Positions 1 through 64,000 of a DNA stretch of 64,000 nucleotides are shown piece by piece; positions within the stretch are counted from its first letter, which is position 1; each line of letters starts with the position of its first letter. A program made the position numbers and the translations under genes. Source of the stretch: Pelosinus fermentans DSM 17108 (GTDB taxonomy: Bacteria > Bacillota > Negativicutes > DSM-13327); the NCBI RefSeq assembly GCF_000271485.2, contig NZ_AKVN02000001.1, forward strand, positions 810,001-874,000, in the 5' to 3' direction. The notes under the pieces were generated by a model that ran no database searches, had not been told where the DNA came from, and saw only the letters and a program-made list of their open reading frames with translations.

Positions 1-2
1 TG

Positions 3-413
3 GATGTGGAAACCGATAAATATAACATCACTCTGGAAGCTTACTTGGATATGGGGCGTGAGGAAGACAATGCTTCTGCCAGATTACATGCCGGAAAGAT
101 TATCAGTAAACGGGACGAAGTCTTTTTGGAAGTGAATTTTATTCCCAGTTCTGTTTCCTGGGAGTTTGTGCCTGGGTGGGGGCATAAAATTGGTTCCAGC
201 ATGATAGCGGGAATCAAATATAATACATCAAGCTCAGAGAATATGCTGTGGCTAAGCAAAGAACTCAGCCCAAGCTGGACAATGCGGCTGGAGAGAAATC
301 CCCAAAATCGTAATAATGAACTAGGACTTCGCTATAAACTTCATGATTTCTTGAGTGCCGAATACATTATTACAAAAGATGAACAATGGCTGCGACTGGT
401 TGGTCATTTGTAA
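3..413 (+). CDS. 3' end of an unidentified envelope protein (partial)
   Basis: The reading frame is open to the left edge of the window, so only the C-terminal part of about 136 residues is present. It has alternating hydrophobic and polar residues typical of beta-strands, no lipobox and no transmembrane helix. It ends in a stretch with R-Y-K-L and a final V-G-H-L. It lies directly before the promoter of an ompH-like gene. In diderm Firmicutes that place is often held by TamB or BamA-type genes, but the sequence here is too short to decide and it does not end in the aromatic residue expected of a BAM substrate. The GTG at position 6 is probably internal. Confidence 0.55.
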   Translation, partial: DVETDKYNITLEAYLDMGREEDNASARLHAGKIISKRDEVFLEVNFIPSSVSWEFVPGWGHKIGSSMIAGIKYNTSSSENMLWLSKELSPSWTMRLERNPQNRNNELGLRYKLHDFLSAEYIITKDEQWLRLVGHL

Positions 414-443
414 AATTTAGGAATGCCTTTTCACAGCAATATC

Positions 444-472
444 TTGAATATGTGGATATACCCTGTTATAAT
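444..472 (+). promoter_or_regulatory. Promoter of the first ompH-like gene
   Basis: TTGAAT (444-449), a 17-nt spacer and TATAAT (467-472) form a sigma-A-like promoter about 45 nt before the start codon of the OmpH-like gene at 517. It probably starts the transcript that enters the lpx region. Confidence 0.65.
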
Positions 473-516
473 AAAGAGGTAAAATTTGATGCCAATAGGC
501 AGAGAGAAGGTTTTTT

Positions 517-990
517 ATGCTGAAATTACAAAAGAAGCAAGTGAAATTTGTATCCCTAGCAATAGCAGTGATGTTTCTGTTAGGTATAGTTGGTTTGGCT
601 GTATCACAAAGTAGTACATCCTATGCAGCGGAGTCCAATAATTCCTCTAAAATTGGTGTCGTGAATCATCAGCTGTTAATCTCACAGCATCCAGATATGG
701 AGAAAGCACAGCAAACAATGCAGGCTGAAGTAGAACAGGCAAAAAAAGACTTTGAAGAAAAATCAGCGACAATGAACGACAAAGAAAAGCAAGATTACTA
801 TGCACAAGTTCAACAGCGCTTGACCTTAAAAGAACAAGAGTTAATTAATCCAGTATTTGAAAAGGTAGATGCGGCTATCAAAGCAGTTGCAGATGCTAAA
901 GGATTATCGGTAGTTATGGATAAAGGCAATGTCGTTTATGGCGGCCAGGACATTACGGCTGAAGTTGGCAAAAAAATTAGTGGCAAGTAA
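517..990 (+). CDS. OmpH/Skp-family periplasmic chaperone
   Basis: A 157-residue protein with an N-terminal hydrophobic signal segment (about residues 12-32, followed by S-Y-A-A), a short N-terminal strand with K-I-G-V-V-N, and a charged coiled-coil region (about 60-110). It ends with the small strand motif V-V-Y-G-G-Q-D-I-T found in Skp/OmpH proteins. Skp family members bind unfolded outer-membrane proteins in the periplasm. The start ATG is preceded by AGAGAAGG. It is the first of three OmpH-like genes in a row and is followed by its own hairpin terminator, so the downstream copies may be expressed separately. Confidence 0.85.
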   Translation: MLKLQKKQVKFVSLAIAVMFLLGIVGLAVSQSSTSYAAESNNSSKIGVVNHQLLISQHPDMEKAQQTMQAEVEQAKKDFEEKSATMNDKEKQDYYAQVQQRLTLKEQELINPVFEKVDAAIKAVADAKGLSVVMDKGNVVYGGQDITAEVGKKISGK

Positions 991-1006
991 TTAAAAAATG
1001 CAGTAT

Positions 1007-1040
1007 GGCCGAGCAGGTTTCACCAGCTCGGCCCTTTATT
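1007..1040 (+). terminator. Intrinsic terminator after first ompH-like gene
   Basis: Inverted repeat GGCCGAGC / GCTCGGCC (1007-1014 and 1027-1034) followed by a short, weak T-rich tail (CTTTATT). Confidence 0.6.
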
Positions 1041-1057
1041 AGAAAGAGGGTGATGGG

Positions 1058-1999
1058 GTGTCAAATTATAAGTTTCTTATCATGATACTGGCTTTAATGA
1101 TGCTTGTTGCCGGATGTAGTACCAAAAAAGTGCAAGACGCTAAGGAACCTCAGCCCCTAGTAGGTATTGTTGATATGAAAAAGGCCGTACAGTCACATCC
1201 TAAATATAAAGAAGTGCTGGCTTTAGAACAAGAAGTAAGAAGCATCTCGGCTCAGGCTCAGGCCCAGCAGGCTGCTATGGCGCAAAGCGCCCAGAAAACG
1301 TTGAGTCTGCCAGAAACATCCCAAGGAGATTTGGCGGAGTTAAACAAGGCTTTTCAACAAGAATTTACGGAAAAGATGTCCTTAAAGGAACAAGAAATCA
1401 ACACGAGGCTTGCAGCAAAAGAAAATAGCATTCATCAGACTCTGTCAGATGAATTTAAAGTTTATACCGATGAAATTGATAAAGAATATCAACCACAAAT
1501 TTTTAATTTACAGCTTAAATTAAAAACCGTGCAGCTAACGAAGGAAGAAGCTGCTTCACTGCAAGAACAATTAGAAACATTGCAAACCCAGCGTGCCGAA
1601 AAAATCGCTGAGAAGCAAAAACAGCTGAATGTGCAAATGACAGAAAAAATGGCTCCTGATAAGGCTGCTGCACAGCAGGAATTAGAAGCTTATAGTAAGC
1701 AGGTTAACCAAGAAATTTCTCAAAAAGCTGCTGCTAAGCAAGAAGAAATCGTAAAACGGAATATGCAAACCTTCTCCCTGCCGGGGAATACGGCACAAGA
1801 GTCTGGCAATGGTCAGCAGCAGGCAATGATGAAGCAGCAGGAACTAAAAGCATTGCAGGATTGGATCATTCAAGATGTCAACGATAAAACAGGTAAAGTT
1901 GCAATTGAGTCAGGTCTGGAAGCGGTGTTGACTAATGTGACTGTGAATGTGAGTGGTGTGGATATAACCGCTGCTGTTATTGCAGAGTGTAATAAATAG
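1058..1999 (+). CDS. OmpH-like lipoprotein with extended coiled coil
   Basis: A 313-residue protein starting at GTG with AGAGGG upstream. Residues 1-20 form a lipoprotein signal with lipobox L-V-A-G-C, so it should be lipidated at Cys20. After the signal there is an OmpH-like first strand (V-G-I-V-D-M-K-K-A-V). A long Gln/Glu/Lys/Ala-rich region (about 55-255) is predicted coiled coil. The C-terminus resembles the end of Skp (V-N-V-S-G-V-D-I-T-A). It is about twice the usual Skp length, and the extra length is all helix. A membrane-anchored chaperone or spacer is an inference; the family resemblance is clear only at the two ends. Confidence 0.7.
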   Translation: MSNYKFLIMILALMMLVAGCSTKKVQDAKEPQPLVGIVDMKKAVQSHPKYKEVLALEQEVRSISAQAQAQQAAMAQSAQKTLSLPETSQGDLAELNKAFQQEFTEKMSLKEQEINTRLAAKENSIHQTLSDEFKVYTDEIDKEYQPQIFNLQLKLKTVQLTKEEAASLQEQLETLQTQRAEKIAEKQKQLNVQMTEKMAPDKAAAQQELEAYSKQVNQEISQKAAAKQEEIVKRNMQTFSLPGNTAQESGNGQQQAMMKQQELKALQDWIIQDVNDKTGKVAIESGLEAVLTNVTVNVSGVDITAAVIAECNK

Positions 2000-2103
2000 T
2001 AAAGTTGTATATAATAATACTGTTTCACCGAAATAGTAAAGTATTTCTTGAGACAGTATTGATTTCGCAAAAAATTTGAAGCAAAGGAATGGGAGGACTT
2101 ACA

Positions 2104-2520
2104 ATGAAACAAGGAAGAAAATTAGCATTATTGTTCTTATTAGTATTTACAGCTGCTCTTTTAGGCGGTTGTAATTCAAGCGGTAATGTGGGTGTAATTG
2201 ATGTAAATAAGGTAATGACAGAAAGTCCTAAGGTAAAACAATTTCAGGAACAATTGAATGTCAAAGGCAAAGAACTGAGTGATCAATTGGAAAAAGATAA
2301 AGCATCCCTAAGTGCAGCTGATTTTCAAAAGAAACAAGAGACACTTTATGCAGAGTTCATGAAAGTGAAGCAAGAGATGGAAGGACAAATTGACAGCAGC
2401 ATTAAAGAAACCTTAGATGGTATTGCTAAAGAGAAAAAATTAGGTGTGATTTTATATAAGAATGGTGTAGCCCAAGGCGGCACCGATATTACAGATGATG
2501 TGATTAATAAGCTACAATAG
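2104..2520 (+). CDS. OmpH/Skp-like lipoprotein
   Basis: A 138-residue protein with signal peptide and lipobox L-G-G-C (Cys about 24), then the OmpH pattern G-V-I-D-V-N-K-V, a coiled coil (about 45-90), and the C-terminal strand with [10 protein letters not shown]. The start is placed at ATG 2104 because the upstream in-frame ATG at 2089 would put the GGGAGG ribosome site inside the gene. It lies about 30 nt before lpxD, so the two are probably co-transcribed. Skp next to lpxD is the common arrangement in diderm bacteria. Confidence 0.8.
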
Positions 2521-2551
2521 GATATTGATAGCAATTCAGGAGGATTTCTCA

Positions 2552-3574
2552 TTGAAGAAGACATTAAGAGAAATTGCTGACTTGGTAAATGGTGTGTTAC
2601 TAGGTGATGGTGACATTGAAATAACGGGTGTAACGAATCTGGAAGATGCAGGTACAGCAGATATTTCCTTTGCTGTACCGCCTCATTTAGAGAAGGCGGC
2701 ACGGTCTAGTGCCGCTGCCGTTATTATTCCTATGACTGCCACAGAATTTAGTAAGCCTGCCATTCAGGTGGAAAATCCAAGAGCAGCATTTACAGAATTA
2801 CTAAAAGTATATGCGCCTAAAGTCATGATTGAACCTGGTGTTCATCCTACGGCTGTGCTGGGAAAGAATGTTACTCTTGGTGAAAATGTGGCGATTATGG
2901 CCTATGCAGTAATTGATGATCATGTAAAAATCGGGAATCATACAATCCTTTATCCCCATACTTACATAGGGAAAGAAGCTGTCCTTGGCAGTGACTGCAT
3001 CCTATATCCGAATGTGACAGTGCGGGAGCGTTGTCATATTGGCAGTCGATCCATACTTCACAGCGGTGCGGTAGTTGGCAGTGATGGTTTTGGTTTCGTT
3101 ACAGTAGGCGGCCGTCATCAAAAAGTTCCTCAAATAGGCAATGTGATCATTGAAGATGATGTAGAAATAGGAGCAAATACGACAATTGACCGGGCGACTA
3201 CAGGCAGTACAGTTGTTAAGCAAGGGACTAAAATTGATAATTTGGTGCATTTGGCTCATAATGTTGTCGTCGGTGAAAATTGTTTCTTTGTGGCACAGGC
3301 AGGTATTGCGGGCAGTGTCAAAATTGGCAATAACGTTACCTTTGCCGGACAAGCAGGCTGCGCTGGTCATATAACGATTGGCGATAATTCCGTCTTTGCA
3401 GCTAAAGCGGGAGTGATTGGTAATGTACCCGCTGGTTCCTTCTATTCCGGATTTCCAGCCAGACCTCACAAGGAATGGCTGCGAGGAGAAGCCAGTTCCA
3501 ATAAAGTCCCTGATTTACTAAAGAAAGTCAAAGACCTAGAAAAGCGCTTAGCCGCTATGGAAAACAAAGGATAA
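2552..3574 (+). CDS. lpxD: UDP-3-O-acylglucosamine N-acyltransferase LpxD
   Basis: About 340 residues. The N-terminal LpxD domain (about 1-100) is followed by a long left-handed beta-helix of hexapeptide repeats (about 100-310), including G-S-D-G-F-G-F and H-L-A-H-N-V-V-V-G, where the His residues match the catalytic region. It ends in a helical C-terminus ([13 protein letters not shown]). LpxD adds the N-linked acyl chain in the third step of lipid A synthesis in the cytoplasm. The TTG at 2552 is chosen because CAGGAGG lies about 8 nt upstream; the in-frame TTG at 2525 lies before that site. Confidence 0.93.
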
Positions 3575-3614
3575 GAAATACTAGTAAAAAGTTTATAGTG
3601 TTATGAAAAGCATA

Positions 3615-3708
3615 ATGAACCGCGAAGACGCGAAGAACACGAAGAGTATGAGATATCCCTTCACTCCTTCGTGTTCTTCGCATTTCTTCGTGCCTTCGCG
3701 ATTCAAAA
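3615..3708. repeat. CGAAG-type modular palindromic repeat, copy 1
   Basis: Left arm TGAACCGCGAAGACGCGAAG, and a right arm ending in CTTCGCGATTCAAAA. The arms are largely complementary, so the transcript can fold into a long imperfect hairpin. It is one of about 15 related copies in this window, all between genes. Confidence 0.85.
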
Positions 3709-3840
3709 TATTTTATTTTTTTATTATGCCACCCCTCTTAAAGGGCAATTATTACCTAAGCAGTTTTGGCAGGATTGTAGACCGTTATGAAGAATATAGG
3801 AATATTGGACGAAAAGTAATTGATCTTAAGGAGGATCCTC

Positions 3841-4467
3841 GTGAAAAAAGTTTTATTTGGAATTAGTTGTGCATTAGTATTAGCATCTGCACCTGTTTTT
3901 GCAGCACCATCTGTGAATGGATCTACCGGTTTAATTAACAATCCATCTTCAGATGTACTGCGGGAAGGTGAATTTTCCTTAGGTTATTATCACCTAAAAG
4001 ATGGTGGTGTAGGTATATTTAATACGAATATATTGCCTAAGTTAGAAATTGGTGTGGCAGGATTTCGTTATGATGATCAGGATAATGAAAATTATGTAAA
4101 TGCCAAGTTTAGTATCCTATCAGAAAGTGTAATGAACCCAGGGTTAGCGGTGGGAATAGAAGACATAGCCAATACTCGTGAGCGTTCGGCATACGCTGTA
4201 GCAAGCAAGGCACTGCCTTTTGGGTTTCGGATGCATGTAGGCGCAGGTAATGGACGATTTGACGGCGTGTTTGCCGGTATTGAAAAAACTCTTAATCCTA
4301 TTAGCGTCGTAACAGGTAATAATGTTTTCCCCGCGACAACATTGATTGCTGAATATGATGGTAAGCATATGAATTATGGCGCGCGTATGGCCATTATACC
4401 AGGGCTTAAACTGGATGCAGGCTGGCGTGATCATGACGGATATGTTGGTGTGAGTTATACCTATTAA
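3841..4467 (+). CDS. Small YjbH-like outer-membrane protein
   Basis: A 208-residue protein with a signal peptide ending A-P-V-F-A-A (about residue 22). It continues with G-S-T-G-L-I-N-N-P-S-S-D-V-L-R-E-G, the characteristic opening of YjbH/DUF940-type beta-barrel proteins, then alternating beta-strand sequence and a terminal V-S-Y-T-Y. The start is GTG 3841, with AAGGAGG 8-14 nt upstream; an upstream in-frame ATG at 3820 lies before the ribosome site. YjbH proteins are much longer (about 700 residues), so this is a minimal single-barrel version. It probably sits in the outer membrane. Function unknown. Confidence 0.6.
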   Translation: MKKVLFGISCALVLASAPVFAAPSVNGSTGLINNPSSDVLREGEFSLGYYHLKDGGVGIFNTNILPKLEIGVAGFRYDDQDNENYVNAKFSILSESVMNPGLAVGIEDIANTRERSAYAVASKALPFGFRMHVGAGNGRFDGVFAGIEKTLNPISVVTGNNVFPATTLIAEYDGKHMNYGARMAIIPGLKLDAGWRDHDGYVGVSYTY

Positions 4468-4503
4468 TCTTTGTTGGGAAAAGTCTGGTGAGGAGGAGCA
4501 TAC

Positions 4504-5373
4504 ATGCTATATAAATTTGTGAAAATGATGAGTAGTATTATCAGTATGCTGCCTCGGGCTGTATGGCAAAATATTGGAAATGCACTAGGAGAAGTGTGCT
4601 GGGTATTAGTGCCGCGTAAACGAAAACGCATGGCAATTGAAAACATTATGTGCAGTTTATCTCTTGAGCGAAAACAGGCGTATCAGATTGCAAAACAAAG
4701 TACGACACGATTTGGTAAGATGTTTATGGAAGTTCTGCGTATACCTACGATTAATAAAGATAACATTAAGCAATATGTAGCGATTGATCATCCTGAATAT
4801 TTGACAGAGGCCCTGTCACATGGAAAAGGCGCAGTATTGGCGACTGCTCACAGCGGAAACTGGGAGATGCTCGGGGCTTCCTTAGCGATGTATGGTTTTC
4901 CTTTGGTAGCCGTGGTACAAAAGCAGACCAATGGAGATATGGATAAGTTTATAAATGAGAATCGTACGAAAGCCGGTATGCATGTAACTTATAAAACCGG
5001 TGTGCGTGAAATGGTTAGAATGCTGGAAAAAGGACAGATTATTGGTCTCTTAATGGATCAGGATGCTCATAGTGATGGTGTTCCTGTTGAATTTTTTGGG
5101 CGTTTAGCTTCAACACCTTCTGGGGCTGCAGCCTTAGCCCGCATGAAAGGCGCTCCCATTATTCCGGCATTCATTACGGCAAACCCAGACGGCACTCATA
5201 AAGTAATATTACATCCTCCCGAGTGGGTAGAAAAAACAAATAACCGGGAAGAAGACCTTCTTCTCATGACACAAAAATTGACAAACATTATTGAACAGCA
5301 TGTGAGAAACATTTCCCATGAATGGTTCTGGCTGCACAATCGGTGGAAAAGCACACCGAAAATAAGTAAATAA
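4504..5373 (+). CDS. Lysophospholipid/lipid A late acyltransferase, LpxL (HtrB) family, copy 1
   Basis: A 289-residue protein with an N-terminal hydrophobic segment, the H-S-G-N-W-E motif (HX4E catalytic signature, about residue 118), a second conserved stretch G-L-L-M-D-Q-D-A and the C-terminal W-F-W-L-H-N-R-W. These are the hallmarks of LpxL/LpxM-type enzymes, which add secondary acyl chains to Kdo-lipid A at the inner membrane. A paralogue lies at 21742. Which acyl position each one uses cannot be told from sequence. A terminator follows. Confidence 0.88.
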   Translation: MLYKFVKMMSSIISMLPRAVWQNIGNALGEVCWVLVPRKRKRMAIENIMCSLSLERKQAYQIAKQSTTRFGKMFMEVLRIPTINKDNIKQYVAIDHPEYLTEALSHGKGAVLATAHSGNWEMLGASLAMYGFPLVAVVQKQTNGDMDKFINENRTKAGMHVTYKTGVREMVRMLEKGQIIGLLMDQDAHSDGVPVEFFGRLASTPSGAAALARMKGAPIIPAFITANPDGTHKVILHPPEWVEKTNNREEDLLLMTQKLTNIIEQHVRNISHEWFWLHNRWKSTPKISK

Positions 5374-5385
5374 ATACAAAAAAGT

Positions 5386-5447
5386 AAACTTTGCTTCGTT
5401 CCTGTTAATTGACATCCGTGTCACCAGAAACATAGCAAAGTTTTTTT
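5386..5447 (+). terminator. Intrinsic terminator with nested hairpin
   Basis: AAACTTTGCT (5386-5395) pairs with AGCAAAG plus the following T tract (5434-5447), and TGACA/TGTCA forms an inner stem. Seven T residues follow. It ends the lpxD-acyltransferase unit. Confidence 0.75.
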
Positions 5448-5511
5448 ATAATCCGTCATTGCGAGCAAGCGAAACTGCTTTTTTTGTGTGTGGCTTGTTT
5501 GGGTAAAAGCA

Positions 5512-5655
5512 CGTTGAACCGCGAAGATGCGAAGAAATACCAAGAACACGAAGAAACATTATGGTCACTTCGTGATCTTTGCATACTTCGCGTCTTCGCG
5601 GTTCAAAACGTTTTTTTTCTCTCCGTACTCTCTACGCCTTTGCGGTTCAAAAAGC
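5512..5655. repeat. CGAAG-type repeat, copy 2, with extra right-arm remnant
   Basis: Left arm GTTGAACCGCGAAGATGCGAAG and a right arm with CTTCGCGTCTTCGCGGTTCA. A degenerate second right arm (CGCCTTTGCGGTTCAAAA) follows at about 5635-5652. With the terminator at 5386 it fills most of the 394-nt gap before the permease gene. Confidence 0.85.
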
Positions 5656-5708
5656 GGCTCTTTTTTTCACTTCCAGTATATACATTATTGCAAAATAGTA
5701 TATACGTA

Positions 5709-5737
5709 TTTAGTTTTTTTGATATACGTGATATAAT
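5709..5737 (+). promoter_or_regulatory. Possible promoter of the ABC permease gene
   Basis: A perfect TATAAT at 5732-5737 lies 30 nt before the ATG, with a poor -35 (TTTAGT, 17-nt spacer). The ribosome site GAAGGGAAGGGG follows. Confidence 0.4.
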
Positions 5738-5767
5738 TAACCCTTGAAGGGAAGGGGTGAATAAGTC

Positions 5768-8119
5768 ATGTCTACTAGTCCAGCCAAAAGAAAAATCATG
5801 AATCTAAGAAAGGATTCATTTTATTATGATGTCATCACCCTCGTGGTAATTAGTATCGTGATTGGTTCGCTGCTTGCTACTTCTATATCTATGGCAGCTA
5901 ATTCCTATTTTTCCAAAACTTTAGCGAGTTTAGTAGGTGACTATGGTGAATATGATATTCTCATTCAATCCCGGGAGGAAATGAAAGAAGATACTGCAAC
6001 CCATATTCAAAAAATTATTGAAGAAGTTTTTCCGGGAGCAAGAATGAAAGAAGGACCAACGATTACAGGTAAAACTTCTTTCTTTATTGCTATACCTGAA
6101 GAATATAGAACCAAGCAAACCTATGAAGAATTAGGAAAGACCTTTGGTGGTATCCCAGGTGGTGCAGGAGTTGGTGTTCTAACAGAACCAAGACTGACGA
6201 TTCGCGGTGTGCCCGAAGGTGCAAGAAACATGATGATGGATGTTATCACCCAAATTGACGGTGTACGCTTCGCTTTCCATGATGGTTCATCCATTGGTGT
6301 GGTGTTATCATCTCTTGATAAATCCAGTATGGTAACAGAGGAAATTAAAAAAGTTTTAAAACAATACCAAGTAATTGAAATCAGCTTCCCTGTAGGCAGC
6401 GAACCCCAAAATCCGATTCGCATGGGGGAGTCTATCGGAGAGGCTATGAAAAGTCAATTGAAGCTGGAATACGCTAAAAATGTATCCATTGACGGAAAAA
6501 ATGATGATATGACCTATATGGTTAGTACGATGATGGAGCTAAAGCGATTTTTAGTAGCCTATGCTTCTCAAGTGACGATCACGCCAAATGGAAGTGGAAA
6601 GTTAGTAAAAGGAGATACCATTGCATTTGCAGGTACTGGCCCGGACTTGACCCTTGGCAGCCCTGTAGATAAAGGAAATGTAATGGTGCAAATTACAGCT
6701 GTCCACACGGATGGCAAAGGGGAAGGGACGATTACCCAAGGAGATGCGGCTCTTCTTACGAATAATCAAGGATATCGGGTAACCAATGGTGTAATTAGTG
6801 ATTATGTTGGTACAGCTGCGTATCAGAATCCAAGACAGCAGCTGGGGACAGCGTTAACTGAAACTACCAAGATTGTAGATCAGATTCCAGGATTTGCTCA
6901 GGATAGTCAAAACTTAAACAAAATTGCAACCCTTACCCTGGACAATTACAGCAATAGCATTACTGCCATGGAGCAAACCCTAACGAGTTTGAAAGCAGCA
7001 GGTACGACCATTCAAACAGCTACCAGCGGTCTTGCCAATATTGATACTACATCTGTACAAAATCAGATCGATAGTTCTTCCAGATCGATGGGAGGGCTGA
7101 TTAATACCTTACAGGTGGTAAAACTAGTAGATAGCAGCGTTGGTGGGACAGTGGACAATCTAGTTGCCTCTCAGAGAAACTTAAGTACTTTAAAATCAGG
7201 ATTAGCAGCATTGGATACCGTTGCTGCTGATGCGCGTCAGGCTAAAGGATCGATTGACAATATTGTAGCCAATGGAAACAATACCATTGGAACCTTACGT
7301 GCATTTGACGTGGATGGTACTAAGAAAAATATGAATAGCATCAATACCCGCTTAAATCAGCTTGGACAGCTGGATACACCTCTAGTGAGTGGGCAATTGC
7401 AATATCTGGCAGTTTCTGTGCCGAACCTTAAGGATGAAGAAATTACTCGTTCCATATCTGTGTTAGATAAGTTTATTGCTGGACAAGCGATTCCAGGAGA
7501 ACGGATTCAAATCCTCACCACCAGCAATATCAGCACAGATGCAGTAGCACCTATTGTATATACGCAGGTAGGTCATCAGAATGTGTCTTTATATTCTACT
7601 GATCTTGGGATTATTGAACCTAATGCACGTGGTGAGCTGTACAGTGTATTAAATGAAGTGAGAGCGGTTCTGTCTGGAATGACCGCAATTATTGTCACGA
7701 TACTCTTTTTGGCCCTGGATCATACAGCCATTATGACGGTTATCCGTTGCAGCAGAATCAATAAAAGACAACCAGTCAAAGGCTGGCGCGGGTTACTGCG
7801 TTCAGCAGCAGCTATTTTTACGGGTGCTGAACGAATCTATGGTATGGTAATCGGCGCTGTATTATTAACCAGTATATTTGTCCTAGGGAGAAGCGGAATT
7901 CCTTATTTACCATGGATCGCTGTACCTTTTGTAGGTGCATTCATTGGACTGATCGTTGCTTGTTATACGGAAAAAATTAGTCCAATGTCAAATGATGAAA
8001 TGATGGCGGGTCAATCATTAGGATTGTCTATCGATGAGATCATGCGAGAGATTGTCATCCCCGGCGGCCGCCCAGGCCTATTGCAAAAGCTAAACCAGCG
8101 TAAAATGAAATTTAAGTAA
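5768..8119 (+). CDS. ABC-type permease with very large extracytoplasmic domain
   Basis: A 783-residue protein. One transmembrane segment (about residues 23-46) is followed by about 580 residues outside the cytoplasm. The second half of that domain (about 375-560) is Ser/Thr/Leu/Asn-rich and looks like long helices. Three hydrophobic segments then follow (about 635-660, 685-705, 712-735). The C-terminal tail contains S-L-G-L-S-I-D-E-I-M-R-E-I-V-I-P-G, which closely resembles the EAA coupling loop of binding-protein-dependent permeases but has no transmembrane helix after it. One TM, a big loop and three TMs is also the FtsX/MacB layout. The next gene encodes an ABC ATPase, so the pair is probably one transporter. 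The substrate is unknown; the setting in an outer-membrane biogenesis cluster suggests an envelope component. Confidence 0.6.
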   Translation: MSTSPAKRKIMNLRKDSFYYDVITLVVISIVIGSLLATSISMAANSYFSKTLASLVGDYGEYDILIQSREEMKEDTATHIQKIIEEVFPGARMKEGPTITGKTSFFIAIPEEYRTKQTYEELGKTFGGIPGGAGVGVLTEPRLTIRGVPEGARNMMMDVITQIDGVRFAFHDGSSIGVVLSSLDKSSMVTEEIKKVLKQYQVIEISFPVGSEPQNPIRMGESIGEAMKSQLKLEYAKNVSIDGKNDDMTYMVSTMMELKRFLVAYASQVTITPNGSGKLVKGDTIAFAGTGPDLTLGSPVDKGNVMVQITAVHTDGKGEGTITQGDAALLTNNQGYRVTNGVISDYVGTAAYQNPRQQLGTALTETTKIVDQIPGFAQDSQNLNKIATLTLDNYSNSITAMEQTLTSLKAAGTTIQTATSGLANIDTTSVQNQIDSSSRSMGGLINTLQVVKLVDSSVGGTVDNLVASQRNLSTLKSGLAALDTVAADARQAKGSIDNIVANGNNTIGTLRAFDVDGTKKNMNSINTRLNQLGQLDTPLVSGQLQYLAVSVPNLKDEEITRSISVLDKFIAGQAIPGERIQILTTSNISTDAVAPIVYTQVGHQNVSLYSTDLGIIEPNARGELYSVLNEVRAVLSGMTAIIVTILFLALDHTAIMTVIRCSRINKRQPVKGWRGLLRSAAAIFTGAERIYGMVIGAVLLTSIFVLGRSGIPYLPWIAVPFVGAFIGLIVACYTEKISPMSNDEMMAGQSLGLSIDEIMREIVIPGGRPGLLQKLNQRKMKFK

Positions 8120-8140
8120 AAAGATTGTAGGGGTAAAGCC

Positions 8141-8240
8141 GATTAAACGCGAAGGTGCGAAGCTGCTAACGCAGATACAAAGAACACGAAGGGATACTTC
8201 TCCTTTTATTCTCATAATCTTCGCGTCTTCGCGGTTCAAA
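8141..8240. repeat. CGAAG-type repeat, copy 3
   Basis: Left arm ATTAAACGCGAAGGTGCGAAG, a small inner hairpin around GCTGCTAACGCAG, and right arm CTTCGCGTCTTCGCGGTTCA. It separates the permease gene from its ATPase gene. Confidence 0.85.
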
Positions 8241-8325
8241 ATGTTTTATGTTTTATTTTTTACTGATCTTTCTTTTCTCTATGGTTCCTTCTCTTTTAGA
8301 TTTGAAAATGAAAGGGGGTGATTCT

Positions 8326-9099
8326 ATGCTTACAATTGAAAATCTGTATAAAAGTTTTGGAAAGCTGGTGGCCGTGAATGATTTCAACTTGCATGTGAAA
8401 GAAGGAGAAACAGCAGTTCTTATGGGACCATCTGGCTGTGGGAAATCAACGATGATTCGTATGATCAATCGTCTAATTGAGCCTGATAGTGGGAGAATCT
8501 GTGTTTCCGGTACGGAAATAACGAAACTTGACCTAGAAGAATTGCGCCGGGTTCGTAAACGCATCGGTTTTGTCTTTCAGCAATTTAATTTAATTGGACG
8601 TTTAACCGCAGTAGAAAATGTTATGCTGGGATTAGTAATGGATGGCATATCACGGGAGGCGGCATATGATAAAGCGATGGAGGCATTAGAAAAGGTTGGA
8701 CTGGAAAAGCGTGCTCAGCATAAATCTGCTGAAATGTCAGGGGGACAGCAGCAGCGGGTAGGTATAGCAAGAGCACTGGCTTTTGAACCTGAACTTATGC
8801 TATGGGATGAACCCACAGCTTCTCTTGATCCTATTTTAGTTAGGGAAGTTCTAGTCATTATGGAAGAACTGGCAAAATACCGAGCGAGCAGCATGTTGGT
8901 TGTAACTCATGAAATATCCTTTGCCATACACGTTGCTGATCGAATTATATTGATGGATAAGGGCAGTATTGTAGAAGAAGGAATACCAGAAGACGTATTT
9001 GGCAGCCCGGAATCCCATATCGGCCAGCAGTACAAAGAACTCATCGAGTATCAGCAAATGACCAATGCCCGAACCCTAAACAGCAAAAATATTGCTTGA
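8326..9099 (+). CDS. ABC transporter ATP-binding protein (GlnQ/HisP-like)
   Basis: A 257-residue ATPase: Walker A G-P-S-G-C-G-K-S-T (about 33-41), Q-loop F-V-F-Q-Q-F-N-L, signature M-S-G-G-Q-Q-Q-R, Walker B L-M-L-W-D-E-P-T and switch His in V-V-T-H-E. The sequence style is that of polar amino acid importer ATPases. However, the partner permease just upstream has no amino acid permease domain and no binding protein is nearby, so it is better read as the motor for that unusual permease. The start ATG 8326 is preceded by GAAAGGGGG; an upstream in-frame ATG (8248) would extend into the repeat element. Confidence 0.85.
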   Translation: MLTIENLYKSFGKLVAVNDFNLHVKEGETAVLMGPSGCGKSTMIRMINRLIEPDSGRICVSGTEITKLDLEELRRVRKRIGFVFQQFNLIGRLTAVENVMLGLVMDGISREAAYDKAMEALEKVGLEKRAQHKSAEMSGGQQQRVGIARALAFEPELMLWDEPTASLDPILVREVLVIMEELAKYRASSMLVVTHEISFAIHVADRIILMDKGSIVEEGIPEDVFGSPESHIGQQYKELIEYQQMTNARTLNSKNIA

Positions 9100-9126
9100 A
9101 AAGGGATATTTGAAACGTTTATTGTA

Positions 9127-9184
9127 TCTTCTTCGTGTGCTTCGTGCCCGCGTAAGCGGCTTTGCGTCTTCGCGTTTCAAAAAA
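9127..9184. repeat. CGAAG-type repeat, right arm only (copy 4)
   Basis: Only a right-arm sequence is present (CTTCGTG..., TTGCGTCTTCGCGTTTCAAAA), with the inner mini-hairpin CCGCGTAAGCGG. The same mini-hairpin occurs in the copy at 21489. Confidence 0.75.
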
Positions 9185-9258
9185 AAATAAAAATAATTCT
9201 TGCAGGGAGAAGAAATATTCTATAGAATGTATAAAGGTTATTATATCAGGAGGATATC

Positions 9259-10089
9259 ATGCAGCAAACAACAATAGCAAAAGCTATAACATACACGGGT
9301 ATCGGATTACACTCGGGTCAAGACGTGACGATTACGATCAAACCGGCGCCTCCTGATACGGGAATTGTATTTGTAAGGATCGATTTGCCAGGAGCACCAC
9401 AAGTGGCAGCGATGGCTAACAATGTTACGAATGCCATGCGAGCGACTACATTAGAGAAAGGCTTGGCAAAGGTTTTTACGGTGGAACATCTGCTGGCAGC
9501 TTTTTTTGCCATGGAAGTGGATAACTGTCTAGTAGAAATTAATGCGGTAGAGCCTCCCGTAGGAGATGGCAGCTCCCTGCCTTTTGTTCAGATGATTCAA
9601 GAGGCTGGTGTGATAGAGCAAAATGCTTCTCGTCGGTTCGTTGCCGTTACAGAAGCCCAAACAGTGAGAGTGAATGACAAGTTTATTACAATATTGCCTT
9701 ATGATGGATTTAGAGTCACTTTTACCTCAATTAATTCTCATCCCATGTTAGGTGTGCAATTTGGTGATTATGAAATTACAAGAGATAGTTTTATTTCTGA
9801 GATTGCATCAGCGCGGACGATTGGTTTTATGCATGAGGTAGAGCAGCTTAAGTCCCAAGGCCTTGCTTTAGGCGGCAGCTTGGAAAATGCAGTGGTATAC
9901 GATGATGTAAAGGCTCTCACGCCTCTGCGGTTCCAGGATGAGCTGGTTCGTCATAAGATTTTAGATATTATTGGCGATTTGGCATTAGCAGGTCGTATTA
10001 GAGGTCATGTTATTGCCGTAAAGTCAAGCCATGCATTAAATACCGCATTGGCAAAAAAAATAGTGGACCATATTTTGGTAAGGAGCTGA
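9259..10089 (+). CDS. lpxC: UDP-3-O-acyl-N-acetylglucosamine deacetylase LpxC
   Basis: A 276-residue zinc deacetylase that catalyses the committed step of lipid A synthesis. Visible motifs: T-G-I-G-L-H-S-G at the N-terminus, T-V-E-H-L-L-A-A (first zinc His and catalytic Glu region), D-G-S-S-L-P-F, and H-K-I-L-D-I-I-G-D-L with the second zinc His and Asp. The late His in K-S-S-H-A-L-N is the general acid. CAGGAGG lies 8 nt before ATG 9259. fabZ follows after 6 nt, so the two are translated from one transcript. Separate lpxC and fabZ genes are used here rather than the fused form of some phyla. Confidence 0.96.
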   Translation: MQQTTIAKAITYTGIGLHSGQDVTITIKPAPPDTGIVFVRIDLPGAPQVAAMANNVTNAMRATTLEKGLAKVFTVEHLLAAFFAMEVDNCLVEINAVEPPVGDGSSLPFVQMIQEAGVIEQNASRRFVAVTEAQTVRVNDKFITILPYDGFRVTFTSINSHPMLGVQFGDYEITRDSFISEIASARTIGFMHEVEQLKSQGLALGGSLENAVVYDDVKALTPLRFQDELVRHKILDIIGDLALAGRIRGHVIAVKSSHALNTALAKKIVDHILVRS

Positions 10090-10095
10090 ATACAC

Positions 10096-10524
10096 ATGTT
10101 GTCTGCAACTGAAATACAAGAAATCATTCCTCATCGGTATCCATTTTTATTGGTGGACCGTATTCTTGAACTTGATCCTATGAAACGGGCGGTTGGCATT
10201 AAGAATGTCACTATGAATGAAGAATTCTTCCAAGGGCATTTTCCAGGGAAACCTATTATGCCTGGTGTATTACTACTAGAGGCTATGGCACAAGTGGGTG
10301 GCGTAGCAATGTTATACCCGGAGGAATATCGTGGAAATCTGGCATATTTTGTCGGCATGGACCGCGTTAAATTCAGAAAACCCGTAGTTCCTGGTGATCA
10401 AGTGCGAATGGTCGCAGAAATTATTAAAATACGCAGCAGCATGGGGAAAATATGGGCGCAAGCTTTTGTTGATGATCAATTGGTGGCAGAGGGAGAATTT
10501 TTATTCGCATTATCTGCCAGATAA
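10096..10524 (+). CDS. fabZ: 3-hydroxyacyl-ACP dehydratase FabZ
   Basis: A 142-residue hot-dog-fold enzyme. [10 protein letters not shown] at about residue 14, and the catalytic [19 protein letters not shown] with His and Glu, identify FabZ. It dehydrates beta-hydroxyacyl-ACP in fatty acid elongation and competes with LpxA/LpxD for hydroxyacyl-ACP, which explains its place between lpxC and lpxA. Confidence 0.96.
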
Positions 10525-10703
10525 TGAAAAAAGAAGTAAAATAGTGATAATCAGAATTATCAGTGAGATAATACCGAAAAAAAGGCTGTAAACGGTAAAA
10601 ATTGGCGTAAAATTGTCTGCCATGTTTAGACTGGTCAGTCGGATTATAAGTATAGTAGCATGTAATAAAAATGTATTTAGTCTAGTAAGGAGATGATGAG
10701 CAG

Positions 10704-11522
10704 ATGAAGCCGGAAAAGGTTGTCGTACCTCTGCGTAAAATACATGAGACAGCAGTCGTTCATCCCAATGCTCGTATCGGCAAGGATGTTGAAATTGGCC
10801 CATATGCAGTGGTTGGTGAGAATGTAGTAATTGGTGATGGGACTAAAATTAGTGCCCATGCTATTATAGATGGCTGGACCAGTATTGGAAAGAATTGTGT
10901 AATATTCCCGAGTGCATCCATTGGTTCAGATCCTCAAGATTTAAAATTTGCTGGTGAAAAAAGCTATGTTTTTATTGGCGATAATACCAGAATAAGAGAA
11001 TTTGCTACGGTAAATCGCGCTACTGGTGAAGGTGAGGAAACCCGAATTGGTCACGATTGCTTACTAATGGCTTATACCCACGTGGCTCACAACTGTATTG
11101 TTGGGAATAACGTGATTATGTCTAATGCAGCGACATTGGCTGGTCATGTGGTTGTAGAAGACCGAGCCGTTATTGGTGGTTTAACTGGAGTTCACCAATT
11201 TGTAAAGATTGGCATGAATGCAATGGTAGGCGGCGCATCCAAAGTGGTACAGGATATCCCTCCTTTTGTGATTGCAGATGGACATCCAGCCCGTGTATCA
11301 GGACTCAATAATGTGGGGATGGCTCGTTCTGGTATCAGCCGCGAAGCCCGCAACAATATCAAAAAAGCATATAAAATATTGTATCGTTCCGGACTGCCGC
11401 TAACGCAAGCCATTGAAGTCATGGAACAAGAATTAGAATCCTATCCTGAAGTGGAACATTTCCTGCGTTTTCTGCGTAATGTAGAACGGGGTGTCTGTCG
11501 CGGTCGTCGGGACGGAGAATAG
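10704..11522 (+). CDS. lpxA: UDP-N-acetylglucosamine O-acyltransferase LpxA
   Basis: A 272-residue protein with a hexapeptide-repeat beta-helix in the first 190 residues (I-H-E-T-A-V-V-H-P-N-A, H-V-A-H-N-C-I-V-G-N-N-V) and the signature G-L-T-G-V-H-Q-F. A helical C-terminal domain follows. It performs the first step of lipid A synthesis. The His in H-V-A-H-N matches the catalytic base. AAGGAG lies 12-17 nt upstream of the ATG. The 179-nt gap before it holds an inverted repeat (10545-10562) but no gene. Confidence 0.95.
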   Translation: MKPEKVVVPLRKIHETAVVHPNARIGKDVEIGPYAVVGENVVIGDGTKISAHAIIDGWTSIGKNCVIFPSASIGSDPQDLKFAGEKSYVFIGDNTRIREFATVNRATGEGEETRIGHDCLLMAYTHVAHNCIVGNNVIMSNAATLAGHVVVEDRAVIGGLTGVHQFVKIGMNAMVGGASKVVQDIPPFVIADGHPARVSGLNNVGMARSGISREARNNIKKAYKILYRSGLPLTQAIEVMEQELESYPEVEHFLRFLRNVERGVCRGRRDGE

Positions 11523-11533
11523 GAGTTTAGCAA

Positions 11534-12337
11534 ATGAAAATAATAGGTTTATTAGCTGGTATTGGAAGATTGCCAGTAGAATTTGCCCGTGCCGCTCGCG
11601 GCATGGGCTTTACCGTGATTGCTGTCTGTGTGGTGCCTGGTACAGATGAAGAATTAGATCGGGTGGCAAATAAAACCCACCATATTAGCGTTGGACAATT
11701 ACAAGCAATTATTACTACCCTTAAAGAAGAAGGTGTTACGGAAGTTACTATGATTGGCAAAGTCACTAAGGAATTAATGTTCTCAGGTGCAGTTGCTCTT
11801 GACAGCCGGATACAAAAACTGCTGGCAAGTCTTACTGATAATAGTGATGATACCATTATGTTAGCTTTTGTTCGTGAATTGGCAATGGAAGGGCTGGGGA
11901 TCTTAGATCAAACCGCTTTGATTCGTTCATTGATGCCTGGAGCTGGTGTGCTGACGGATCGGAAGCCAACACAAGAAGAACAGGCCGACCTGGATTTTGG
12001 TTTTACTATGGCTAAAGAGGTTGGCAGGTTGGATATTGGTCAGACGGTAGTGGTGAAGAACTGTGCTGTCATGGCTGTAGAAGCCATTGAAGGTACAGAT
12101 GCATGTATTCGCCGCGGCGGTGAATTAGGTCGAGGCGGTGTGCGAGTAGTAAAAGTCGCCAAACCGAATCAGGACATGCGTTTTGATGTACCAACTGTTG
12201 GGCCGAATACCTTAGAATCCATGCTTGCCGCAGGAGCAACAGCTCTCGCCATGGAAGCAGGCAAAACTCTTCTGGTAGATCGCCAAACCGTTCTAAAAAT
12301 AGCCAACAATCATGGCATAACAATTCTGGTAATGTGA
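11534..12337 (+). CDS. lpxI: UDP-2,3-diacylglucosamine pyrophosphatase LpxI
   Basis: A 267-residue DUF1009-family protein: the N-terminal G-L-L-A-G-I-G-R-L-P-V-E-F-A-R-A motif, central D-D-T-I-M-L-A, and C-terminal A-K-P-N-Q-D-M-R-F-D-V-P-T-V-G. LpxI makes lipid X from UDP-diacylglucosamine, replacing LpxH. No lpxH-like metallophosphatase gene is in the window, so this is the expected enzyme here. The gene starts 11 nt after lpxA. Confidence 0.92.
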   Translation: MKIIGLLAGIGRLPVEFARAARGMGFTVIAVCVVPGTDEELDRVANKTHHISVGQLQAIITTLKEEGVTEVTMIGKVTKELMFSGAVALDSRIQKLLASLTDNSDDTIMLAFVRELAMEGLGILDQTALIRSLMPGAGVLTDRKPTQEEQADLDFGFTMAKEVGRLDIGQTVVVKNCAVMAVEAIEGTDACIRRGGELGRGGVRVVKVAKPNQDMRFDVPTVGPNTLESMLAAGATALAMEAGKTLLVDRQTVLKIANNHGITILVM

Positions 12338-12366
12338 TAAAATAAGAAGAAACAATGCAAAAACAA

Positions 12367-12489
12367 TTAACCGCGAAGATGCGAAGATACGAAGGCGCTA
12401 TCGCGTACACGAAGAATCTTATCCAAATTTTCTTATTGTGCCATCCTTCGTATACCTTCATATCCTTCGTGTCTTCGCGTTAAAACGTT
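12367..12489. repeat. CGAAG-type repeat, copy 5
   Basis: Left arm TTAACCGCGAAGATGCGAAG, inner segment GGCGCTATCGCGTACACGAAG, and right arm with CCTTCGTGTCTTCGCGTTAAAA. It lies between lpxI and lpxB. Confidence 0.85.
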
Positions 12490-12520
12490 TTTTTGATCTA
12501 CTATTTGTTGGAGGATTTGT

Positions 12521-13678
12521 ATGTGTAAAATCATGATTTCAGTAGGAGAAGCATCAGGTGATTTGCATGGGGCCAGTGTTGCTCATGCATTAAAAGCCAT
12601 ACAACCTAACATCAAAATGTTTGGCATGGGCGGCAAGGCGATGGCAGAGGCTGGTGTGGATATTGTGTATGACATTGCCGATTTAGGTGTTATCGGCTTT
12701 GTGGAAGTCATAAAAAACCTGCCGAGATTATTTAAACTGCGCGATGATCTGGCCGAACTCATGGAACAGGAGAAACCTGATGCCCTAGTCATTATTGATT
12801 ATGCTGACTTTAATATGCGATTGGCTAAAATTGCCAAAGAAAAAGGTATTCCTGTAATATCTTATATTAGTCCTTCCGTCTGGGCATGGAGGAAAGGCAG
12901 AGCAAAAGAAGTCGCCAAAATTGTAGAAAAAGTGGCGGCTATTTTTCCATTTGAAGCGGAGGTTTATAAAGAGGCTGGAGCGAATGTTACTTTTGTAGGA
13001 CATCCATTGCTCGATATTGTCAAACCAACCATGTCAAAGCCAGAGGCTTATCAATACTTTGAAGCTGATTCCGAAAAGCCAATTGTCCTGCTATTACCAG
13101 GCAGCCGCCAACAGGAAATCATCAGTTTATTACCTGTTATGCTTGCAGCTGGGGAGAAAATAGCAGAAAAGGTACCAGAATGTCAATTTTTTCTGCCAGT
13201 GGCTTCGACAATTTCCCGGGAAATGCTGCATAGTATGATCAAACCATATAAAATAAACGTTGTTTTAACGCAAAAGAACACGTATGATTTGATGAATATT
13301 GGCAATGTAGCGATTGCAGCTTCCGGTACAGTTACCCTAGAGGCAGCTTTATTAAACCTGCCTACCGTAATTATATACAAATTAGCAATGTTTACTTACC
13401 TTTTGGGTAAGTTATTAGTGAAAATCCCATACATCAGCCTGCCTAACATTATTGCGGGACGTAAGGTAGTACCAGAATTATTGCAGTCTGCAGTAACAGC
13501 AGATAATATTGCGAATGAAACAATACCTATATTATTGGATTCCCATTTGCATGAGAACATGCTGCAGGACTTGGCTGAGGTAAAACGCAAGCTGGGTGAG
13601 GTTGGTGCTGTTGAGCGTGTAGCAAAGGAAATTTTAACCGTAGCTAAAGGTCAAGGGTTAAGTGGAGGACAAAGATGA
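12521..13678 (+). CDS. lpxB: Lipid A disaccharide synthase LpxB
   Basis: A 385-residue GT19 enzyme. S-V-G-E-A-S-G-D-L-H-G at the N-terminus, P-S-V-W-A-W-R-K-G-R, V-G-H-P-L-L-D and L-L-P-G-S-R-Q-Q-E-I are the conserved blocks. It joins UDP-diacylglucosamine and lipid X at the inner face of the inner membrane. GGAGG lies about 7 nt before the ATG. Its end overlaps msbA by four bases (ATGA), so the two are translationally coupled. Confidence 0.95.
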   Translation: MCKIMISVGEASGDLHGASVAHALKAIQPNIKMFGMGGKAMAEAGVDIVYDIADLGVIGFVEVIKNLPRLFKLRDDLAELMEQEKPDALVIIDYADFNMRLAKIAKEKGIPVISYISPSVWAWRKGRAKEVAKIVEKVAAIFPFEAEVYKEAGANVTFVGHPLLDIVKPTMSKPEAYQYFEADSEKPIVLLLPGSRQQEIISLLPVMLAAGEKIAEKVPECQFFLPVASTISREMLHSMIKPYKINVVLTQKNTYDLMNIGNVAIAASGTVTLEAALLNLPTVIIYKLAMFTYLLGKLLVKIPYISLPNIIAGRKVVPELLQSAVTADNIANETIPILLDSHLHENMLQDLAEVKRKLGEVGAVERVAKEILTVAKGQGLSGGQR

Positions 13679-15399
13679 CAACCTATATGCGCCTGATACA
13701 ATATATAAGGCCCTACTTACCGCGAATGGTCGTAGCCGTTCTTTGTATCATCTTAGCGGCAAGTGCCACTTTATATGTCCCTTGGATATTACGAGATGTA
13801 ATTGATGAGGTGCTGACAACAAAAAATATGTCAATGCTCAATACGATTACAATTGGCATTGTGATTGTATATTTTCTGCGAGGCATTTTTTTCTTCGGAC
13901 AAACCTATCTCATGTCCTATATTGGACAGAAAATCATTATAGACATTCGCGGAGACGTGTACAAGCATATGCAGCGCCTGTCTTTATCGTATTTTGAAAA
14001 GCGTCAGACAGGTAAAGTTATGAGTTATATTACGAATGATGTAGCTGCAGTACAAGGTGCTTTGGTGGAGAGTATGATTGAACTGCTTACCGAGGGGATG
14101 ACCTTAATTGGATCATTGGGAGCGATGTTTTATCTTCACTGGAAACTATCTTTTTTGACACTGGTGACTTTGCCGTTAGTAGGGCAGGCAATTAAGATTT
14201 TTGGCAAAAAATTACGAACATCCAGCAGGACTGTCCAGGAAAGGACGGCCGACATTACCTCTTTTTTACAGGAAAGTATTTCCTCGGTACGAATCATTAA
14301 ATCCTTTGCCAGAGAAGACTATGAAATAGACCGTTTCCAAAAGGAAAATAGTCATAATTTTAGAGCGCAAATGAAGAACTCTCAAATTATGGCGACTCTA
14401 ACTCCCGTCATTGAATTTTTGGCTGCCATTGGCGTTACCTTAATTATATGGTACGGAGGAAAAGAAGTTATTGATAATAACTTGACAGCTGGTTCATTGA
14501 TTGCCTTTTTAATGTATGCAATCAATTTGACTAATCCCCTTAAACGCTTAAGTCGCGTATACGGCAATATTCAAAAGGCGTTATCTGCCGCGGATCGAGT
14601 ATTTGAAGTCCTTGATACCAAGCCAGAAATCGAAGATATGCCAGGTGCCATTGCATTGCCAACCATAGATGGGTATGTAGCATTAAATAATGTAACTTTT
14701 GAATATAAAGCAGGTGAACCTGCCTTACGTCAAGTGAACCTTAAGGTCACTCCAGGTCAGGTAGTGGCAATTGTAGGGCCAAGCGGTGCAGGAAAAACCA
14801 CCATTGCCAATTTGATACCAAGGTTTTATGATACGACTGATGGCAATATTACCATTGACGGTATTGATATAAAGACAGTGACCTTACAATCCCTGCGAGA
14901 ACAAATTGGCATTGTTCCCCAAGAGACGATTTTGTTTAATGGCAGTGCATATGATAATATTTTATATGGGAAATTAGATGCTGGTCATGACGAAGTTATG
15001 AATGCTGCTAAAGCGGCCAACGCTCATGAGTTTATCATCAATATGCCTGACGGCTATGATACGCAAATTGGCGAGCGGGGCTCAAAGTTATCCGGTGGTC
15101 AAAGGCAGCGCATTTCCATTGCCAGAGCGATTTTGAAAAACCCCCGGGTGCTGATCTTGGATGAAGCCACATCAGCATTGGATACAGAAAGTGAAAAATT
15201 AGTGCAAGAAGCGGTGGATAAATTAATGATCGGGCGGACATCCTTTGTGATTGCCCATCGTTTGTCTACTATACAGCGTGCCGATTTAATTGTAGTCATG
15301 GAAAAGGGAAAAATTGCTGAGCAGGGAACTCATGCAGAACTTTTATCAGCAGATGGCTTATACAGTAAGTTATATCAAGTTCAGTTTGAAAAACGGTAA
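13675..15399 (+). CDS. msbA: Lipid A flippase MsbA (ABC exporter)
   Basis: A 574-residue half-transporter: six transmembrane segments in residues 1-310, then an ATPase with Walker A G-P-S-G-A-G-K-T-T, signature L-S-G-G-Q-R-Q-R and Walker B V-L-I-L-D-E-A-T-S-A-L-D, and the switch His in I-A-H-R-L-S-T. Position between lpxB and waaA supports the lipid A-core flippase assignment over a generic drug exporter. Confidence 0.92.
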   Translation: MTTYMRLIQYIRPYLPRMVVAVLCIILAASATLYVPWILRDVIDEVLTTKNMSMLNTITIGIVIVYFLRGIFFFGQTYLMSYIGQKIIIDIRGDVYKHMQRLSLSYFEKRQTGKVMSYITNDVAAVQGALVESMIELLTEGMTLIGSLGAMFYLHWKLSFLTLVTLPLVGQAIKIFGKKLRTSSRTVQERTADITSFLQESISSVRIIKSFAREDYEIDRFQKENSHNFRAQMKNSQIMATLTPVIEFLAAIGVTLIIWYGGKEVIDNNLTAGSLIAFLMYAINLTNPLKRLSRVYGNIQKALSAADRVFEVLDTKPEIEDMPGAIALPTIDGYVALNNVTFEYKAGEPALRQVNLKVTPGQVVAIVGPSGAGKTTIANLIPRFYDTTDGNITIDGIDIKTVTLQSLREQIGIVPQETILFNGSAYDNILYGKLDAGHDEVMNAAKAANAHEFIINMPDGYDTQIGERGSKLSGGQRQRISIARAILKNPRVLILDEATSALDTESEKLVQEAVDKLMIGRTSFVIAHRLSTIQRADLIVVMEKGKIAEQGTHAELLSADGLYSKLYQVQFEKR

Positions 15400-15427
15400 A
15401 GAGGAACGATGAAAAAGAGGTATTAAC

Positions 15428-16723
15428 ATGCATTTTCTTTACAATTTATTAGTTACATTGCTTGTTGTACTGGCTGCTCCAGTATTCCTCTTCCGTTTTA
15501 TTCGTGAAGAAGGATTTGGCCGGCGCTTACGGCAAAGTTTTGGCTTTATACCAGAAGAAGAGCTGGCACCGGTGCTGCAAAAGGATTGCATTTGGCTGCA
15601 CGCAGCATCAGTAGGTGAGATTGTTGCAGCAAGCCCCATTATAAAAGAGATTAGTCATGAACTTCCTGATAAGCCCATATTAATATCTGTAGTAACTTCC
15701 AGCGGGTATGACATGGCTAAAAGAATTATTAAAGATGCAGACAGCATTGTCTTCTTCCCTTTGGATCTGCCCTATCTTAGCCATAGCGTGGTGAAACGGG
15801 TTCGGCCCAGTGTGTTCTTATTGGTGGAAACGGAATTGTGGCCTAACTTTTTAAAGGCTGCAAGACATTTTTCTATCCCTGTTATGATGGTGAATGGCAG
15901 AATCAGCGATAAAAGTGTGGAACGATATCATTATATGCGCAGCATGCTAAAAAGTATGTTGAATACTGTGGAGAAATTCTGCATGCAATCTACCATTGAT
16001 GCCCAGTATATTATTCGTTTGGGGGCAGATGTACAGCGTGTTGTTGTTACGGGTAACACAAAATTTGATCAAACGTATACCAATGTTACCCCGGAAGAAC
16101 AGCAAACCCTGCGTCAGGGAATGGGTATTGAAGAAACAGTTCCTGTTTTGGTGGCGGGAAGTACCCATCCTGGAGAAGAAGAAATGTTACTTACTGCTTT
16201 TCAAAAGGTGCGGGAATCCTACCCCAGTGCAAAGCTTTTAATTGCACCACGGGATATTATACGCAGTGAAGAAATTGTTAACTTAGCTGAAACCTATGGT
16301 TTTAAAGGAATACTCAGGACTAAATTTTCTCAGCAGTCCCGTGAGCAGCATGATATTATTGTGCTGGATACCATTGGAGAGTTGGGGAAGGTATATAGCA
16401 TTGGTATCACTATTTACGTAGGAGGCAGCCTTGTGCCGCGAGGGGGTCACAACATTCTGGAACCTGCAGCCCATGGCAAACCGATTTTGGTTGGTCCTCA
16501 TATGTTTAATTTCAAAGAAACCTATGCATTATTTTCTGGCAGGCAGGCATGTGTGACAGTATATGATGCGGAAACGTTGGGGACAACGTTTTTAGAGCTT
16601 TTAAATAATGAAGAATTACGGTTAAAGATGTCTCAAGAAACATTGACGATTATTGAAGAAAATCGTGGAGCTTCGCGCAAAAGTGTGATGTATCTAAAAG
16701 AGTTATTGGGACGAATAAATTGA
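15428..16723 (+). CDS. waaA: Kdo transferase WaaA (KdtA)
   Basis: A 431-residue GT30 enzyme with an N-terminal membrane anchor. W-L-H-A-A-S-V-G-E (with the catalytic Glu), V-E-T-E-L-W-P-N and A-G-S-T-H-P-G-E-E-E are typical. It transfers one or more Kdo residues to lipid IVA using CMP-Kdo, which KdsB (18090) makes. Its stop codon overlaps a possible TTG start of lpxK. Confidence 0.95.
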   Translation: MHFLYNLLVTLLVVLAAPVFLFRFIREEGFGRRLRQSFGFIPEEELAPVLQKDCIWLHAASVGEIVAASPIIKEISHELPDKPILISVVTSSGYDMAKRIIKDADSIVFFPLDLPYLSHSVVKRVRPSVFLLVETELWPNFLKAARHFSIPVMMVNGRISDKSVERYHYMRSMLKSMLNTVEKFCMQSTIDAQYIIRLGADVQRVVVTGNTKFDQTYTNVTPEEQQTLRQGMGIEETVPVLVAGSTHPGEEEMLLTAFQKVRESYPSAKLLIAPRDIIRSEEIVNLAETYGFKGILRTKFSQQSREQHDIIVLDTIGELGKVYSIGITIYVGGSLVPRGGHNILEPAAHGKPILVGPHMFNFKETYALFSGRQACVTVYDAETLGTTFLELLNNEELRLKMSQETLTIIEENRGASRKSVMYLKELLGRIN

Positions 16724-16740
16724 ACAAAGGCGGAACAAGT

Positions 16741-17907
16741 ATGCGCCAACGTGAAGAAATACAACTTTATTTATATCGATTAATACATGGTGAAGAACCA
16801 GGCATTCTTACAGATTTTCTGCTGGGTGTACTGCATATTTTCTCTGTTATTTATGGCTGGGCTGTGCTTTGTAAGCTAGCCTTATATAAGTATGGAATTT
16901 TAAGGCAGCACAAGCTGAATTGCCATGTGATTAGTCTGGGGAATATTACAGTAGGCGGAACTGGTAAAACTCCTACTGCTCAGCGATTGGCTACGATCAT
17001 TCGGGACATGGGGTATCGAGTAGTCATTTTAAACCGCGGCTATCGGGCTGGGTGGAGAGGGCAGATTGGTTTGGTGTCAGATGGGGAAAAAATCTATATG
17101 TCGGCAGCGGAAGCTGGGGATGAAGCCTATTTGTTAGCAAAAAGCCTGCCTAAGGTTTCAGTAGTAATCGGGAGCAATCGCATTATTACAGGGGAATATG
17201 CTGTGAATGAGCTAAAGGCAGATGTTATTATCTTAGATGATGGATTTCAGCATTGGCAATTGGCACGTGATTTGGATATTGTATTAATTGATTCTCTCAA
17301 CATGTTTGGCAATCAATTTATGCTGCCAAGGGGAACTCTGCGAGAACCTTTGTCCAATTTATCCCGGGCACAAATCTTTTTACTGACAAAAATCGATCAG
17401 TCAAGCCTTGAGGCGAGGGAAATGATTTATAGTACCTTGGATCAATACAATAAAAAGGCCTTAGTTGTGGAAAGTATTCATAAACCCCGGTGTTTCGTGG
17501 AAATTGAAGAATGGTATAAAGGAACAATAGGGCGTAAGAACGTGCCGTTAGAAAGTGTCCGGGGTCATAAAGTACTGGCTTTTTCGGCTATCGGCAACCC
17601 TTCTTCCTTTGAACAGACCATTTTGGATCTTGGCGTATCCGATGTATGCGGCGTAAGATATGTTGATCATCATGATTATACGATGGCAGAAATGCAGTAT
17701 ATTATGCAAAAAGCCGTAGATGAAAATGTATATGCCTTGGTTACCACAGAAAAAGACGCAGTAAAGATTCCTGCAGAATTCATTCACTCAGATCGTCCAT
17801 TGCCTTTATATGTCCTGAGCATTGCTGTATTCTTTACAGAAGGCTATGAAGATCTAATGGGTTTAATTAAGAAAGTAGAAAATAAGCAGGATGCTGCTGA
17901 AATATGA
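16741..17907 (+). CDS. lpxK: Tetraacyldisaccharide 4'-kinase LpxK
   Basis: About 388 residues. The P-loop V-G-G-T-G-K-T-P-T (about residue 78-86), L-N-R-G-Y-R and D-V-I-I-L-D-D-G-F-Q-H identify LpxK, which phosphorylates the 4' position of the lipid A disaccharide. ATG 16741 is preferred since AAAGGCGG lies 8-15 nt before it. An in-frame TTG at 16720 overlapping the waaA stop would add seven residues and cannot be excluded. The N-terminal 70 residues include a membrane-associated helix (about 25-50). Confidence 0.93.
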   Translation: MRQREEIQLYLYRLIHGEEPGILTDFLLGVLHIFSVIYGWAVLCKLALYKYGILRQHKLNCHVISLGNITVGGTGKTPTAQRLATIIRDMGYRVVILNRGYRAGWRGQIGLVSDGEKIYMSAAEAGDEAYLLAKSLPKVSVVIGSNRIITGEYAVNELKADVIILDDGFQHWQLARDLDIVLIDSLNMFGNQFMLPRGTLREPLSNLSRAQIFLLTKIDQSSLEAREMIYSTLDQYNKKALVVESIHKPRCFVEIEEWYKGTIGRKNVPLESVRGHKVLAFSAIGNPSSFEQTILDLGVSDVCGVRYVDHHDYTMAEMQYIMQKAVDENVYALVTTEKDAVKIPAEFIHSDRPLPLYVLSIAVFFTEGYEDLMGLIKKVENKQDAAEI

Positions 17908-17942
17908 TGTAATTACAGAATGGAGATACGTTAAAAAGAAAC

Positions 17943-18050
17943 GTTGAACCGCGAAGGTCACGAAGTTATATGAAGAACACGAAGACGAGTATTATAACCA
18001 CTTCGCGTTCTTCACTTCCCGGTCGGCAGCTTCGCATCTTCGCGTTTTAA
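17943..18050. repeat. CGAAG-type repeat, copy 6
   Basis: GTTGAACCGCGAAGGTCACGAAG at the left and CTTCGCATCTTCGCGTTTTAAA at the right, between lpxK and kdsB. Confidence 0.85.
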
Positions 18051-18089
18051 ACAGCTTTTTTATACTGTTAGATAAGGGAGGTTTATTCT

Positions 18090-18812
18090 ATGAATATAGT
18101 ATGTGTCATTCCAGCACGGTATTCATCAACTCGGCTTCCTGGTAAGCCCTTAGCGGATATAGCTGGCAAGCCAATGATACAACATGTATATGAAAGGGCT
18201 GCTCTGGCAAAGCGCCCCCAGCGTGTGATTGTGGCAACTGACCATCCGTTAGTATTAGAAGCAGTTAAAAAATTTGGCGGTGAGGTTTTGCTGACATCTG
18301 CGGATCATCCTACGGGCACCGACCGGCTGGCCGAAGTTGCAGAGCAATGTCCCGATGTGGATTTAATTATTAATGTCCAGGGGGACGAGCCTATGATCGA
18401 GCCAGAGGTGATTGATCAATTAGCCAGCGCTTTTGATAACCAGCCTGATCTCAATATGGCTACGTTAATGACTCAAATGGATACGAGTGAGTATCAGGTT
18501 CCAGGTGCCGTAAAAGTAATCACGGATTTACAAGGCTATGCCTTATATTTCTCTCGTTCCCTGATTCCTTTTCCTCGTGTGGAAGTCGGTTTGCCAGTCT
18601 TTAAGCATATCGGGATATATGCGTATCGGCGGGAATTTCTGCTGAAATATGCAAAATTAGCTCCAACCCCTTTAGAAAAGACGGAATCATTAGAACAATT
18701 ACGAGCCCTGGAACATGGCTATCGCATAAAAGTAATCGAAACCAATTTCAAATCCATTGGCGTAGATACCCTAGAAGATTTGGAAAAAGTAAATTTGCTG
18801 TTAAAGAATTAG
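18090..18812 (+). CDS. kdsB: CMP-Kdo synthetase KdsB
   Basis: A 240-residue nucleotidyltransferase. I-P-A-R-Y-S-S-T-R-L-P-G-K-P-L at the N-terminus, N-V-Q-G-D-E-P (metal-binding Asp) and the C-terminal K-T-E-S-L-E-Q-L-R match KdsB. It activates Kdo with CTP for WaaA. AGGGAGG lies 7-8 nt upstream. It forms a Kdo block with kdsA, kdsD and kdsC. Confidence 0.96.
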   Translation: MNIVCVIPARYSSTRLPGKPLADIAGKPMIQHVYERAALAKRPQRVIVATDHPLVLEAVKKFGGEVLLTSADHPTGTDRLAEVAEQCPDVDLIINVQGDEPMIEPEVIDQLASAFDNQPDLNMATLMTQMDTSEYQVPGAVKVITDLQGYALYFSRSLIPFPRVEVGLPVFKHIGIYAYRREFLLKYAKLAPTPLEKTESLEQLRALEHGYRIKVIETNFKSIGVDTLEDLEKVNLLLKN

Positions 18813-18852
18813 AATTGTGGGGTAACCGAAAATTATAACCTGAGAAAAAAAC

Positions 18853-18935
18853 GCTGAACCGCGAAGGCACGAAGAAATGCAAAGGACACGAAGAGGTATT
18901 ATATATCCCGTTTCTTCGCATCTTCGCGTTTCAAT
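18853..18935. repeat. CGAAG-type repeat, copy 7
   Basis: Left arm CTGAACCGCGAAGGCACGAAG and right arm TTCTTCGCATCTTCGCGTTTCA; one of the shorter intact copies, between kdsB and kdsA. Confidence 0.85.
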
Positions 18936-18991
18936 ATTTTTTGATTTGTATTTCAAATTTGTTAATTAACATTAAGCAGGAGGTTTTTTCT

Positions 18992-19816
18992 ATGAATACA
19001 GTTAATATTGGTTCTATTACAGTGGGGGCAAAAAATCCTATTGCTTTGATTGCCGGGCCTTGCGTGATTGAAGGAGTAGAGCGTACGCTAAAAATTGGTA
19101 AGGCGATCAAAGAAATCACGGATAGACTGGGTATTCCATATATCTTTAAAGCATCCTTTGATAAAGCCAATCGCTCCTCTTATTCCTCTTTTCGCGGGCC
19201 AGGTCTTACAGAAGGCTTAGCAATACTGAGCCACATCAAAAAAGAGCTGGGTGTTCCTGTCGTAAGTGATATTCATTCCAGTGAGCAAGTAAATCCTGCT
19301 GCAGAAGTATTGGATATCTTACAAATTCCAGCTTTCTTATGCCGTCAGACGGATTTACTAAATGATGCTGCAAAGACAGGGAAAGTCATTAATGTGAAAA
19401 AAGGGCAATTCTTAGCACCAAACGATATGAAAAATGTAGTTGCCAAAATTCGCGAGGCAGGCAATGAGAATATTCTTCTTACAGAGCGAGGTGCAAGCTT
19501 CGGCTATAATAACCTGGTTGCCGATATGCGCTCCTTGCCCATTATGCGTTCCTTTGGTTATCCGATTGTTTTTGATGCGACTCATAGTGTACAATTACCT
19601 GGAGGGGCAGGTACGACTTCAAGCGGACAGAGGGAATTTGTACCCTATCTGACTCGGGCAGCTGTAGCAGTAGGGGTTGATGTTTTATTTATGGAAGTTC
19701 ATGATAATCCCGCCGAGGCGTTATCCGATGGACCTAACATGCTATATATTGAGCAACTAGAAGACTTGCTCAAAGATGTCCAAGCTCTCGACAATGTAGT
19801 CAGAAAACATAAGTAA
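18992..19816 (+). CDS. kdsA: Kdo-8-phosphate synthase KdsA
   Basis: 274 residues. [21 protein letters not shown] and [12 protein letters not shown] are the conserved KdsA blocks. It condenses arabinose 5-phosphate with phosphoenolpyruvate. The Cys in A-G-P-C is the metal-binding type residue, but the class (metal-dependent or not) also depends on other positions and is not assigned here. ATG 18992 with GGAGG upstream is chosen over the in-frame ATG at 18941, which lies before the ribosome site. Confidence 0.96.
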
Positions 19817-19855
19817 TTAAAACTTGATCTAAGTGTGTTAGCTTTATAACAAAAA

Positions 19856-19937
19856 TGAACCACAAAGACACAATGCCGCTATCGCAGCACACAAAGGGAA
19901 GTAACCCTTAGTGTCCTTTGTGCCTTTGTGGTTCACT
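19856..19937. repeat. CACAAAG-type repeat, copy 8
   Basis: Same architecture as the CGAAG copies but with CGCGAAG replaced by CACAAAG: TGAACCACAAAGACACAATG at the left, inner CCGCTATCGCAG hairpin, and CCTTTGTGCCTTTGTGGTTC at the right. It shows that the frame is kept while the repeated heptamer changes. Confidence 0.85.
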
Positions 19938-19960
19938 AATTTTATTAGGGAGGCATTACC

Positions 19961-20929
19961 ATGATTATTGAACAAGCAAAAGAAGTATTGGCAATTGAGG
20001 CTGCAGCGATTGAGAGTCTGATTCCTCGAATCAATGGTCAATTTACAGCAGCGGTGACAATGATTTTAGAATGTTCAGGAAGAGTGATTGTTACGGGTAT
20101 GGGAAAATCCGGTCATATTGGCAGAAAGATTGCTGCAACCTTTGCCAGTACAGGAACCCCTGCTTACTTTCTTCATCCTGCAGAAGGAATTCATGGAGAT
20201 TTAGGGATGGTCACACCAAACGATATTGTACTGGCTTTATCAAATAGTGGTGAAACTGCAGAAGTAGTCAGCATCTTTCCTGCCATTAAGCGAATCGGTG
20301 CCAGGATTATTGTCATGTGTGGCTGCGAAGATTCTACAATGGGGAAAAATGCAGATGTTTTCTTAGATACAGCTGTGGAAAGAGAAGCGTGTCCATTAGG
20401 GCTAGCGCCAACAGCCAGTGCCATTGCAACATTGGCTATGGGGGATGCCTTGGCTATCGCTTTATTATCGGAACGTAAATTTACTCCAGAAGACTTTGCG
20501 GTCTTTCATCCAGGAGGTTCATTAGGCCGTAAATTACTCTTAACAGTGGAAAATGTAATGCATGCAGGAGAAGACAATCCTGTTGTTACTCTGGATAAAA
20601 CAGTGAAGGAAGCCTTGTTTGTTATTACCGGCAAGGGGCTTGGTGCGACCAATGTTGTAGATCAGCAAGGTCATTTAGTGGGAATTATTACCGATGGGGA
20701 TATTCGCAGAGGATTGGAACATGGTCACGAATTCTTGGATAAAAAGGTAGATAGTATCATGACTAAAAATCCTCGTACCATTACAGCCAATAAGTTAGCG
20801 GCTCAAGCTCTTTCTGTTATGGAAAAAAATCATCCTCGTCCCATTACGGTGCTGCCAGTGGTGGATGAAGATAATAAAACGATTGGTATTATTCACCTTA
20901 CTGACTTATTACGTCAAGGAGTGGTATAA
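19961..20929 (+). CDS. kdsD: Arabinose-5-phosphate isomerase KdsD (KpsF/GutQ family)
   Basis: 322 residues: an SIS sugar isomerase domain (about 35-170, with G-M-G-K-S-G-H-I-G-R and S-N-S-G-E-T) and two C-terminal CBS domains (about 205-320). It supplies arabinose 5-phosphate to KdsA. The stop overlaps the kdsC start by one base (TAATG). Confidence 0.94.
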   Translation: MIIEQAKEVLAIEAAAIESLIPRINGQFTAAVTMILECSGRVIVTGMGKSGHIGRKIAATFASTGTPAYFLHPAEGIHGDLGMVTPNDIVLALSNSGETAEVVSIFPAIKRIGARIIVMCGCEDSTMGKNADVFLDTAVEREACPLGLAPTASAIATLAMGDALAIALLSERKFTPEDFAVFHPGGSLGRKLLLTVENVMHAGEDNPVVTLDKTVKEALFVITGKGLGATNVVDQQGHLVGIITDGDIRRGLEHGHEFLDKKVDSIMTKNPRTITANKLAAQALSVMEKNHPRPITVLPVVDEDNKTIGIIHLTDLLRQGVV

Positions 20930-21474
20930 TGGGTATAGAAGCCCGTGCTAAAAATACTAAGCTTCTGGTGCTAGACGTAGATGGTGTACTGACAGATGGA
21001 CATATTATCTTTGGCAGGGATGGCGAATTGATGAAGAATTTTCATTCTCATGATGGATTAGGCATTGCACTTGCACATCAAGCAGGCATGAAAACGGCTA
21101 TCATCACGGGACGAGAAAGTCAAATCGTTCATTTGCGCAGCATTGAACTAAAAATTATGGATGTACACCAGGGAGCTAGGGATAAGGTAGAAGCGCTTTC
21201 TGTTTTGCTAACTAAATATAGCTTGCGCTCGGAGGAAGTAGCCTATGTAGGAGATGATTTGCTGGATCTGTCCATCATGAGACAAGTTGGCTTAGCCTGC
21301 GCAGTAGCCAATGCTGTACCGGAAGTCAAACAGCATGCTCACTTCATAACCACTAAGCAAGGCGGCCAAGGAGCCGTGAGAGAAGTGGTGGAATTCATTC
21401 TAAAAACCCAAGGCAAATGGGACGACATCATCAACACCTACTTGCAAGGCGGCAGAATAGAAACCAAACAATAG
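20929..21474 (+). CDS. kdsC: Kdo-8-phosphate phosphatase KdsC
   Basis: 181 residues of the HAD family. L-D-V-D-G-V-L-T-D-G (nucleophile Asp) near the N-terminus, I-I-T-G-R-E and Y-V-G-D-D-L-L-D are typical of KdsC. It removes the phosphate from Kdo 8-phosphate. With kdsD, kdsA and kdsB it completes CMP-Kdo synthesis. Confidence 0.94.
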   Translation: MGIEARAKNTKLLVLDVDGVLTDGHIIFGRDGELMKNFHSHDGLGIALAHQAGMKTAIITGRESQIVHLRSIELKIMDVHQGARDKVEALSVLLTKYSLRSEEVAYVGDDLLDLSIMRQVGLACAVANAVPEVKQHAHFITTKQGGQGAVREVVEFILKTQGKWDDIINTYLQGGRIETKQ

Positions 21475-21488
21475 ATGGATACCTAGTT

Positions 21489-21660
21489 AAAGCCCGGAAA
21501 CGCGAAGTTGCGAAGAGATATGAAGAACACGAAGTCGTGTTTATGAGATCCCTTTGCGTGCTTCGTTTCCGCGTAAGCGGCTTTGCGTCTTCGCGGTTCA
21601 AAATGCGTTATTCTTTACCCTATCTTTTCTCGGTGTTCTCTGCGTCTCTGTGGTTCGATT
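21489..21660. repeat. CGAAG-type repeat, copy 9, with CTCTGCGTCTC remnant
   Basis: Left arm CCGGAAACGCGAAGTTGCGAAG, inner CCGCGTAAGCGG, right arm TTGCGTCTTCGCGGTTCAAA, then a second short right arm TCTCTGCGTCTCTGTGGTTC at about 21636-21657. Confidence 0.85.
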
Positions 21661-21672
21661 ATATTTTTCTAT

Positions 21673-21720
21673 AAATTCCCCTCTATGAGAGGGGTGCCCG
21701 TAGGGCGGGGTGTATTCATC
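21673..21720. repeat. CCCCTC/GAGGGG repeat (second intergenic family), copy A
   Basis: AATTCCCCTCTATGAGAGGG followed by GTGCCCGTAGGGCGGGGTGT: two adjacent hairpins. A second copy at 30711-30757 keeps both hairpins with base changes on both sides of a stem (CCCGTAGGGC versus GCCTGAAAGGC). Confidence 0.75.
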
Positions 21721-21741
21721 CCCTACGAAAGGAGGTCGCCA

Positions 21742-22674
21742 ATGTCTAACGCTTGGCAGTACTATTTACTAAAAGTATTGAGTTTTTTAATCTGTTTATT
21801 ACCGTATAAAGGTGTTTTATGGCTAGGGAAGATTCTGGGCAAACTATATTATCGTATTGCTGCACGGCAGAGGCGGCGAGCTTTACTGCAGATACAAGAT
21901 TCGCTGGGAATTTCCTTAGATGATGCTCAAAAGCATATTGACAGCTTGTTTGTTAAATTGGGGCAAACCTTTGTAGAGATGCTGTATATGCCTGCTCTCA
22001 CGTTAGAAAATTTGCATCAATATATTACGATAGAAAATCGTCATTTTCTTGCTGAAGCAGTAGAGCAAGGACGAGGTGTGGTTCTGCTTACGGCTCATGT
22101 GGGAAATTGGGAATGGCTGGGAGCTTGTTTGGCAATGGATGGTTTTCCACTGGCGGCTGTGATTAAGCGTCAGCCCAATGACCAGCATACCAGGATTTTA
22201 AATGAATACCGTGAAATGGCGGGGATTGAAATTTTTGCCCGGGGTACTACCGAATTAGTCAGTGCGGCTAGAGCCCTGAAAAAAGGTAAAATTCTTGGAT
22301 TCTTAGCAGATCAGGATGCAGGTACTACGGGATTATTCATTGAATTTCTAGGTAAAATGTCTTCTACTCCAATCGGACCGACAGTATTTGCTAAAAAATT
22401 TAAGGCTCCCGTTGTACCGGTTTTTATGGTTCGTAAACCCGAAGGCGGTCATCGAGTTATCATTCATGAACCGTTTTATTATGAAGATACAGGTAATGAA
22501 GTAGAAGATAACTATAAAATTACAGTTAAGATGACGAAGATTATTGAAAATACCATTCGAGAATATCCTGATGAATGGCTATGGTTTCAAAAACGCTGGA
22601 ATACAGCTTATTCTGAGACTGATGTGAAGTATGAGCAAAGTATATCCCCGGAAAGGATCGGTAAGCAGGCATGA
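21742..22674 (+). CDS. Lipid A late acyltransferase, LpxL (HtrB) family, copy 2
   Basis: 310 residues. An N-terminal hydrophobic helix (about 5-25), the catalytic T-A-H-V-G-N-W-E motif (about 115), L-A-D-Q-D-A-G, and the C-terminal W-L-W-F-Q-K-R-W. The start ATG 21742 is preceded by AAAGGAGG; the longer in-frame start at 21583 lies inside a repeat element and would add a spurious 53-residue leader. Together with the enzyme at 4504 it gives two late acyltransferases. The gene overlaps lptC by four bases. Confidence 0.9.
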   Translation: MSNAWQYYLLKVLSFLICLLPYKGVLWLGKILGKLYYRIAARQRRRALLQIQDSLGISLDDAQKHIDSLFVKLGQTFVEMLYMPALTLENLHQYITIENRHFLAEAVEQGRGVVLLTAHVGNWEWLGACLAMDGFPLAAVIKRQPNDQHTRILNEYREMAGIEIFARGTTELVSAARALKKGKILGFLADQDAGTTGLFIEFLGKMSSTPIGPTVFAKKFKAPVVPVFMVRKPEGGHRVIIHEPFYYEDTGNEVEDNYKITVKMTKIIENTIREYPDEWLWFQKRWNTAYSETDVKYEQSISPERIGKQA

Positions 22675-23225
22675 AAAAGAAAGCAGGAATGATTCTTGCC
22701 TGTATCATAATAGCAGCAAGTGGTTTGTATTACTTTTTAAAAGATGAACCTCTTGCTCAAACTCCTCTGGAGCAGCCAAAGGATCAGCAGACCTCGAAAC
22801 TCGCTTATGTGGGAAATTCGATTGTGGAACAAAAGGATGGAAAACCCCTGTGGGAGCTAAAGGCTGAGCTCATTGAAATTGATGTGGATACAAAAAATGT
22901 ACAACTAAAAAACCTGGTAGGAACCTTTTATCAGGAAAAAGGCGGTAAAATTGAAATCACAGCCCCAGAGGCATTTTTGGACAGTAAAACCAAGGACATT
23001 ACCATGTCTGTAAAAGTGCAGGCGACAGCAAGTGACGGTACAACGTTTACAGCCAATGAGGCTCGTTGGTCGAGTACAGAACAAAAAGTATATGGTTCTG
23101 GTAATGTCATTCTTACGAAAGATGATACGGTGCTTACAGGGGATAAAATAGAGAGTGATTCCAATATGGAGAAAATAAAAGTGTTTGGCAATGCTAAGGT
23201 AGTAAAAGGAGGAGTGTCCAGATGA
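22671..23225 (+). CDS. lptC: LPS export protein LptC
   Basis: 184 residues with a single N-terminal membrane helix (about 5-22) and a beta-jellyroll region. The pattern G-K-P-L-W-E-L-K-A, then T-A-P-E-A-F-L-D-S-K-T-K-D-I and V-Y-G-S-G-N-V-I-L, is typical of LptC/DUF1239 proteins. It bridges the LptBFG transporter and LptA. It overlaps both neighbours by four bases (ATGA), indicating tight co-translation. Confidence 0.88.
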   Translation: MKKKAGMILACIIIAASGLYYFLKDEPLAQTPLEQPKDQQTSKLAYVGNSIVEQKDGKPLWELKAELIEIDVDTKNVQLKNLVGTFYQEKGGKIEITAPEAFLDSKTKDITMSVKVQATASDGTTFTANEARWSSTEQKVYGSGNVILTKDDTVLTGDKIESDSNMEKIKVFGNAKVVKGGVSR

Positions 23226-23935
23226 AGTCTAAAATAGTGCATATAACTCTTGGTTTTGTACTCTCCCTTAGCATAATTTCCTACAGTTATGCGGCTTCTA
23301 ACAAACCCGTAGAGTTGGCTGCTGATACCATCGAATATGATTCAGTAAAAGGTGTTATGACAGCCCAAGGCAATGTCCGCATGGTGCAGGAAAATGCTGT
23401 CATGACGGGTACTAATGCAGAATATAACAGCAAAACCAAAGAAGCTCATGTATATGGCGGCGTCCAGGTTGTGCAAGAAGATGCCACTTTGTTAGCCGAA
23501 GAAGTGAGATCCTATGATAATAATCACATCATTGCCAGCGGTAGCCCAATATTAACGAAAGGGAGCAGTCAATTGGAGGGGCCTCAAATTGATTATTACT
23601 CAGATAAGCAGTATGCTATTGTTAATGGCTGGGCACGTTTGCAAACAGAAGACAGCATCCTGACAGCCAACCAAATCGAATCCTTCTTTAGTGAAGATCG
23701 TGCCGTGGCTCAGGGAAACGTACACATTGTCAGTGACGTACGTAAGTTAGATGCTGTATCGGATCATGCCGTATATTATGGCAGTAAAGAGCAGCAGGGC
23801 AAAACGGTCTTAACAGGTAATGCCAGAGCAGTACAAGAGGGTAATGTACTGACTGGAAACACCTTAACCCTATACATGGACAATAAAGTCATAGACGTCC
23901 AAGGCCGCAGCAAGCTAGTCATAACTCCTCAGTAA
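23222..23935 (+). CDS. lptA: LPS transport protein LptA (OstA-like)
   Basis: 237 residues with a signal peptide (to about residue 24, S-Y-A-A) and repeated OstA/LptA units: A-A-D-T-I-E-Y-D-S-V-K-G-V-M-T-A-Q-G-N-V, then two more such units to the C-terminus. It is longer than E. coli LptA (185), which could help span the periplasm, although oligomers also do this. It lies between lptC and lptB. Confidence 0.88.
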   Translation: MKSKIVHITLGFVLSLSIISYSYAASNKPVELAADTIEYDSVKGVMTAQGNVRMVQENAVMTGTNAEYNSKTKEAHVYGGVQVVQEDATLLAEEVRSYDNNHIIASGSPILTKGSSQLEGPQIDYYSDKQYAIVNGWARLQTEDSILTANQIESFFSEDRAVAQGNVHIVSDVRKLDAVSDHAVYYGSKEQQGKTVLTGNARAVQEGNVLTGNTLTLYMDNKVIDVQGRSKLVITPQ

Positions 23936-23966
23936 AGTGTATAAGTCTATAGACTTATGAAAAAGC

Positions 23967-24126
23967 GATCTAAACGCGAAGGGCGCGAAGAAATGCAAAG
24001 AACACGAAGGATTATTATGGATAATGACTATTTCATATTCTGTCCGGTCTTCGAATCTTCGCGCCTTCGCGGTTCAAAATGTTTTATCTTTATTCTATCT
24101 TTTCTCTGCGTCTCTGCGGTTCAAAC
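23967..24126. repeat. CGAAG-type repeat, copy 10, with CTCTGCGTCTCTGCGG remnant
   Basis: Left arm TCTAAACGCGAAGGGCGCGAAG and right arm CTTCGCGCCTTCGCGGTTCA, followed by TATCTTTTCTCTGCGTCTCT and GCGGTTCAAA. The last piece recurs at 21617, 39865 and 52170. Confidence 0.85.
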
Positions 24127-24174
24127 CAATATATCTCTCAAGAAGTATCTTAGCTTTATGCAAGGAGTTTTCAT

Positions 24175-24897
24175 ATGTATATTGAAACATTTAACTTAGT
24201 AAAAACCTATAAAGATCGCAATGTGGTAGATGGTGTCAGTCTTAGAGTCAATCAGGGCGAGGTTGTTGGTTTATTAGGACCAAATGGTGCTGGTAAAACC
24301 ACTACATTTTATATGATTGTTGGTTTAGAGCGCCCCAATGATGGTATGATTGTCATTAATGATCAAGATGTAACTGATATGCCCATGTACCGTCGTTCGA
24401 ACTTTGGTGTAGGATATCTCCCTCAAGAAGCATCTGTATTTCGTAAACTTACAGTAGAAGATAATATTATGGCAATACTAGAAACGACTAAACTTACTGC
24501 TTCTGAGCGTAAGGAAAAAGCAGTAAGTTTGCTAGATGAATTTAATATTAATCATGTTGCAAAACGAAAGGGCTCCCAGCTATCTGGAGGAGAGCGTCGC
24601 CGTGTGGAGATTGCTCGCTGCTTGACTACGGATCCAGCCTTCATCTTACTAGATGAACCTTTTGCTGGGGTTGACCCCATCGCTGTAGCCGATATCCAGC
24701 AGATTATCGGATATTTAAAACAACGGGGAATTGGTGTGCTTATTACGGATCACAATGTGCGGGAAACATTAAGCATTGTCGATCGTGCATATATTTTAAA
24801 CGAGGGACAGATTTTGATTCACGGTGATGCCATAACCATTGCAAACAGTGAAATTGCTAGGAAATTCTACCTTGGAGAGAATTTCAGCTTAAAATAG
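24175..24897 (+). CDS. lptB: LPS export ATPase LptB
   Basis: 240 residues. Walker [21 protein letters not shown] (LptB-type Q-loop region), signature L-S-G-G-E-R-R-R, Walker [13 protein letters not shown], and D-H-N-V-R-E-T-L with the switch His. It powers extraction of LPS from the inner membrane with LptF/G encoded 14 nt downstream. CAAGGAG precedes the ATG. Confidence 0.95.
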
Positions 24898-24910
24898 TAG
24901 GGAGAATTGT

Positions 24911-25999
24911 ATGCGTATACTTGATAAATATATAATCAAAGAACTACTAGGTCCTTTTATATTTGGTATTGCTTCTTTTTCTAGTGTTTTTATTGGCACA
25001 AGTACTTTGATGAAAATTGCCCAATATGTAACTCAATACGGAGCATCCTTGAATTCGGTAGTCAAATTATTCATTTATAGCCTGCCAGCGATTGTTGTTT
25101 TAACTTTTCCCATGTCGATGCTGCTGGCAGCATTGCTAGCTTTTGGCCGATTATCTGGTTCTAGTGAAATCACCGCGATGCGTTCCGGGGGTATTAGCTT
25201 TTATCGTTTATCCGCTCCTGTGTTTGTTATCGCCTTTTTTGTCAGTATCTTTGCTGTCTTTTTCTCTGAAATGGTAGTTCCTCAATCCAATTCAGCTTAT
25301 AATTATGTAGTGCGCTATGAAATTCAAAAAAATACGGCACCCAAGTCCCAGGAACATATTATTATTAAAGATGTCAAAGGCGATATATTAGAAAGACTAA
25401 CTTACGCTCGTAAATTTGAAGAAGAGACCAATACCATGTATGCGGTATCGATGCAGGAGTTTGATAATGGCACTTTAGTACGGGTAGAAAATGCAGAAAA
25501 AGCCGTGTGGCAGGATAATCGCTGGATCATGATCAATGGGGTCATACATGATTTGACGGCGGAGGGAAACCTTGAGCGTACCATGCACTTTGAACAGCAG
25601 ATTATGCCAATGGCAAAAGCGCCAACTGCCATTTCTCGGGAACAGAAAAAACCAGATGAAATGACAATTAAAGAATTAAAGCAGCATATTAAAATATTAG
25701 AAAGAGAATATGTCAACGCAAAAAAATACGAGATGGAATTGCAGCAGCGATTGGCGATTCCCGTAGCCAGTTTTGTTTTTGCATTGATTGGCACACCATT
25801 GGGGTTGCAGCCTAACCGCTCAAGTTCCTCCATAGGTCTTGGAATTAGTATTATTATCATCTTTGTATATTATGCGATTATGACAGTTTTCACAGCATTA
25901 GGACAAGGCGGTGCCCTTCCTGTGGTTCTCGCTGCCTGGATACCCAACATCGTCGGCATCATCGCCGGTGCTCTCCTGGTACGCAAAGCCTCACGATAG
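24911..25999 (+). CDS. LptF/LptG-family LPS export permease
   Basis: 362 residues of the YjgP/YjgQ family. M-R-I-L-D-K-Y-I-I-K-E-L-L-G-P-F at the N-terminus, three transmembrane segments before a periplasmic jellyroll (about 125-265), and three more at the C-terminus. Only one such gene follows lptB here; E. coli needs both LptF and LptG. Either the partner is elsewhere or this protein works as a homodimer. Confidence 0.9.
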   Translation: MRILDKYIIKELLGPFIFGIASFSSVFIGTSTLMKIAQYVTQYGASLNSVVKLFIYSLPAIVVLTFPMSMLLAALLAFGRLSGSSEITAMRSGGISFYRLSAPVFVIAFFVSIFAVFFSEMVVPQSNSAYNYVVRYEIQKNTAPKSQEHIIIKDVKGDILERLTYARKFEEETNTMYAVSMQEFDNGTLVRVENAEKAVWQDNRWIMINGVIHDLTAEGNLERTMHFEQQIMPMAKAPTAISREQKKPDEMTIKELKQHIKILEREYVNAKKYEMELQQRLAIPVASFVFALIGTPLGLQPNRSSSSIGLGISIIIIFVYYAIMTVFTALGQGGALPVVLAAWIPNIVGIIAGALLVRKASR

Positions 26000-26005
26000 G
26001 AGGGT

Positions 26006-26132
26006 TGAACGAACCGCAGAGACGCAGAGAACACAGACCCAATTCCTCCGCGCCTTCTGTACCTCTGTGGTTCAAAACCCCTTCGTGCTCTTCACCCTTC
26101 TTGGCACTTCGCATCTTCGCGTTTCAGAACAG
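26006..26132. repeat. CGCAGAG-type repeat, copy 11
   Basis: Left arm GAACCGCAGAGACGCAGAGA uses the CAGAG heptamer. The element then carries both an ACCTCTGTGGTTCAAAA right arm and a second CGAAG-type right arm (CTTCGCATCTTCGCGTTTCA), so it is a chimera of two subtypes. Confidence 0.8.
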
Positions 26133-26168
26133 TTTTTCTCAGTAGAATAGAAAGGAGGTACACACATC

Positions 26169-27401
26169 ATGTATGGTTTTACACTCATTGCCGTTTTAGC
26201 CATTACAGGCGGAGCGATTGCCTATATTGGTGATAAATTGGGTACAAAAGTTGGCAAGAAGAAATTGAGTATTTTTGGTCTGCGCCCCAAGCATACCTCT
26301 ATTGTCGTTACAATTATTACCGGCATTCTGATTACTGGCTCCACTATTGGTGTATTATCATTAGTATCCAAGGATGTGCGTACCGCTCTTTTTGGTATGG
26401 AAGCTTTAGCCCAAAAGCTGTCTACTTTATCCCAGGAAGTAGCCAGTAAAAATATTGAATTGGATACCAGTCGTGTTGCCCTTGAATCTAAGAATGCAGA
26501 ATATGCCGCTCTGACTCTGAAAGTAAAAGATACGGCAGAGCGTTTGCGGGCTATTAGCAGTGAGCTGGCAGAGGTAATTGCCCAGCGTGACCGTACTGCA
26601 TTGGAATTAGAGCAAGCAAAAGGAGATTTAGACACTTCTAAGCAAGCCTTAACGACCTTGCAGGAGACCAAAAATCAGCTGGATCTGCGTGTACAATCAC
26701 TGAACCAGTCCAAGGTTACCTTGGAAAAGGACGTGGATCGCTTAAATCAATTAACAACCAAGCTAGGGGAAGGCATTCAGGTTGTGCGGGAAGGTTCTAT
26801 TATCTATCGGGCAGGTGAAATTCTATCTACCTTTACCCTTCCTGGTGGTGAAAGTAAAGCGGATACCGAATTAGCGTTAAAAGAAGCCATTTTCACAACC
26901 AACCAAGGTATTATTGAGAAATTGGGGATTGAAAATAAAAACCTGGGAGTCTTATGGATTGCCCAGGAAGAGTTTGATAAAGTTGTAGCTGCCTTAGAGA
27001 AACACCCAGAAGATGTGATTGTCCGTATCTCAGCAGGGGGCAATACGGTATATGGTGAACCTGTTATTGGTCAATTTGGGCTTTTCCCAAATCGACTGAT
27101 TTATGCCCAGGAGGAGACCATTTACATGTCTATTATCGAAAGCGGCTCTAAAGAGGAGCATCCAGAGCAAAGTGTTATGGCTTTTTTACAAAAAGTGAAT
27201 GCCTCAGCAGTCGAAAAAGGGATATTGCCAGATCCCATTCAAGGGACAGTGGGTGCCATCAATGGTGCAGATTTTTATGATGCGGTCAACAAAGTAAAAC
27301 GGTATAGCGGTAAAGTAATGATTACGGCAACAGCTAAAAATGATATATATACAGCTGGTCCTTTAAAGATTGAACTGCATGTTCAAGAAGTCTCTAAGTA
27401 A
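26169..27401 (+). CDS. DUF3084 family membrane protein
   Basis: 410 residues. Two N-terminal transmembrane helices (about 2-20 and 44-66) separated by K-K-K-L-S-I-F-G-L-R-P-K-H-T, the recognisable start of DUF3084. A long coiled coil (about 85-200) and a mixed alpha/beta C-terminal domain follow. The family is common in cyanobacteria and diderm Firmicutes and has no firm function. Its fixed place after lptB-lptF/G suggests a role in envelope assembly (inference). AAAGGAGG lies 9 nt upstream. A terminator follows, so this ends the LPS transport unit. Confidence 0.85.
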   Translation: MYGFTLIAVLAITGGAIAYIGDKLGTKVGKKKLSIFGLRPKHTSIVVTIITGILITGSTIGVLSLVSKDVRTALFGMEALAQKLSTLSQEVASKNIELDTSRVALESKNAEYAALTLKVKDTAERLRAISSELAEVIAQRDRTALELEQAKGDLDTSKQALTTLQETKNQLDLRVQSLNQSKVTLEKDVDRLNQLTTKLGEGIQVVREGSIIYRAGEILSTFTLPGGESKADTELALKEAIFTTNQGIIEKLGIENKNLGVLWIAQEEFDKVVAALEKHPEDVIVRISAGGNTVYGEPVIGQFGLFPNRLIYAQEETIYMSIIESGSKEEHPEQSVMAFLQKVNASAVEKGILPDPIQGTVGAINGADFYDAVNKVKRYSGKVMITATAKNDIYTAGPLKIELHVQEVSK

Positions 27402-27431
27402 GGCCGGAGCGATTTTACAGAAAGTACCAGC

Positions 27432-27471
27432 GGAGAATCCTGCTTTAAAAGCAGGATTCTTTTTTCTTTTG
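27432..27471 (+). terminator. Intrinsic terminator after the DUF3084 gene
   Basis: GAATCCTGCTTTAAAAGCAG followed by GATTCTTTTTTC: a stable stem with a small loop and a T tract. It closes the lpx-kds-lpt gene block. Confidence 0.9.
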
Positions 27472-27526
27472 GCGAAATAGATAGTTATAAAGTTTATGTA
27501 AACAAAATATATTTTTTTATCATTCA

Positions 27527-27542
27527 ATGACTAAATAGTCAT
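27527..27542. promoter_or_regulatory. Inverted repeat, possible operator upstream of porin 1
   Basis: ATGACTAAATAGTCAT is a perfect 6-4-6 palindrome. The same TGACT-N4-AGTCA core overlaps the -35 box of porin 5 (34528-34543), which suggests a shared regulator. Confidence 0.4.
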
Positions 27543-27639
27543 GCGTTGTAGATAAAGGAAATTACCAATATTTACACATGGGTATTAAGCAGGAATAAAA
27601 AAAGATATATAGAATTATGTAAACTAGAACCTGTAAAAA

Positions 27640-27792
27640 GCGACAGGGGCATGAAAGGGATAGATGATGCAAGGATGACTGTTCTTATGAGGAAACGTGG
27701 AAACTCATGAAGCACTCCTTGATTCAATAGCTCTTAGCATGTTGGTGATAGCACCCGCGAAAAAAACAACATTTTAAGGGGGATCTTTCCAA
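27640..27792 (+). promoter_or_regulatory. Porin 1 leader with upstream ORF
   Basis: Part of the 391-nt gap 27402-27792. ATGAG (27687-27691) pairs with CTCAT (27704-27708) around GAAACGTGGAAA. An SD-like TGAGG precedes GTG 27697, which opens a 26-codon ORF beginning METH and ending at 27777, inside the porin's own AAGGGGG. CTCCTT (27715-27720, uORF codons 7-8) can pair with AAGGGG (27776-27781) and hide the porin ribosome site. Seen: sequence and complementarity. Inferred: regulation. Confidence 0.5.
27697..27777 (+). CDS. Candidate leader peptide of porin 1 (26 aa)
   Basis: GTG start with TGAGG five bases upstream. The peptide opens METHEALLDSIALSML and ends with a Lys/Thr tail. The first four codons match the other leaders (M-[D/E]-T-[Q/H]). 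Translation is not proven. Confidence 0.35.
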   Translation: METHEALLDSIALSMLVIAPAKKTTF

Positions 27793-28911
27793 ATGAACAA
27801 GAAACTTTTAAAAGTAGCAGTGACTACTGCACTGGCTGCCAGCATGGCAGTACCAGCATTCGCTAACCCATTTTCCGATGTACCTGCAAAACACTGGTCA
27901 TACGATGCAGTAAACAAATTAGCTCAAGCTGGTGTGGTTGAAGGCTACGGCGATGGTACTTTCAGAGGAGACAAAACCGTTACTCGTTATGAAATGGCAC
28001 AAATCGTAGCAAATGCTATGACTAAATCCCTGAATGCAGACCAAAAAGCAACTGTAGATGAATTATCCAAAGAATTTGCTACTGAATTGAACACATTGGG
28101 TGTAAAAGTAGAAGGTATGCAAGATCAACTTGACAAAATGGTGAAAATTTCCGGTGATGCTCGTGTACGTTATACAAATGTAGAAGATGAAAACGACAAA
28201 ACAGATCTTCGTACTCGTGTTTCCTTTGATGGCAACATCAATGAAGACGTTAGGTACAATGCTCGCTTAAGCGGAACCTTCCAACCTAACGAAAACAACC
28301 AAACAGTTGGAATTAAATTAGACACTGCTAACGTAGCTTTCAATGCTCTTGGTGCTGATGCTACTGTGGGTCGTCAAGATGTTCTTTTAGGTTCAGGTAT
28401 TATGTTTGATGACAAAATGACTGGTCTTGGATTGCAAGCTGGCGGTTTGAAATTGTATGCAGGTAATAACACTGGCATGGATGATTTGGATTCAGAACGC
28501 ATGTATGCTGCTGAATACGGTGCTAATATTTTTGGTGCAACAGTAACTGCTGATTACCTGAAAAATGGCGATGAAAAAGCATACGGAATTAATGGTTCTG
28601 CTCCTATCACTAGTAGCTTAACTGCTCTTGCTGACTATGTTAAAAACGATTCCAATGATGCTGACGCTACTGCTTTTGGTGTGAAGCTTAACAAACTTGG
28701 ATTGACTGTTCTTCACAGAGATGCAGATGCAGGTGTTTACAACGCTTACTCTAGTGCAGATGTAATTGCTCTTCCTACCGATCAAGCAATTAAAGGTATG
28801 GAATATCAATTTGACAAATCACTTACTAAGAATGCTGACTTAAAAGTTAAATACCAAGATTTCGATAACATGAATGCACGTACTTCTGCAGCTGTTAACG
28901 TAAAATTCTAA
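27793..28911 (+). CDS. SLH-domain outer-membrane porin 1 (OmpM type)
   Basis: 372 residues: signal peptide to about residue 25 (V-P-A-F-A), one SLH domain (N-P-F-S-D-V-P-A-K-H-W-S-Y-D-A to about residue 78), a short coiled coil (about 80-120), then a beta-barrel ending in V-K-F. The SLH domain of OmpM binds peptidoglycan or its modified polymers and tethers the outer membrane to the wall; the terminal Phe is the usual BAM signal. It is the most divergent of the six porins here and has the shortest barrel. Confidence 0.9.
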   Translation: MNKKLLKVAVTTALAASMAVPAFANPFSDVPAKHWSYDAVNKLAQAGVVEGYGDGTFRGDKTVTRYEMAQIVANAMTKSLNADQKATVDELSKEFATELNTLGVKVEGMQDQLDKMVKISGDARVRYTNVEDENDKTDLRTRVSFDGNINEDVRYNARLSGTFQPNENNQTVGIKLDTANVAFNALGADATVGRQDVLLGSGIMFDDKMTGLGLQAGGLKLYAGNNTGMDDLDSERMYAAEYGANIFGATVTADYLKNGDEKAYGINGSAPITSSLTALADYVKNDSNDADATAFGVKLNKLGLTVLHRDADAGVYNAYSSADVIALPTDQAIKGMEYQFDKSLTKNADLKVKYQDFDNMNARTSAAVNVKF

Positions 28912-28923
28912 AACGACTCTTTA

Positions 28924-28953
28924 CAAAAGCACCCTTCGGGGTGCTTTTGTTTT
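28924..28953 (+). terminator. Terminator of porin 1
   Basis: CAAAAGCACCC, loop TTCG, GGGTGCTTTTGTTTT: a near-perfect stem with a UUCG loop and a T tract. Confidence 0.95.
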
Positions 28954-29073
28954 GACCTGTAATCTTAGCATCTTCGTGGTAAAATGCTCTGTTTTTAAAA
29001 GTCTCACCAATATTTTCTCAAGAAAAGTAAAAAAAAAGCTAAAAGCAGCAGGATATTTTAAATATTTGTAGAA

Positions 29074-29088
29074 TGATTATCAATATCA
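29074..29088. promoter_or_regulatory. Fur-box-like site upstream of porin 2
   Basis: TGATTATCAATATCA matches 12 of 15 positions of the Bacillus-type box TGATAATTATTATCA. An overlapping larger imperfect palindrome (TATCAAAT...ATTTGATA, about 29085-29110) follows. Iron or metal control of this porin is an inference. The 351-nt gap 28912-29262 holds this site, the porin 1 terminator and the porin 2 leader. Confidence 0.35.
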
Positions 29089-29159
29089 AATTACATAATG
29101 TATTTGATAACAGTTTGTTTGCTGCAATCCTTGTATTGTAGTAAATGAAAACAGAGTGA

Positions 29160-29262
29160 GGATTTTTCTAAAAAGTGAGAGTTGAGGAAACTTGGACACT
29201 CAAGACTAGCTTTTTAGATTTCACTCAAGGTAAAAAAAATTAACCTTAAGGAGAAATCGAAC
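29160..29262 (+). promoter_or_regulatory. Porin 2 leader with upstream start motif
   Basis: CTAAAAAG (29168-29175) pairs with CTTTTTAG (29210-29217) and encloses the TTGAG/CTCAA stem (29182-29203). The motif gives TTG 29192 followed by GAC ACT CAA GAC TAG, an ORF of five codons. A further stem AAGGT/ACCTT (29227-29231, 29243-29247) ends next to the porin AAGGAG but does not cover it. This leader therefore departs from the clear SD-masking pattern. Confidence 0.4.
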
Positions 29263-30531
29263 ATGAACAAGAAAATGGTAGCATCCCTTGCAGCTGCAAT
29301 GGTACTTGGTATAGCCGGTACATCATTCGCTGCATCCAATCCTTTCGTAGATGTCCCTGCAAAGCACTGGTCTTATGATGCAGTAACAAAACTGGCTAAT
29401 GCTGGTATTGTTGATGGTTATGGCGACGGCACTTTCAGAGGAGACAAAACCATCAGCCGTTATGAAATGGCGCAAATTGTTGCAAAAGGACTGGCTCATT
29501 CTGACAAAGCAAACGCTGAACAAAAAGCTTCTCTTGACAAATTATCCGTAGAATTTGCGGATGAATTGGAAGGACTTAATGTTCGCGTAACGAAATTGGA
29601 GAAAAATTCTTCCACTATAAAAGTTTCTGGCGAAGCTCGTCTGCAATATGAGGATTTTTCCGATACCGCTAATGGCTTAGAACTTCGTACTCGTATCCAT
29701 CTTGATGGCACGATTAATGATCAATGGTCCTATTATGGACGCTTACAATCAGAAAACAATCTTCGTGGTGAAAGCGGCGATGATAAAGTGACCATGGATA
29801 ATGCGTATGTCAAAGGTCAATTATTCGGTACGACTGCTACGATAGGGCGCTTTGATTACATACCAAATAATGGATTGATGATTGATAGTACGTTAAATGG
29901 TGTAAATATTGAAGTGGGTAATGTACTAAAAGCAAATGTATTCTATGGCAAGGACAATAATAAAGATACCTGGGGCGCAGATGAAGATACTGCTACCAAA
30001 CATTTAGAAGTAACAGGTTTAAATCTGAATTATGATGCATCAAAAGCTACTGCACTAACAGGTGGTTACTATCAATTTAAGAACAAAGACAATGATGTGC
30101 TGAATAATGGAAACTACTTCAACTCAACCGATGATACCCGCAAAGTCTGGGAAGCTGGCTTTAATACAAAATTCAGCAAAAACTGGGCATTAAATACATC
30201 CTATGGTCAATCGGATGCAGATACAGAAGATAAAGCATACTATGCTGAATTTGCATATAAAGGTGCTGATCAAGCTGAGGTTGGTTCTTTTGGCGCATGG
30301 GTGAACTACCGTCACCTAGAAGCCAATGCGGCTCCTAGCACCACCTTTGATGGCCCATATGCATTCGATTCCCAAGCGAATGGCGGCAAAGGGTACGAGA
30401 TTGGTGCAAGCTATACACCGGTTCAGAACGCCGTTCTTACCGTTAAATATGCTAATTTGAAACCAACCACAGATGGTAGTGGCTCCGAAAAGTCAAAATA
30501 CTATCTAGCACAAGCAGAATTTTTCTTCTAA
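29263..30531 (+). CDS. SLH-domain outer-membrane porin 2 (OmpM type)
   Basis: 422 residues: signal peptide (to about 24), SLH domain (about 25-78), coiled coil with L-E-G-L-N-V-R-V-T-K-L-E-K-N (to about 120), and a barrel ending A-E-F-F-F. The first 120 residues are nearly the same as in porins 3-6 while the barrel's middle differs, as expected if outer loops diversify and the wall anchor is kept. AAGGAG lies upstream of ATG 29263. Confidence 0.93.
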   Translation: MNKKMVASLAAAMVLGIAGTSFAASNPFVDVPAKHWSYDAVTKLANAGIVDGYGDGTFRGDKTISRYEMAQIVAKGLAHSDKANAEQKASLDKLSVEFADELEGLNVRVTKLEKNSSTIKVSGEARLQYEDFSDTANGLELRTRIHLDGTINDQWSYYGRLQSENNLRGESGDDKVTMDNAYVKGQLFGTTATIGRFDYIPNNGLMIDSTLNGVNIEVGNVLKANVFYGKDNNKDTWGADEDTATKHLEVTGLNLNYDASKATALTGGYYQFKNKDNDVLNNGNYFNSTDDTRKVWEAGFNTKFSKNWALNTSYGQSDADTEDKAYYAEFAYKGADQAEVGSFGAWVNYRHLEANAAPSTTFDGPYAFDSQANGGKGYEIGASYTPVQNAVLTVKYANLKPTTDGSGSEKSKYYLAQAEFFF

Positions 30532-30543
30532 AATATTATCCCC

Positions 30544-30575
30544 AAACCGTTGGCTCTATGCCAGCGGTTTTTTTC
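30544..30575 (+). terminator. Terminator of porin 2
   Basis: AAACCGTTGGC, loop TCTAT, GCCAGCGGTTTTTTTC. One G-T mismatch, seven T residues. Confidence 0.88.
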
Positions 30576-30576
30576 G

Positions 30577-30622
30577 ACTCCTTCGTGTCCTTCATAGTCT
30601 TTGCGTCTTCGCGTTTCAAAAT
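30577..30622. repeat. CGAAG-type repeat, right arm only (copy 12)
   Basis: CTCCTTCGTGTCCTTCATAG and TTTGCGTCTTCGCGTTTCAA: a right arm without its left partner, directly after the porin 2 terminator. Confidence 0.75.
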
Positions 30623-30710
30623 GTTTTTAAAGCAACTTATATAAATCAAAAATTGTCAAAATCCTCAAAGGAATCCAACCTATCCAAATAGAAGAGTAAC
30701 CCTATTATAT

Positions 30711-30757
30711 ATAAATTTCCCTCTTAGAGAGGGATGCCTGAAAGGCGGGGTGTGTCG
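30711..30757. repeat. CCCTC/GAGGG repeat (second intergenic family), copy B
   Basis: ATAAATTTCCCTCTTAGAGA, then GGGATGCCTGAAAGGCGGGG and TGTGT. It matches copy A at 21673 and runs into the start codon of the next gene, so it provides that gene's upstream region. Confidence 0.7.
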
Positions 30758-31179
30758 TGACCACGAACCAAACCATTATCAGCATCGACCCGGGGCGGGA
30801 AAAATGCGGCCTTGCTGCAGTTCATCCAGAAAAGGGCGTATTACAAAAAAAGATTATATCAACTCAAGATTTACCCTCTATCATTAAAGAGTGGATTAGT
30901 AAATACAAGACGAATACAGTGATAATGGGGAATGGCACCTCCAGTAAAGAAGCTAAGAATCTATTAGAAAAGATCCTGATAGATGGACAATCTCTTGTAG
31001 TGAATTTGGTAGATGAATACCGGACTACCGACGATGGCCGCCGTCGTTACTGGCAGGAAAACCCCCCCCAGGGCTTTCGGCGATTGATTCCAGTGACCAT
31101 GCAAACACCGCCTAAACCTGTTGATGATTATGTTGCTGTAATACTGGCAGAACGCTATATGGTAATTGTTAATAAATGA
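30757..31179 (+). CDS. RuvC/YqgF RNase H-fold protein
   Basis: 140 residues. I-I-S-I-D-P-G-R-E-K-C-G-L-A-A-V at the N-terminus is the D-P-G-x3-G motif of RuvC/YqgF-type RNase H folds. A second acidic residue lies in L-V-D-E-Y, and V-D-D-Y-V-A-V near the end could give the last catalytic Asp. The nuclease core is therefore plausible. It lies between porins 2 and 3 with no obvious link to them. The start is GTG 30757, immediately after a repeat, with only GGCGGGG as a possible ribosome site. It is too short for RuvC (about 170) and close to YqgF/Holliday-resolvase-like size. Confidence 0.7.
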   Translation: MTTNQTIISIDPGREKCGLAAVHPEKGVLQKKIISTQDLPSIIKEWISKYKTNTVIMGNGTSSKEAKNLLEKILIDGQSLVVNLVDEYRTTDDGRRRYWQENPPQGFRRLIPVTMQTPPKPVDDYVAVILAERYMVIVNK

Positions 31180-31249
31180 TTAACCAGAAATTAACAATTC
31201 GTTAACGAGAATACGAAGGAAAATAATATATATTGTGGAGAATATACTA

Positions 31250-31388
31250 ACAAGCAAGGTAAGATCTAACAGTATTAAGATACTAAAAGAGGAGATTGAG
31301 GAAACATGGAAACTCAATTAGAAACCCTTCTTAGGCTTATGATGTGAGATTACCGAGCAAATAAAAAAACCTAAGGAGAGATTTCAAC
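31250..31388 (+). promoter_or_regulatory. Porin 3 leader with upstream ORF and SD-masking hairpin
   Basis: TTGAG/CTCAA stem at 31296-31317. ATG 31306 opens a 13-codon ORF. Its codons 8-10 (CTT CTT AGG, 31327-31335) are complementary over nine pairs (one G-U) to CCTAAGGAG (31370-31378), the porin ribosome site. A small hairpin AGTAT/ATACT precedes it. The AATAATATA box at about 31222-31230 could be the -10 region. Confidence 0.6.
31306..31347 (+). CDS. Candidate leader peptide of porin 3 (13 aa)
   Basis: METQLETLLRLMM, with GAGG five bases before ATG. It differs from the porin 4 peptide at two residues, and the stop changes from TAA to TGA, so a stop is kept despite a base change. Confidence 0.45.
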   Translation: METQLETLLRLMM

Positions 31389-32675
31389 ATGAAAAAGAAA
31401 CTCGTAGCTTCCTTTGCAGCTGCAATGGTACTTGGCGTAGCTGGTACTTCATTCGCTGCATCCAACCCTTTCGTAGACGTTCCTGCAAAACATTGGTCCT
31501 ATGATGCAGTAACAAAACTAGCTAATGCTGGTATTGTTGATGGTTATGGCGATGGCACTTTTAGAGGCGACAAAACCATCAGTCGTTATGAAATGGCTCA
31601 AATCGTAGCAAAAGCAATGGCTCATTCCGACCAAGCAACTGCTGAACAAAAAGCTGCTATCGACAAATTGTCCGTAGAATTCGCTGAAGAATTAGAAGGC
31701 TTAAATGTTCGTGTAACCAAATTGGAAAAAAATTCTTCTACTGTAAAAGTAACCGGTGAAGCTCGCTTGAGATATGAAAACTATGATAATGATAATGCTG
31801 CTGTCAAGAATACAAGTGATTGGGTTTTACGTACTCGTATACACCTTAATGGTCAGATTAATGACCAATGGTCATACTATGGTCGTTTGCAAGCAGAAGA
31901 GAATATTAGCGGTCATAAAGATAATGATGATACAGTAATCATGCACAATGCATATGTAAAAGGTGCTTTATTCGGAACTACAGCAACCATCGGTCGTTTT
32001 GACTATATTCCTAACTTTGGATTGGTCATGGATGGCAGATTGAATGGTGTGAAAATTGGATTCGGCAATGCCTTGAAAACCGAGCTATACTATGGTAAGC
32101 AACAAGAAACAGGTGGCGATATGTGGGGGAACTGGGGCAAAAACACTGCCACACATCTAGAAGTAATTGCAGGTACATTAAAATATAACACTTCTAAGAC
32201 AACTACTTTGAATGGTGGTTACTACCAATATAAAGATAATGATAACGATAACTATTTTGGTGGAGAAGACACTCTTAAAGTTTGGGAAGCTGGTTTCAGA
32301 GCCCAATTGGCTAAGGATTGGGCTTTGAAAGGTTCATATGCGGATTCTGACGCTGATCAAGATGACCAAGCATATTTTGCACAACTTGATTACAAAGGCG
32401 CTAACAAATCCAAAGTGGGTTCCTATGGAATCTGGGTTGGCTATCGCAATTTAGAAGCCAATGCAGCTCCAAAGCCTACAATGGATGGAAAATGGGCTGA
32501 AAAAAATGGCAGAAATGGTGGTAAGGGTTATGAAGTAGGATTTAACTATACTCCAGCATTAAACACTGTTCTTCGTGTTAAATATGTTGATATGAAAAAA
32601 GCTACTGATTCTGCTGCTGTTATTGGTGACAGAGACTCAAAATTCCTTCAAGCACAAGCTGAATTCTTTTTTTAA
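31389..32675 (+). CDS. SLH-domain outer-membrane porin 3 (OmpM type)
   Basis: 428 residues with the common layout: signal peptide, SLH domain (about 25-78), coiled coil (about 80-120), barrel and A-E-F-F-F end. It is closest to porin 4: both leaders and N-termini are nearly identical and both share G-G-K-G-Y-E-V-G-F-N-Y-T-P-A-L-N near the C-terminus. A tandem duplication is the simplest explanation. Confidence 0.93.
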   Translation: MKKKLVASFAAAMVLGVAGTSFAASNPFVDVPAKHWSYDAVTKLANAGIVDGYGDGTFRGDKTISRYEMAQIVAKAMAHSDQATAEQKAAIDKLSVEFAEELEGLNVRVTKLEKNSSTVKVTGEARLRYENYDNDNAAVKNTSDWVLRTRIHLNGQINDQWSYYGRLQAEENISGHKDNDDTVIMHNAYVKGALFGTTATIGRFDYIPNFGLVMDGRLNGVKIGFGNALKTELYYGKQQETGGDMWGNWGKNTATHLEVIAGTLKYNTSKTTTLNGGYYQYKDNDNDNYFGGEDTLKVWEAGFRAQLAKDWALKGSYADSDADQDDQAYFAQLDYKGANKSKVGSYGIWVGYRNLEANAAPKPTMDGKWAEKNGRNGGKGYEVGFNYTPALNTVLRVKYVDMKKATDSAAVIGDRDSKFLQAQAEFFF

Positions 32676-32686
32676 AAAGCACAATA

Positions 32687-32723
32687 AAAAAATCGCTGAT
32701 ATAAAGTCAGCGATTTTTTTATT
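32687..32723 (+). terminator. Terminator of porin 3
   Basis: AAAAAAATCGCTGA, loop TATAAAG, TCAGCGATTTTTTT: strong stem flanked by A and T runs, so it may work in both directions. Confidence 0.93.
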
Positions 32724-32735
32724 GCGGTTTAACCA

Positions 32736-32850
32736 GCATGGGTGATAACTTGATGGTGCAAGTCCATTACACATTTGGTAGAAGTTGTTGTTAGTCAATG
32801 GCAAGAGTGTTCATCGTGTTCTGCCTTGAAAGCTCATGTGTTACAAATGA
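32736..32850 (+). mobile_element. Possible group II intron 5' remnant
   Basis: GATGGTGCAAGTCCATTACA and, 50 nt on, CAATGGCAAGAGTGTTCATC resemble the domain I blocks of bacterial group II introns (GGTGCAAGTCC and TAGCAAGGGTGTCCATCGTG). No reverse transcriptase or domain V is nearby. It lies in the 439-nt gap 32676-33114, which otherwise holds the porin 3 terminator and the porin 4 leader. Confidence 0.4.
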
Positions 32851-32974
32851 CCTGGCAAAACAAAGTAAAAATGTTATTTGGAAATTGTTAACAAATGATT
32901 AATAGAAAGTTAACATTTTTTTAAAAAATACATAATCCAAGAAGGAAAATAATATAATATGGAGAATATACTAG

Positions 32975-33114
32975 AAAGCAAGGTAAGATCTAACAGTATT
33001 AAGATACTAATAAGGAGAGATTGAGGAAACATGGACACTCAATTAGGAACCCTTCTTAGGCTTATGATGTAAGATTACCGAGCAAAAATAAAAAACCTAA
33101 GGAGAGATTTCAAC
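32975..33114 (+). promoter_or_regulatory. Porin 4 leader with upstream ORF and SD-masking hairpin
   Basis: TTGAG/CTCAA stem at 33021-33042. ATG 33031 opens a 13-codon ORF ending at 33072. CTTCTTAGG (33052-33060, codons 8-10) pairs with CCTAAGGAG (33096-33104) over nine positions, one a G-U. The ribosome site of the porin is fully inside this stem. Confidence 0.6.
33031..33072 (+). CDS. Candidate leader peptide of porin 4 (13 aa)
   Basis: MDTQLGTLLRLMM, preceded by TTGAGG. Codons 8-10 coincide exactly with the anti-SD strand, so a ribosome on this ORF would open the hairpin. Confidence 0.45.
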   Translation: MDTQLGTLLRLMM

Positions 33115-34389
33115 ATGAAAAAGAAACTCGTAGCTTCCTTGGCAGCTGCAATGGTACTTGGCGTAGCTGGTACTTCATTCGCTGCATCCAACCCTTTCGT
33201 AGATGTTCCTGCAAAACATTGGTCCTATGATGCGGTAACAAAATTAGCTAACGCTGGTATTGTTGACGGTTATGGCGATGGCACTTTCAGAGGCGACAAA
33301 ACCATCAGCCGTTATGAAATGGCTCAAATCGTTGCAAAAGCAATGGCTCATTCTGACCAAGCAACTGCAGAACAAAAAGCTGCTATCGACAAATTGTCCG
33401 TAGAATTCGCTGAGGAATTAGAAGGCTTGAATGTTCGTGTAACAAAATTGGAAAAAAATGCTTCTACTGTAAAAGTAACTGGTGAAGCTCGTTTGAGATA
33501 TGAAGATTACTCTACTGATGACAAGAATAATGGTAACACTCTCAAATTGCGTACTCGTATTGGCTTGGGTGGTCAGATCAATGATGAATGGTCATACTAT
33601 GGTCGTTTAGAATCTACCACTAATTTGCATGGTGATGGCGCTGATAGTGCTACTGATAAAAGTAACGATACTGTAACAATGCAAAATGCATATGTTAAAG
33701 GTGCCTTATTTGGAACTACAGCAACTATTGGTCGTTTTGACTATGTACCAAATTTCGGTGTTGTAATGGATGGTCAGGTAAATGGTGTAAAAATCGGCTT
33801 TGGTAATGTAGTAAAAACTGAACTTCTTTACGGTAAACAAAACAATAAAAATTTATGGGGAATAGATCCTCAACCTAACTTAGAAGTAACTGCAGCTACT
33901 CTAAGCTATGCAGCTTCCAAAGCAACTACTTTAAATGGTGGTTATTATCAATATAAAAATACATCAAATGATACTTTCTTTGATGGTGATGATAAACGCG
34001 ATGTATGGGAAGTTGGTTTCAAAACTCAGGTTGCTCCTAACTGGGCGTTAAAAGCTACATATCTTGAATCTGATGCTGATCAAGATGATAGAGGATATTG
34101 GACAGAGCTAGGTTACAAAGGTGCAAATAAAGCCAAAGTTGGTTCTTATGGTGCATGGGTAGGCTATCGTGATATCGAAAGCGATTCAGCTCCACTACCA
34201 ACTTTGAATGGTACTTATGCTGAAAACAAAGGAAGTAATGGTGGTAAAGGTTATGAAGTAGGATTTAACTATACACCAGCATTAAACACTGTTCTTCGTG
34301 TTAAATATGTTGATTTGAAGAAATCTTATGACGGTGCTGATGATGCAAAAACCAAATTCGTTCAAGCACAAGCTGAATTCTTCTTCTAG
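33115..34389 (+). CDS. SLH-domain outer-membrane porin 4 (OmpM type)
   Basis: 424 residues: signal peptide, SLH domain, coiled coil, barrel, A-E-F-F-F end. Its N-terminal third is almost identical to porin 3, with one K-N-A-S versus K-N-S-S change at about residue 117. Differences concentrate in the barrel between about 125 and 380. AAGGAG precedes ATG. Confidence 0.93.
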   Translation: MKKKLVASLAAAMVLGVAGTSFAASNPFVDVPAKHWSYDAVTKLANAGIVDGYGDGTFRGDKTISRYEMAQIVAKAMAHSDQATAEQKAAIDKLSVEFAEELEGLNVRVTKLEKNASTVKVTGEARLRYEDYSTDDKNNGNTLKLRTRIGLGGQINDEWSYYGRLESTTNLHGDGADSATDKSNDTVTMQNAYVKGALFGTTATIGRFDYVPNFGVVMDGQVNGVKIGFGNVVKTELLYGKQNNKNLWGIDPQPNLEVTAATLSYAASKATTLNGGYYQYKNTSNDTFFDGDDKRDVWEVGFKTQVAPNWALKATYLESDADQDDRGYWTELGYKGANKAKVGSYGAWVGYRDIESDSAPLPTLNGTYAENKGSNGGKGYEVGFNYTPALNTVLRVKYVDLKKSYDGADDAKTKFVQAQAEFFF

Positions 34390-34397
34390 AAAATGCA

Positions 34398-34431
34398 AAG
34401 GATCGCTGACTTTAGTCAGCGATCCTTTTTT
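34398..34431 (+). terminator. Terminator of porin 4
   Basis: AAAGGATCGCTGACT, loop TT, AGTCAGCGATCCTTTTTT: a long perfect stem with a T tract. Confidence 0.95.
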
Positions 34432-34527
34432 CAGTACGAGTAAATATTTCTTGATTGGGAAGAGTACTTCCCTTTTAATGCAATGCAAAAAGAAATAAAG
34501 CCAATTCCAATAAATCTCAAAAAAAAC

Positions 34528-34556
34528 TTGACTTATTAGTCAAAAATGTGTAATAT
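34528..34556 (+). promoter_or_regulatory. Promoter of porin 5 with overlapping palindrome
   Basis: TTGACT (34528-34533), a 17-nt spacer and TAATAT (34551-34556). The -35 box is part of the perfect palindrome TTGACTTATTAGTCAA (34528-34543). Transcription should begin near 34563, giving a leader of almost 290 nt. Confidence 0.7.
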
Positions 34557-34562
34557 TGGGAA

Positions 34563-34850
34563 TGTAAACAATTAGTTAAATTTTTCTTTAATAGTTAATA
34601 AAATCATAACATAATTTACATAGATATAGTAGTTTATGTGAGTAATAGTATTTTGATGGTCTTTCACTGCTTAGAAGCAATTAAGAGTAAAAGAACTCCT
34701 TTTGCGAATAAATGGTTCTAGCAGTAGTGAATAGATATGAACAATAAGCCTGGCAAGGATAACCTTGAGGGAACATGGATACTCAGAGATGTCCTTTCTT
34801 AGGTGGAGTTCATAGTAAGACAAAAATAAAACCTAAGGAGAGATTCTAAC
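34563..34850 (+). promoter_or_regulatory. Porin 5 structured leader with upstream ORF
   Basis: The 461-nt gap 34390-34850 holds the porin 4 terminator, the promoter and this leader. Stems seen: TTCACTGCT pairs with AGCAGTAGTGAA (with a bulge); AAGG-ATAA-CCTT hairpin just before the motif; TTGAG/CTCA(G) at 34765-34786. TTTCTTAGGT (34795-34804) pairs with ACCTAAGGAG (34831-34840), ten pairs with two G-U, masking the ribosome site. Confidence 0.6.
34775..34849 (+). CDS. Candidate leader peptide of porin 5 (24 aa)
   Basis: Begins MDTQRCPFLGGVHSKTK. Its TAA ends one base before the porin ATG, an arrangement typical of translational coupling. The codons for P-F-L-G form the anti-SD strand. Confidence 0.5.
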   Translation: MDTQRCPFLGGVHSKTKIKPKERF

Positions 34851-36128
34851 ATGAAAAAGAAACTAGTAGCTTCCTTGGCAGCTGCAATGGTACTTAGCGT
34901 AGCTGGTACATCATTCGCTGCAACTAATCCTTTCACAGATGTTCCTGCAAAACATTGGTCCTATGATGCAGTAACAAAACTAGCTAATGCTGGTATTGTT
35001 GATGGTTATGGCGACGGAACTTTCAGAGGCGACAAAACCATCAGCCGTTATGAAATGGCTCAAATCGTAGCAAAAGCAATGGCCCATTCCGATCAAGCAA
35101 CTGCTGAACAAAAAGCTTCTATCGACAAATTGTCCGTAGAATTCGCTGAAGAATTAGAAGGACTAAATGTTCGTGTAACCAAATTGGAGAAGAATTCTTC
35201 CACAATTAAAGTTACTGGTGAAGCTCGTTTGAGATATGAAAATAATGATGCTGATGTTCTTTCTGATAATAGCCTAGTGCTTCGTAGCCGTATTCATTTA
35301 GATGGTAATATCAATGATCAATGGTCATACTATGGTCGTTTACAATCTGAAAATAATTTACGTGGCGGCGATGATGGCAAAGTAACTATGGATAATGCTT
35401 ATGTTAAAGGCAATTTATTTGGTACAACTGCAACTATCGGTCGTTTTGACTACATACCAAATGGTGGAATGATGTTTGATAGTACACTAAATGGTGTTAA
35501 TCTTGAGTTTGGTAATGTTCTTAAAGCGAATGTGTTCTATGGTAAAGACAATCATCAAGATATTTTAGCTAATGGTAACTCTAATTGGACAAATGCGGAG
35601 CATCCTGAAGTAACTGGTTTAACTTTAGATTATGCAGCCTCTAAAGCCACTAGCATAAATGGTGGTTACTACAAAGTTAAAGATATTTATAACACAGATA
35701 CTACAGATTTCTGGGAAGCTGGTTTTGCAACTCAATTAAATTCTAACTGGAATTTAACGGGATCTTATGGTGAATCTGATATTGATGTGGAAAACACTGC
35801 ATACTATGCTCAATTGGGCTATAAAGGTGCAGATAAAGCAAAAGTAGGTTCTTATGGTGCGTGGGTTAATTACCGCAACATAGAAGGGTTTGCAGCTCCT
35901 AGAACTACATTTGATGGAGCATATACAGTAGGTGGTCAAAGTTATTACGACGGCGTTGATTCAATTTATCCACTTGGTGGTAAAGGTTATGAAGTCGGAT
36001 TTAACTATACTCCAATGTTAAATACTGTACTTGGTTTCAAATATGCAGATATTAAAACAACTGCAAATAATGCTTCGAATAGCCTCAAAACTAAATTCTA
36101 TCAAGCACAAGTTGAGTTCTTCTTCTAA
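34851..36128 (+). CDS. SLH-domain outer-membrane porin 5 (OmpM type)
   Basis: 425 residues, same layout as porins 2-4, ending V-E-F-F-F. The mature protein opens T-N-P-F-T-D-V-P, as in porin 6. Its leader is also nearly the same as that of porin 6, so these two form a second duplicated pair. The variable parts again fall in predicted outer loops. Confidence 0.93.
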   Translation: MKKKLVASLAAAMVLSVAGTSFAATNPFTDVPAKHWSYDAVTKLANAGIVDGYGDGTFRGDKTISRYEMAQIVAKAMAHSDQATAEQKASIDKLSVEFAEELEGLNVRVTKLEKNSSTIKVTGEARLRYENNDADVLSDNSLVLRSRIHLDGNINDQWSYYGRLQSENNLRGGDDGKVTMDNAYVKGNLFGTTATIGRFDYIPNGGMMFDSTLNGVNLEFGNVLKANVFYGKDNHQDILANGNSNWTNAEHPEVTGLTLDYAASKATSINGGYYKVKDIYNTDTTDFWEAGFATQLNSNWNLTGSYGESDIDVENTAYYAQLGYKGADKAKVGSYGAWVNYRNIEGFAAPRTTFDGAYTVGGQSYYDGVDSIYPLGGKGYEVGFNYTPMLNTVLGFKYADIKTTANNASNSLKTKFYQAQVEFFF

Positions 36129-36142
36129 GAATTACTCAATAG

Positions 36143-36178
36143 CAAAAGCCGCTAACTTTTCGTTAGCGGCTTTTTTGT
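36143..36178 (+). terminator. Terminator of porin 5
   Basis: AAAAGCCGCTAAC, loop TTTTC, GTTAGCGGCTTTTTTG. Confidence 0.95.
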
Positions 36179-36239
36179 TGCTAATCCTAGGTAATTATTT
36201 GTTTTATATAAGATATATTCCAATCATATTTAGAGTAGT

Positions 36240-36281
36240 AAAAGGTCCATCGCTCATTTAGTTGAGTAGAGGACCTTTTAT
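36240..36281 (+). terminator. Second hairpin downstream of porin 5
   Basis: AAAAGGTCC (36240-36248) pairs with GGACCTTTT (36271-36279), with an inner CTCA/TTGAG stem. It could be a back-up terminator. It lies in the 511-nt gap 36129-36639, which also holds the porin 6 promoter and leader. Confidence 0.6.
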
Positions 36282-36354
36282 TCGATTAATAGATTCTTAA
36301 TTAGAGTATTTTTTGCACCGATTAAACAAAATATTAAGATTATTCAAAAAATAA

Positions 36355-36383
36355 TTGACATATTCATAACTATTATATAAAAT
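36355..36383 (+). promoter_or_regulatory. Promoter of porin 6
   Basis: TTGACA at 36355-36360 is a perfect -35. The -10 is TAAAAT (36378-36383, 17-nt spacer) or the overlapping TATAAA. Unlike porin 5, there is no TGACT palindrome, so regulation at this level may differ. Confidence 0.65.
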
Positions 36384-36389
36384 TGAAAT

Positions 36390-36639
36390 GTAATAAACTG
36401 GTAGTTAAATGTTGGTGTTAGAAATATACTGTAGTAAGTAACGGGTGATTTTATTGATGGTCTTTCACTGCTTAAAACAGAGATAAAAGAAACTCTTTTA
36501 TCTTGTTTAGCAGTAGTGAATAGATATGAACAATAACCTGGCAAGGATAGCCTTGAGGAAACATGGATACTCAACAATATCCTTTCTTAGGTGAAGTTCA
36601 TAGTAAGACAAAAAAATAAAACCTAAGGAGAGATTTAAC
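36390..36639 (+). promoter_or_regulatory. Porin 6 structured leader with upstream ORF
   Basis: Same architecture as the porin 5 leader: outer stem TTCACTGCT/AGCAGTAGTGAA, an inner perfect hairpin GATAAAAGA-AAC-TCTTTTATC (different bases from porin 5 but still paired), AAGG-ATAG-CCTT, and TTGAG/CTCAA at 36553-36574. TTTCTTAGGT (36583-36592) pairs with ACCTAAGGAG (36621-36630). Confidence 0.6.
36563..36619 (+). CDS. Candidate leader peptide of porin 6 (18 aa)
   Basis: MDTQQYPFLGEVHSKTKK. It matches the porin 5 peptide at 14 of the first 17 positions. One extra A near the end makes it stop earlier than the porin 5 version. Confidence 0.5.
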   Translation: MDTQQYPFLGEVHSKTKK

Positions 36640-37944
36640 ATGAAAAAGAAACTCGTAGCTTCCTTGGCAGCTGCAATGGTACTTAGCGTAGCTGGTACAT
36701 CATTTGCTGCAACAAATCCTTTTACAGATGTTCCTGCAAAACATTGGTCCTATGATGCGGTAACAAAACTAGCTAACGCTGGTATTGTTGACGGTTATGG
36801 TGACGGAACGTTCAAAGGTGACAAAACCATCAGCCGTTATGAAATGGCTCAAATCGTTGCAAAAGCAATGGCTCATTCTGATAAAGCAACCGCAGAGCAA
36901 AAAGCTTCTATTGACAAATTATCTGTAGAATTTGCTGAAGAATTAGAAGGCTTAAACGTTCGCGTAACGAAGTTGGAAAAGAATTCTTCCACTATTAAAG
37001 TAACTGGCGAAGCTCGTTTGCGGTACGAAAACTATGATGCTGATGTTAATGGTTCTAACTCTTTAAAATTACGTACTCGTGTACACCTTAATGGTCAGAT
37101 TAATGATGAATGGTCTTACTATGGTCGTTTGCAATCCGTTAATAACCTAAGAGGCGAATCCGGCGACGATAAAGTTACTATGGATAACGCATATGTAAAA
37201 GGGCAATTGCTAGGCACTACAGCTACCATTGGTCGTTTTGACTATTTCTTAAACAATGGTTTAATGATTGATAGTACATTAAATGGTGTTAACTTCGAAT
37301 TAGGTAATGTTGTAAAAGCTAATGTATTCTACGGTAAAGAGAATAATACAGATGTATGGGGTAATATTCCTAATGTTACTGGCTGGGATTCCCATTTAGA
37401 AGTTACTGGTTTAGGTTTGAATTATGCAACTTCAAAGTCTACAAACCTGAATGGAGGTTTCTATCAGTTCAAAGATAAAAATGATCCGCTTGGACCATTT
37501 GGCGATGATACAATTAAAGTTTGGGAAGCTGGTTTTACTACAAACTTAACTTCTGATTGGAAATTAAGCGGATCGTATGGTGCATCTGATGTAGATGATG
37601 AAAATAAAGCATACTATGCTGAATTTGGATATAAAGGTGCAGATAAGAAGAAAGTCGGTTCCTATGGTGCATGGGTTAATTATCGTCACTTAGAGGCTTT
37701 TGCAGCACCTAAGACGACTTTTGATGGCGCATATACTGCTTTTGGTCAAAATGGTTACGATTTGACTAGTCTTGGAGCAAGTGAGTATGGTTATGGTGCT
37801 AAAGGTTATGAAATAGGATTTAACTATACTCCAGCATTAAATACCGTTCTTCGTGTAAAATACGCTGATTTAAAACCTGTTTCAGATGGTGCTCCTACAG
37901 ATAAAACTAAATTCTATCAAGCGCAAGTTGAGTTCTTCTTCTAA
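36640..37944 (+). CDS. SLH-domain outer-membrane porin 6 (OmpM type)
   Basis: 434 residues, the longest of the six. Signal peptide, SLH domain with the single change G-T-F-K-G-D instead of G-T-F-R-G-D, coiled coil, barrel with a long loop around G-Y-D-L-T-S-L-G, end V-E-F-F-F. It pairs with porin 5 by leader and N-terminus. AAGGAG precedes ATG. Confidence 0.93.
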   Translation: MKKKLVASLAAAMVLSVAGTSFAATNPFTDVPAKHWSYDAVTKLANAGIVDGYGDGTFKGDKTISRYEMAQIVAKAMAHSDKATAEQKASIDKLSVEFAEELEGLNVRVTKLEKNSSTIKVTGEARLRYENYDADVNGSNSLKLRTRVHLNGQINDEWSYYGRLQSVNNLRGESGDDKVTMDNAYVKGQLLGTTATIGRFDYFLNNGLMIDSTLNGVNFELGNVVKANVFYGKENNTDVWGNIPNVTGWDSHLEVTGLGLNYATSKSTNLNGGFYQFKDKNDPLGPFGDDTIKVWEAGFTTNLTSDWKLSGSYGASDVDDENKAYYAEFGYKGADKKKVGSYGAWVNYRHLEAFAAPKTTFDGAYTAFGQNGYDLTSLGASEYGYGAKGYEIGFNYTPALNTVLRVKYADLKPVSDGAPTDKTKFYQAQVEFFF

Positions 37945-37956
37945 GAATGACTCAAG

Positions 37957-37990
37957 AGAAAGCTGCTAACAATTTGTTAGCAGCTTTTCA
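37957..37990 (+). terminator. Terminator of porin 6
   Basis: AAAGCTGCTAACAA, loop TT, TGTTAGCAGCTTTT. The T tract is short (four) before CATTTTG. Confidence 0.85.
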
Positions 37991-38142
37991 TTTTGTATTC
38001 TTTTAGCGAAGGGAACCTGGGAAGTCAGAAGGTGTGTTTTGCAGAGTAACTTTCAGCAATTCCTGTCATTTCCAGCAGGAGATGCCCTGTAAAATAGCGA
38101 AGATATAATAATTCCAAATCATCTTGAAAGGTGGGGATAATC

Positions 38143-38574
38143 ATGAAGAAAAAGTTTATCATTGGTCTCTTGGCATTCTGTATGCTATCGGTAGCGGTTG
38201 TACCCGTTACGCAAGCTGCTATTTTTGGTGATCTTTTAAAGGTAGGCGGTATTTCCATTTTGATTGATAAATTCGCGGGTCAATTAAATGGTTTTATTAA
38301 TACACTGACCTTTAAACATGGTGCCGGCTCAGACTTTGCTACCAAAGTCGTTCCTATTCTCAGCTTTGGCAGTGGTGGTTACATAGGGGCAGCTCAGGTT
38401 ATTGGTACGCAGGATCTGATAGACAGAACCCAAGCAGTTGTACAAATTGAGGGCGATTTTAGTGGAAAGACATTCCGCGTAAAAGCCCTAATACCAATTG
38501 ACAGTAAAAACCCTGTAAACTTCTCCCGTGTCAATGGCGTAGGCGTATCAGCCATCATTGATGTGAAAATTTAA
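38143..38574 (+). CDS. Small exported protein of unknown function
   Basis: 143 residues. The signal peptide ends V-T-Q-A-A at about residue 27. The mature part has G-G-I-S-I-L-I-D-K-F and a glycine-rich stretch (S-F-G-S-G-G-Y-I-G-A-A-Q-V-I-G). The ATG at 38143 is chosen since AAAGGTGGGG lies just before it; GTG 38131 lies within that site. No family is recognised. Expected location: periplasm or outer membrane. Confidence 0.65.
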   Translation: MKKKFIIGLLAFCMLSVAVVPVTQAAIFGDLLKVGGISILIDKFAGQLNGFINTLTFKHGAGSDFATKVVPILSFGSGGYIGAAQVIGTQDLIDRTQAVVQIEGDFSGKTFRVKALIPIDSKNPVNFSRVNGVGVSAIIDVKI

Positions 38575-38587
38575 AGAGAATTGAATT

Positions 38588-38715
38588 TCTTGAACCACAA
38601 AGACGCAATACTGCTATTCGCAGTACACAAGGGAACGTAAACCCTTTGTGACCTTTGCGCCTTTGTGGTTCAAATTTTTTAATGATTTCTCAGCGCGCTC
38701 TGCATCTCTGCGGTT
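38588..38715. repeat. CACAAAG-type repeat, copy 13, with CTCTGCATCTC remnant
   Basis: TTGAACCACAAAGACGCAAT, inner CTGCTATTCGCAG hairpin, CCTTTGCGCCTTTGTGGTTC, and a further CTCTGCATCTCTGCGGTTAA right arm at about 38699-38718. Confidence 0.85.
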
Positions 38716-38832
38716 AAGCGATTCATTTGTTTTTCTTCTCTCAGAGCTAAATCCAGCAGGAAATTTTTGTAGTGATCGCGAATGAGTTATAATTAAACAG
38801 ACAATACAAAACAAAAGGGGGATACACAATAC

Positions 38833-39750
38833 ATGTGGCGCAAATTTATAAGTTTAACAATACTTACATTATTTATATGTTCGAATATGGGGTTCGCTTT
38901 TGCCAACAATGTTGGGGAAAAGACAGTGCTAAACAAAGTGGCAGCAGTAGAAAGATTCTTTTATGGTACAGAAATGACAGGGGCTTTAGTAGATCGTGTT
39001 AGCACACTGGAAAAGGATATATTTGGTAAAGGGAGCTCGGATCCATTGCTAACCCAAGCAGATGCGCTGTATTCCTCGACTTTTGATAATTTTATTGATC
39101 AACCTTCCTTTCTCATTAAATTGAATGCTATTGAATGGTCTCTGACTCATACTGTGACCATACAGCCAGCTAAAAATCGGATTGAAAATCTAGAACATGT
39201 GTTAACGGGAAAGAGTACGACAGGATCACTCAATGATCGTCTCTCAAAATTGATGAATCTTGCTTATACAAATGGTGAAGTAATGATTAACAATGTAACA
39301 TTGAATCAAGATAGTTTGCTAAAAATCAAACTAGTTACCCCTTTAAGTACAAGTACGAATCGTCAAGGAGATCCAGTTCTATTTGAAGCAGCCGATGATA
39401 TCTATGTGGATGGACACTTGGTGATTCCAAAAGGATCTAAAGGGCAAGGACTTGTAAACAAAGTAAAAGGTGCGAAAAACTTTGGCCGCAATGCAGAGTT
39501 AGAAGTAAGCTTTGATACGATAGAGACAATTGATGGCACTACCATTAATACTCTATTAGGAGATAAAGCCAAAGAAGAAAATAAGTCCTTAGTCACAGCT
39601 GCAGGGGCATCCTTGGCAGGTATGGTGATCTTAGGACCTGTTGGCATTGTTGGCGGAGCTTTCGTACATGGTAAAGACGTAAATATTCCAGCTGGTGTCG
39701 AAATGTATGTTCAGATCAAAGAAGATACCAATGCTTATGGTATACAATAA
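38833..39750 (+). CDS. Exported protein of unknown function
   Basis: 305 residues. A signal peptide ends at about residue 24 (G-F-A-F-A). The N-terminal half (about 30-145) contains three similar segments (V-E-R-F-F-Y-G, L-E-K-D-I-F-G-K-G, L-E-H-V-L-T-G-K). The C-terminal half is beta-rich with G-D-P-V-L-F-E-A-A-D-D and a glycine-rich hydrophobic stretch (about 262-283). The repeated units suggest a helical repeat domain. Function not recognised. A TATAAT at 38788-38793 lies about 40 nt upstream, and a terminator follows, so it is probably monocistronic. Confidence 0.65.
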   Translation: MWRKFISLTILTLFICSNMGFAFANNVGEKTVLNKVAAVERFFYGTEMTGALVDRVSTLEKDIFGKGSSDPLLTQADALYSSTFDNFIDQPSFLIKLNAIEWSLTHTVTIQPAKNRIENLEHVLTGKSTTGSLNDRLSKLMNLAYTNGEVMINNVTLNQDSLLKIKLVTPLSTSTNRQGDPVLFEAADDIYVDGHLVIPKGSKGQGLVNKVKGAKNFGRNAELEVSFDTIETIDGTTINTLLGDKAKEENKSLVTAAGASLAGMVILGPVGIVGGAFVHGKDVNIPAGVEMYVQIKEDTNAYGIQ

Positions 39751-39768
39751 GAAATAGGTTTATTTTTA

Positions 39769-39796
39769 CAAAAGCCGTCAAAAGACGGCTTTTTCT
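39769..39796 (+). terminator. Terminator after the 305-residue exported protein
   Basis: AAAAGCCGTC, loop AAAA, GACGGCTTTTTC: compact hairpin with T tract. Confidence 0.92.
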
Positions 39797-39859
39797 ACAT
39801 ATTGCCGTATGGAGTTATACAGGAAAAGTGGTATAATAATAGAATAAAATTAGATTAAC

Positions 39860-39972
39860 ACTATCTATCTTTTCTCTGTGTCTCAAATAGAGATATTTAG
39901 TATTTGTAGGTGGAAAAAGATAAGATTAAAGGAAAACAAAAATAAAACCCTTTGCGTCTTTGTGTTTCGATT
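39860..39972. repeat. Degenerate CAGAG/CAAAG-type right-arm remnants
   Basis: ACTATCTATCTTTTCTCTGT at 39860 and CTTTGCGTCTTTGTGTTTCG at about 39950 resemble right arms of the intergenic repeat family. No left arm is seen. Confidence 0.5.
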
Positions 39973-40025
39973 CTTTTTGCATGTTTTAATCTTGATAGGT
40001 AAATATTTTTCGATAGGAGAAAGTA

Positions 40026-41444
40026 ATGCAAATAAAGAAATTAATGGTTTGTGCATCTGTATTGATGCTAGTTTCTAATGCTTCCATGATAGGACAAGCT
40101 GCCAATAAAGAAAATAATGAGACAGCTAAAACGAAGGCTAATTCTCAACAAAGTGTTGAAACTAAAGTGGAGAAAAAAGCTCCAATTGTAATTGAAGCTG
40201 ATAATCTATCATTTAGTGAAGAAACTGGTGATGTTTTTGCTGAAGGTAATGTAGTTGTCAAACAAAATACAGATGTTATTTTAACTGATTTTATGCGTGG
40301 TAATAATAAGACGACTGAAGTATGGATTGATGGTGAAGCAACCTTGCAGCAGCCGGGAACAGAGTTGATAGGGACTGGTACCCATTACAACTATACCACT
40401 CGCCTGGGCAATATGCATGATGTAAAAGGTTTAGTAGGTAAAGAACATATTACAAGTAATAATTTGGAATTCTATCCAGAAAAGTTGGTAACTCACCAGT
40501 CCACAGCAACAAAATGTCCAGCGATAGTGCCTGATTATCACATGAGTGCTGATAGAATTGAGATTTGGCCTGAAGATAAAATGATTGCTTATAACGCTAA
40601 ATTTTGGATTGGAAAAACGGTTATATATTCTATGCCTAAATACCAAACATCCTTAAAAAAAGGTGAATCGCAAAGTGCTTTTCCAAGAATTGGTTATCAT
40701 TCGGGAGATGGCTTGACAATTTCGCAGCATTTAGAATATCCAATCGAGAATAATTTAACAGCTTTTGCTGATTTGGATTATTATTCTAAACATGGTCTTA
40801 AACCCTCCTATGGTTTTATTAGCAAACAAAAAGGGTACAGCTTAAAATTGTATTCAAGTTATGAAGAAAATAGTGACGATGAATGGATCAAGAAAGAGCC
40901 GGAGCTTCTTTTCACGTTAGATCCTATAAAATCCGGTAAAGTAACAGGCTACTTTACCGCTAGCGCAGGTAAGTGGAAAGAAGGAGATATTTCAGGCTGG
41001 CGGCAAGATCTTAAGATGCACGTAAATCGCAATCCAATTCAGCTTAGTAAAGTAGTTACCTTAAACGTTGGTGTAGGTTATGAGAAAGTATATTATGGTT
41101 ATGATAAATCATCCAATAATATATGGAGCTTTAATACCAATCTAACTGCAAAGCCTAATGACAGATTAGAAACCTGGTTAGGATATGCTTATTATGATCA
41201 ATCGGGTACGTCTGTATATGAGTATGATAAAATTGATAATGATCGTGTACTATATACCGGATTTATGTACAAAGTGGATAAAATGAATTCTTTTGGTGTG
41301 AAAATGGAATATGATCTTGATCATAGTAAGGTTGAAGACGTAGACTATACTTGGCGCAGAAACTTACATTGCTGGGAAGCGGACATTACCTACCGTGAAA
41401 AACGCAGCCAAGTAAATGTTAAACTTTCGACTATTGCATGGTAA
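40026..41444 (+). CDS. LptD-like LPS assembly protein
   Basis: 472 residues. A signal peptide (to about 25) is followed by a low-complexity linker and an OstA/LptA-type domain (I-V-I-E-A-D-N-L-S-F-S-E-E-T-G-D-V-F-A-E-G-N-V, about 54-200). A C-terminal beta-rich region (about 200-472) follows. The order is that of LptD, but the barrel portion of about 270 residues is shorter than in E. coli LptD (784 total), and the last residues are I-A-W. It lies well apart from lptCAB. It is probably the outer-membrane end of the Lpt bridge in this organism. Confidence 0.72.
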   Translation: MQIKKLMVCASVLMLVSNASMIGQAANKENNETAKTKANSQQSVETKVEKKAPIVIEADNLSFSEETGDVFAEGNVVVKQNTDVILTDFMRGNNKTTEVWIDGEATLQQPGTELIGTGTHYNYTTRLGNMHDVKGLVGKEHITSNNLEFYPEKLVTHQSTATKCPAIVPDYHMSADRIEIWPEDKMIAYNAKFWIGKTVIYSMPKYQTSLKKGESQSAFPRIGYHSGDGLTISQHLEYPIENNLTAFADLDYYSKHGLKPSYGFISKQKGYSLKLYSSYEENSDDEWIKKEPELLFTLDPIKSGKVTGYFTASAGKWKEGDISGWRQDLKMHVNRNPIQLSKVVTLNVGVGYEKVYYGYDKSSNNIWSFNTNLTAKPNDRLETWLGYAYYDQSGTSVYEYDKIDNDRVLYTGFMYKVDKMNSFGVKMEYDLDHSKVEDVDYTWRRNLHCWEADITYREKRSQVNVKLSTIAW

Positions 41445-41467
41445 GAGAATAAAGGGGTTAATTTGTT

Positions 41468-42466
41468 TTGAAAGAATCTCTACTAACTATTATAGAAAAA
41501 ATACAAAAATGTAACATTATGGTCATCGGCGATATCGTTGCTGATGTATATCTAGAAGGAAAAATTTCTCGCATATCCCGTGAAGCTCCTGTATTAATAT
41601 TAGAGCATGCAGAAGAGAGAGTGGTACCAGGCGGTGCTGCTAATGTTGTGCATAATACAGCTGCTTTGAGAGGAAAAGTGCTTGCAGTAGGGGTTATAGG
41701 CACTGATTATGCAGGACAGGAATTAACTAGAATACTATCAGATAAAGATGCAAATACGGCTGGTTTAATAATGGATACCAGCCGCCCAACAATTACTAAG
41801 ACTCGTATTATGGCAGGTGGTCAGGCAACTGTTCGTCAACAGATCGTACGTATTGATAAAGAAAAGAAAGAAGCTTTAAGCCTACAAATTGAGAAAGACG
41901 TAAAGGCATATATATCGGCACATATTGCCGATATGCATGGTGTGGTGCTGAGTGATTATGGTAGCCATACGGTTACAACAGACATCTTGCATTATGTAAT
42001 TCAAACGTGCCAGGATAAAAATATCCCTTGTATTGTCGATTCAAGGTATAATATAATGGAATATAGTGGAATTCAAGTTGTCAAACAAAATGAATCAGAG
42101 GCAGCTGCGGCAGTTGGGTATGAGATTACAGATGAAATCACACTACTGTCTGCTGGTAAGACTATTTTAGAACATTTGGATGCCAAGGCTGTTCTTATCA
42201 GCCGTGGGCCAGATGGTATGACTTTATTTGAAAAGACAGGTACCGTTACGCATATACCTGTGACTAACAAAAGTGAGGTATACGATGTCACTGGAGCAGG
42301 AGACACCGTGGTAGCCACCATGATTCTGGCATTAGCAGCAGGAGCATCTTATGAAGATGCGGCCCGCTTGTCCAATTTCGCGGCAGGAATTGTAGTAAAA
42401 AAACCAGGTACAGCAACCACAACCCCAGAAGAACTCCGCCAAGCCATCGGCGAACATTTCGAGTGA
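41468..42466 (+). CDS. rfaE1: Heptose 7-phosphate kinase (RfaE domain I)
   Basis: 332 residues of the PfkB/ribokinase family. V-I-G-D-I-V-A-D-V-Y near the start, R-E-A-P-V-L-I-L, V-P-G-G-A-A-N-V-V-H-N and the C-terminal D-V-T-G-A-G-D-T-V (catalytic Asp) match the HldE kinase domain. It phosphorylates D-glycero-beta-D-manno-heptose 7-phosphate at C1. Start TTG 41468 with AAAGGGG upstream. The adenylyltransferase domain is a separate gene at 42577, not fused as in E. coli HldE. Confidence 0.92.
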   Translation: MKESLLTIIEKIQKCNIMVIGDIVADVYLEGKISRISREAPVLILEHAEERVVPGGAANVVHNTAALRGKVLAVGVIGTDYAGQELTRILSDKDANTAGLIMDTSRPTITKTRIMAGGQATVRQQIVRIDKEKKEALSLQIEKDVKAYISAHIADMHGVVLSDYGSHTVTTDILHYVIQTCQDKNIPCIVDSRYNIMEYSGIQVVKQNESEAAAAVGYEITDEITLLSAGKTILEHLDAKAVLISRGPDGMTLFEKTGTVTHIPVTNKSEVYDVTGAGDTVVATMILALAAGASYEDAARLSNFAAGIVVKKPGTATTTPEELRQAIGEHFE

Positions 42467-42481
42467 AAAAGATAAGATTTT

Positions 42482-42546
42482 ATGAACCACAAAGGCACAA
42501 TGCCGCATAAAACCCTTAGTGTCCTTTGCGCCTTTGTGGTTCAAAT
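42482..42546. repeat. CACAAAG-type repeat, copy 14 (short)
   Basis: ATGAACCACAAAGGCACAAT, centre GCCGCATAAAAC, then CCTTTGCGCCTTTGTGGTTC. It is the shortest full copy (about 65 nt). Confidence 0.85.
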
Positions 42547-42576
42547 TCTTTTGATATTTTTAAAAGCAGGTGCAAT

Positions 42577-43041
42577 ATGAAAATAGTAGATACTAACCAT
42601 ATAAAGACTATAGCTGAACAACTGAAAGCCGCTGGTAAGACAATTGTGTTTACCAACGGCTGTTTTGACATTCTTCATGTGGGCCATGTTCGATATCTCA
42701 ATGCAGCCAGGGAGCTAGGGGACTGTTTGATACTAGGTCTCAACAGTGACCAATCTGTGCGCGCCCTCAAAGGTCCAACCCGCCCAATTAATACCCAAGA
42801 TGACCGAGCCGAAGTCCTATCGGCTCTTTCTGCTGTTGACTATGTAGTGATCTTTAATGAATCTACAGCGGAAAATCTAATATCGCAAATCAAGCCCTCC
42901 ATCTACGTCAAAGGCGGCGACTACAATATCAAAGACCTCCCCGAATCCTCCATCGTCTCCCACCACGGCGGCCAAACCATCCTCATCCCCGAAGTAATCG
43001 GCAAATCATCAAGTAATATAATAAAAAAAATGCAGAAGTAA
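42577..43041 (+). CDS. rfaE2: Heptose 1-phosphate adenylyltransferase (RfaE domain II)
   Basis: 154 residues. F-T-N-G-C-F-D-I-L-H-V-G-H-V-R-Y-L (HxGH motif) and L-I-L-G-L-N-S-D-Q-S-V-R are typical of the HldE C-terminal domain. It makes ADP-heptose together with RfaE1. ATG 42577 is chosen; the longer in-frame start at 42526 lies in the preceding repeat. No gmhA or gmhB gene is in the window. Confidence 0.93.
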   Translation: MKIVDTNHIKTIAEQLKAAGKTIVFTNGCFDILHVGHVRYLNAARELGDCLILGLNSDQSVRALKGPTRPINTQDDRAEVLSALSAVDYVVIFNESTAENLISQIKPSIYVKGGDYNIKDLPESSIVSHHGGQTILIPEVIGKSSSNIIKKMQK

Positions 43042-43048
43042 AACAGTA

Positions 43049-43100
43049 CGAACCGCGAAGACGCAAAACCGCTAGCGCGGTACACGAAGGGAGCATAAGA
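43049..43100. repeat. Left arm of split CGAAG-type repeat
   Basis: CGAACCGCGAAGACGCAAAA, then CCGCTAGCGCGGTACACGAA and GGGAGCATAAG. This is the standard left arm with its inner CCGCTAGCGCGG hairpin, ending at the start of the GxxExxY gene. The matching right arm lies after that gene. Confidence 0.85.
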
Positions 43101-43101
43101 T

Positions 43102-43497
43102 ATGGATTGGCGTGGGAGTTTAGATGATGATATAGAAAGGCTAGCCAGTCAAATGATTGGCTCAGCTATTGAAGTTCATCGAATTCTAGGACCTGGCTAT
43201 ATTGAACATGTCTATGAAGAAGCTTTAGCAAGGGAATTACATTTAAGAACGATCCCTTTTGAGCGGCAAAAAATAATTGATATTAGATATAAGGGCTTTC
43301 CAATAGGTGAGGGTAGGTTGGATTTATTAATTGATCAAAGAATAATAGTAGAATTAAAATCTGTAGAAAATCTATTGCCTATCCATAATGTTCAAGTGCA
43401 TTCTTATCTAAAAGCTACAGGACTACAATTAGGCTTACTCATCAACTTCAATGTGCCTCTTTTACGTGATGGCATTAAACGAATAATCTTAACATAA
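43102..43497 (+). CDS. GxxExxY protein (PD-(D/E)xK nuclease-like)
   Basis: 131 residues. G-P-G-Y-I-E-H-V-Y-E-E-A-L gives the GxxExxY motif (about residue 31-38). G-R-L-D-L-L-I followed by I-V-E-L-K-S is a PD-(D/E)xK core (Asp, then Glu-x-Lys). Q-V-H-S-Y-L-K-A-T-G and the C-terminal G-L-L-I-N-F are also typical of the family. No function is established for the family. The gene is flanked exactly by the two arms of the intergenic repeat found all over this region, while its neighbours are LPS core genes. It is therefore likely a passenger or driver of that repeat rather than an LPS gene. Confidence 0.88.
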   Translation: MDWRGSLDDDIERLASQMIGSAIEVHRILGPGYIEHVYEEALARELHLRTIPFERQKIIDIRYKGFPIGEGRLDLLIDQRIIVELKSVENLLPIHNVQVHSYLKATGLQLGLLINFNVPLLRDGIKRIILT

Positions 43498-43545
43498 AAA
43501 CCTTCGTGTATCTTCGTACCTTCGCATCTTCGCGGTTCAAATCTT
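43498..43545. repeat. Right arm of split CGAAG-type repeat
   Basis: AAAAACCTTCGTGTATCTTC, then GTACCTTCGCATCTTCGCGG and TTCAAATC: the right arm matching the left arm at 43049, starting directly after the GxxExxY stop codon. Confidence 0.85.
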
Positions 43546-43563
43546 TTATCCGAGGTATCTTAC

Positions 43564-44586
43564 ATGACTTACAAAAACATTCTTATTGTAAAACTTAGTG
43601 CCATTGGTGATGTCATTCATGCCTTGCCTGTGGCGCATGCTTTGAAGCAGACTTACCCTGATGCCCGTATCACTTGGGTAGTGGAGAAGCCAGCCTATGA
43701 TCTTTTAACCAACAATCCTGATATCGATGAAATTATCATCTTCGATAAACCAAAATTCAAATCCCTAACAGGTTTGCTATCAAATGGTTATGCATTCTCC
43801 AAACTACTCAAATCCTATAAGTTTGATCTAGCCATTGACCTGCAAGGGCTATTCAAAAGCGCAGCTATTTCCTATCTGAGTGGCGCACCCAAGCGTTTAG
43901 TCTATTGCAATGCGCGAGAGCTAAGTGACAAAATTGGTCAGCGAATTTGCGGTAATCATGAGAATGGTCATATAGTAGACCGATACCTCGATGTTGCACA
44001 GCACCTTGGATGCAAAATCGATCAAGTTCAATTTCCGATGAACATCACAGAACGAGAAACTCAAAAAGCAGAGGCAATAGCGAATCATGCAGGATTACGA
44101 CTGGAAAATCCCTATGTCACCCTTGCGCCAGGCACGAATTGGCCTTCCAAGTGCTGGCCAACGACTCATTTTGCCAAATTGGCAGATCATCTTTATGATA
44201 ATAATATGATTCCAGTGCTAATTGGTGGACCCAATGATAAGCATTTAACGGAAGAAATTATTGCGAATACCAAAATACCACCAATTGATCTTACAGGCAA
44301 GACATCTTTGAAGCAATTATCTTATATTATAAAAAACGCAAAGGCCTTTGTGGGCGGTGATACAGGACCTATGCATTTAGCCGCAGCCGTTGGTGCGAAA
44401 ATAGTGACGATATTTGGACCTACTGACCCTAAGCGCAATGGACCTTACGGAGACAAACATCGTATTTTAACACCGGATGTACCCTGTATCTGCTGCTGGA
44501 AACGAAAATGTACAAATACGCCAATGTGTCTTGAAACAGTAAAACCAGAGGTAGTGTTTCAGGCGATTGAAGATAATGTGAAATGA
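43564..44586 (+). CDS. Glycosyltransferase family 9 heptosyltransferase (LPS core)
   Basis: 340 residues. The N-terminal I-L-I-V-K-L-S-A-I-G-D-V-I-H-A-L-P is the ADP-heptose:LPS heptosyltransferase opening. L-A-P-G-T-N-W-P-S-K-C-W-P and the C-terminal G-G-D-T-G-P-M-H-L-A-A form the ADP-heptose binding site. The start motif is closest to heptosyltransferase I, which adds the first heptose to Kdo, but the step is not certain. It uses the product of RfaE1/RfaE2 encoded just upstream. Confidence 0.9.
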   Translation: MTYKNILIVKLSAIGDVIHALPVAHALKQTYPDARITWVVEKPAYDLLTNNPDIDEIIIFDKPKFKSLTGLLSNGYAFSKLLKSYKFDLAIDLQGLFKSAAISYLSGAPKRLVYCNARELSDKIGQRICGNHENGHIVDRYLDVAQHLGCKIDQVQFPMNITERETQKAEAIANHAGLRLENPYVTLAPGTNWPSKCWPTTHFAKLADHLYDNNMIPVLIGGPNDKHLTEEIIANTKIPPIDLTGKTSLKQLSYIIKNAKAFVGGDTGPMHLAAAVGAKIVTIFGPTDPKRNGPYGDKHRILTPDVPCICCWKRKCTNTPMCLETVKPEVVFQAIEDNVK

Positions 44587-44604
44587 AGGTAGGGAGCTAA
44601 TACG

Positions 44605-45741
44605 TTGAACATTTTAATTTTGTTTTCTCAGCCATGGCGAGTAGGTGGTGCTGAAACTCATGTGGAAGCTCTTATAAAAGGTTTAGCAGATCATAAGATC
44701 ATTCTCGCAGTAAATCGCGGCAGCAATAACGAAAAACTGCAAAAAATCAGGCAAGAATATGAAAATATAGAAATTATAGAAGTGCAAGCACGGGGAATTA
44801 ATATTTTTCAGTGGATTATGGATTTATACAAATTAGCCGGCATTATCAAAAATAAACAAATTCAAATCATTAGTGCTCAGCAAAGAACGGCTGGAATCTG
44901 GGCATGTTTTTTAAATAAGTTTACAAATGTGCCATTTATCGTAACAATGCACGATCCTTGGCATCGAGCTTTATGTAAACAAATCTATTCAAATATATTC
45001 CCAATTATGATTGTTGTGAGCCAAAGTTTGAATAATTTATTAATGGATAAATTTGGATTTAAAGCTGAACAAATACACTTTGTAAATAATGGTATAGACT
45101 TTGACTTATTTGTACCCCAAGATAAGATTCTGGCTCGAAATATACTGGGCTTATCAAAAACAGATGAAATAATTTTGCATGTAAGCCGTTTAAGTAATGT
45201 GAAGGGGGCAGTATCCTTAGCGCTAATTGATAGTATGTATCGTGTAGTATCTCAACGAGGTCTAAGTAAGCTTATTATTATTGGAGAAGGACCATTGCGG
45301 GCAGAACTTGAGCAAAAAGTAGAAACGTTCAATCAAAAATATGGGAATGTCATTGAAATAAAAGATTTTGTAAATAACATTTCAGACTGGTATAACGCAT
45401 CTGATGTGATTGTTGGTGAAGGTCGTGTTGCAATTGAAGCCATTGCCTGTGGGAGACCAGTAGTGGCTATTCGTAATGGGAAACATTTTTTTGGTATCGT
45501 TGATGACGAGAATATTTCCATGGCAACGGAAGTAAATTTTGATGGGATTACTTATCAAGTTACTCCGGAGCAGGTTGCAAAGGAAATTGATAAAGCATTT
45601 CAAGCGACAAGGATACAGGCAGAAAAGATTAGTCGGTATATTCGTGAACGGCTAGGCATAGCGGAAATGGCGCAAAAATATCAGGATCTCTTTAAAAAGC
45701 GGATCAGAGGGAATGCATATGAGAAAAATTCTAGTGATTAA
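44605..45741 (+). CDS. Glycosyltransferase family 4 (LPS core/O-antigen)
   Basis: 378 residues. G-G-A-E-T-H-V-E-A-L at about residue 14 and a C-terminal Rossmann half with I-L-H-V-S-R-L-S-N-V-K-G and I-G-E-G-P-L. The usual E-x7-E region appears as V-I-V-G-E-G-R-V-A-I-E-A-I-A-C-G-R-P-V-V. Start TTG 44605 with TAGGGAG upstream. Its last 23 nt overlap the next gene. Donor and acceptor sugars unknown. Confidence 0.85.
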   Translation: MNILILFSQPWRVGGAETHVEALIKGLADHKIILAVNRGSNNEKLQKIRQEYENIEIIEVQARGINIFQWIMDLYKLAGIIKNKQIQIISAQQRTAGIWACFLNKFTNVPFIVTMHDPWHRALCKQIYSNIFPIMIVVSQSLNNLLMDKFGFKAEQIHFVNNGIDFDLFVPQDKILARNILGLSKTDEIILHVSRLSNVKGAVSLALIDSMYRVVSQRGLSKLIIIGEGPLRAELEQKVETFNQKYGNVIEIKDFVNNISDWYNASDVIVGEGRVAIEAIACGRPVVAIRNGKHFFGIVDDENISMATEVNFDGITYQVTPEQVAKEIDKAFQATRIQAEKISRYIRERLGIAEMAQKYQDLFKKRIRGNAYEKNSSD

Positions 45742-46693
45742 TCGTTTGGGTATTGGTGATGTGGTCTTATCCACTCCTCTAGCCCAGGTAATTAAAGAAA
45801 CAGTATCCACCCAAGTGGGATTTATGGTTGCGCAAAAGGCAGTTGATGTTGTTACCAATCATCCTTATATTGATGAGGTTTTTAGTTATCACCGTTCATC
45901 AAAAAAAATGATTCTACAGCAGATAAAAGATAAAAGTTATACAGAAGCTTTGATCTTAGATGAAAGGCTTACTTCTACGTTACTGGCTTGGCAGGCGGGA
46001 TGCAAAGCTATAAACAAAGGTTTTGAAATATCAATAGGAGCCAAACGATTATTTAGTGGCAAACAGCTTAATGAACGGGCAGATCTGCATTATACAAGCT
46101 ATATTAGATATTTAGATAAACATGCAGATGTTCCGGAATATTTGCCCACAATGGGCTGTATTGATACAGCAGGTGAAGAAAAAATTAATACCTGGATATA
46201 TAAAAACAATGTTGCAGCAAAAAAACTTGTACTTGTTACAGCCCGGGGATTATCTGATAATAAGAATTGGCCACCAGAACATTTTACTGCACTGAATGAC
46301 TATTTAAATAAACAAGGAATAGTGCCTGTTTATCTAGGGGCAAAGCAGGACGCCGATTATATAGAAAGCATTTCAGGAACAAAAATAAATGCAGCAGGGG
46401 ATTTTTCATTGCGGGAAGTAGTAGTTTTAGCTAAATATGCTTCATTGTGTATAACTTTATGTACTGGTACTATGCATATTATTACTGCAGCGAATATACC
46501 GATTATCGCTTTGTATGGTCCGACATCGCCACTCAGATGGGCACCAAAACATGCTGATGTACTTCAAGCTGATTTACCTTGTGTTCCATGTGAACGTTTA
46601 GATTGCACAAATACGGTATATAAACAGTGCATGCAAATAATCACGCCACAACAGGTAATTGCTAAAATAGAGGCTGAAGGCTGGTTGAAATAA
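45719..46693 (+). CDS. Glycosyltransferase family 9 heptosyltransferase, copy 2
   Basis: 324 residues. I-L-V-I-N-R-L-G-I-G-D-V-V-L-S-T-P at the N-terminus, T-A-R-G-L-S-D-N-K-N-W-P-P-E and C-T-G-T-M-H-I-I-T-A-A in the C-terminal half. It belongs to GT9 and resembles heptosyltransferase II/III. ATG 45719 is chosen because AGAGGGA lies 7-13 nt upstream; ATG 45713 is too close to it. The stop overlaps the next start by one base. Confidence 0.85.
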   Translation: MRKILVINRLGIGDVVLSTPLAQVIKETVSTQVGFMVAQKAVDVVTNHPYIDEVFSYHRSSKKMILQQIKDKSYTEALILDERLTSTLLAWQAGCKAINKGFEISIGAKRLFSGKQLNERADLHYTSYIRYLDKHADVPEYLPTMGCIDTAGEEKINTWIYKNNVAAKKLVLVTARGLSDNKNWPPEHFTALNDYLNKQGIVPVYLGAKQDADYIESISGTKINAAGDFSLREVVVLAKYASLCITLCTGTMHIITAANIPIIALYGPTSPLRWAPKHADVLQADLPCVPCERLDCTNTVYKQCMQIITPQQVIAKIEAEGWLK

Positions 46694-47783
46694 TGGATAA
46701 AGAAAAACGTAAGATATTATTGGTAGTACCTCGCCTGAATATTGGTGGTGCAGAATCCTATGTGTATACTGTAGCATTGGGTTTAATGCAGCATGGTCAT
46801 CATGTGGTGGTAGCCTCATGGGGGGGCAGCTGGCAAAGATGCTGACGTGTGAAGGGATCCAACATTATCTTGTCCCTATCCGTTTCAATGCATACTTGGC
46901 ATCTTTCATGCTAGAGCGAATTATTAAGAAAAATAAGATTGAATTGGTACATGCTAATTCAGCTGCAGCTGGGCTAGCTTCATTATATGCTTGTCAGCGA
47001 CTGGGCATACCTCTAGTGTATACTGCTCATGGGATATTTGGGAATAACGATATGGAAATGAAGCTTTCCCAAGCTGATAAGATTATCTGTGTCAGCGAAT
47101 TCTTACGCAAGGTTTCTATTGAACGAGGAATTGACTCAGAAAAATTGATTACTATTTATAATGGAGTTAATACCACGAAATTTAAGGCTGATTTAGAAAA
47201 GCGATCTCAAGTTCGCAAGGAACTAGGAATTGAGAATGGAGAATTTATAGTAGGGATTGTTTCTCGGATAAAAAACATTCATGATAAAGGACATTCTGAC
47301 CTACTGGACATGATGAATACGTACTCGCAAACAGCAAATTGGCGTTTATTAGTAGTTGGAAAAGGCAATGGACTTTCAACATTGAAAACTAAAATAAAGC
47401 AAATGGGGTTAAGTAAGCGGGTATTATTTGCTGGATATCAATTTGATGTACCCAAAATGATGCAAGCCGTAGATGTAGTAGTACTGCCATCCAAATTTGA
47501 AACATTTGGTTTAGTGCTTGCAGAAGCGATGGCTATGAAAAAGCCAGTTGTTGCCTATGCGGTAGGTGGAACACCTGAGGCGATAGAGGATGGGCAGACA
47601 GGATTTTTAGTACCAAAGGACAACCTTTCAACACTATTTGAAAAAATTAATAGGATATATTCGGAACCGAAGCTAGCAGAAATTATGGGTGATCAGGGTA
47701 GAGTAAAAGTACAACAGTTTTTTAATAATGAAGATATGTTAATTGAATTACTTGAGGTATATGACAGTGTCTTAATAAAATGA
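46693..47783 (+). pseudogene. Family 4 glycosyltransferase interrupted at a 7-G tract (possible phase-variable gene)
   Basis: The gene opens at ATG 46693 (overlapping the previous stop) with K-I-L-L-V-V-P-R-L-N-I-G-G-A-E-S-Y-V. It runs in that frame into a run of seven G (46820-46826) and hits TGA at 46843. The rest (46818-47783) is in the -1 frame and continues Q-L-A-K-M-L... with all GT4 parts, including L-V-Y-T-A-H-G-I-F-G and E-T-F-G-L-V-L-A-E-A-M-A. One more G (eight) would restore a continuous 363-residue protein reading V-V-A-S-W-G-G-Q-L-A. It is therefore one enzyme with a frame switch: off in this sequence, unless the G count is a sequencing error or ribosomes slip there. Confidence 0.8.
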
Positions 47784-47815
47784 TTTAATAAATACCATCT
47801 TTGAGGAGTGGGATT

Positions 47816-48862
47816 ATGCCCCAAAAAACAGTATTGAATATCGTGTCTGGAGCACCGTCGGGTGCACTTAACATCGCAATAATAGTAAGTGACTACTTTA
47901 GTGGGTTTTATAATTCAAGAGTAATATTTAGAAAATATAATAAAACGAGTATCAAAAACGCCAATGTGGTGAAAGATGTTTTCATTTTTGATTATATTTT
48001 TAATTTATGCAAAAAAATTGATGAGATTAAACCAGAGCTGATTCTTGTACATGGTTATAGTACTCATTTGTGGACCAAAATAGCAGCGGCAATTAAAAAG
48101 GTCCCTTTGATACATATTGAACACAATACGGAAAAATATACATGGTTCCGACGTTGGCTGCTTCAAAAACTGGACAAATATACGCAAGTATATATCTGTG
48201 TATCAAAAGGGGTGGCGAATCATTTGATTGCACAAGGCGCAGATCCGCAAAAAGTTCGTGTAATCTATAATGGAATCGATATTGAAAAATTTCAGGTTGA
48301 AAAACAACTGCAAACCCAATTTACGATTGGCATGACCGCCCGGTTTTCTAAGCAAAAGGATCAACTTACCTTAATAAAAGCCGTAGAATTTTTAATATTT
48401 AAGAAGAAGCTGCCAATAAAACTTGTTTTGCAAGGTGATGGCAAACAAAAGGCCAAGTGTGAAGAATATGTACACAGAAAAAAAATAGAAAAATACGTGC
48501 ATTTTGAAACCGGGAAATTAGTAGAATTATTGCCACGGCTCAATTTATTTGTATTGTCTACATTTTATGAGGGACTTCCTTTGGTTGTTTTTGAAGCAAT
48601 GGCCGCAAAGGTACAAGTAATAGCTTCTAGGGTACCAGGGGTTGATGAAATTATTGAGCATGGGCATGATGGCTATTTAGTATCACCTAACAAATATATG
48701 GATTTGAGCGAAACGATTGAAGAATGTTATCATCAACAGCAAGAGGATGAACAAAGTTATAACAATATGATAAATAATGCCTATCAAAAAGTGAATCGGT
48801 TATTTTCAGTTGAAATCATGTGTGAACAATATTACAGTGTATCTAAAGAATTTATAAGGTAG
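47816..48862 (+). CDS. Glycosyltransferase family 4
   Basis: 348 residues. S-G-A-P-S-G-A near the start, V-I-Y-N-G-I-D-I-E-K-F in the linker, then G-M-T-A-R-F-S-K-Q-K-D and the donor-binding E-G-L-P-L-V-V-F-E-A-M-A-A in the C-terminal half. ATG 47816 has GAGGAGTGGG upstream; the in-frame TTG at 47801 lies inside that site. It probably adds a core or O-antigen sugar; the sugar is not predictable. Confidence 0.87.
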   Translation: MPQKTVLNIVSGAPSGALNIAIIVSDYFSGFYNSRVIFRKYNKTSIKNANVVKDVFIFDYIFNLCKKIDEIKPELILVHGYSTHLWTKIAAAIKKVPLIHIEHNTEKYTWFRRWLLQKLDKYTQVYICVSKGVANHLIAQGADPQKVRVIYNGIDIEKFQVEKQLQTQFTIGMTARFSKQKDQLTLIKAVEFLIFKKKLPIKLVLQGDGKQKAKCEEYVHRKKIEKYVHFETGKLVELLPRLNLFVLSTFYEGLPLVVFEAMAAKVQVIASRVPGVDEIIEHGHDGYLVSPNKYMDLSETIEECYHQQQEDEQSYNNMINNAYQKVNRLFSVEIMCEQYYSVSKEFIR

Positions 48863-48873
48863 GAGAAAAAATC

Positions 48874-50067
48874 TTGAATATTATAACAATATTATTTATG
48901 TTATTTGCCGTTATGATGCCTTTATCTAAGAGTATAGCTAACGCTTTTATGATCGTAGCAGTTATTGTTACCATATGGGCAATTACCAAATATAAGAGTG
49001 ATCACTATCTGCAAGGATTTTTACTGCAGCCATTTATAAAACCCATATTTATATTTTTGGGCTGTGTTTTAATAACAATCCCCTTTTCCTCCAATATATT
49101 GATAAGTCTAAGGGAATACTATCACCTTATAGGGGATATGGTATCATTTTTTGCATTTATTTTTTTAATGACTATTCGTACCAATTATGCAATTTCCACT
49201 AAGCATATTATTCATAGTTTTTTTGTCGGGCTATTTTTTTCCTGTGTGTATCTGTTCTACCAATGCTATGTTACAAAAGAAATTGGCTTAAGCGGGTTAT
49301 ATGGCAATCGTGCGTTTTTAGGATTTATATTAGAAGTGGGAATTCCTTTAGTATTAAGCATGGCGCTGGCAGCAAAGTCGATAAAGGATCGACTTATATA
49401 TGGAATCCTATTTTTCATATATACAATTGCAATTTTGTTGACACATGCGCGGGGACCGTGGTTGGGTACTTTGGTTGGTGTCGCTGTAGTCTTCTATTTA
49501 TACCGCAATATATTTAGTAAGAAAATGATTGTAGCAGCACTTATTGGAATTTCCTTGTTAGCAGTCTTAACAGCTCCCTTTTATTGGGAAAGAGGCAAGA
49601 CATTATTTGATATTCATCATATTACTAATGCACAAAGAATACATATATGGCAGTATACGTCACAAATGATTAAAGACCATCCTCTAACTGGAATAGGTCT
49701 TGGACAATACCCAGTTACGTATCCGACTTATATTGATTCTAATGAAAATTTAATTAGAGAAACTCCCCATGCGCATAATAGTTATTTAATGATATTTGCT
49801 GAGGCTGGAATACTAGGGTTTTTGGCATTTATAAATTTATTGGTATTTATTGGGCTAAGGCTAAGAGTGATATTGCTGCAATATGCTTGCAAAGATTGCG
49901 CAGTTGGATTCATTGGCATATTTTCAGCGATATTAATCACTTCGGCTGTTGACAATGCATTTTTCTCAGCCTATATTAGTAAAATGTTCTGGTTAATATT
50001 AGGCATATTAGTTTACTCTGCAGAAAATGAGAAAAAGTTTGGTGAATATACAACAACATTGGAGTGA
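48874..50067 (+). CDS. O-antigen ligase (WaaL/Wzy_C family)
   Basis: 397 residues with about ten to twelve hydrophobic segments and a larger periplasmic loop (about 250-310) containing R-I-H-I-W, G-I-G-L-G-Q-Y and P-H-A-H-N-S-Y-L. H-A-H-N is the conserved His motif of O-antigen ligases and polymerases. It either joins O-antigen to core or polymerises it; place in the core cluster favours ligase. Start TTG 48874 with TAGGAG upstream. Confidence 0.85.
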   Translation: MNIITILFMLFAVMMPLSKSIANAFMIVAVIVTIWAITKYKSDHYLQGFLLQPFIKPIFIFLGCVLITIPFSSNILISLREYYHLIGDMVSFFAFIFLMTIRTNYAISTKHIIHSFFVGLFFSCVYLFYQCYVTKEIGLSGLYGNRAFLGFILEVGIPLVLSMALAAKSIKDRLIYGILFFIYTIAILLTHARGPWLGTLVGVAVVFYLYRNIFSKKMIVAALIGISLLAVLTAPFYWERGKTLFDIHHITNAQRIHIWQYTSQMIKDHPLTGIGLGQYPVTYPTYIDSNENLIRETPHAHNSYLMIFAEAGILGFLAFINLLVFIGLRLRVILLQYACKDCAVGFIGIFSAILITSAVDNAFFSAYISKMFWLILGILVYSAENEKKFGEYTTTLE

Positions 50068-50074
50068 ATCATTT

Positions 50075-50986
50075 GTGGAAGAGCTTACTATCGTTACGGC
50101 ATTTTTTGATATTGGTCGAGAAAAGTGGACTGGTTTCGAACGCGATAACAGCAAATATGTAGAATTTTTCAAGTTTTGGGCAAGAATGAAAAATAAGCTT
50201 GTGGTTTATACCGATTCAAAAACTGCTCAACAGGTTATAGAAATCCGGGATTCATTTGGGTTAAAAGACCGTACTCATGTCATCTGCATTGATGAAGTTA
50301 CAAGCATAGCTCCGGATGTATATCAAGCAATAGAACGCGTGCTGCTAAATCAAGCAGCAGTCAAGTTTAGACGCAAGCCGAAATATCCGGAGTCATGCAA
50401 CCCATTATATAACTATATCATGTATTTGAAGTCCCATCTGATTACAGATGCAATTCAACGTGGTTTGGCTGATGGAATGATTACCTGGATGGACTTTGGT
50501 TACAATCATGGCGGTGCATTTTATACAAATCCTCAAGAATTTGATTTTTTATGGAAGTATGATTTTTCGCCGAAAGTTCATCTGTTTGCTGTTGAACCCT
50601 TGGATACAATGCCAGTCTTTGAGATTGTCAGAACGATGAGGATATACTTTGCTGGCGGCATTATTGTTTCCCCAGCTTTCCTTTGGCCCCAGCTCCTGGA
50701 TTTGGTTCGCAATGCTCTGTTTAGTTTGGCCAATTGCGGTCTAGCTGATGATGATCAAACATTGCTGATTATGGCGTATCGCGCCGATCCTGATTTGTTT
50801 GAAATTCATTCGATTGATGATTTCTTTTGCCCGCTGATGGATTGCGGAGCATCTCATTTGACTTTTCAATTTAGACAGTCTAAGCGAACTCGTTTGGAAG
50901 CAAGAAAATTTTTGCAAATGGGACAGTATTGGAAAGGGATTCAAGGCTATTTCAGATATGGTGTGGAAAAACTGCAATCCCGATAG
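50075..50986 (+). CDS. HtrL/WlaTC (YibB) family protein, likely glycosyltransferase
   Basis: About 303 residues. L-T-I-V-T-A-F-F-D-I-G-R-E-K-W at the start, F-F-K-F-W-A-R-M-K-N-K-L-V-V-Y-T-D, and W-M-D-F-G-Y are typical of the HtrL family found in LPS and lipooligosaccharide loci. GTG 50075 is preferred, with TTGGAGTG upstream; an in-frame ATG at 50027 lies inside the ligase gene. The family is thought to act in surface glycan synthesis; the donor is unknown. Confidence 0.75.
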   Translation: MEELTIVTAFFDIGREKWTGFERDNSKYVEFFKFWARMKNKLVVYTDSKTAQQVIEIRDSFGLKDRTHVICIDEVTSIAPDVYQAIERVLLNQAAVKFRRKPKYPESCNPLYNYIMYLKSHLITDAIQRGLADGMITWMDFGYNHGGAFYTNPQEFDFLWKYDFSPKVHLFAVEPLDTMPVFEIVRTMRIYFAGGIIVSPAFLWPQLLDLVRNALFSLANCGLADDDQTLLIMAYRADPDLFEIHSIDDFFCPLMDCGASHLTFQFRQSKRTRLEARKFLQMGQYWKGIQGYFRYGVEKLQSR

Positions 50987-51080
50987 GTAATAGAGCGATT
51001 TCAGATTTTTCTTCCTTATATTTGACCGCGCTATTCGCTGTCATAATAAGTATGATAGGAAAATAATCAGGGCTAAAAAA

Positions 51081-51124
51081 GAGGAGTGCTGCTTTACGTT
51101 TTTTAACGTAAAGCAGCACTCCTC
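51081..51124 (-). terminator. Perfect 20-bp hairpin, terminator on the - strand
   Basis: GAGGAGTGCTGCTTTACGTT, loop TTTT, then its exact complement. Six A residues precede it on the + strand, so the T tract is on the - strand; after the right arm the + strand has TCCAGAG and no T tract. As an intrinsic terminator it would stop - strand transcripts. It lies in the 271-nt gap 50987-51257. Confidence 0.7.
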
Positions 51125-51257
51125 TCCAGAGAAAAACAGTAAAGCTTCGATGGAAATTCTGCCAAATTAAAGTGGTAAAATATGGTCAATAACAATTTTT
51201 AGTGATACAATTATACGAGTATCAAAGGAATATCAAAGAATCGGGAGATGCAAAACT

Positions 51258-52151
51258 ATGCTAATCAATTATGAAAATATAGTGAAATACTATGTAAAGG
51301 CACATTTACCAGGTCTCTTTAATCTGTATAATGATCGTAAAAAGAAAAAATACAAAATGCATATAGAAAGAATTATTGCAGAGCGCGAAGCTTTCTATAA
51401 GTGCAATGGTTCCTACCCTTTATTTGATACTATTGAAATTGAAACGCATAATCGATGTAACAGTACGTGCTCATTCTGTCCAGTGAACAAAAATGATGAT
51501 ACTCGTGAATATAGGAAAATGAGTATAGAACTATTTACAAGCATTATTGAACAATTAGAAAACCTAAATTATCATGGTACAGTAGGCTTATATTCGAACA
51601 ACGAGCCATTACTAGATGAAAGATTAGTAGACCTAGCACGGATTGCGAAGCAGCATTTACCCAATGCAACCATTCAAATCTATACCAATGGTACATTGCT
51701 AACCGTGGAAATGTTTATGAATCTTATGCAGCATTTAGATCGTATGTATATCGATAATTATAACGATAAATTAAGGCTCATTAAACCCGTTCAGTCAGTA
51801 CATGATTATTGTGTAAAAAATAAAGTATATCTTGATAAAGTACGGATTCGCCTGCGAAAATTACACGATGTGCTTAGTACTAGAGGGGGACAAGCTCCGA
51901 ATCGTAAGGAGGAGCAAATTCAATCTTTAGATGTGTCCTGTTTATTGCCTTTTAGGCAATTGATAGTACGACCTGATGGGAAAATAAGTTTTTGCTGCAA
52001 TGATGCATTAGGGAAGCATACATTAGGTGATTTAGCAGTTCAGAGTGTCGAAGAAGTATGGAATGGAGAAATCTATACCAATATACGTAAAAATATTATA
52101 CAAAGTCGTTCTTTATTACCTCTTTGTAAAGGTTGTGATTCTTTATTGTAG
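51258..52151 (+). CDS. Radical SAM/SPASM domain protein
   Basis: 297 residues. E-I-E-T-H-N-R-C-N-S-T-C-S-F-C gives the C-x3-C-x2-C cluster motif (about residue 64-71). The C-terminal part has L-I-V-R-P-D-G-K-I-S-F-C-C-N-D, T-L-G-D-L and L-C-K-G-C, the Cys residues of a SPASM auxiliary cluster. It starts after the hairpin at 51081 and stands apart from the core operon. Substrate unknown. Such proteins occur in surface polysaccharide loci, where they may modify sugars or peptides. Confidence 0.85.
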   Translation: MLINYENIVKYYVKAHLPGLFNLYNDRKKKKYKMHIERIIAEREAFYKCNGSYPLFDTIEIETHNRCNSTCSFCPVNKNDDTREYRKMSIELFTSIIEQLENLNYHGTVGLYSNNEPLLDERLVDLARIAKQHLPNATIQIYTNGTLLTVEMFMNLMQHLDRMYIDNYNDKLRLIKPVQSVHDYCVKNKVYLDKVRIRLRKLHDVLSTRGGQAPNRKEEQIQSLDVSCLLPFRQLIVRPDGKISFCCNDALGKHTLGDLAVQSVEEVWNGEIYTNIRKNIIQSRSLLPLCKGCDSLL

Positions 52152-52168
52152 AGTAACAATCAGTTATG

Positions 52169-53059
52169 CTATCTATCTTTTCTCTCTGTCTTTGTGGTTC
52201 GATTCGTTTTATATGATTTTAAAAATATGTGGTTTTTTTCGTATTGCCTTTTCAGCAGATTTCGGTATTGTTTTATTCGGTATTCCAAAATTCTCATTCC
52301 AATGAAAAGCATATGTAGTGAAGAAACTTTAAAAGCAAATTCCCATAAGGGTTGGCGTGAAGAAATAACTACTCGTTTTAAAGATAATAAATCTCTTTCC
52401 CAAAAGTGAGTGTCCTTAAAAATACCTAAAGCGGCTTTATACCCCACCTGATCAGCCATTATTTTTACCCTATCGTCGAAATCTCCATAAGGATAGCATA
52501 AAAATTCAATGGGGATATGTAGCTGCTCTTCTAGAGTACTCTTACAGTTTATTAGTTCATGGAGAATTTCTTCGTTATCCAGTTTAGATAAAAATGGATG
52601 ATTGGCAGTGTGGGCACAAATTGACATTCCTTGCTTTAGCCACTCTTGGAGTTGACTCAAGTCCATCGTTCGGCAATGGGGTTTATCTTTATATTGTTCC
52701 CAACCATTCTCTTTTCCGATCCAATTGCTAATGACACATACTGTGGCAGTCATGCCATATTTTTTTAATAATGGTAAAGCATTAATAAGATTATCCTCAT
52801 AGCCATCATCGAATGTGAGAAGAATCGATTTTGATGGAAGCGGTGAGTTATTGGTGAAATGATAATAAAGATCTTGTAATGAAATAGTTGTATAACCATG
52901 TTTTTTTAAATACTGTAGCTGCTGTTCAAACATGAGGGGAGAGACGGTATTACGATCGTTCGGTATAAGAGCAATTCGATGGTACATTAAGATAGGAACT
53001 TCTTTTTTTAGATGCTGATAAATGAAAAATAATAGTATTATAATAAATAAGATAAACAT
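52169..53059 (-). CDS. Polysaccharide deacetylase family protein
   Basis: 296 residues. An N-terminal membrane anchor (about 1-17), V-P-I-L-M-Y-H-R, the metal-binding L-L-T-F-D-D-G-Y-E-D (about 80-90), H-T-A-N-H-P-F and Y-P-Y-G-D-F-D identify a NodB-type CE4 deacetylase. It probably removes acetyl groups from a cell-wall or surface glycan outside the cytoplasm. It is the only clearly real - strand gene and is divergent from the 53379 operon. Its last dozen or so residues come from an intergenic repeat remnant. Confidence 0.87.
   Translation of the reverse strand: MFILFIIILLFFIYQHLKKEVPILMYHRIALIPNDRNTVSPLMFEQQLQYLKKHGYTTISLQDLYYHFTNNSPLPSKSILLTFDDGYEDNLINALPLLKKYGMTATVCVISNWIGKENGWEQYKDKPHCRTMDLSQLQEWLKQGMSICAHTANHPFLSKLDNEEILHELINCKSTLEEQLHIPIEFLCYPYGDFDDRVKIMADQVGYKAALGIFKDTHFWERDLLSLKRVVISSRQPLWEFAFKVSSLHMLFIGMRILEYRIKQYRNLLKRQYEKNHIFLKSYKTNRTTKTERKDR
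52170..52206. repeat. CTCTCTGTCTTTGTGG repeat remnant
   Basis: ATCTATCTTTTCTCTCTGTC and TTTGTGGTTCGATTCG match the remnants at 21617, 24089 and 39860. Read on the - strand it encodes the stop and last residues of the deacetylase gene. Confidence 0.65.
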
Positions 53060-53222
53060 AAATAGAAATCCTTTCTGTTTTGATATATTTTATTTTATCA
53101 TTAGTTTAGTTTTATGTAAAAGAAGCATTTACGTGTATTGGACATTGACGATCCCAATGACTATTAAGAAAGAAAAAACAAAAAGTTTGTAATTGTCAAT
53201 TCAATCATGTTATGGACTTGTG

Positions 53223-53252
53223 TTGTAATTATTATACATATCGAGGTATAAT
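53223..53252 (+). promoter_or_regulatory. Promoter of the nonulosonate/glycan operon
   Basis: TTGTAA (53223-53228), an 18-nt spacer and TATAAT (53247-53252). Transcription should start at about 53258. It lies in the 319-nt gap 53060-53378 between divergent genes. Confidence 0.6.
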
Positions 53253-53255
53253 AAG

Positions 53256-53298
53256 ACCTAGATAGTAAAAATTACTGTCTAGGTTTCTGTCTTTTTTT
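53256..53298 (+). terminator. Promoter-proximal attenuator hairpin
   Basis: ACCTAGATAGTA and TACTGTCTAGGT (53256-53284) form a stem with one mismatch, followed by TTCTGTCTTTTTTT. It lies at the very 5' end of the transcript, about 80 nt before the first gene, so it would work as an attenuator. Confidence 0.6.
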
Positions 53299-53378
53299 GC
53301 AGGGACTTGTATTTTTTTGATGAAATTAACAGTTAGGTAGATTTTTAAAAGAATAGGTGAAGAAAGTGCGGTGATTTT

Positions 53379-55298
53379 GTGCAACAAAATATTAAATTAG
53401 CCTTTTTAGTTTTTATGGATTTATGCATAGTATCTATATCGCCATACTTATCCTTATATCTTCGTTTAGATGGTGCATTCAGTAGTCATTTTTATTTTAA
53501 TTTATTTAATATAATACCTGCAATTGTTGTTATAAGGCTTGCTACTTTTTATATTTTTGGTTTATACAAGAGATTGTGGCGGTATGCAAGTATTAATGAA
53601 GTATTGGTAATTGTTAGTGCGGTTACAGTAAGTTCAATCTTGATTGCTGGTTATATCTATGCAGTAAGCGCACCCTTGCCGAAGAGTATTCATTTTTTGG
53701 ACTGGTTCTGTACAATCCTATTTATCGGCACCAGCAGATTTTGTGTGCGTTTAGTACATTATTGGCGTAAGCATAAAAATAAAAATTGTTGTGTAAATGT
53801 ATTGATTGTAGGTGCTGGTGATGCTGGAGCAATGATTGCAAGAGAACTGCAGCAACGGTATTATGCAAGTAAAAATTTAATCGGTTTTGTTGACGATGAT
53901 CAGTATAAACATCGTCAAAGGTTATTTGGAGTAAAAGTATTGGGTGTATGTAAAGATATCTCAAGCATTGTAGACAGATATCAGGTTGATGAAATTATCA
54001 TTGCTATGCCATCTCTTGAAGGCAGAGTATTACGTAAAATTATAAATGAATGTAAGGCCACAAAATGCTCGGTCAAAACCCTGCCTGGAATGTATGAATT
54101 AATTGATGGCAAGGTAAGTGTGCAGCAGTTGCGCAATATTGATCTAGAAGATTTATTACGGAGAGACCCTGTGAAACTTGATTTAGAGGAAATTGCTTCT
54201 TATTTATCTGGCAAACGTGTTTTAGTTACAGGAGCCGGGGGTTCCATTGGTTCAGAGCTTTGTCGACAGATTGCTAATATGTCACCGAAAACACTTACTC
54301 TATTAGGAAAAGGTGAAAATAGCATTTATGAAATTGATCGTGAGTTACAGGGGAAATATCCAGATTTGGCAATTGAAGCAATCATTGCAGATGTGCGTGA
54401 TGAAAAAAGAATTGATTCTATTTTTAAGCAATGTAAGCCCCAAGTCGTTTTTCACGCTGCTGCTCATAAACATGTACCATTGATGGAGGCACAACCTTCA
54501 GAAGCCGTTCGTAATAATATTTTCGGAACAAAGGCAGTAGCAGAGGCAGCTGATCGTTTCGGTGCAGAAATATTTGTGATGATTTCAACTGATAAAGCGG
54601 TGAATCCGACAAGCGTTATGGGTGCTACAAAAAGGATGGCTGAACTGGTCATTCAAAATATAAGTAAAACTAGCTATACCAAATTTGTTGCTGTACGGTT
54701 TGGTAACGTTCTTGGCAGTCGCGGTAGTGTGATTCCTTTATTTAAGAAGCAAATCGCCCAAGGTGGACCTATTACCATTACTCATCCTGACATGGAACGT
54801 TACTTTATGACAATACCAGAAGCATCACAGTTAGTATTACAGGCAGGTGCTTTAGCGAAAGGTGGAGAGGTATTTGTTTTGGATATGGGAGAACCCGTAA
54901 AGATTGTAGATATGGCATCTGACTTAATTCAATTATCTGGCCTAGTTCCAAATAAAGATATCAAAATACAATTTAGCGGTCTACGTCCGGGGGAAAAATT
55001 ATTTGAAGAGTTGCTCACTGCAGAAGAAGGCACAACCTCGACAAAACATCAAAAAATTTTTGTAGCTAATTTAAGAAAGGTAGATGAGCAAAAGCTATAT
55101 CATGGATTGACAATGCTCAAAAATGAGACAAGAGCTGATCAAGTGATTACAATATTGATGAATCTCATACCAACTTATAAAAGCGCTAGATTGCAATTTT
55201 GCTCTTCTACTGAAAAAAAAGAAATTGAAGTGGTGAAAAGCTACTACGATACAGGTGAACAATGGCGCCAGCCCGTAGCTAATGAAGGAAATTTATAG
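53379..55298 (+). CDS. Membrane-bound nucleotide-sugar 4,6-dehydratase (CapD/PglF family)
   Basis: 639 residues. Four N-terminal transmembrane helices (about 5-130), a first Rossmann domain (V-L-I-V-G-A-G-D-A-G, about 145), then the catalytic SDR domain with V-T-G-A-G-G-S-I-G-S-E (about 285) and the conserved D-K-A-V-N-P-T-S-V-M-G-A-T-K-R region. It probably makes UDP-4-keto-6-deoxy-GlcNAc or an epimer for the undecaprenyl-linked glycan. Start GTG 53379; the ribosome site is weak. Together with the sugar transferase just downstream it forms the usual initiation pair. Confidence 0.88.
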   Translation: MQQNIKLAFLVFMDLCIVSISPYLSLYLRLDGAFSSHFYFNLFNIIPAIVVIRLATFYIFGLYKRLWRYASINEVLVIVSAVTVSSILIAGYIYAVSAPLPKSIHFLDWFCTILFIGTSRFCVRLVHYWRKHKNKNCCVNVLIVGAGDAGAMIARELQQRYYASKNLIGFVDDDQYKHRQRLFGVKVLGVCKDISSIVDRYQVDEIIIAMPSLEGRVLRKIINECKATKCSVKTLPGMYELIDGKVSVQQLRNIDLEDLLRRDPVKLDLEEIASYLSGKRVLVTGAGGSIGSELCRQIANMSPKTLTLLGKGENSIYEIDRELQGKYPDLAIEAIIADVRDEKRIDSIFKQCKPQVVFHAAAHKHVPLMEAQPSEAVRNNIFGTKAVAEAADRFGAEIFVMISTDKAVNPTSVMGATKRMAELVIQNISKTSYTKFVAVRFGNVLGSRGSVIPLFKKQIAQGGPITITHPDMERYFMTIPEASQLVLQAGALAKGGEVFVLDMGEPVKIVDMASDLIQLSGLVPNKDIKIQFSGLRPGEKLFEELLTAEEGTTSTKHQKIFVANLRKVDEQKLYHGLTMLKNETRADQVITILMNLIPTYKSARLQFCSSTEKKEIEVVKSYYDTGEQWRQPVANEGNL

Positions 55299-55322
55299 AT
55301 CATATCTTTAGTTGGAGGTTGT

Positions 55323-55904
55323 ATGATTAAAAGAACAGTAGATATTATATTTTCTTTAATTGCTATTACGATATTAATGCCATTTTTGGTAGTAGTCGCA
55401 ATATGGGTTCGATTGGATTCACACGGACCGATTTTATTTGTCCAGCGTAGAATAGGTGTTGATGATGTAGAATTTCTGATGTACAAGTTTCGAACAATGA
55501 AAGTAGGGACTCCAGAAGTTGCAACCGATAAGCTGCAAGACAGCCAAAGTTATATAACAAAACTAGGATATTATTTGAGAAAGTATAGTGTGGATGAACT
55601 TCCTCAGTTTTTTAATGTACTTTTAGGGGATATGTCCCTAGTTGGTCCGAGGCCAGCGTTGTATAACCAATCTGATTTACGTCAAATGAGAAAATACCTG
55701 GGAATTGATAAAATTAAACCAGGGGTCACTGGATGGGCTCAAGTAAATGGAAGAGATGAAATTCTGTTAGACCAAAAAGTGCAATTGGATTCATACTATT
55801 TACAAAAACAATCATTATTCTTCGATCTGAAGATATTAATAATGACAGTGCTGAAGGTTTATTCTGGAGATGGAGTTAGCAAGACAACACCAGTACAACG
55901 TTAA
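55323..55904 (+). CDS. Undecaprenyl-phosphate sugar phosphotransferase (PglC-type)
   Basis: 193 residues. One N-terminal hydrophobic segment, then F-V-Q-R-R-I-G, Y-K-F-R-T-M, S-V-D-E-L-P-Q-F-F-N-V-L and G-D-M-S-L-V-G-P-R-P-A, all signatures of monotopic phosphoglycosyl transferases. It starts the glycan by moving a sugar phosphate to undecaprenyl phosphate. GGAGG lies 8 nt upstream. Confidence 0.9.
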   Translation: MIKRTVDIIFSLIAITILMPFLVVVAIWVRLDSHGPILFVQRRIGVDDVEFLMYKFRTMKVGTPEVATDKLQDSQSYITKLGYYLRKYSVDELPQFFNVLLGDMSLVGPRPALYNQSDLRQMRKYLGIDKIKPGVTGWAQVNGRDEILLDQKVQLDSYYLQKQSLFFDLKILIMTVLKVYSGDGVSKTTPVQR

Positions 55905-55933
55905 AGTATTTGAAGACTAATGGAGGGATCATA

Positions 55934-56944
55934 ATGTCATTAAGTAACAAAAAAATATTAGTTACTGGCGCAGATGGATTTATAGGTTCGCATCTTACGG
56001 AAGAATTAATCAGGCAGGGGCATGATGTCCGCGCATTTTCTTTATATAATTCTTTTAATTCATGGGGGTGGCTTGATCATTCTCCTAAAGAAATTAAAGA
56101 GAACATAGAAGTTTTTTCCGGAGATATACGTGATCCTTATGGTGTAAAGGAAGCTATGAAAGGATGTGATGTAGTTCTACATTTGGCAGCACTTATTGCC
56201 ATTCCGTATTCCTATCACTCTCCTGATACTTATATAGACACCAATGTAAAAGGAACTCTTAATATAGTACAAGCAGCACGTGAATTAGGGGTTGGAAAAG
56301 TAGTGCATACATCCACAAGCGAAGTGTATGGTACGGCTCAATTTATTCCAATTACAGAAGAACATCCATTGCAAGGTCAGTCACCATATTCGGCTAGTAA
56401 AATTGGTGCTGATCAAATTGCAATGTCTTTTTATACCTCTTTTGGTACTCCTGTTGCAACGATTCGTCCTTTTAATACTTATGGTCCACGACAATCGGCA
56501 AGAGCAGTTATTCCTACTATCATTACGCAGATTGCTAATGGAATACGTAAAATAAAGTTGGGTTCAATCACTCCAACCAGGGATTTTAACCATGTAAAAG
56601 ATACAGTACATGGTTTTATAGCTGTGGCTGAGGCAGATAATTCTGTTGGTCAGGTTATCAATATTGGCAGTAATTATGAAATTTCTATTGGTGATACAGT
56701 GCAATTAATTGCTGAAGTAATGGGTGTAGATATTCAAATAGAAACAGATGATCAACGTTTGCGTCCAGAAAGAAGTGAAGTAGAAAGATTATGGGCTGCT
56801 AATGCGAAAGCTAAACAACTTCTAGGTTGGGAACCAGTTTACGGCGGACGTGATGGCTTTAAACGGGGTCTAAAAGAAACTATAGAATGGTTTACGGATC
56901 AGGGAAACCTAAATAAATATAAGGCAGATGTGTATAACATATGA
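55934..56944 (+). CDS. legB: NAD-dependent 4,6-dehydratase LegB
   Basis: 336 residues. V-T-G-A-D-G-F-I-G-S-H-L near the N-terminus, S-T-S-E-V-Y-G-T-A and Y-S-A-S-K-I-G-A-D of the SDR catalytic site, and R-P-F-N-T-Y-G-P-R-Q-S-A-R-A-V-I-P-T. The whole is the LegB type that begins legionaminic acid synthesis from GDP- or UDP-GlcNAc. ATG 55934 is chosen with GGAGGG upstream. It overlaps legC by four bases. Confidence 0.88.
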   Translation: MSLSNKKILVTGADGFIGSHLTEELIRQGHDVRAFSLYNSFNSWGWLDHSPKEIKENIEVFSGDIRDPYGVKEAMKGCDVVLHLAALIAIPYSYHSPDTYIDTNVKGTLNIVQAARELGVGKVVHTSTSEVYGTAQFIPITEEHPLQGQSPYSASKIGADQIAMSFYTSFGTPVATIRPFNTYGPRQSARAVIPTIITQIANGIRKIKLGSITPTRDFNHVKDTVHGFIAVAEADNSVGQVINIGSNYEISIGDTVQLIAEVMGVDIQIETDDQRLRPERSEVERLWAANAKAKQLLGWEPVYGGRDGFKRGLKETIEWFTDQGNLNKYKADVYNI

Positions 56945-58122
56945 AAATAGAACAAGAAAAAAATATTCTTGATTTAAATTTAATTGTTAAGACTATAAAA
57001 TCAGCATTGCCTCAGGAAAAGGAATACATACCACTACATGAACCGTACTTTGGTGGAAATGAATGGTGCTATGTTAAAGAATGCATAGATACAGGATGGG
57101 TTTCTTCAGTCGGGAAATTTGTTGATTTATTTGAAGAAAAACTGGCCGAATTTACTGGCGTAAAACGAGCAGTAGCTGTTGTTAACGGAACGGCAGCATT
57201 GCAAATTTGTTTACAATTAGTGGGGGTAAAAAAAGAGGATGAGGTGCTGATACCAGCGCTTACGTTCATTGCCACAGCTAATGCAGTCACATACTGTGGC
57301 GCTGTTCCTCATTTTGTTGACAGTGAAGAACGAACTTTAGGACTTGATGCGCTTAAACTACGCAGTTATTTAAAAGATATTGCCGAAGTGCGGGGCAATA
57401 CTTGTTATAATAAAATTACCCAAAGACGAATTAAAGCTGTTGTGCCTATGCATACATTTGGACATCCAGTTGATCTGGATGAACTAGTTATTGTATGTAA
57501 AGAGTTTCATCTGGAACTTGTTGAAGATGCAGCAGAATCTCTTGGATCTTATTATAAGGGACAGCATACAGGAAATTGGGGTAAAGTATCAGCAGTAAGT
57601 TTTAATGGAAATAAAGTCATCACTACAGGCGGTGGTGGGGCAATACTGACTAATGATGTAGAGTTAGGTAAACTAGCTAAACATTTGACTACCCAAGCTA
57701 AGTTAGCTCACAGATGGGCGTTTGAACATGATATGGTTGGTTATAACTATCGTATGCCCAATATAAATGCAGCTCTCGGCTGTGCTCAGCTAGAACAATT
57801 ACCAGAGTTCTTAGCGAAAAAACGTCAATTAGCAAAAAAATACCAAACGATATTATCTAAGATAGAGGGTGTTCAGGTTGTAGTAGAACCTAGCTTTGCT
57901 ATAAGCAATTATTGGTTAAATGCAATTCTATTGGCACCGGAACATGCGGGGAAAAAGGATGACCTTTTAGCATTAACAAATGATCTTGGGATATTAACTC
58001 GCCCTGTATGGAATTTGATATATACTTTGCCAATGTTTACTGAATGCCCACGTATGGACTGTCAAATGGCGGAAAGCATCGCTACCAGATTGATTAATAT
58101 ACCTAGTAGTGTGAATTTGTAA
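56941..58122 (+). CDS. legC: Aminotransferase LegC (DegT/DnrJ family)
   Basis: 393 residues of the PLP-dependent DegT/EryC1/StrS family. Y-I-P-L-H-E-P-Y-F-G-G-N-E-W at the N-terminus is the LegC-type opening. E-D-A-A-E-S-L-G-S, and the PLP-lysine in S-F-N-G-N-K-V-I-T-T-G-G-G-G. It aminates the 4-keto sugar from LegB. The ATGA overlap with legB indicates coupling. Confidence 0.88.
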   Translation: MKIEQEKNILDLNLIVKTIKSALPQEKEYIPLHEPYFGGNEWCYVKECIDTGWVSSVGKFVDLFEEKLAEFTGVKRAVAVVNGTAALQICLQLVGVKKEDEVLIPALTFIATANAVTYCGAVPHFVDSEERTLGLDALKLRSYLKDIAEVRGNTCYNKITQRRIKAVVPMHTFGHPVDLDELVIVCKEFHLELVEDAAESLGSYYKGQHTGNWGKVSAVSFNGNKVITTGGGGAILTNDVELGKLAKHLTTQAKLAHRWAFEHDMVGYNYRMPNINAALGCAQLEQLPEFLAKKRQLAKKYQTILSKIEGVQVVVEPSFAISNYWLNAILLAPEHAGKKDDLLALTNDLGILTRPVWNLIYTLPMFTECPRMDCQMAESIATRLINIPSSVNL

Positions 58123-58125
58123 AGT

Positions 58126-59292
58126 GTGGTGAATATTGTTTTGCGGAATCTTTGCGTTGTTACCAGTACACGTGCAGATTATGGACTTTTGTATTGGTTA
58201 CTGAAAGACATTCAGAATGATTCTGATTTAGAGTTACAATTAATTGTTACAGGAATGCATTTATCGCCTGAATTTGGTTTGACATACAAAGTGATAGAGC
58301 AAGATGGGTTTCATATAGATGCAAAAGTAGAAATGCTATTATCAAGTGATACTCCGGTTGGTATCACAAAATCGATTGGTCTCGCTGTAATAGGATTTGC
58401 TGAAGCCTTAGATAGATTGAAGCCTGATGTTATGGTAGTATTAGGTGATCGTTATGAAATACTGGCAGCTGCCCAAGCAGCTATGGTAGCTAGAATACCT
58501 ATTGCCCATATTGCAGGTGGAGATACGACTGAGGGAGCAATTGATGAGGCTATTCGTCATAGTATAACCAAGATGTCACATTTGCATTTTGTAACCAACA
58601 AGCACTCAGCAAAGCGCGTTCAACAATTAGGTGAAAATCCACAAAATGTTTTTTGTGTAGGCAGTCCAGGGATTGATTATATAAAAGGAATTAAATTATT
58701 AACCAGTGAAGAATTAGCACTATCGCTGGAGTTTAATTTTAGACCTAAAAACCTGTTAATTACCTTTCATCCAGTTACTTTGGAAGATAGATCATCTCAG
58801 GAACAATTTGCGGAGCTTTTAACCGCATTAAATTCTTTAGGGGATAGTATTGGCCTGATATTCACAAAACCTAATTCTGATACTGATGGAAGAATTATAA
58901 TCAAAATGATAGATGAATTTGTTGCTAGTCGTTCTAATACCAAGGCATATACTTCACTGGGACAATTGCGATATCTAAGTACTATTGCTCAGGTTGATGC
59001 AGTGGTTGGTAATTCTTCTAGTGGACTTTATGAAGTACCGTCGTTTAATAAGCCTACGGTAAATATTGGCGACAGGCAAAAAGGGCGGTTGCAGGCAGAA
59101 TCAGTGATACAATGTGGTAATAATGCGGAAGAAATACATAACGCAATTCAACATGCGTTAAAGGTTAACCTTATTAATGTACAAAATCCTTATGGTGATG
59201 GTAATTCATCAAAACGAATAGTAGATAGATTAAAAAGTTGTAGTGATTATAAGAGTTTACTTAAAAAACATTTTTATGAAATGGGTTGTTAA
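58126..59292 (+). CDS. legG: UDP-/GDP-sugar hydrolysing 2-epimerase (NeuC/LegG)
   Basis: 388 residues. C-V-V-T-S-T-R-A-D-Y-G-L-L near the start, L-G-D-R-Y-E-I-L-A, H-I-A-G-G-D-T-T-E-G and F-H-P-V-T identify the NeuC/LegG family. It inverts C2 and releases 2,4-diacetamido-trideoxymannose. No good ribosome site is seen; start GTG 58126 is used, but TTG 58141 is possible. Confidence 0.88.
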   Translation: MVNIVLRNLCVVTSTRADYGLLYWLLKDIQNDSDLELQLIVTGMHLSPEFGLTYKVIEQDGFHIDAKVEMLLSSDTPVGITKSIGLAVIGFAEALDRLKPDVMVVLGDRYEILAAAQAAMVARIPIAHIAGGDTTEGAIDEAIRHSITKMSHLHFVTNKHSAKRVQQLGENPQNVFCVGSPGIDYIKGIKLLTSEELALSLEFNFRPKNLLITFHPVTLEDRSSQEQFAELLTALNSLGDSIGLIFTKPNSDTDGRIIIKMIDEFVASRSNTKAYTSLGQLRYLSTIAQVDAVVGNSSSGLYEVPSFNKPTVNIGDRQKGRLQAESVIQCGNNAEEIHNAIQHALKVNLINVQNPYGDGNSSKRIVDRLKSCSDYKSLLKKHFYEMGC

Positions 59293-59297
59293 TAGAT

Positions 59298-60383
59298 ATG
59301 CAACAAAATCGTGTGTACATCATTGCTGAAGCAGGTGTAAATCATAATGGATCTTTAGAGATTGCCAAACAATTAATTGAAGTGGCAGCAGGAGCTGGGG
59401 TTGATGCAGTAAAGTTTCAAACCTTTAAAGCTGAAAATCTAGTAAGTAAAGATGCGCCTAAAGCGGCTTATCAGCAAAAAATGACTAACAATCAGGAAAC
59501 CCAGTATGAAATGTTGAAAAAATTAGAACTTAGTGAAGCGTTTCATGATACATTGGTGAAATACTGTCAGCAATTTGGCGTTCAATTTTTATCGACACCA
59601 TTTGACGAAGATAGTTTAAACTTATTGGTTAAGAAATTTAATTTGCCATATATTAAAATTCCATCAGGTGAAATTACGAATGCACCGTTTTTATTAAAGA
59701 TTTCGAAAACAGGGAAATCGGTAATTCTTTCTACAGGGATGTGTACCTTGGGAGAAGTAGAAAATTCACTAAAGATAATGGCTTTTGGCTATACGAATGA
59801 CAATAGTAACTTTCCGTCTTTATTGGACTTTGAACAGGCATATGTTTCAGAACAAGGCCAGAAGGCATTGAGAGAAAAAGTATTATTATTGCATTGTACG
59901 ACCGAATATCCTGCGCCTCTATCAGAAGTAAATTTGCGGACAATGGATACTTTGCGTCATGCTTTTAATTTGCCTGTTGGGTACTCAGATCATACAGAGG
60001 GTGTTGCAGTTCCTATTGCTGCTGTAGCACGAGGTGCGGTTATTATTGAAAAACATTTTACTTTAAACCGTGATCTTCCTGGCCCTGATCATAAAGCATC
60101 TTTAGAACCAGAAGAATTAAAGAGTATGGTGCATGCTATCCGTCAGATTGAAGTAGCTTTGGGGAATTCCGTGAAATTACCAACAGTATCAGAAGTAAAG
60201 AATAAACAAATAGCCAGAAAAAGTATTGTTGCAATGAAAGAAATCAAAAAGGGGCAAGTTTTTACCGAAGATAATATTGGTGTAAAACGTCCAGGAGACG
60301 GAATTTCACCAATGTATTATTGGGAGTTGTTAGGGAAAGTTGCGGATAGGGACTATAGCATAGAAGAGAAGATTGTGCCATGA
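59298..60383 (+). CDS. legI: Legionaminic/N-acetylneuraminic acid synthase (LegI/NeuB)
   Basis: 361 residues. I-I-A-E-A-G-V-N-H-N-G near the N-terminus, A-V-K-F-Q-T-F, I-K-I-P-S-G-E-I-T-N, L-L-H-C-T-T-E-Y-P-A-P, and a C-terminal SAF domain (about 300-355, K-G-Q-V-F-T-E-D-N-I-G-V-K-R-P-G). It condenses the hexosamine with phosphoenolpyruvate. ATG 59298 is chosen over TTG 59286, which lies in the previous gene. Confidence 0.92.
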   Translation: MQQNRVYIIAEAGVNHNGSLEIAKQLIEVAAGAGVDAVKFQTFKAENLVSKDAPKAAYQQKMTNNQETQYEMLKKLELSEAFHDTLVKYCQQFGVQFLSTPFDEDSLNLLVKKFNLPYIKIPSGEITNAPFLLKISKTGKSVILSTGMCTLGEVENSLKIMAFGYTNDNSNFPSLLDFEQAYVSEQGQKALREKVLLLHCTTEYPAPLSEVNLRTMDTLRHAFNLPVGYSDHTEGVAVPIAAVARGAVIIEKHFTLNRDLPGPDHKASLEPEELKSMVHAIRQIEVALGNSVKLPTVSEVKNKQIARKSIVAMKEIKKGQVFTEDNIGVKRPGDGISPMYYWELLGKVADRDYSIEEKIVP

Positions 60384-61021
60384 ATACTTTACCAGTAATT
60401 ATCATTGGAGCTGGTGGACATGCCAAGGTATTAATAGATATTTTGAAGATGAATGATGCAAAGGTTATTGGCATGACAGATGAAAATATAATAAATTCTA
60501 ATTTTGATATAATGAATGTACCGATAATCGGCAATGATAACGTTATTTTAGACTATTCAACGCAAGAAATTTCATTGGTTAATGGTGTTGGTTCTATTGG
60601 TTCAACAAAGCGTCGCCAACATCTTTTTGAGAAGTTTAAAGACGGTGGCTATTCTTTCCACAATACGGTGCATGTCTCAGCTATTTTAGCCAAGGACATT
60701 AGTTATGGAGAAGGCATACAAATAATGGCTGGAGCAGTGATTCAGCCAGGCTGTAAATTAGGTAGTAATATAATAATTAATACAAGGGCCTCAATAGATC
60801 ATGATTGTATTATTCATGATCACGTGCATATAGCTCCTGGGGTCACTATTTCAGGTGGGGTTGTGATAGGAGAAGGCGCACATATTGGGACAGGAGCAGT
60901 AGTGATTCAAGGAATTAAGATAGGAAAAAATGGTATTGTTGGTGCTGGTGCGGTAGTAATTAAGGATGTAGCGGACAATCAGTTGGTTGTGGGTATACCA
61001 GCTAAGGCGGTGGAAAAGTGA
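60380..61021 (+). CDS. Sugar N-/O-acetyltransferase of the NeuD/LegH family
   Basis: 213 residues. The N-terminal half begins with I-I-I-G-A-G-G-H-A-K-V-L (nucleotide-sugar binding fold), and the C-terminal half is a left-handed beta-helix of hexapeptide repeats with S-I-D-H-D-C-I-I-H-D-H. In this cluster it fits LegH, the N-acetyltransferase acting between LegC and LegG, but NeuD-type O-acetyltransferase is the alternative. It overlaps both neighbours by four bases. Confidence 0.8.
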   Translation: MNTLPVIIIGAGGHAKVLIDILKMNDAKVIGMTDENIINSNFDIMNVPIIGNDNVILDYSTQEISLVNGVGSIGSTKRRQHLFEKFKDGGYSFHNTVHVSAILAKDISYGEGIQIMAGAVIQPGCKLGSNIIINTRASIDHDCIIHDHVHIAPGVTISGGVVIGEGAHIGTGAVVIQGIKIGKNGIVGAGAVVIKDVADNQLVVGIPAKAVEK

Positions 61022-62070
61022 AGAACTGGAAAGATACATTAGTAAAAAAGGACGACTCGATTTTTACTACAATGGGTATTATTGATGCTAGTGCAGTGCA
61101 AATTGCTTTAGTTGTTGATGAACAAGGAAAGTTATTAGGTACAGTTACCGATGGAGATGTTCGTAAAGCTCTTTTGAGAGGGATTTCCTTAGAAGAAAAA
61201 AATGAGAGCATAATGAATCGTAATCCAGTAGTTGCTCGAATCAATGAGGGAAGAGAGAGTTTGTTGGCCAAAATGAGGAATAAGAGGCTACACCAGATTC
61301 CTGTTTTGGATCAACAAGATTATTTAGTTGGTTTGGAAATCCTGGATGAAATGGTAGAAACAAATGAAAGTGATAATTGGATTTTCTTGATGGTAGGGGG
61401 GTTAGGTAGCAGATTAGGTGCATTGACTGCAAGTTGTCCTAAACCATTGCTAAATGTTGGTAATAAGCCTATTTTAGAAACCATAATTGAAAGTTTTGCA
61501 GAATGCGGCTATCGGAAATTTTACCTATCCGTCAATTATAAAGCTGATATGATTCAAGAGTATTTTCAGAACGGAGAAAACTGGGGAGTTGAAATACGTT
61601 ATATTTGCGAAAATAAGCGTATGGGAACAGCTGGAGCTTTGAGCTTACTATCGGAAAGACCAAATAGTCCAATGATTGTTATGAATGGTGATATATTAAC
61701 GAAAGTCAATTTTAATCAATTAATCAACTTTCATGAAAGTCACAAGGCTAAAGCTACTATGTGTGTACGAGATTATAGTGTTCAAGTACCATATGGTGTA
61801 GTACAAATAGATGATCATAAATTGACAGGCATTGTTGAGAAACCACAGCAATCGTTTTTTGTCAGTGCGGGAATTTATGTATTAGATCCATCAGTATTAG
61901 ATTTAATTCCTAAAAATGAATATTTAGATATGCCGGACTTATTTAAAAAGCTTATTAGTGAACGAGATAATATTTTGGTTTTCCCAGTAAGAGAGTACTG
62001 GCTTGATATAGGTAATAAAATAGATTTTGAAAAAGCAAATGGAGATTATGAATTGATTTTTAATTGGTAG
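61018..62070 (+). CDS. CBS-domain nucleotidyltransferase (PtmE-like)
   Basis: 350 residues. Two CBS domains (about 5-115, with G-T-V-T-D-G-D-V-R-K-A-L-L) precede a sugar nucleotidyltransferase domain (M-V-G-G-L-G-S-R-L-G, about 125; K-P-L-L-N-V-G-N-K-P; M-N-G-D-I-L). This order is that of Campylobacter PtmE, which makes GDP-glucosamine in the legionaminic pathway. Start GTG 61018 overlaps the previous stop. Confidence 0.8.
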   Translation: MKNWKDTLVKKDDSIFTTMGIIDASAVQIALVVDEQGKLLGTVTDGDVRKALLRGISLEEKNESIMNRNPVVARINEGRESLLAKMRNKRLHQIPVLDQQDYLVGLEILDEMVETNESDNWIFLMVGGLGSRLGALTASCPKPLLNVGNKPILETIIESFAECGYRKFYLSVNYKADMIQEYFQNGENWGVEIRYICENKRMGTAGALSLLSERPNSPMIVMNGDILTKVNFNQLINFHESHKAKATMCVRDYSVQVPYGVVQIDDHKLTGIVEKPQQSFFVSAGIYVLDPSVLDLIPKNEYLDMPDLFKKLISERDNILVFPVREYWLDIGNKIDFEKANGDYELIFNW

Positions 62071-62095
62071 TTAGAGAATCTGGGGGGATGTAGTT

Positions 62096-63112
62096 ATGAA
62101 GTTTTTAGTTATTGGTCTCGGATCTATGGGAAAGCGACGGATAAGATGTTTAAAAGAATTAGGATTCACAGAAATTTATGGTTTTGATATACGTGAAGAT
62201 AGGCAGAAGGAAAGTAAAGCGGTATATGGTATAACGGCATATAGCAATATAGAACAGGCCTTAAAAGAGGTACAGCCGGAAGCTTGTATTATTTCAGTAC
62301 CACCAGATGTACATCATTATTATATAAAATTGGCCATAGAACATAATATTCATTTTTTTGTTGAGGCCAGCGTGGTTGATACAGATATGGATTTTATAAA
62401 AGAGAAGCTTAGCCCCAATACAATCGTTGCTGCTCCTTCAGCTACTTTATGCTTTCATCCAGCAATTAAAATTATTGCTGATATAGTTAAAAAAGGTGAA
62501 TTGGGTAAAATATCCAATATAATGCTTCATTCTGGCCAGTATTTACCAGATTGGCATACCTATGAAAATGTTGGTGACTATTATGTTTCTAATCCTTCCA
62601 CTGGTGGTGGAAGGGAGATTGTTCCTTTTGAACTAACTTGGTTTACTAAAATTTTTGGTTTTCCTCAAAGAGTTTGTGGGAATTTTAGAAAAACCATTAC
62701 TATTAATAATGCAGAAGCGATTGATGATACATATAATTGTCTATTAGACTATGGTAGTTTTTTGGCAGCAGTTACAGTTGATGTAGTTTCTCGTCATGCT
62801 ACTAGACGTCTTATGATAAATGGCGATCAGAAACAATTGATATGGGATTGGGATTTTGCCTATGTGAAAATATATGATCCCGAAAAGAATAAATGGGTAG
62901 AGTTACCGTATGAAATGAATGCAGCAACAGATGGATACAACTCAAATATAGGTGAAAACATGTATATTGATGAGGTTAAGAGTTTTGTAGATGCTATTAA
63001 AGAGAAGGGTATGTTTATTAATACTATGGAAAATGATCATAGAGTTTTGAAACTTTTATACTCTATTGAAGAAGCTGATAAAACATCAAGATATGTGGGT
63101 GTAAATTTATGA
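62096..63112 (+). CDS. Gfo/Idh/MocA oxidoreductase (PtmF-like)
   Basis: 338 residues. A Rossmann N-terminus with V-I-G-L-G-S-M-G-K-R-R, then S-V-P-P-D-V-H, and a C-terminal alpha/beta domain. In legionaminic loci the oxidoreductase PtmF lies beside PtmE, as here. The exact reaction is not settled by sequence. GGGGGGATG-type ribosome site upstream; overlaps the next gene by four bases. Confidence 0.75.
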   Translation: MKFLVIGLGSMGKRRIRCLKELGFTEIYGFDIREDRQKESKAVYGITAYSNIEQALKEVQPEACIISVPPDVHHYYIKLAIEHNIHFFVEASVVDTDMDFIKEKLSPNTIVAAPSATLCFHPAIKIIADIVKKGELGKISNIMLHSGQYLPDWHTYENVGDYYVSNPSTGGGREIVPFELTWFTKIFGFPQRVCGNFRKTITINNAEAIDDTYNCLLDYGSFLAAVTVDVVSRHATRRLMINGDQKQLIWDWDFAYVKIYDPEKNKWVELPYEMNAATDGYNSNIGENMYIDEVKSFVDAIKEKGMFINTMENDHRVLKLLYSIEEADKTSRYVGVNL

Positions 63113-63879
63113 GGACTGGGATTTTGCTTACTGCTAGGTTAGGCTCTAGTCGATTAAAAAAGAAGCATTTGCTAAATATCAATAATCAGCCGATTTTGTC
63201 CTATTTAATAAATAGAATCGGTAGAGCCTTTCGGCTTGAGATAAATGAGGGGAAGGTTGCAATTGTTATTGCAACCGCTGATCAAGAGGAGAATAAACAG
63301 TTTGAAATGTTTTGTAAGCAGCAGGTAAGTGTCTTTTATGGCGCATTAGATAATATTCCGTTGAGGCATTTGCAAGCAGCTGAACGATATAATTTTGATA
63401 ATTTAATTTCAGTAGATGGTGACGATATACTGTGTTCGGTAGAAGGAATGAGGCAAGTATATCATGAATTGATTAACAAAAAAGAATTTGTAAAGACGAT
63501 TGGATTGCCATTTGGGATGAATGTTATGGGGTATGCAACAGAGTTTCTAAAAACTTCGTTAGAGGATGTCAAGGATCAAGTACTTGAAACTGGCTGGGGA
63601 AGAATTTTCAATGAGACTGATAAGACAGTATTAACCTTTGACATATTCAATTGCAATGATTATATGAGATTTACTCTAGATTACCCTGAAGACTTTATAT
63701 TTTTTGAAAATTTCATTACCCAATTCCCGGGTGATTTAAATAATAGTACGGATCAGGAAATAGTAGATTTTGTGATAAAAAAGAAACTTTATGAAATTAC
63801 TAAACCTATCACCTCGGAATATTGGAATAATTTTAATAGTGGGGTAGAGGAAGAAATTAATAAAAAGGTGAGATGTTAA
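63109..63879 (+). CDS. Cytidylyltransferase-like protein (SpsF type)
   Basis: 256 residues. L-L-T-A-R-L-G-S-S-R-L-K-K-K-H-L at the N-terminus is the SpsF-type variant of the CMP-sugar synthetase motif; S-V-D-G-D-D-I follows as the metal site. It differs from NeuA/LegF, which begin with A-R-x-G-S-K-G. It may activate a different sugar or modify the same one; a true CMP-legionaminate synthetase may lie beyond the window. Confidence 0.7.
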   Translation: MRTGILLTARLGSSRLKKKHLLNINNQPILSYLINRIGRAFRLEINEGKVAIVIATADQEENKQFEMFCKQQVSVFYGALDNIPLRHLQAAERYNFDNLISVDGDDILCSVEGMRQVYHELINKKEFVKTIGLPFGMNVMGYATEFLKTSLEDVKDQVLETGWGRIFNETDKTVLTFDIFNCNDYMRFTLDYPEDFIFFENFITQFPGDLNNSTDQEIVDFVIKKKLYEITKPITSEYWNNFNSGVEEEINKKVRC

Positions 63880-63881
63880 AC

Positions 63882-64000
63882 ATGAAATTTGATGAATCTG
63901 ATCATTTAAGGATAAGGGCACAAAAAATAATTCCAGCAGGGGCACATACTTATAGTAAGGGCGATGATCAATTTCCGCAGTTGTCTCCCGGATTTATTGT
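63882..64000 (+). CDS. Start of a glutamate-1-semialdehyde aminomutase-like aminotransferase (partial)
   Basis: The first 39 residues are present before the window ends. I-P-A-G-A-H-T-Y-S-K-G-D-D-Q-F-P is typical of class III aminotransferases of the HemL-like group found in nonulosonate and spore-coat glycan loci. It starts 2 nt after the SpsF-like gene. Confidence 0.7.
   Translation, partial: MKFDESDHLRIRAQKIIPAGAHTYSKGDDQFPQLSPGFI

Follow-up and report, generated by a model that had tools for sequence, protein, structure and literature searches.

GxxExxY genes framed by inverted arms of tandem 7-mers, and a possible RAYT/REPIN-like repeat system in Pelosinus and beyond

In the 64,000-nt stretch of Pelosinus fermentans DSM 17108 DNA analysed here (the window), a gene of the GxxExxY family lies between two inverted arms made of 7-bp units, and the same layout frames most GxxExxY genes sampled from many phyla. 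We consider it probable, with room left for serious doubt, that gene and arms form a compact element in which the protein, a sequence-specific nuclease, is the partner of the arms, in the manner of RAYT/REPIN systems but with an unrelated nuclease. Support for this reading comes from sequence statistics, namely the association of gene and arms, the grammar of the units, their co-variation with the protein, a rule linking residue 15 to base 5 that held in held-out loci, the switching of types at orthologous sites and a polarity linked to replication. Direct binding, cleavage, action on single strands and nuclease-driven spread are inferred. Movement is likewise an inference, drawn from type switching, polarity and the RAYT/REPIN analogy.

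The first-pass annotation of the window had placed the GxxExxY gene between the two arms of one repeat, and this placement was confirmed (Table 1). The left arm has the layout GAACCGCGAAGACGC-(nested stem ACCGCTAGCGCGGT)-ACACGAAGG and is separated by 11 nt from the ATG; its end, GAAGGGAG, is also the likely ribosome-binding site. The right arm, CCTTCGTGTATCTTCGTACCTTCGCATCTTCGCGGTTC, begins 3 nt past the TAA stop codon (43495-43497). The inverted arms, of approximately 40 nt each, pair around the ORF in the predicted fold, which also contains the nested stem of the left arm, and when both flanks were shuffled the score was equalled in only 1 of 20,000 shuffles. Together, the gene and its arms make up a compact unit of about 490 bp. 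According to a whole-genome search, this is the only GxxExxY gene of the 5.03-Mb genome. Its neighbours, named by reading the ORFs only, are rfaE2-like and heptosyltransferase genes.

Table 1. Position of the GxxExxY gene, its arms and the gene-less hairpins in the window
Feature	Position	Strand	Remarks
Left arm	43050..43090	+	Units CGCGAAG (43054-43060), CGCAAAA (degenerate), CACGAAG (43083-43089)
Small nested stem ACCGC-TAGC-GCGGT within left arm	43068..43081	+	Predicted fold
GxxExxY gene, 131 aa, PD-(D/E)XK nuclease, PDDEXK_3 family	43102..43497	+	TIGR04256 2.6e-40, PF13366 3.3e-40
Right arm	43501..43538	-	Minus-strand reading GAACCGCGAAGATGCGAAGGTACGAAGATACACGAAGG: units CGCGAAG, TGCGAAG, TACGAAG, CACGAAG
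Gene-less hairpin, type CGCGAAG	3617..3704	.	
Gene-less hairpin, type CGCGAAG	5516..5604	.	
Gene-less hairpin, type CGCGAAG	8144..8237	.	
Gene-less hairpin, type CGCGAAG	12359..12492	.	
Gene-less hairpin, type CGCGAAG	17946..18048	.	
Gene-less hairpin, type CGCGAAG	18856..18932	.	
Gene-less hairpin, type CACAAAG, one arm with nested stem	19857..19934	.	
Gene-less hairpin, type CGCGAAG	21497..21599	.	
Gene-less hairpin, type CGCGAAG	23971..24075	.	
Gene-less hairpin, type CRCAGAG	26011..26073	.	
Gene-less hairpin, type CACAAAG, one arm with nested stem	38592..38671	.	
Gene-less hairpin, type CACAAAG	42484..42542	.	Intergenic gap adjoining that of the GxxExxY gene

With one mismatch allowed, the pattern GAACCGCGAAG matched the window 18 times, versus 0.32 matches expected, and the repeat units belong to three related types, CRCGAAG, CRCAAAG and CRCAGAG. 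All the other copies had been described as having arms a few dozen bases apart; this is the case except for those that are single degenerate arms. The gene-less Pelosinus hairpins are located between genes. One arm of many Pelosinus hairpins contains a nested stem, CCGC-NNNN-GCGG (43068-43081, 19857-19934 and 38592-38671 in the window); as judged by reading the inserts, these stems vary in sequence and apparently retain their pairing. For the palindrome at 42474-42550, a known RNA family was considered and rejected, with only sub-threshold miRNA matches obtained.

The window protein matches TIGR04256/PF13366 with 137 bits (cut-offs 35 and 22) and no other profile, its GxxExxY motif being G32-E35-Y38. 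Putative catalytic residues E35, D74, E84, K86, Q98 and Y102 are conserved in at least 90% of 84 sequences. Based on an AlphaFold2 model (pLDDT 95), the nearest fold is that of Cas4 SSO0001 (4ic1, Z 9.3), and the leading Foldseek matches include LHK-Exo, lambda exonuclease and MGME1; no convincing sequence relative with a solved structure was found. GxxExxY proteins conserve the D, E, K, Q and Y residues of these enzymes and differ from them in their length of about 130 aa, in having their own repeat arms and, at this locus, in the absence of cas genes among the immediate neighbours. The candidate specificity residues of the window protein are A15, R27 and S101. In the model, the first helix carries residues 15 and 27, and residue 101 lies between the conserved Q98 and Y102; any contact of these residues with DNA is inferred. 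Three other affiliations were discarded. A known defence system found no support in PADLOC, whose best matches, Cas4b among them, reached only E 0.05; the RAYT or IS200/IS605 HUH families were ruled out by the profiles, of which only PDDEXK_3 and GxxExxY match, and by the fold; and a phage origin was dropped, with no GxxExxY match in phages and eight plasmid records.

That GxxExxY genes and repeats are linked had been inferred from this single locus. A flank-versus-flank inverted-repeat test, applied to 80 named and further fetched GxxExxY loci of many phyla, supported this link across phyla: a score of at least 30 was reached by 60 of 72 named loci versus 9 of the 421 other ORFs that these stretches contain. 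In a total of 195 GxxExxY loci, 78% had arms, versus 4.4% when flanks were exchanged between loci and 0.2% of shuffles; about 20% of loci lacked detectable arms. Because the detection settings (scores, unit grammar, spacing of 8-11) were picked while viewing the first loci, the cleaner figures are those of the 95 loci fetched afterwards, where 71 scored at least 30 and 58 had three units in each arm (3+3). Conservation is limited to the layout and the code described below, while arm sequence varies by locus; a literal search for the GAACCGCGAAG arms around other GxxExxY genes, as initially suggested, would therefore fail and was dropped once the arms proved variable. The possibility that the two arms are independent solo insertions is unlikely, since the arm types agree here, in every relative at this site and at most loci elsewhere. 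Among the few control matches, one ORF (L093:3327-3812) resembles a RAYT on reading and has REP-like inverted arms; as a known system, it serves as a positive control.

Among the genomes sampled, 101 of 198 in Bacteroidota and 55 of 119 in Planctomycetota had GxxExxY matches. Up to 15 matches in one genome were observed in the Planctomycetota G942 and G887. Many other genomes carry several gene-bearing copies of differing unit types side by side, and the copies within one genome are diverged paralogues, mostly with different unit types.

An arm consists of at least three tandem 7-mers, NNNNRAK, at a spacing of 8-11, and often opens with AACC. The 3+3 arrangement was found in 64% of loci versus 0.7% of shuffles, and unit identity is 87% within an arm, 90% between the arms of a locus and 61% between loci. 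Unit distance is correlated with protein identity (Mantel r -0.44, 0 of 2000 permutations). Column scans of a rule-finding set of 119 loci showed that Thr at residue 15 is accompanied by G at base 5 of the unit in 40 of 41 cases, and Ala by A in 23 of 25. The held-out set comprised 58 unit-bearing loci fetched later, by searching around genomes of Pseudomonadota, Bacteroidota and Planctomycetota; it includes some paralogues or relatives of genomes from the earlier set, but no protein of that set. Here the rule was obeyed in 27 of 27 cases (Thr with G, 18/18; Ala with A, 9/9); Ser15 does not predict base 5. In the same loci, base 7 was T with Asn27 (9/9), G with Thr or Ser at residue 101 (42/42), and T or A with Asn101 (16/16).

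To control for phylogeny, base 5 was simulated along a protein tree whose construction omitted the five candidate columns. The association of residue 15 with base 5 was not reached in any of 400 simulations (z 18), and the runner-up column was the neighbouring residue 16. Additionally, 21 of 23 close pairs were consistent with the rule and none was reversed, while 15 of 19 Thr/Ala pairs within single genomes obeyed it. For base 7, the association with residues 26, 27 and 122 exceeded that in nearly all simulations; residue 101, which is strong in the raw counts, fell outside the top columns under this control. With only about 11 changes of base 7 on the tree, the assignment of residues to it is clade-level. 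The first-pass annotation had offered, as a second form of its idea, a protein that recognises the repeat family, and the co-variation in held-out loci favours this form. Recognition of cognate units by GxxExxY is thus well supported from sequence alone, in the absence of binding data. A gene framed by arms whose unit is partly predictable from single residues points to an undescribed system of a repeat and its own enzyme, REPIN/RAYT-like in outline.

A DNA-binding protein would also co-vary with its own operators. The arms could accordingly be operator or mRNA-control sites for the autoregulation of GxxExxY, with the gene-less copies as further regulated or silenced sites and with specific binding but no movement. 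The overlap of the left arm with the likely ribosome-binding site and the intergenic location of the gene-less hairpins are in agreement with this explanation, which we nevertheless regard as unlikely: a matching inverted arm is also found downstream of the gene, and the putative catalytic residues are conserved.

Autoregulation also fits poorly with what is found at orthologous sites, where the hairpin type switches. The GxxExxY gene occupies one orthologous site in four Pelosinus species, with arms of three types; Ala15 occurs there with CGCGAAG or CACAAAG, and Thr15 with CACAGAG, in line with the residue 15/base 5 rule. At this site, a short hairpin without the gene stands in a fifth species (G009), three relatives have neither gene nor hairpin, and a relative of another genus (L006, G001:C87:99815-99994) has a 5′-truncated GxxExxY with the right arm only. 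Many other intergenic Pelosinus sites, occupied by gene-less hairpins, show type switching too. Hundreds of gene-less arms of related types exist alongside the one gene, and Pelosinus genomes without a detected gene, some of them incomplete assemblies, still carry arms, such as G004 with 57, 18 and 171 arms of the three types. The genome-wide arm type agrees only loosely with the current type of the gene.

These comparisons also bear on whether GxxExxY is a true transposase of an ordinary transposable element, moving gene and arms together, with the gene-less hairpins being MITEs formed by internal deletion. As with MITEs and their parent elements, short inverted-repeat elements coexist with longer gene-bearing ones that have common ends; the inverted ends directly border a single ORF, one genome can hold as many as 15 matches, and the G009 hairpin stands where relatives carry the gene. 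Nevertheless, the gene is fixed at one site across Pelosinus, and copies within a genome are diverged and mostly of different unit types, unlike those of recent transposition bursts; unit sequence varies while the layout stays. Target duplications and clean empty sites were sought among the Pelosinus species, as the annotation had proposed, and none was resolved, the junctions being too diverged. We consider an ordinary transposon improbable. The annotation's first form, in which gene-less copies are deletion derivatives of the full element, finds only partial support, from the G009 site, and general descent from gene-bearing copies was not shown.

Solo hairpins are polar, with a unit spacing of 9 in one arm and 8 in the other, or with one arm interrupted. 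In the Pelosinus genome G003, whose replichores were confirmed by GC skew, 89 of 99 type-B arms follow the replication fork (Fisher p 2.6e-16), and 12 of 13 arms are still fork-oriented where the neighbouring genes are convergent or divergent; few sites with genes opposite to replication entered this analysis. CACAAAG-type arms on the G003 chromosome reverse their orientation between replichores. Polarity that follows the fork favours a one-strand process during replication over a process tied to transcription, and its persistence where flanking genes are not co-directional is a further argument against operator sites.

In gene-carrying Bacteroidota, no gene-less hairpins were found in the 387 kb sampled, and the comparison of gene presence with hairpins (0 vs 0 with 3+3 units, 0 vs 1 with 2+2 units) has counts too low to be informative. 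Another family of Bacteroidota genes, the TIGR02436 four-helix-bundle genes (L404-L433), reached a score of at least 30 for flanking inverted arms in 15 of 30 loci. Their arms are short repeated words with a grammar other than that of GxxExxY, for example the CAGTAAT repeats in L433. Since TIGR02436 shares the gene-between-arms layout, arms of this kind may arise without the involvement of a nuclease; the shared layout may reflect a second system of the same sort or one process underlying the two families. Host processes, i.e., hairpin template switching, which is known to even out quasi-palindromes, or ectopic conversion, would then make or homogenise the arms, and GxxExxY and the four-helix-bundle protein would be passengers, or binders with another role. 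A layout common to two unrelated families and the hairpins of genomes without a detected gene could be explained in this way. We find this very unlikely, given that host processes predict neither the correspondence between particular residues and particular bases across phyla nor the framing of most GxxExxY genes, versus so few other ORFs.

Under the preferred reading, that of an element with its own nuclease partner, the protein would read the bases of the unit, with residue 15 setting base 5 and a residue group including 26-27, 101 and 122 linked to base 7. The nuclease, with its predicted Cas4/lambda-exonuclease-like fold, would act on the arm hairpin when the DNA is single-stranded in replication, and this action may help cognate hairpin copies to spread, to replace other types or to persist, by analogy with the role proposed for RAYT nucleases on REPINs. 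Counting against this reading are the unresolved target duplications, the arms in Pelosinus genomes without a detected gene, the loose agreement between genome-wide and current gene type, the absence of gene-less hairpins from the sampled Bacteroidota, the loci without detectable arms, the within-genome pairs that depart from the rule, the lack of prediction by Ser15, the few changes of base 7 and the layout shared with TIGR02436.

The intervening sequences of 23S rRNA likewise carry a small gene, of the four-helix-bundle (S23) kind, within the loop of a long stem; the GxxExxY element is intergenic and not in rRNA. RAYT (TnpA-REP)/REPIN systems resemble the GxxExxY element in that a small nuclease gene lies between inverted repeats belonging to a hairpin family found throughout the genome, a feature seen in Pelosinus and not in the sampled Bacteroidota, where solo hairpins were absent; gene-less repeats that outlast gene loss are another shared trait. 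Repeats and protein co-vary in both, and types switch at orthologous genes, where 'orthoswitches' of REP/RAYT denote orthologous genes with different repeat classes (PMC3686654). Each RAYT nuclease within a genome is distinct (PMC3116915), as are the GxxExxY copies. The differences are that the RAYT enzymes are IS200/IS605-related tyrosine nucleases of the HUH type, whereas GxxExxY has a PD-(D/E)XK, Cas4-like fold; that REPs consist of a GTAG/GTGG-type 5′ tetranucleotide and a palindrome, whereas GxxExxY arms are tandem 7-mers without that tetranucleotide; and that GxxExxY can have many gene copies per genome. Our literature search found no paper tying the GxxExxY nuclease family to any repeat: the Pfam short name gave no matches, of the papers containing the name 'GxxExxY', the one examined was unrelated to repeats, and the matches for arm sequences were, among the matches listed, all unrelated by title.

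A broader proposal can be put forward only tentatively, and we hold it to be possible rather than probable: bacteria and archaea could harbour a large undescribed class of hairpin elements that obey a readable code from amino acid to base and are recognised and processed by GxxExxY nucleases, with four-helix-bundle proteins at the head of a parallel second class and both together providing a general, HUH-independent repeat maintenance. The residue 15/base 5 rule is directly testable by one amino-acid exchange and one base change. If true, the link between GxxExxY and its repeats would give a common 'unknown' nuclease family a substrate, account for intergenic hairpins of a widespread class and bring a second type of enzyme into RAYT/REPIN-like systems.
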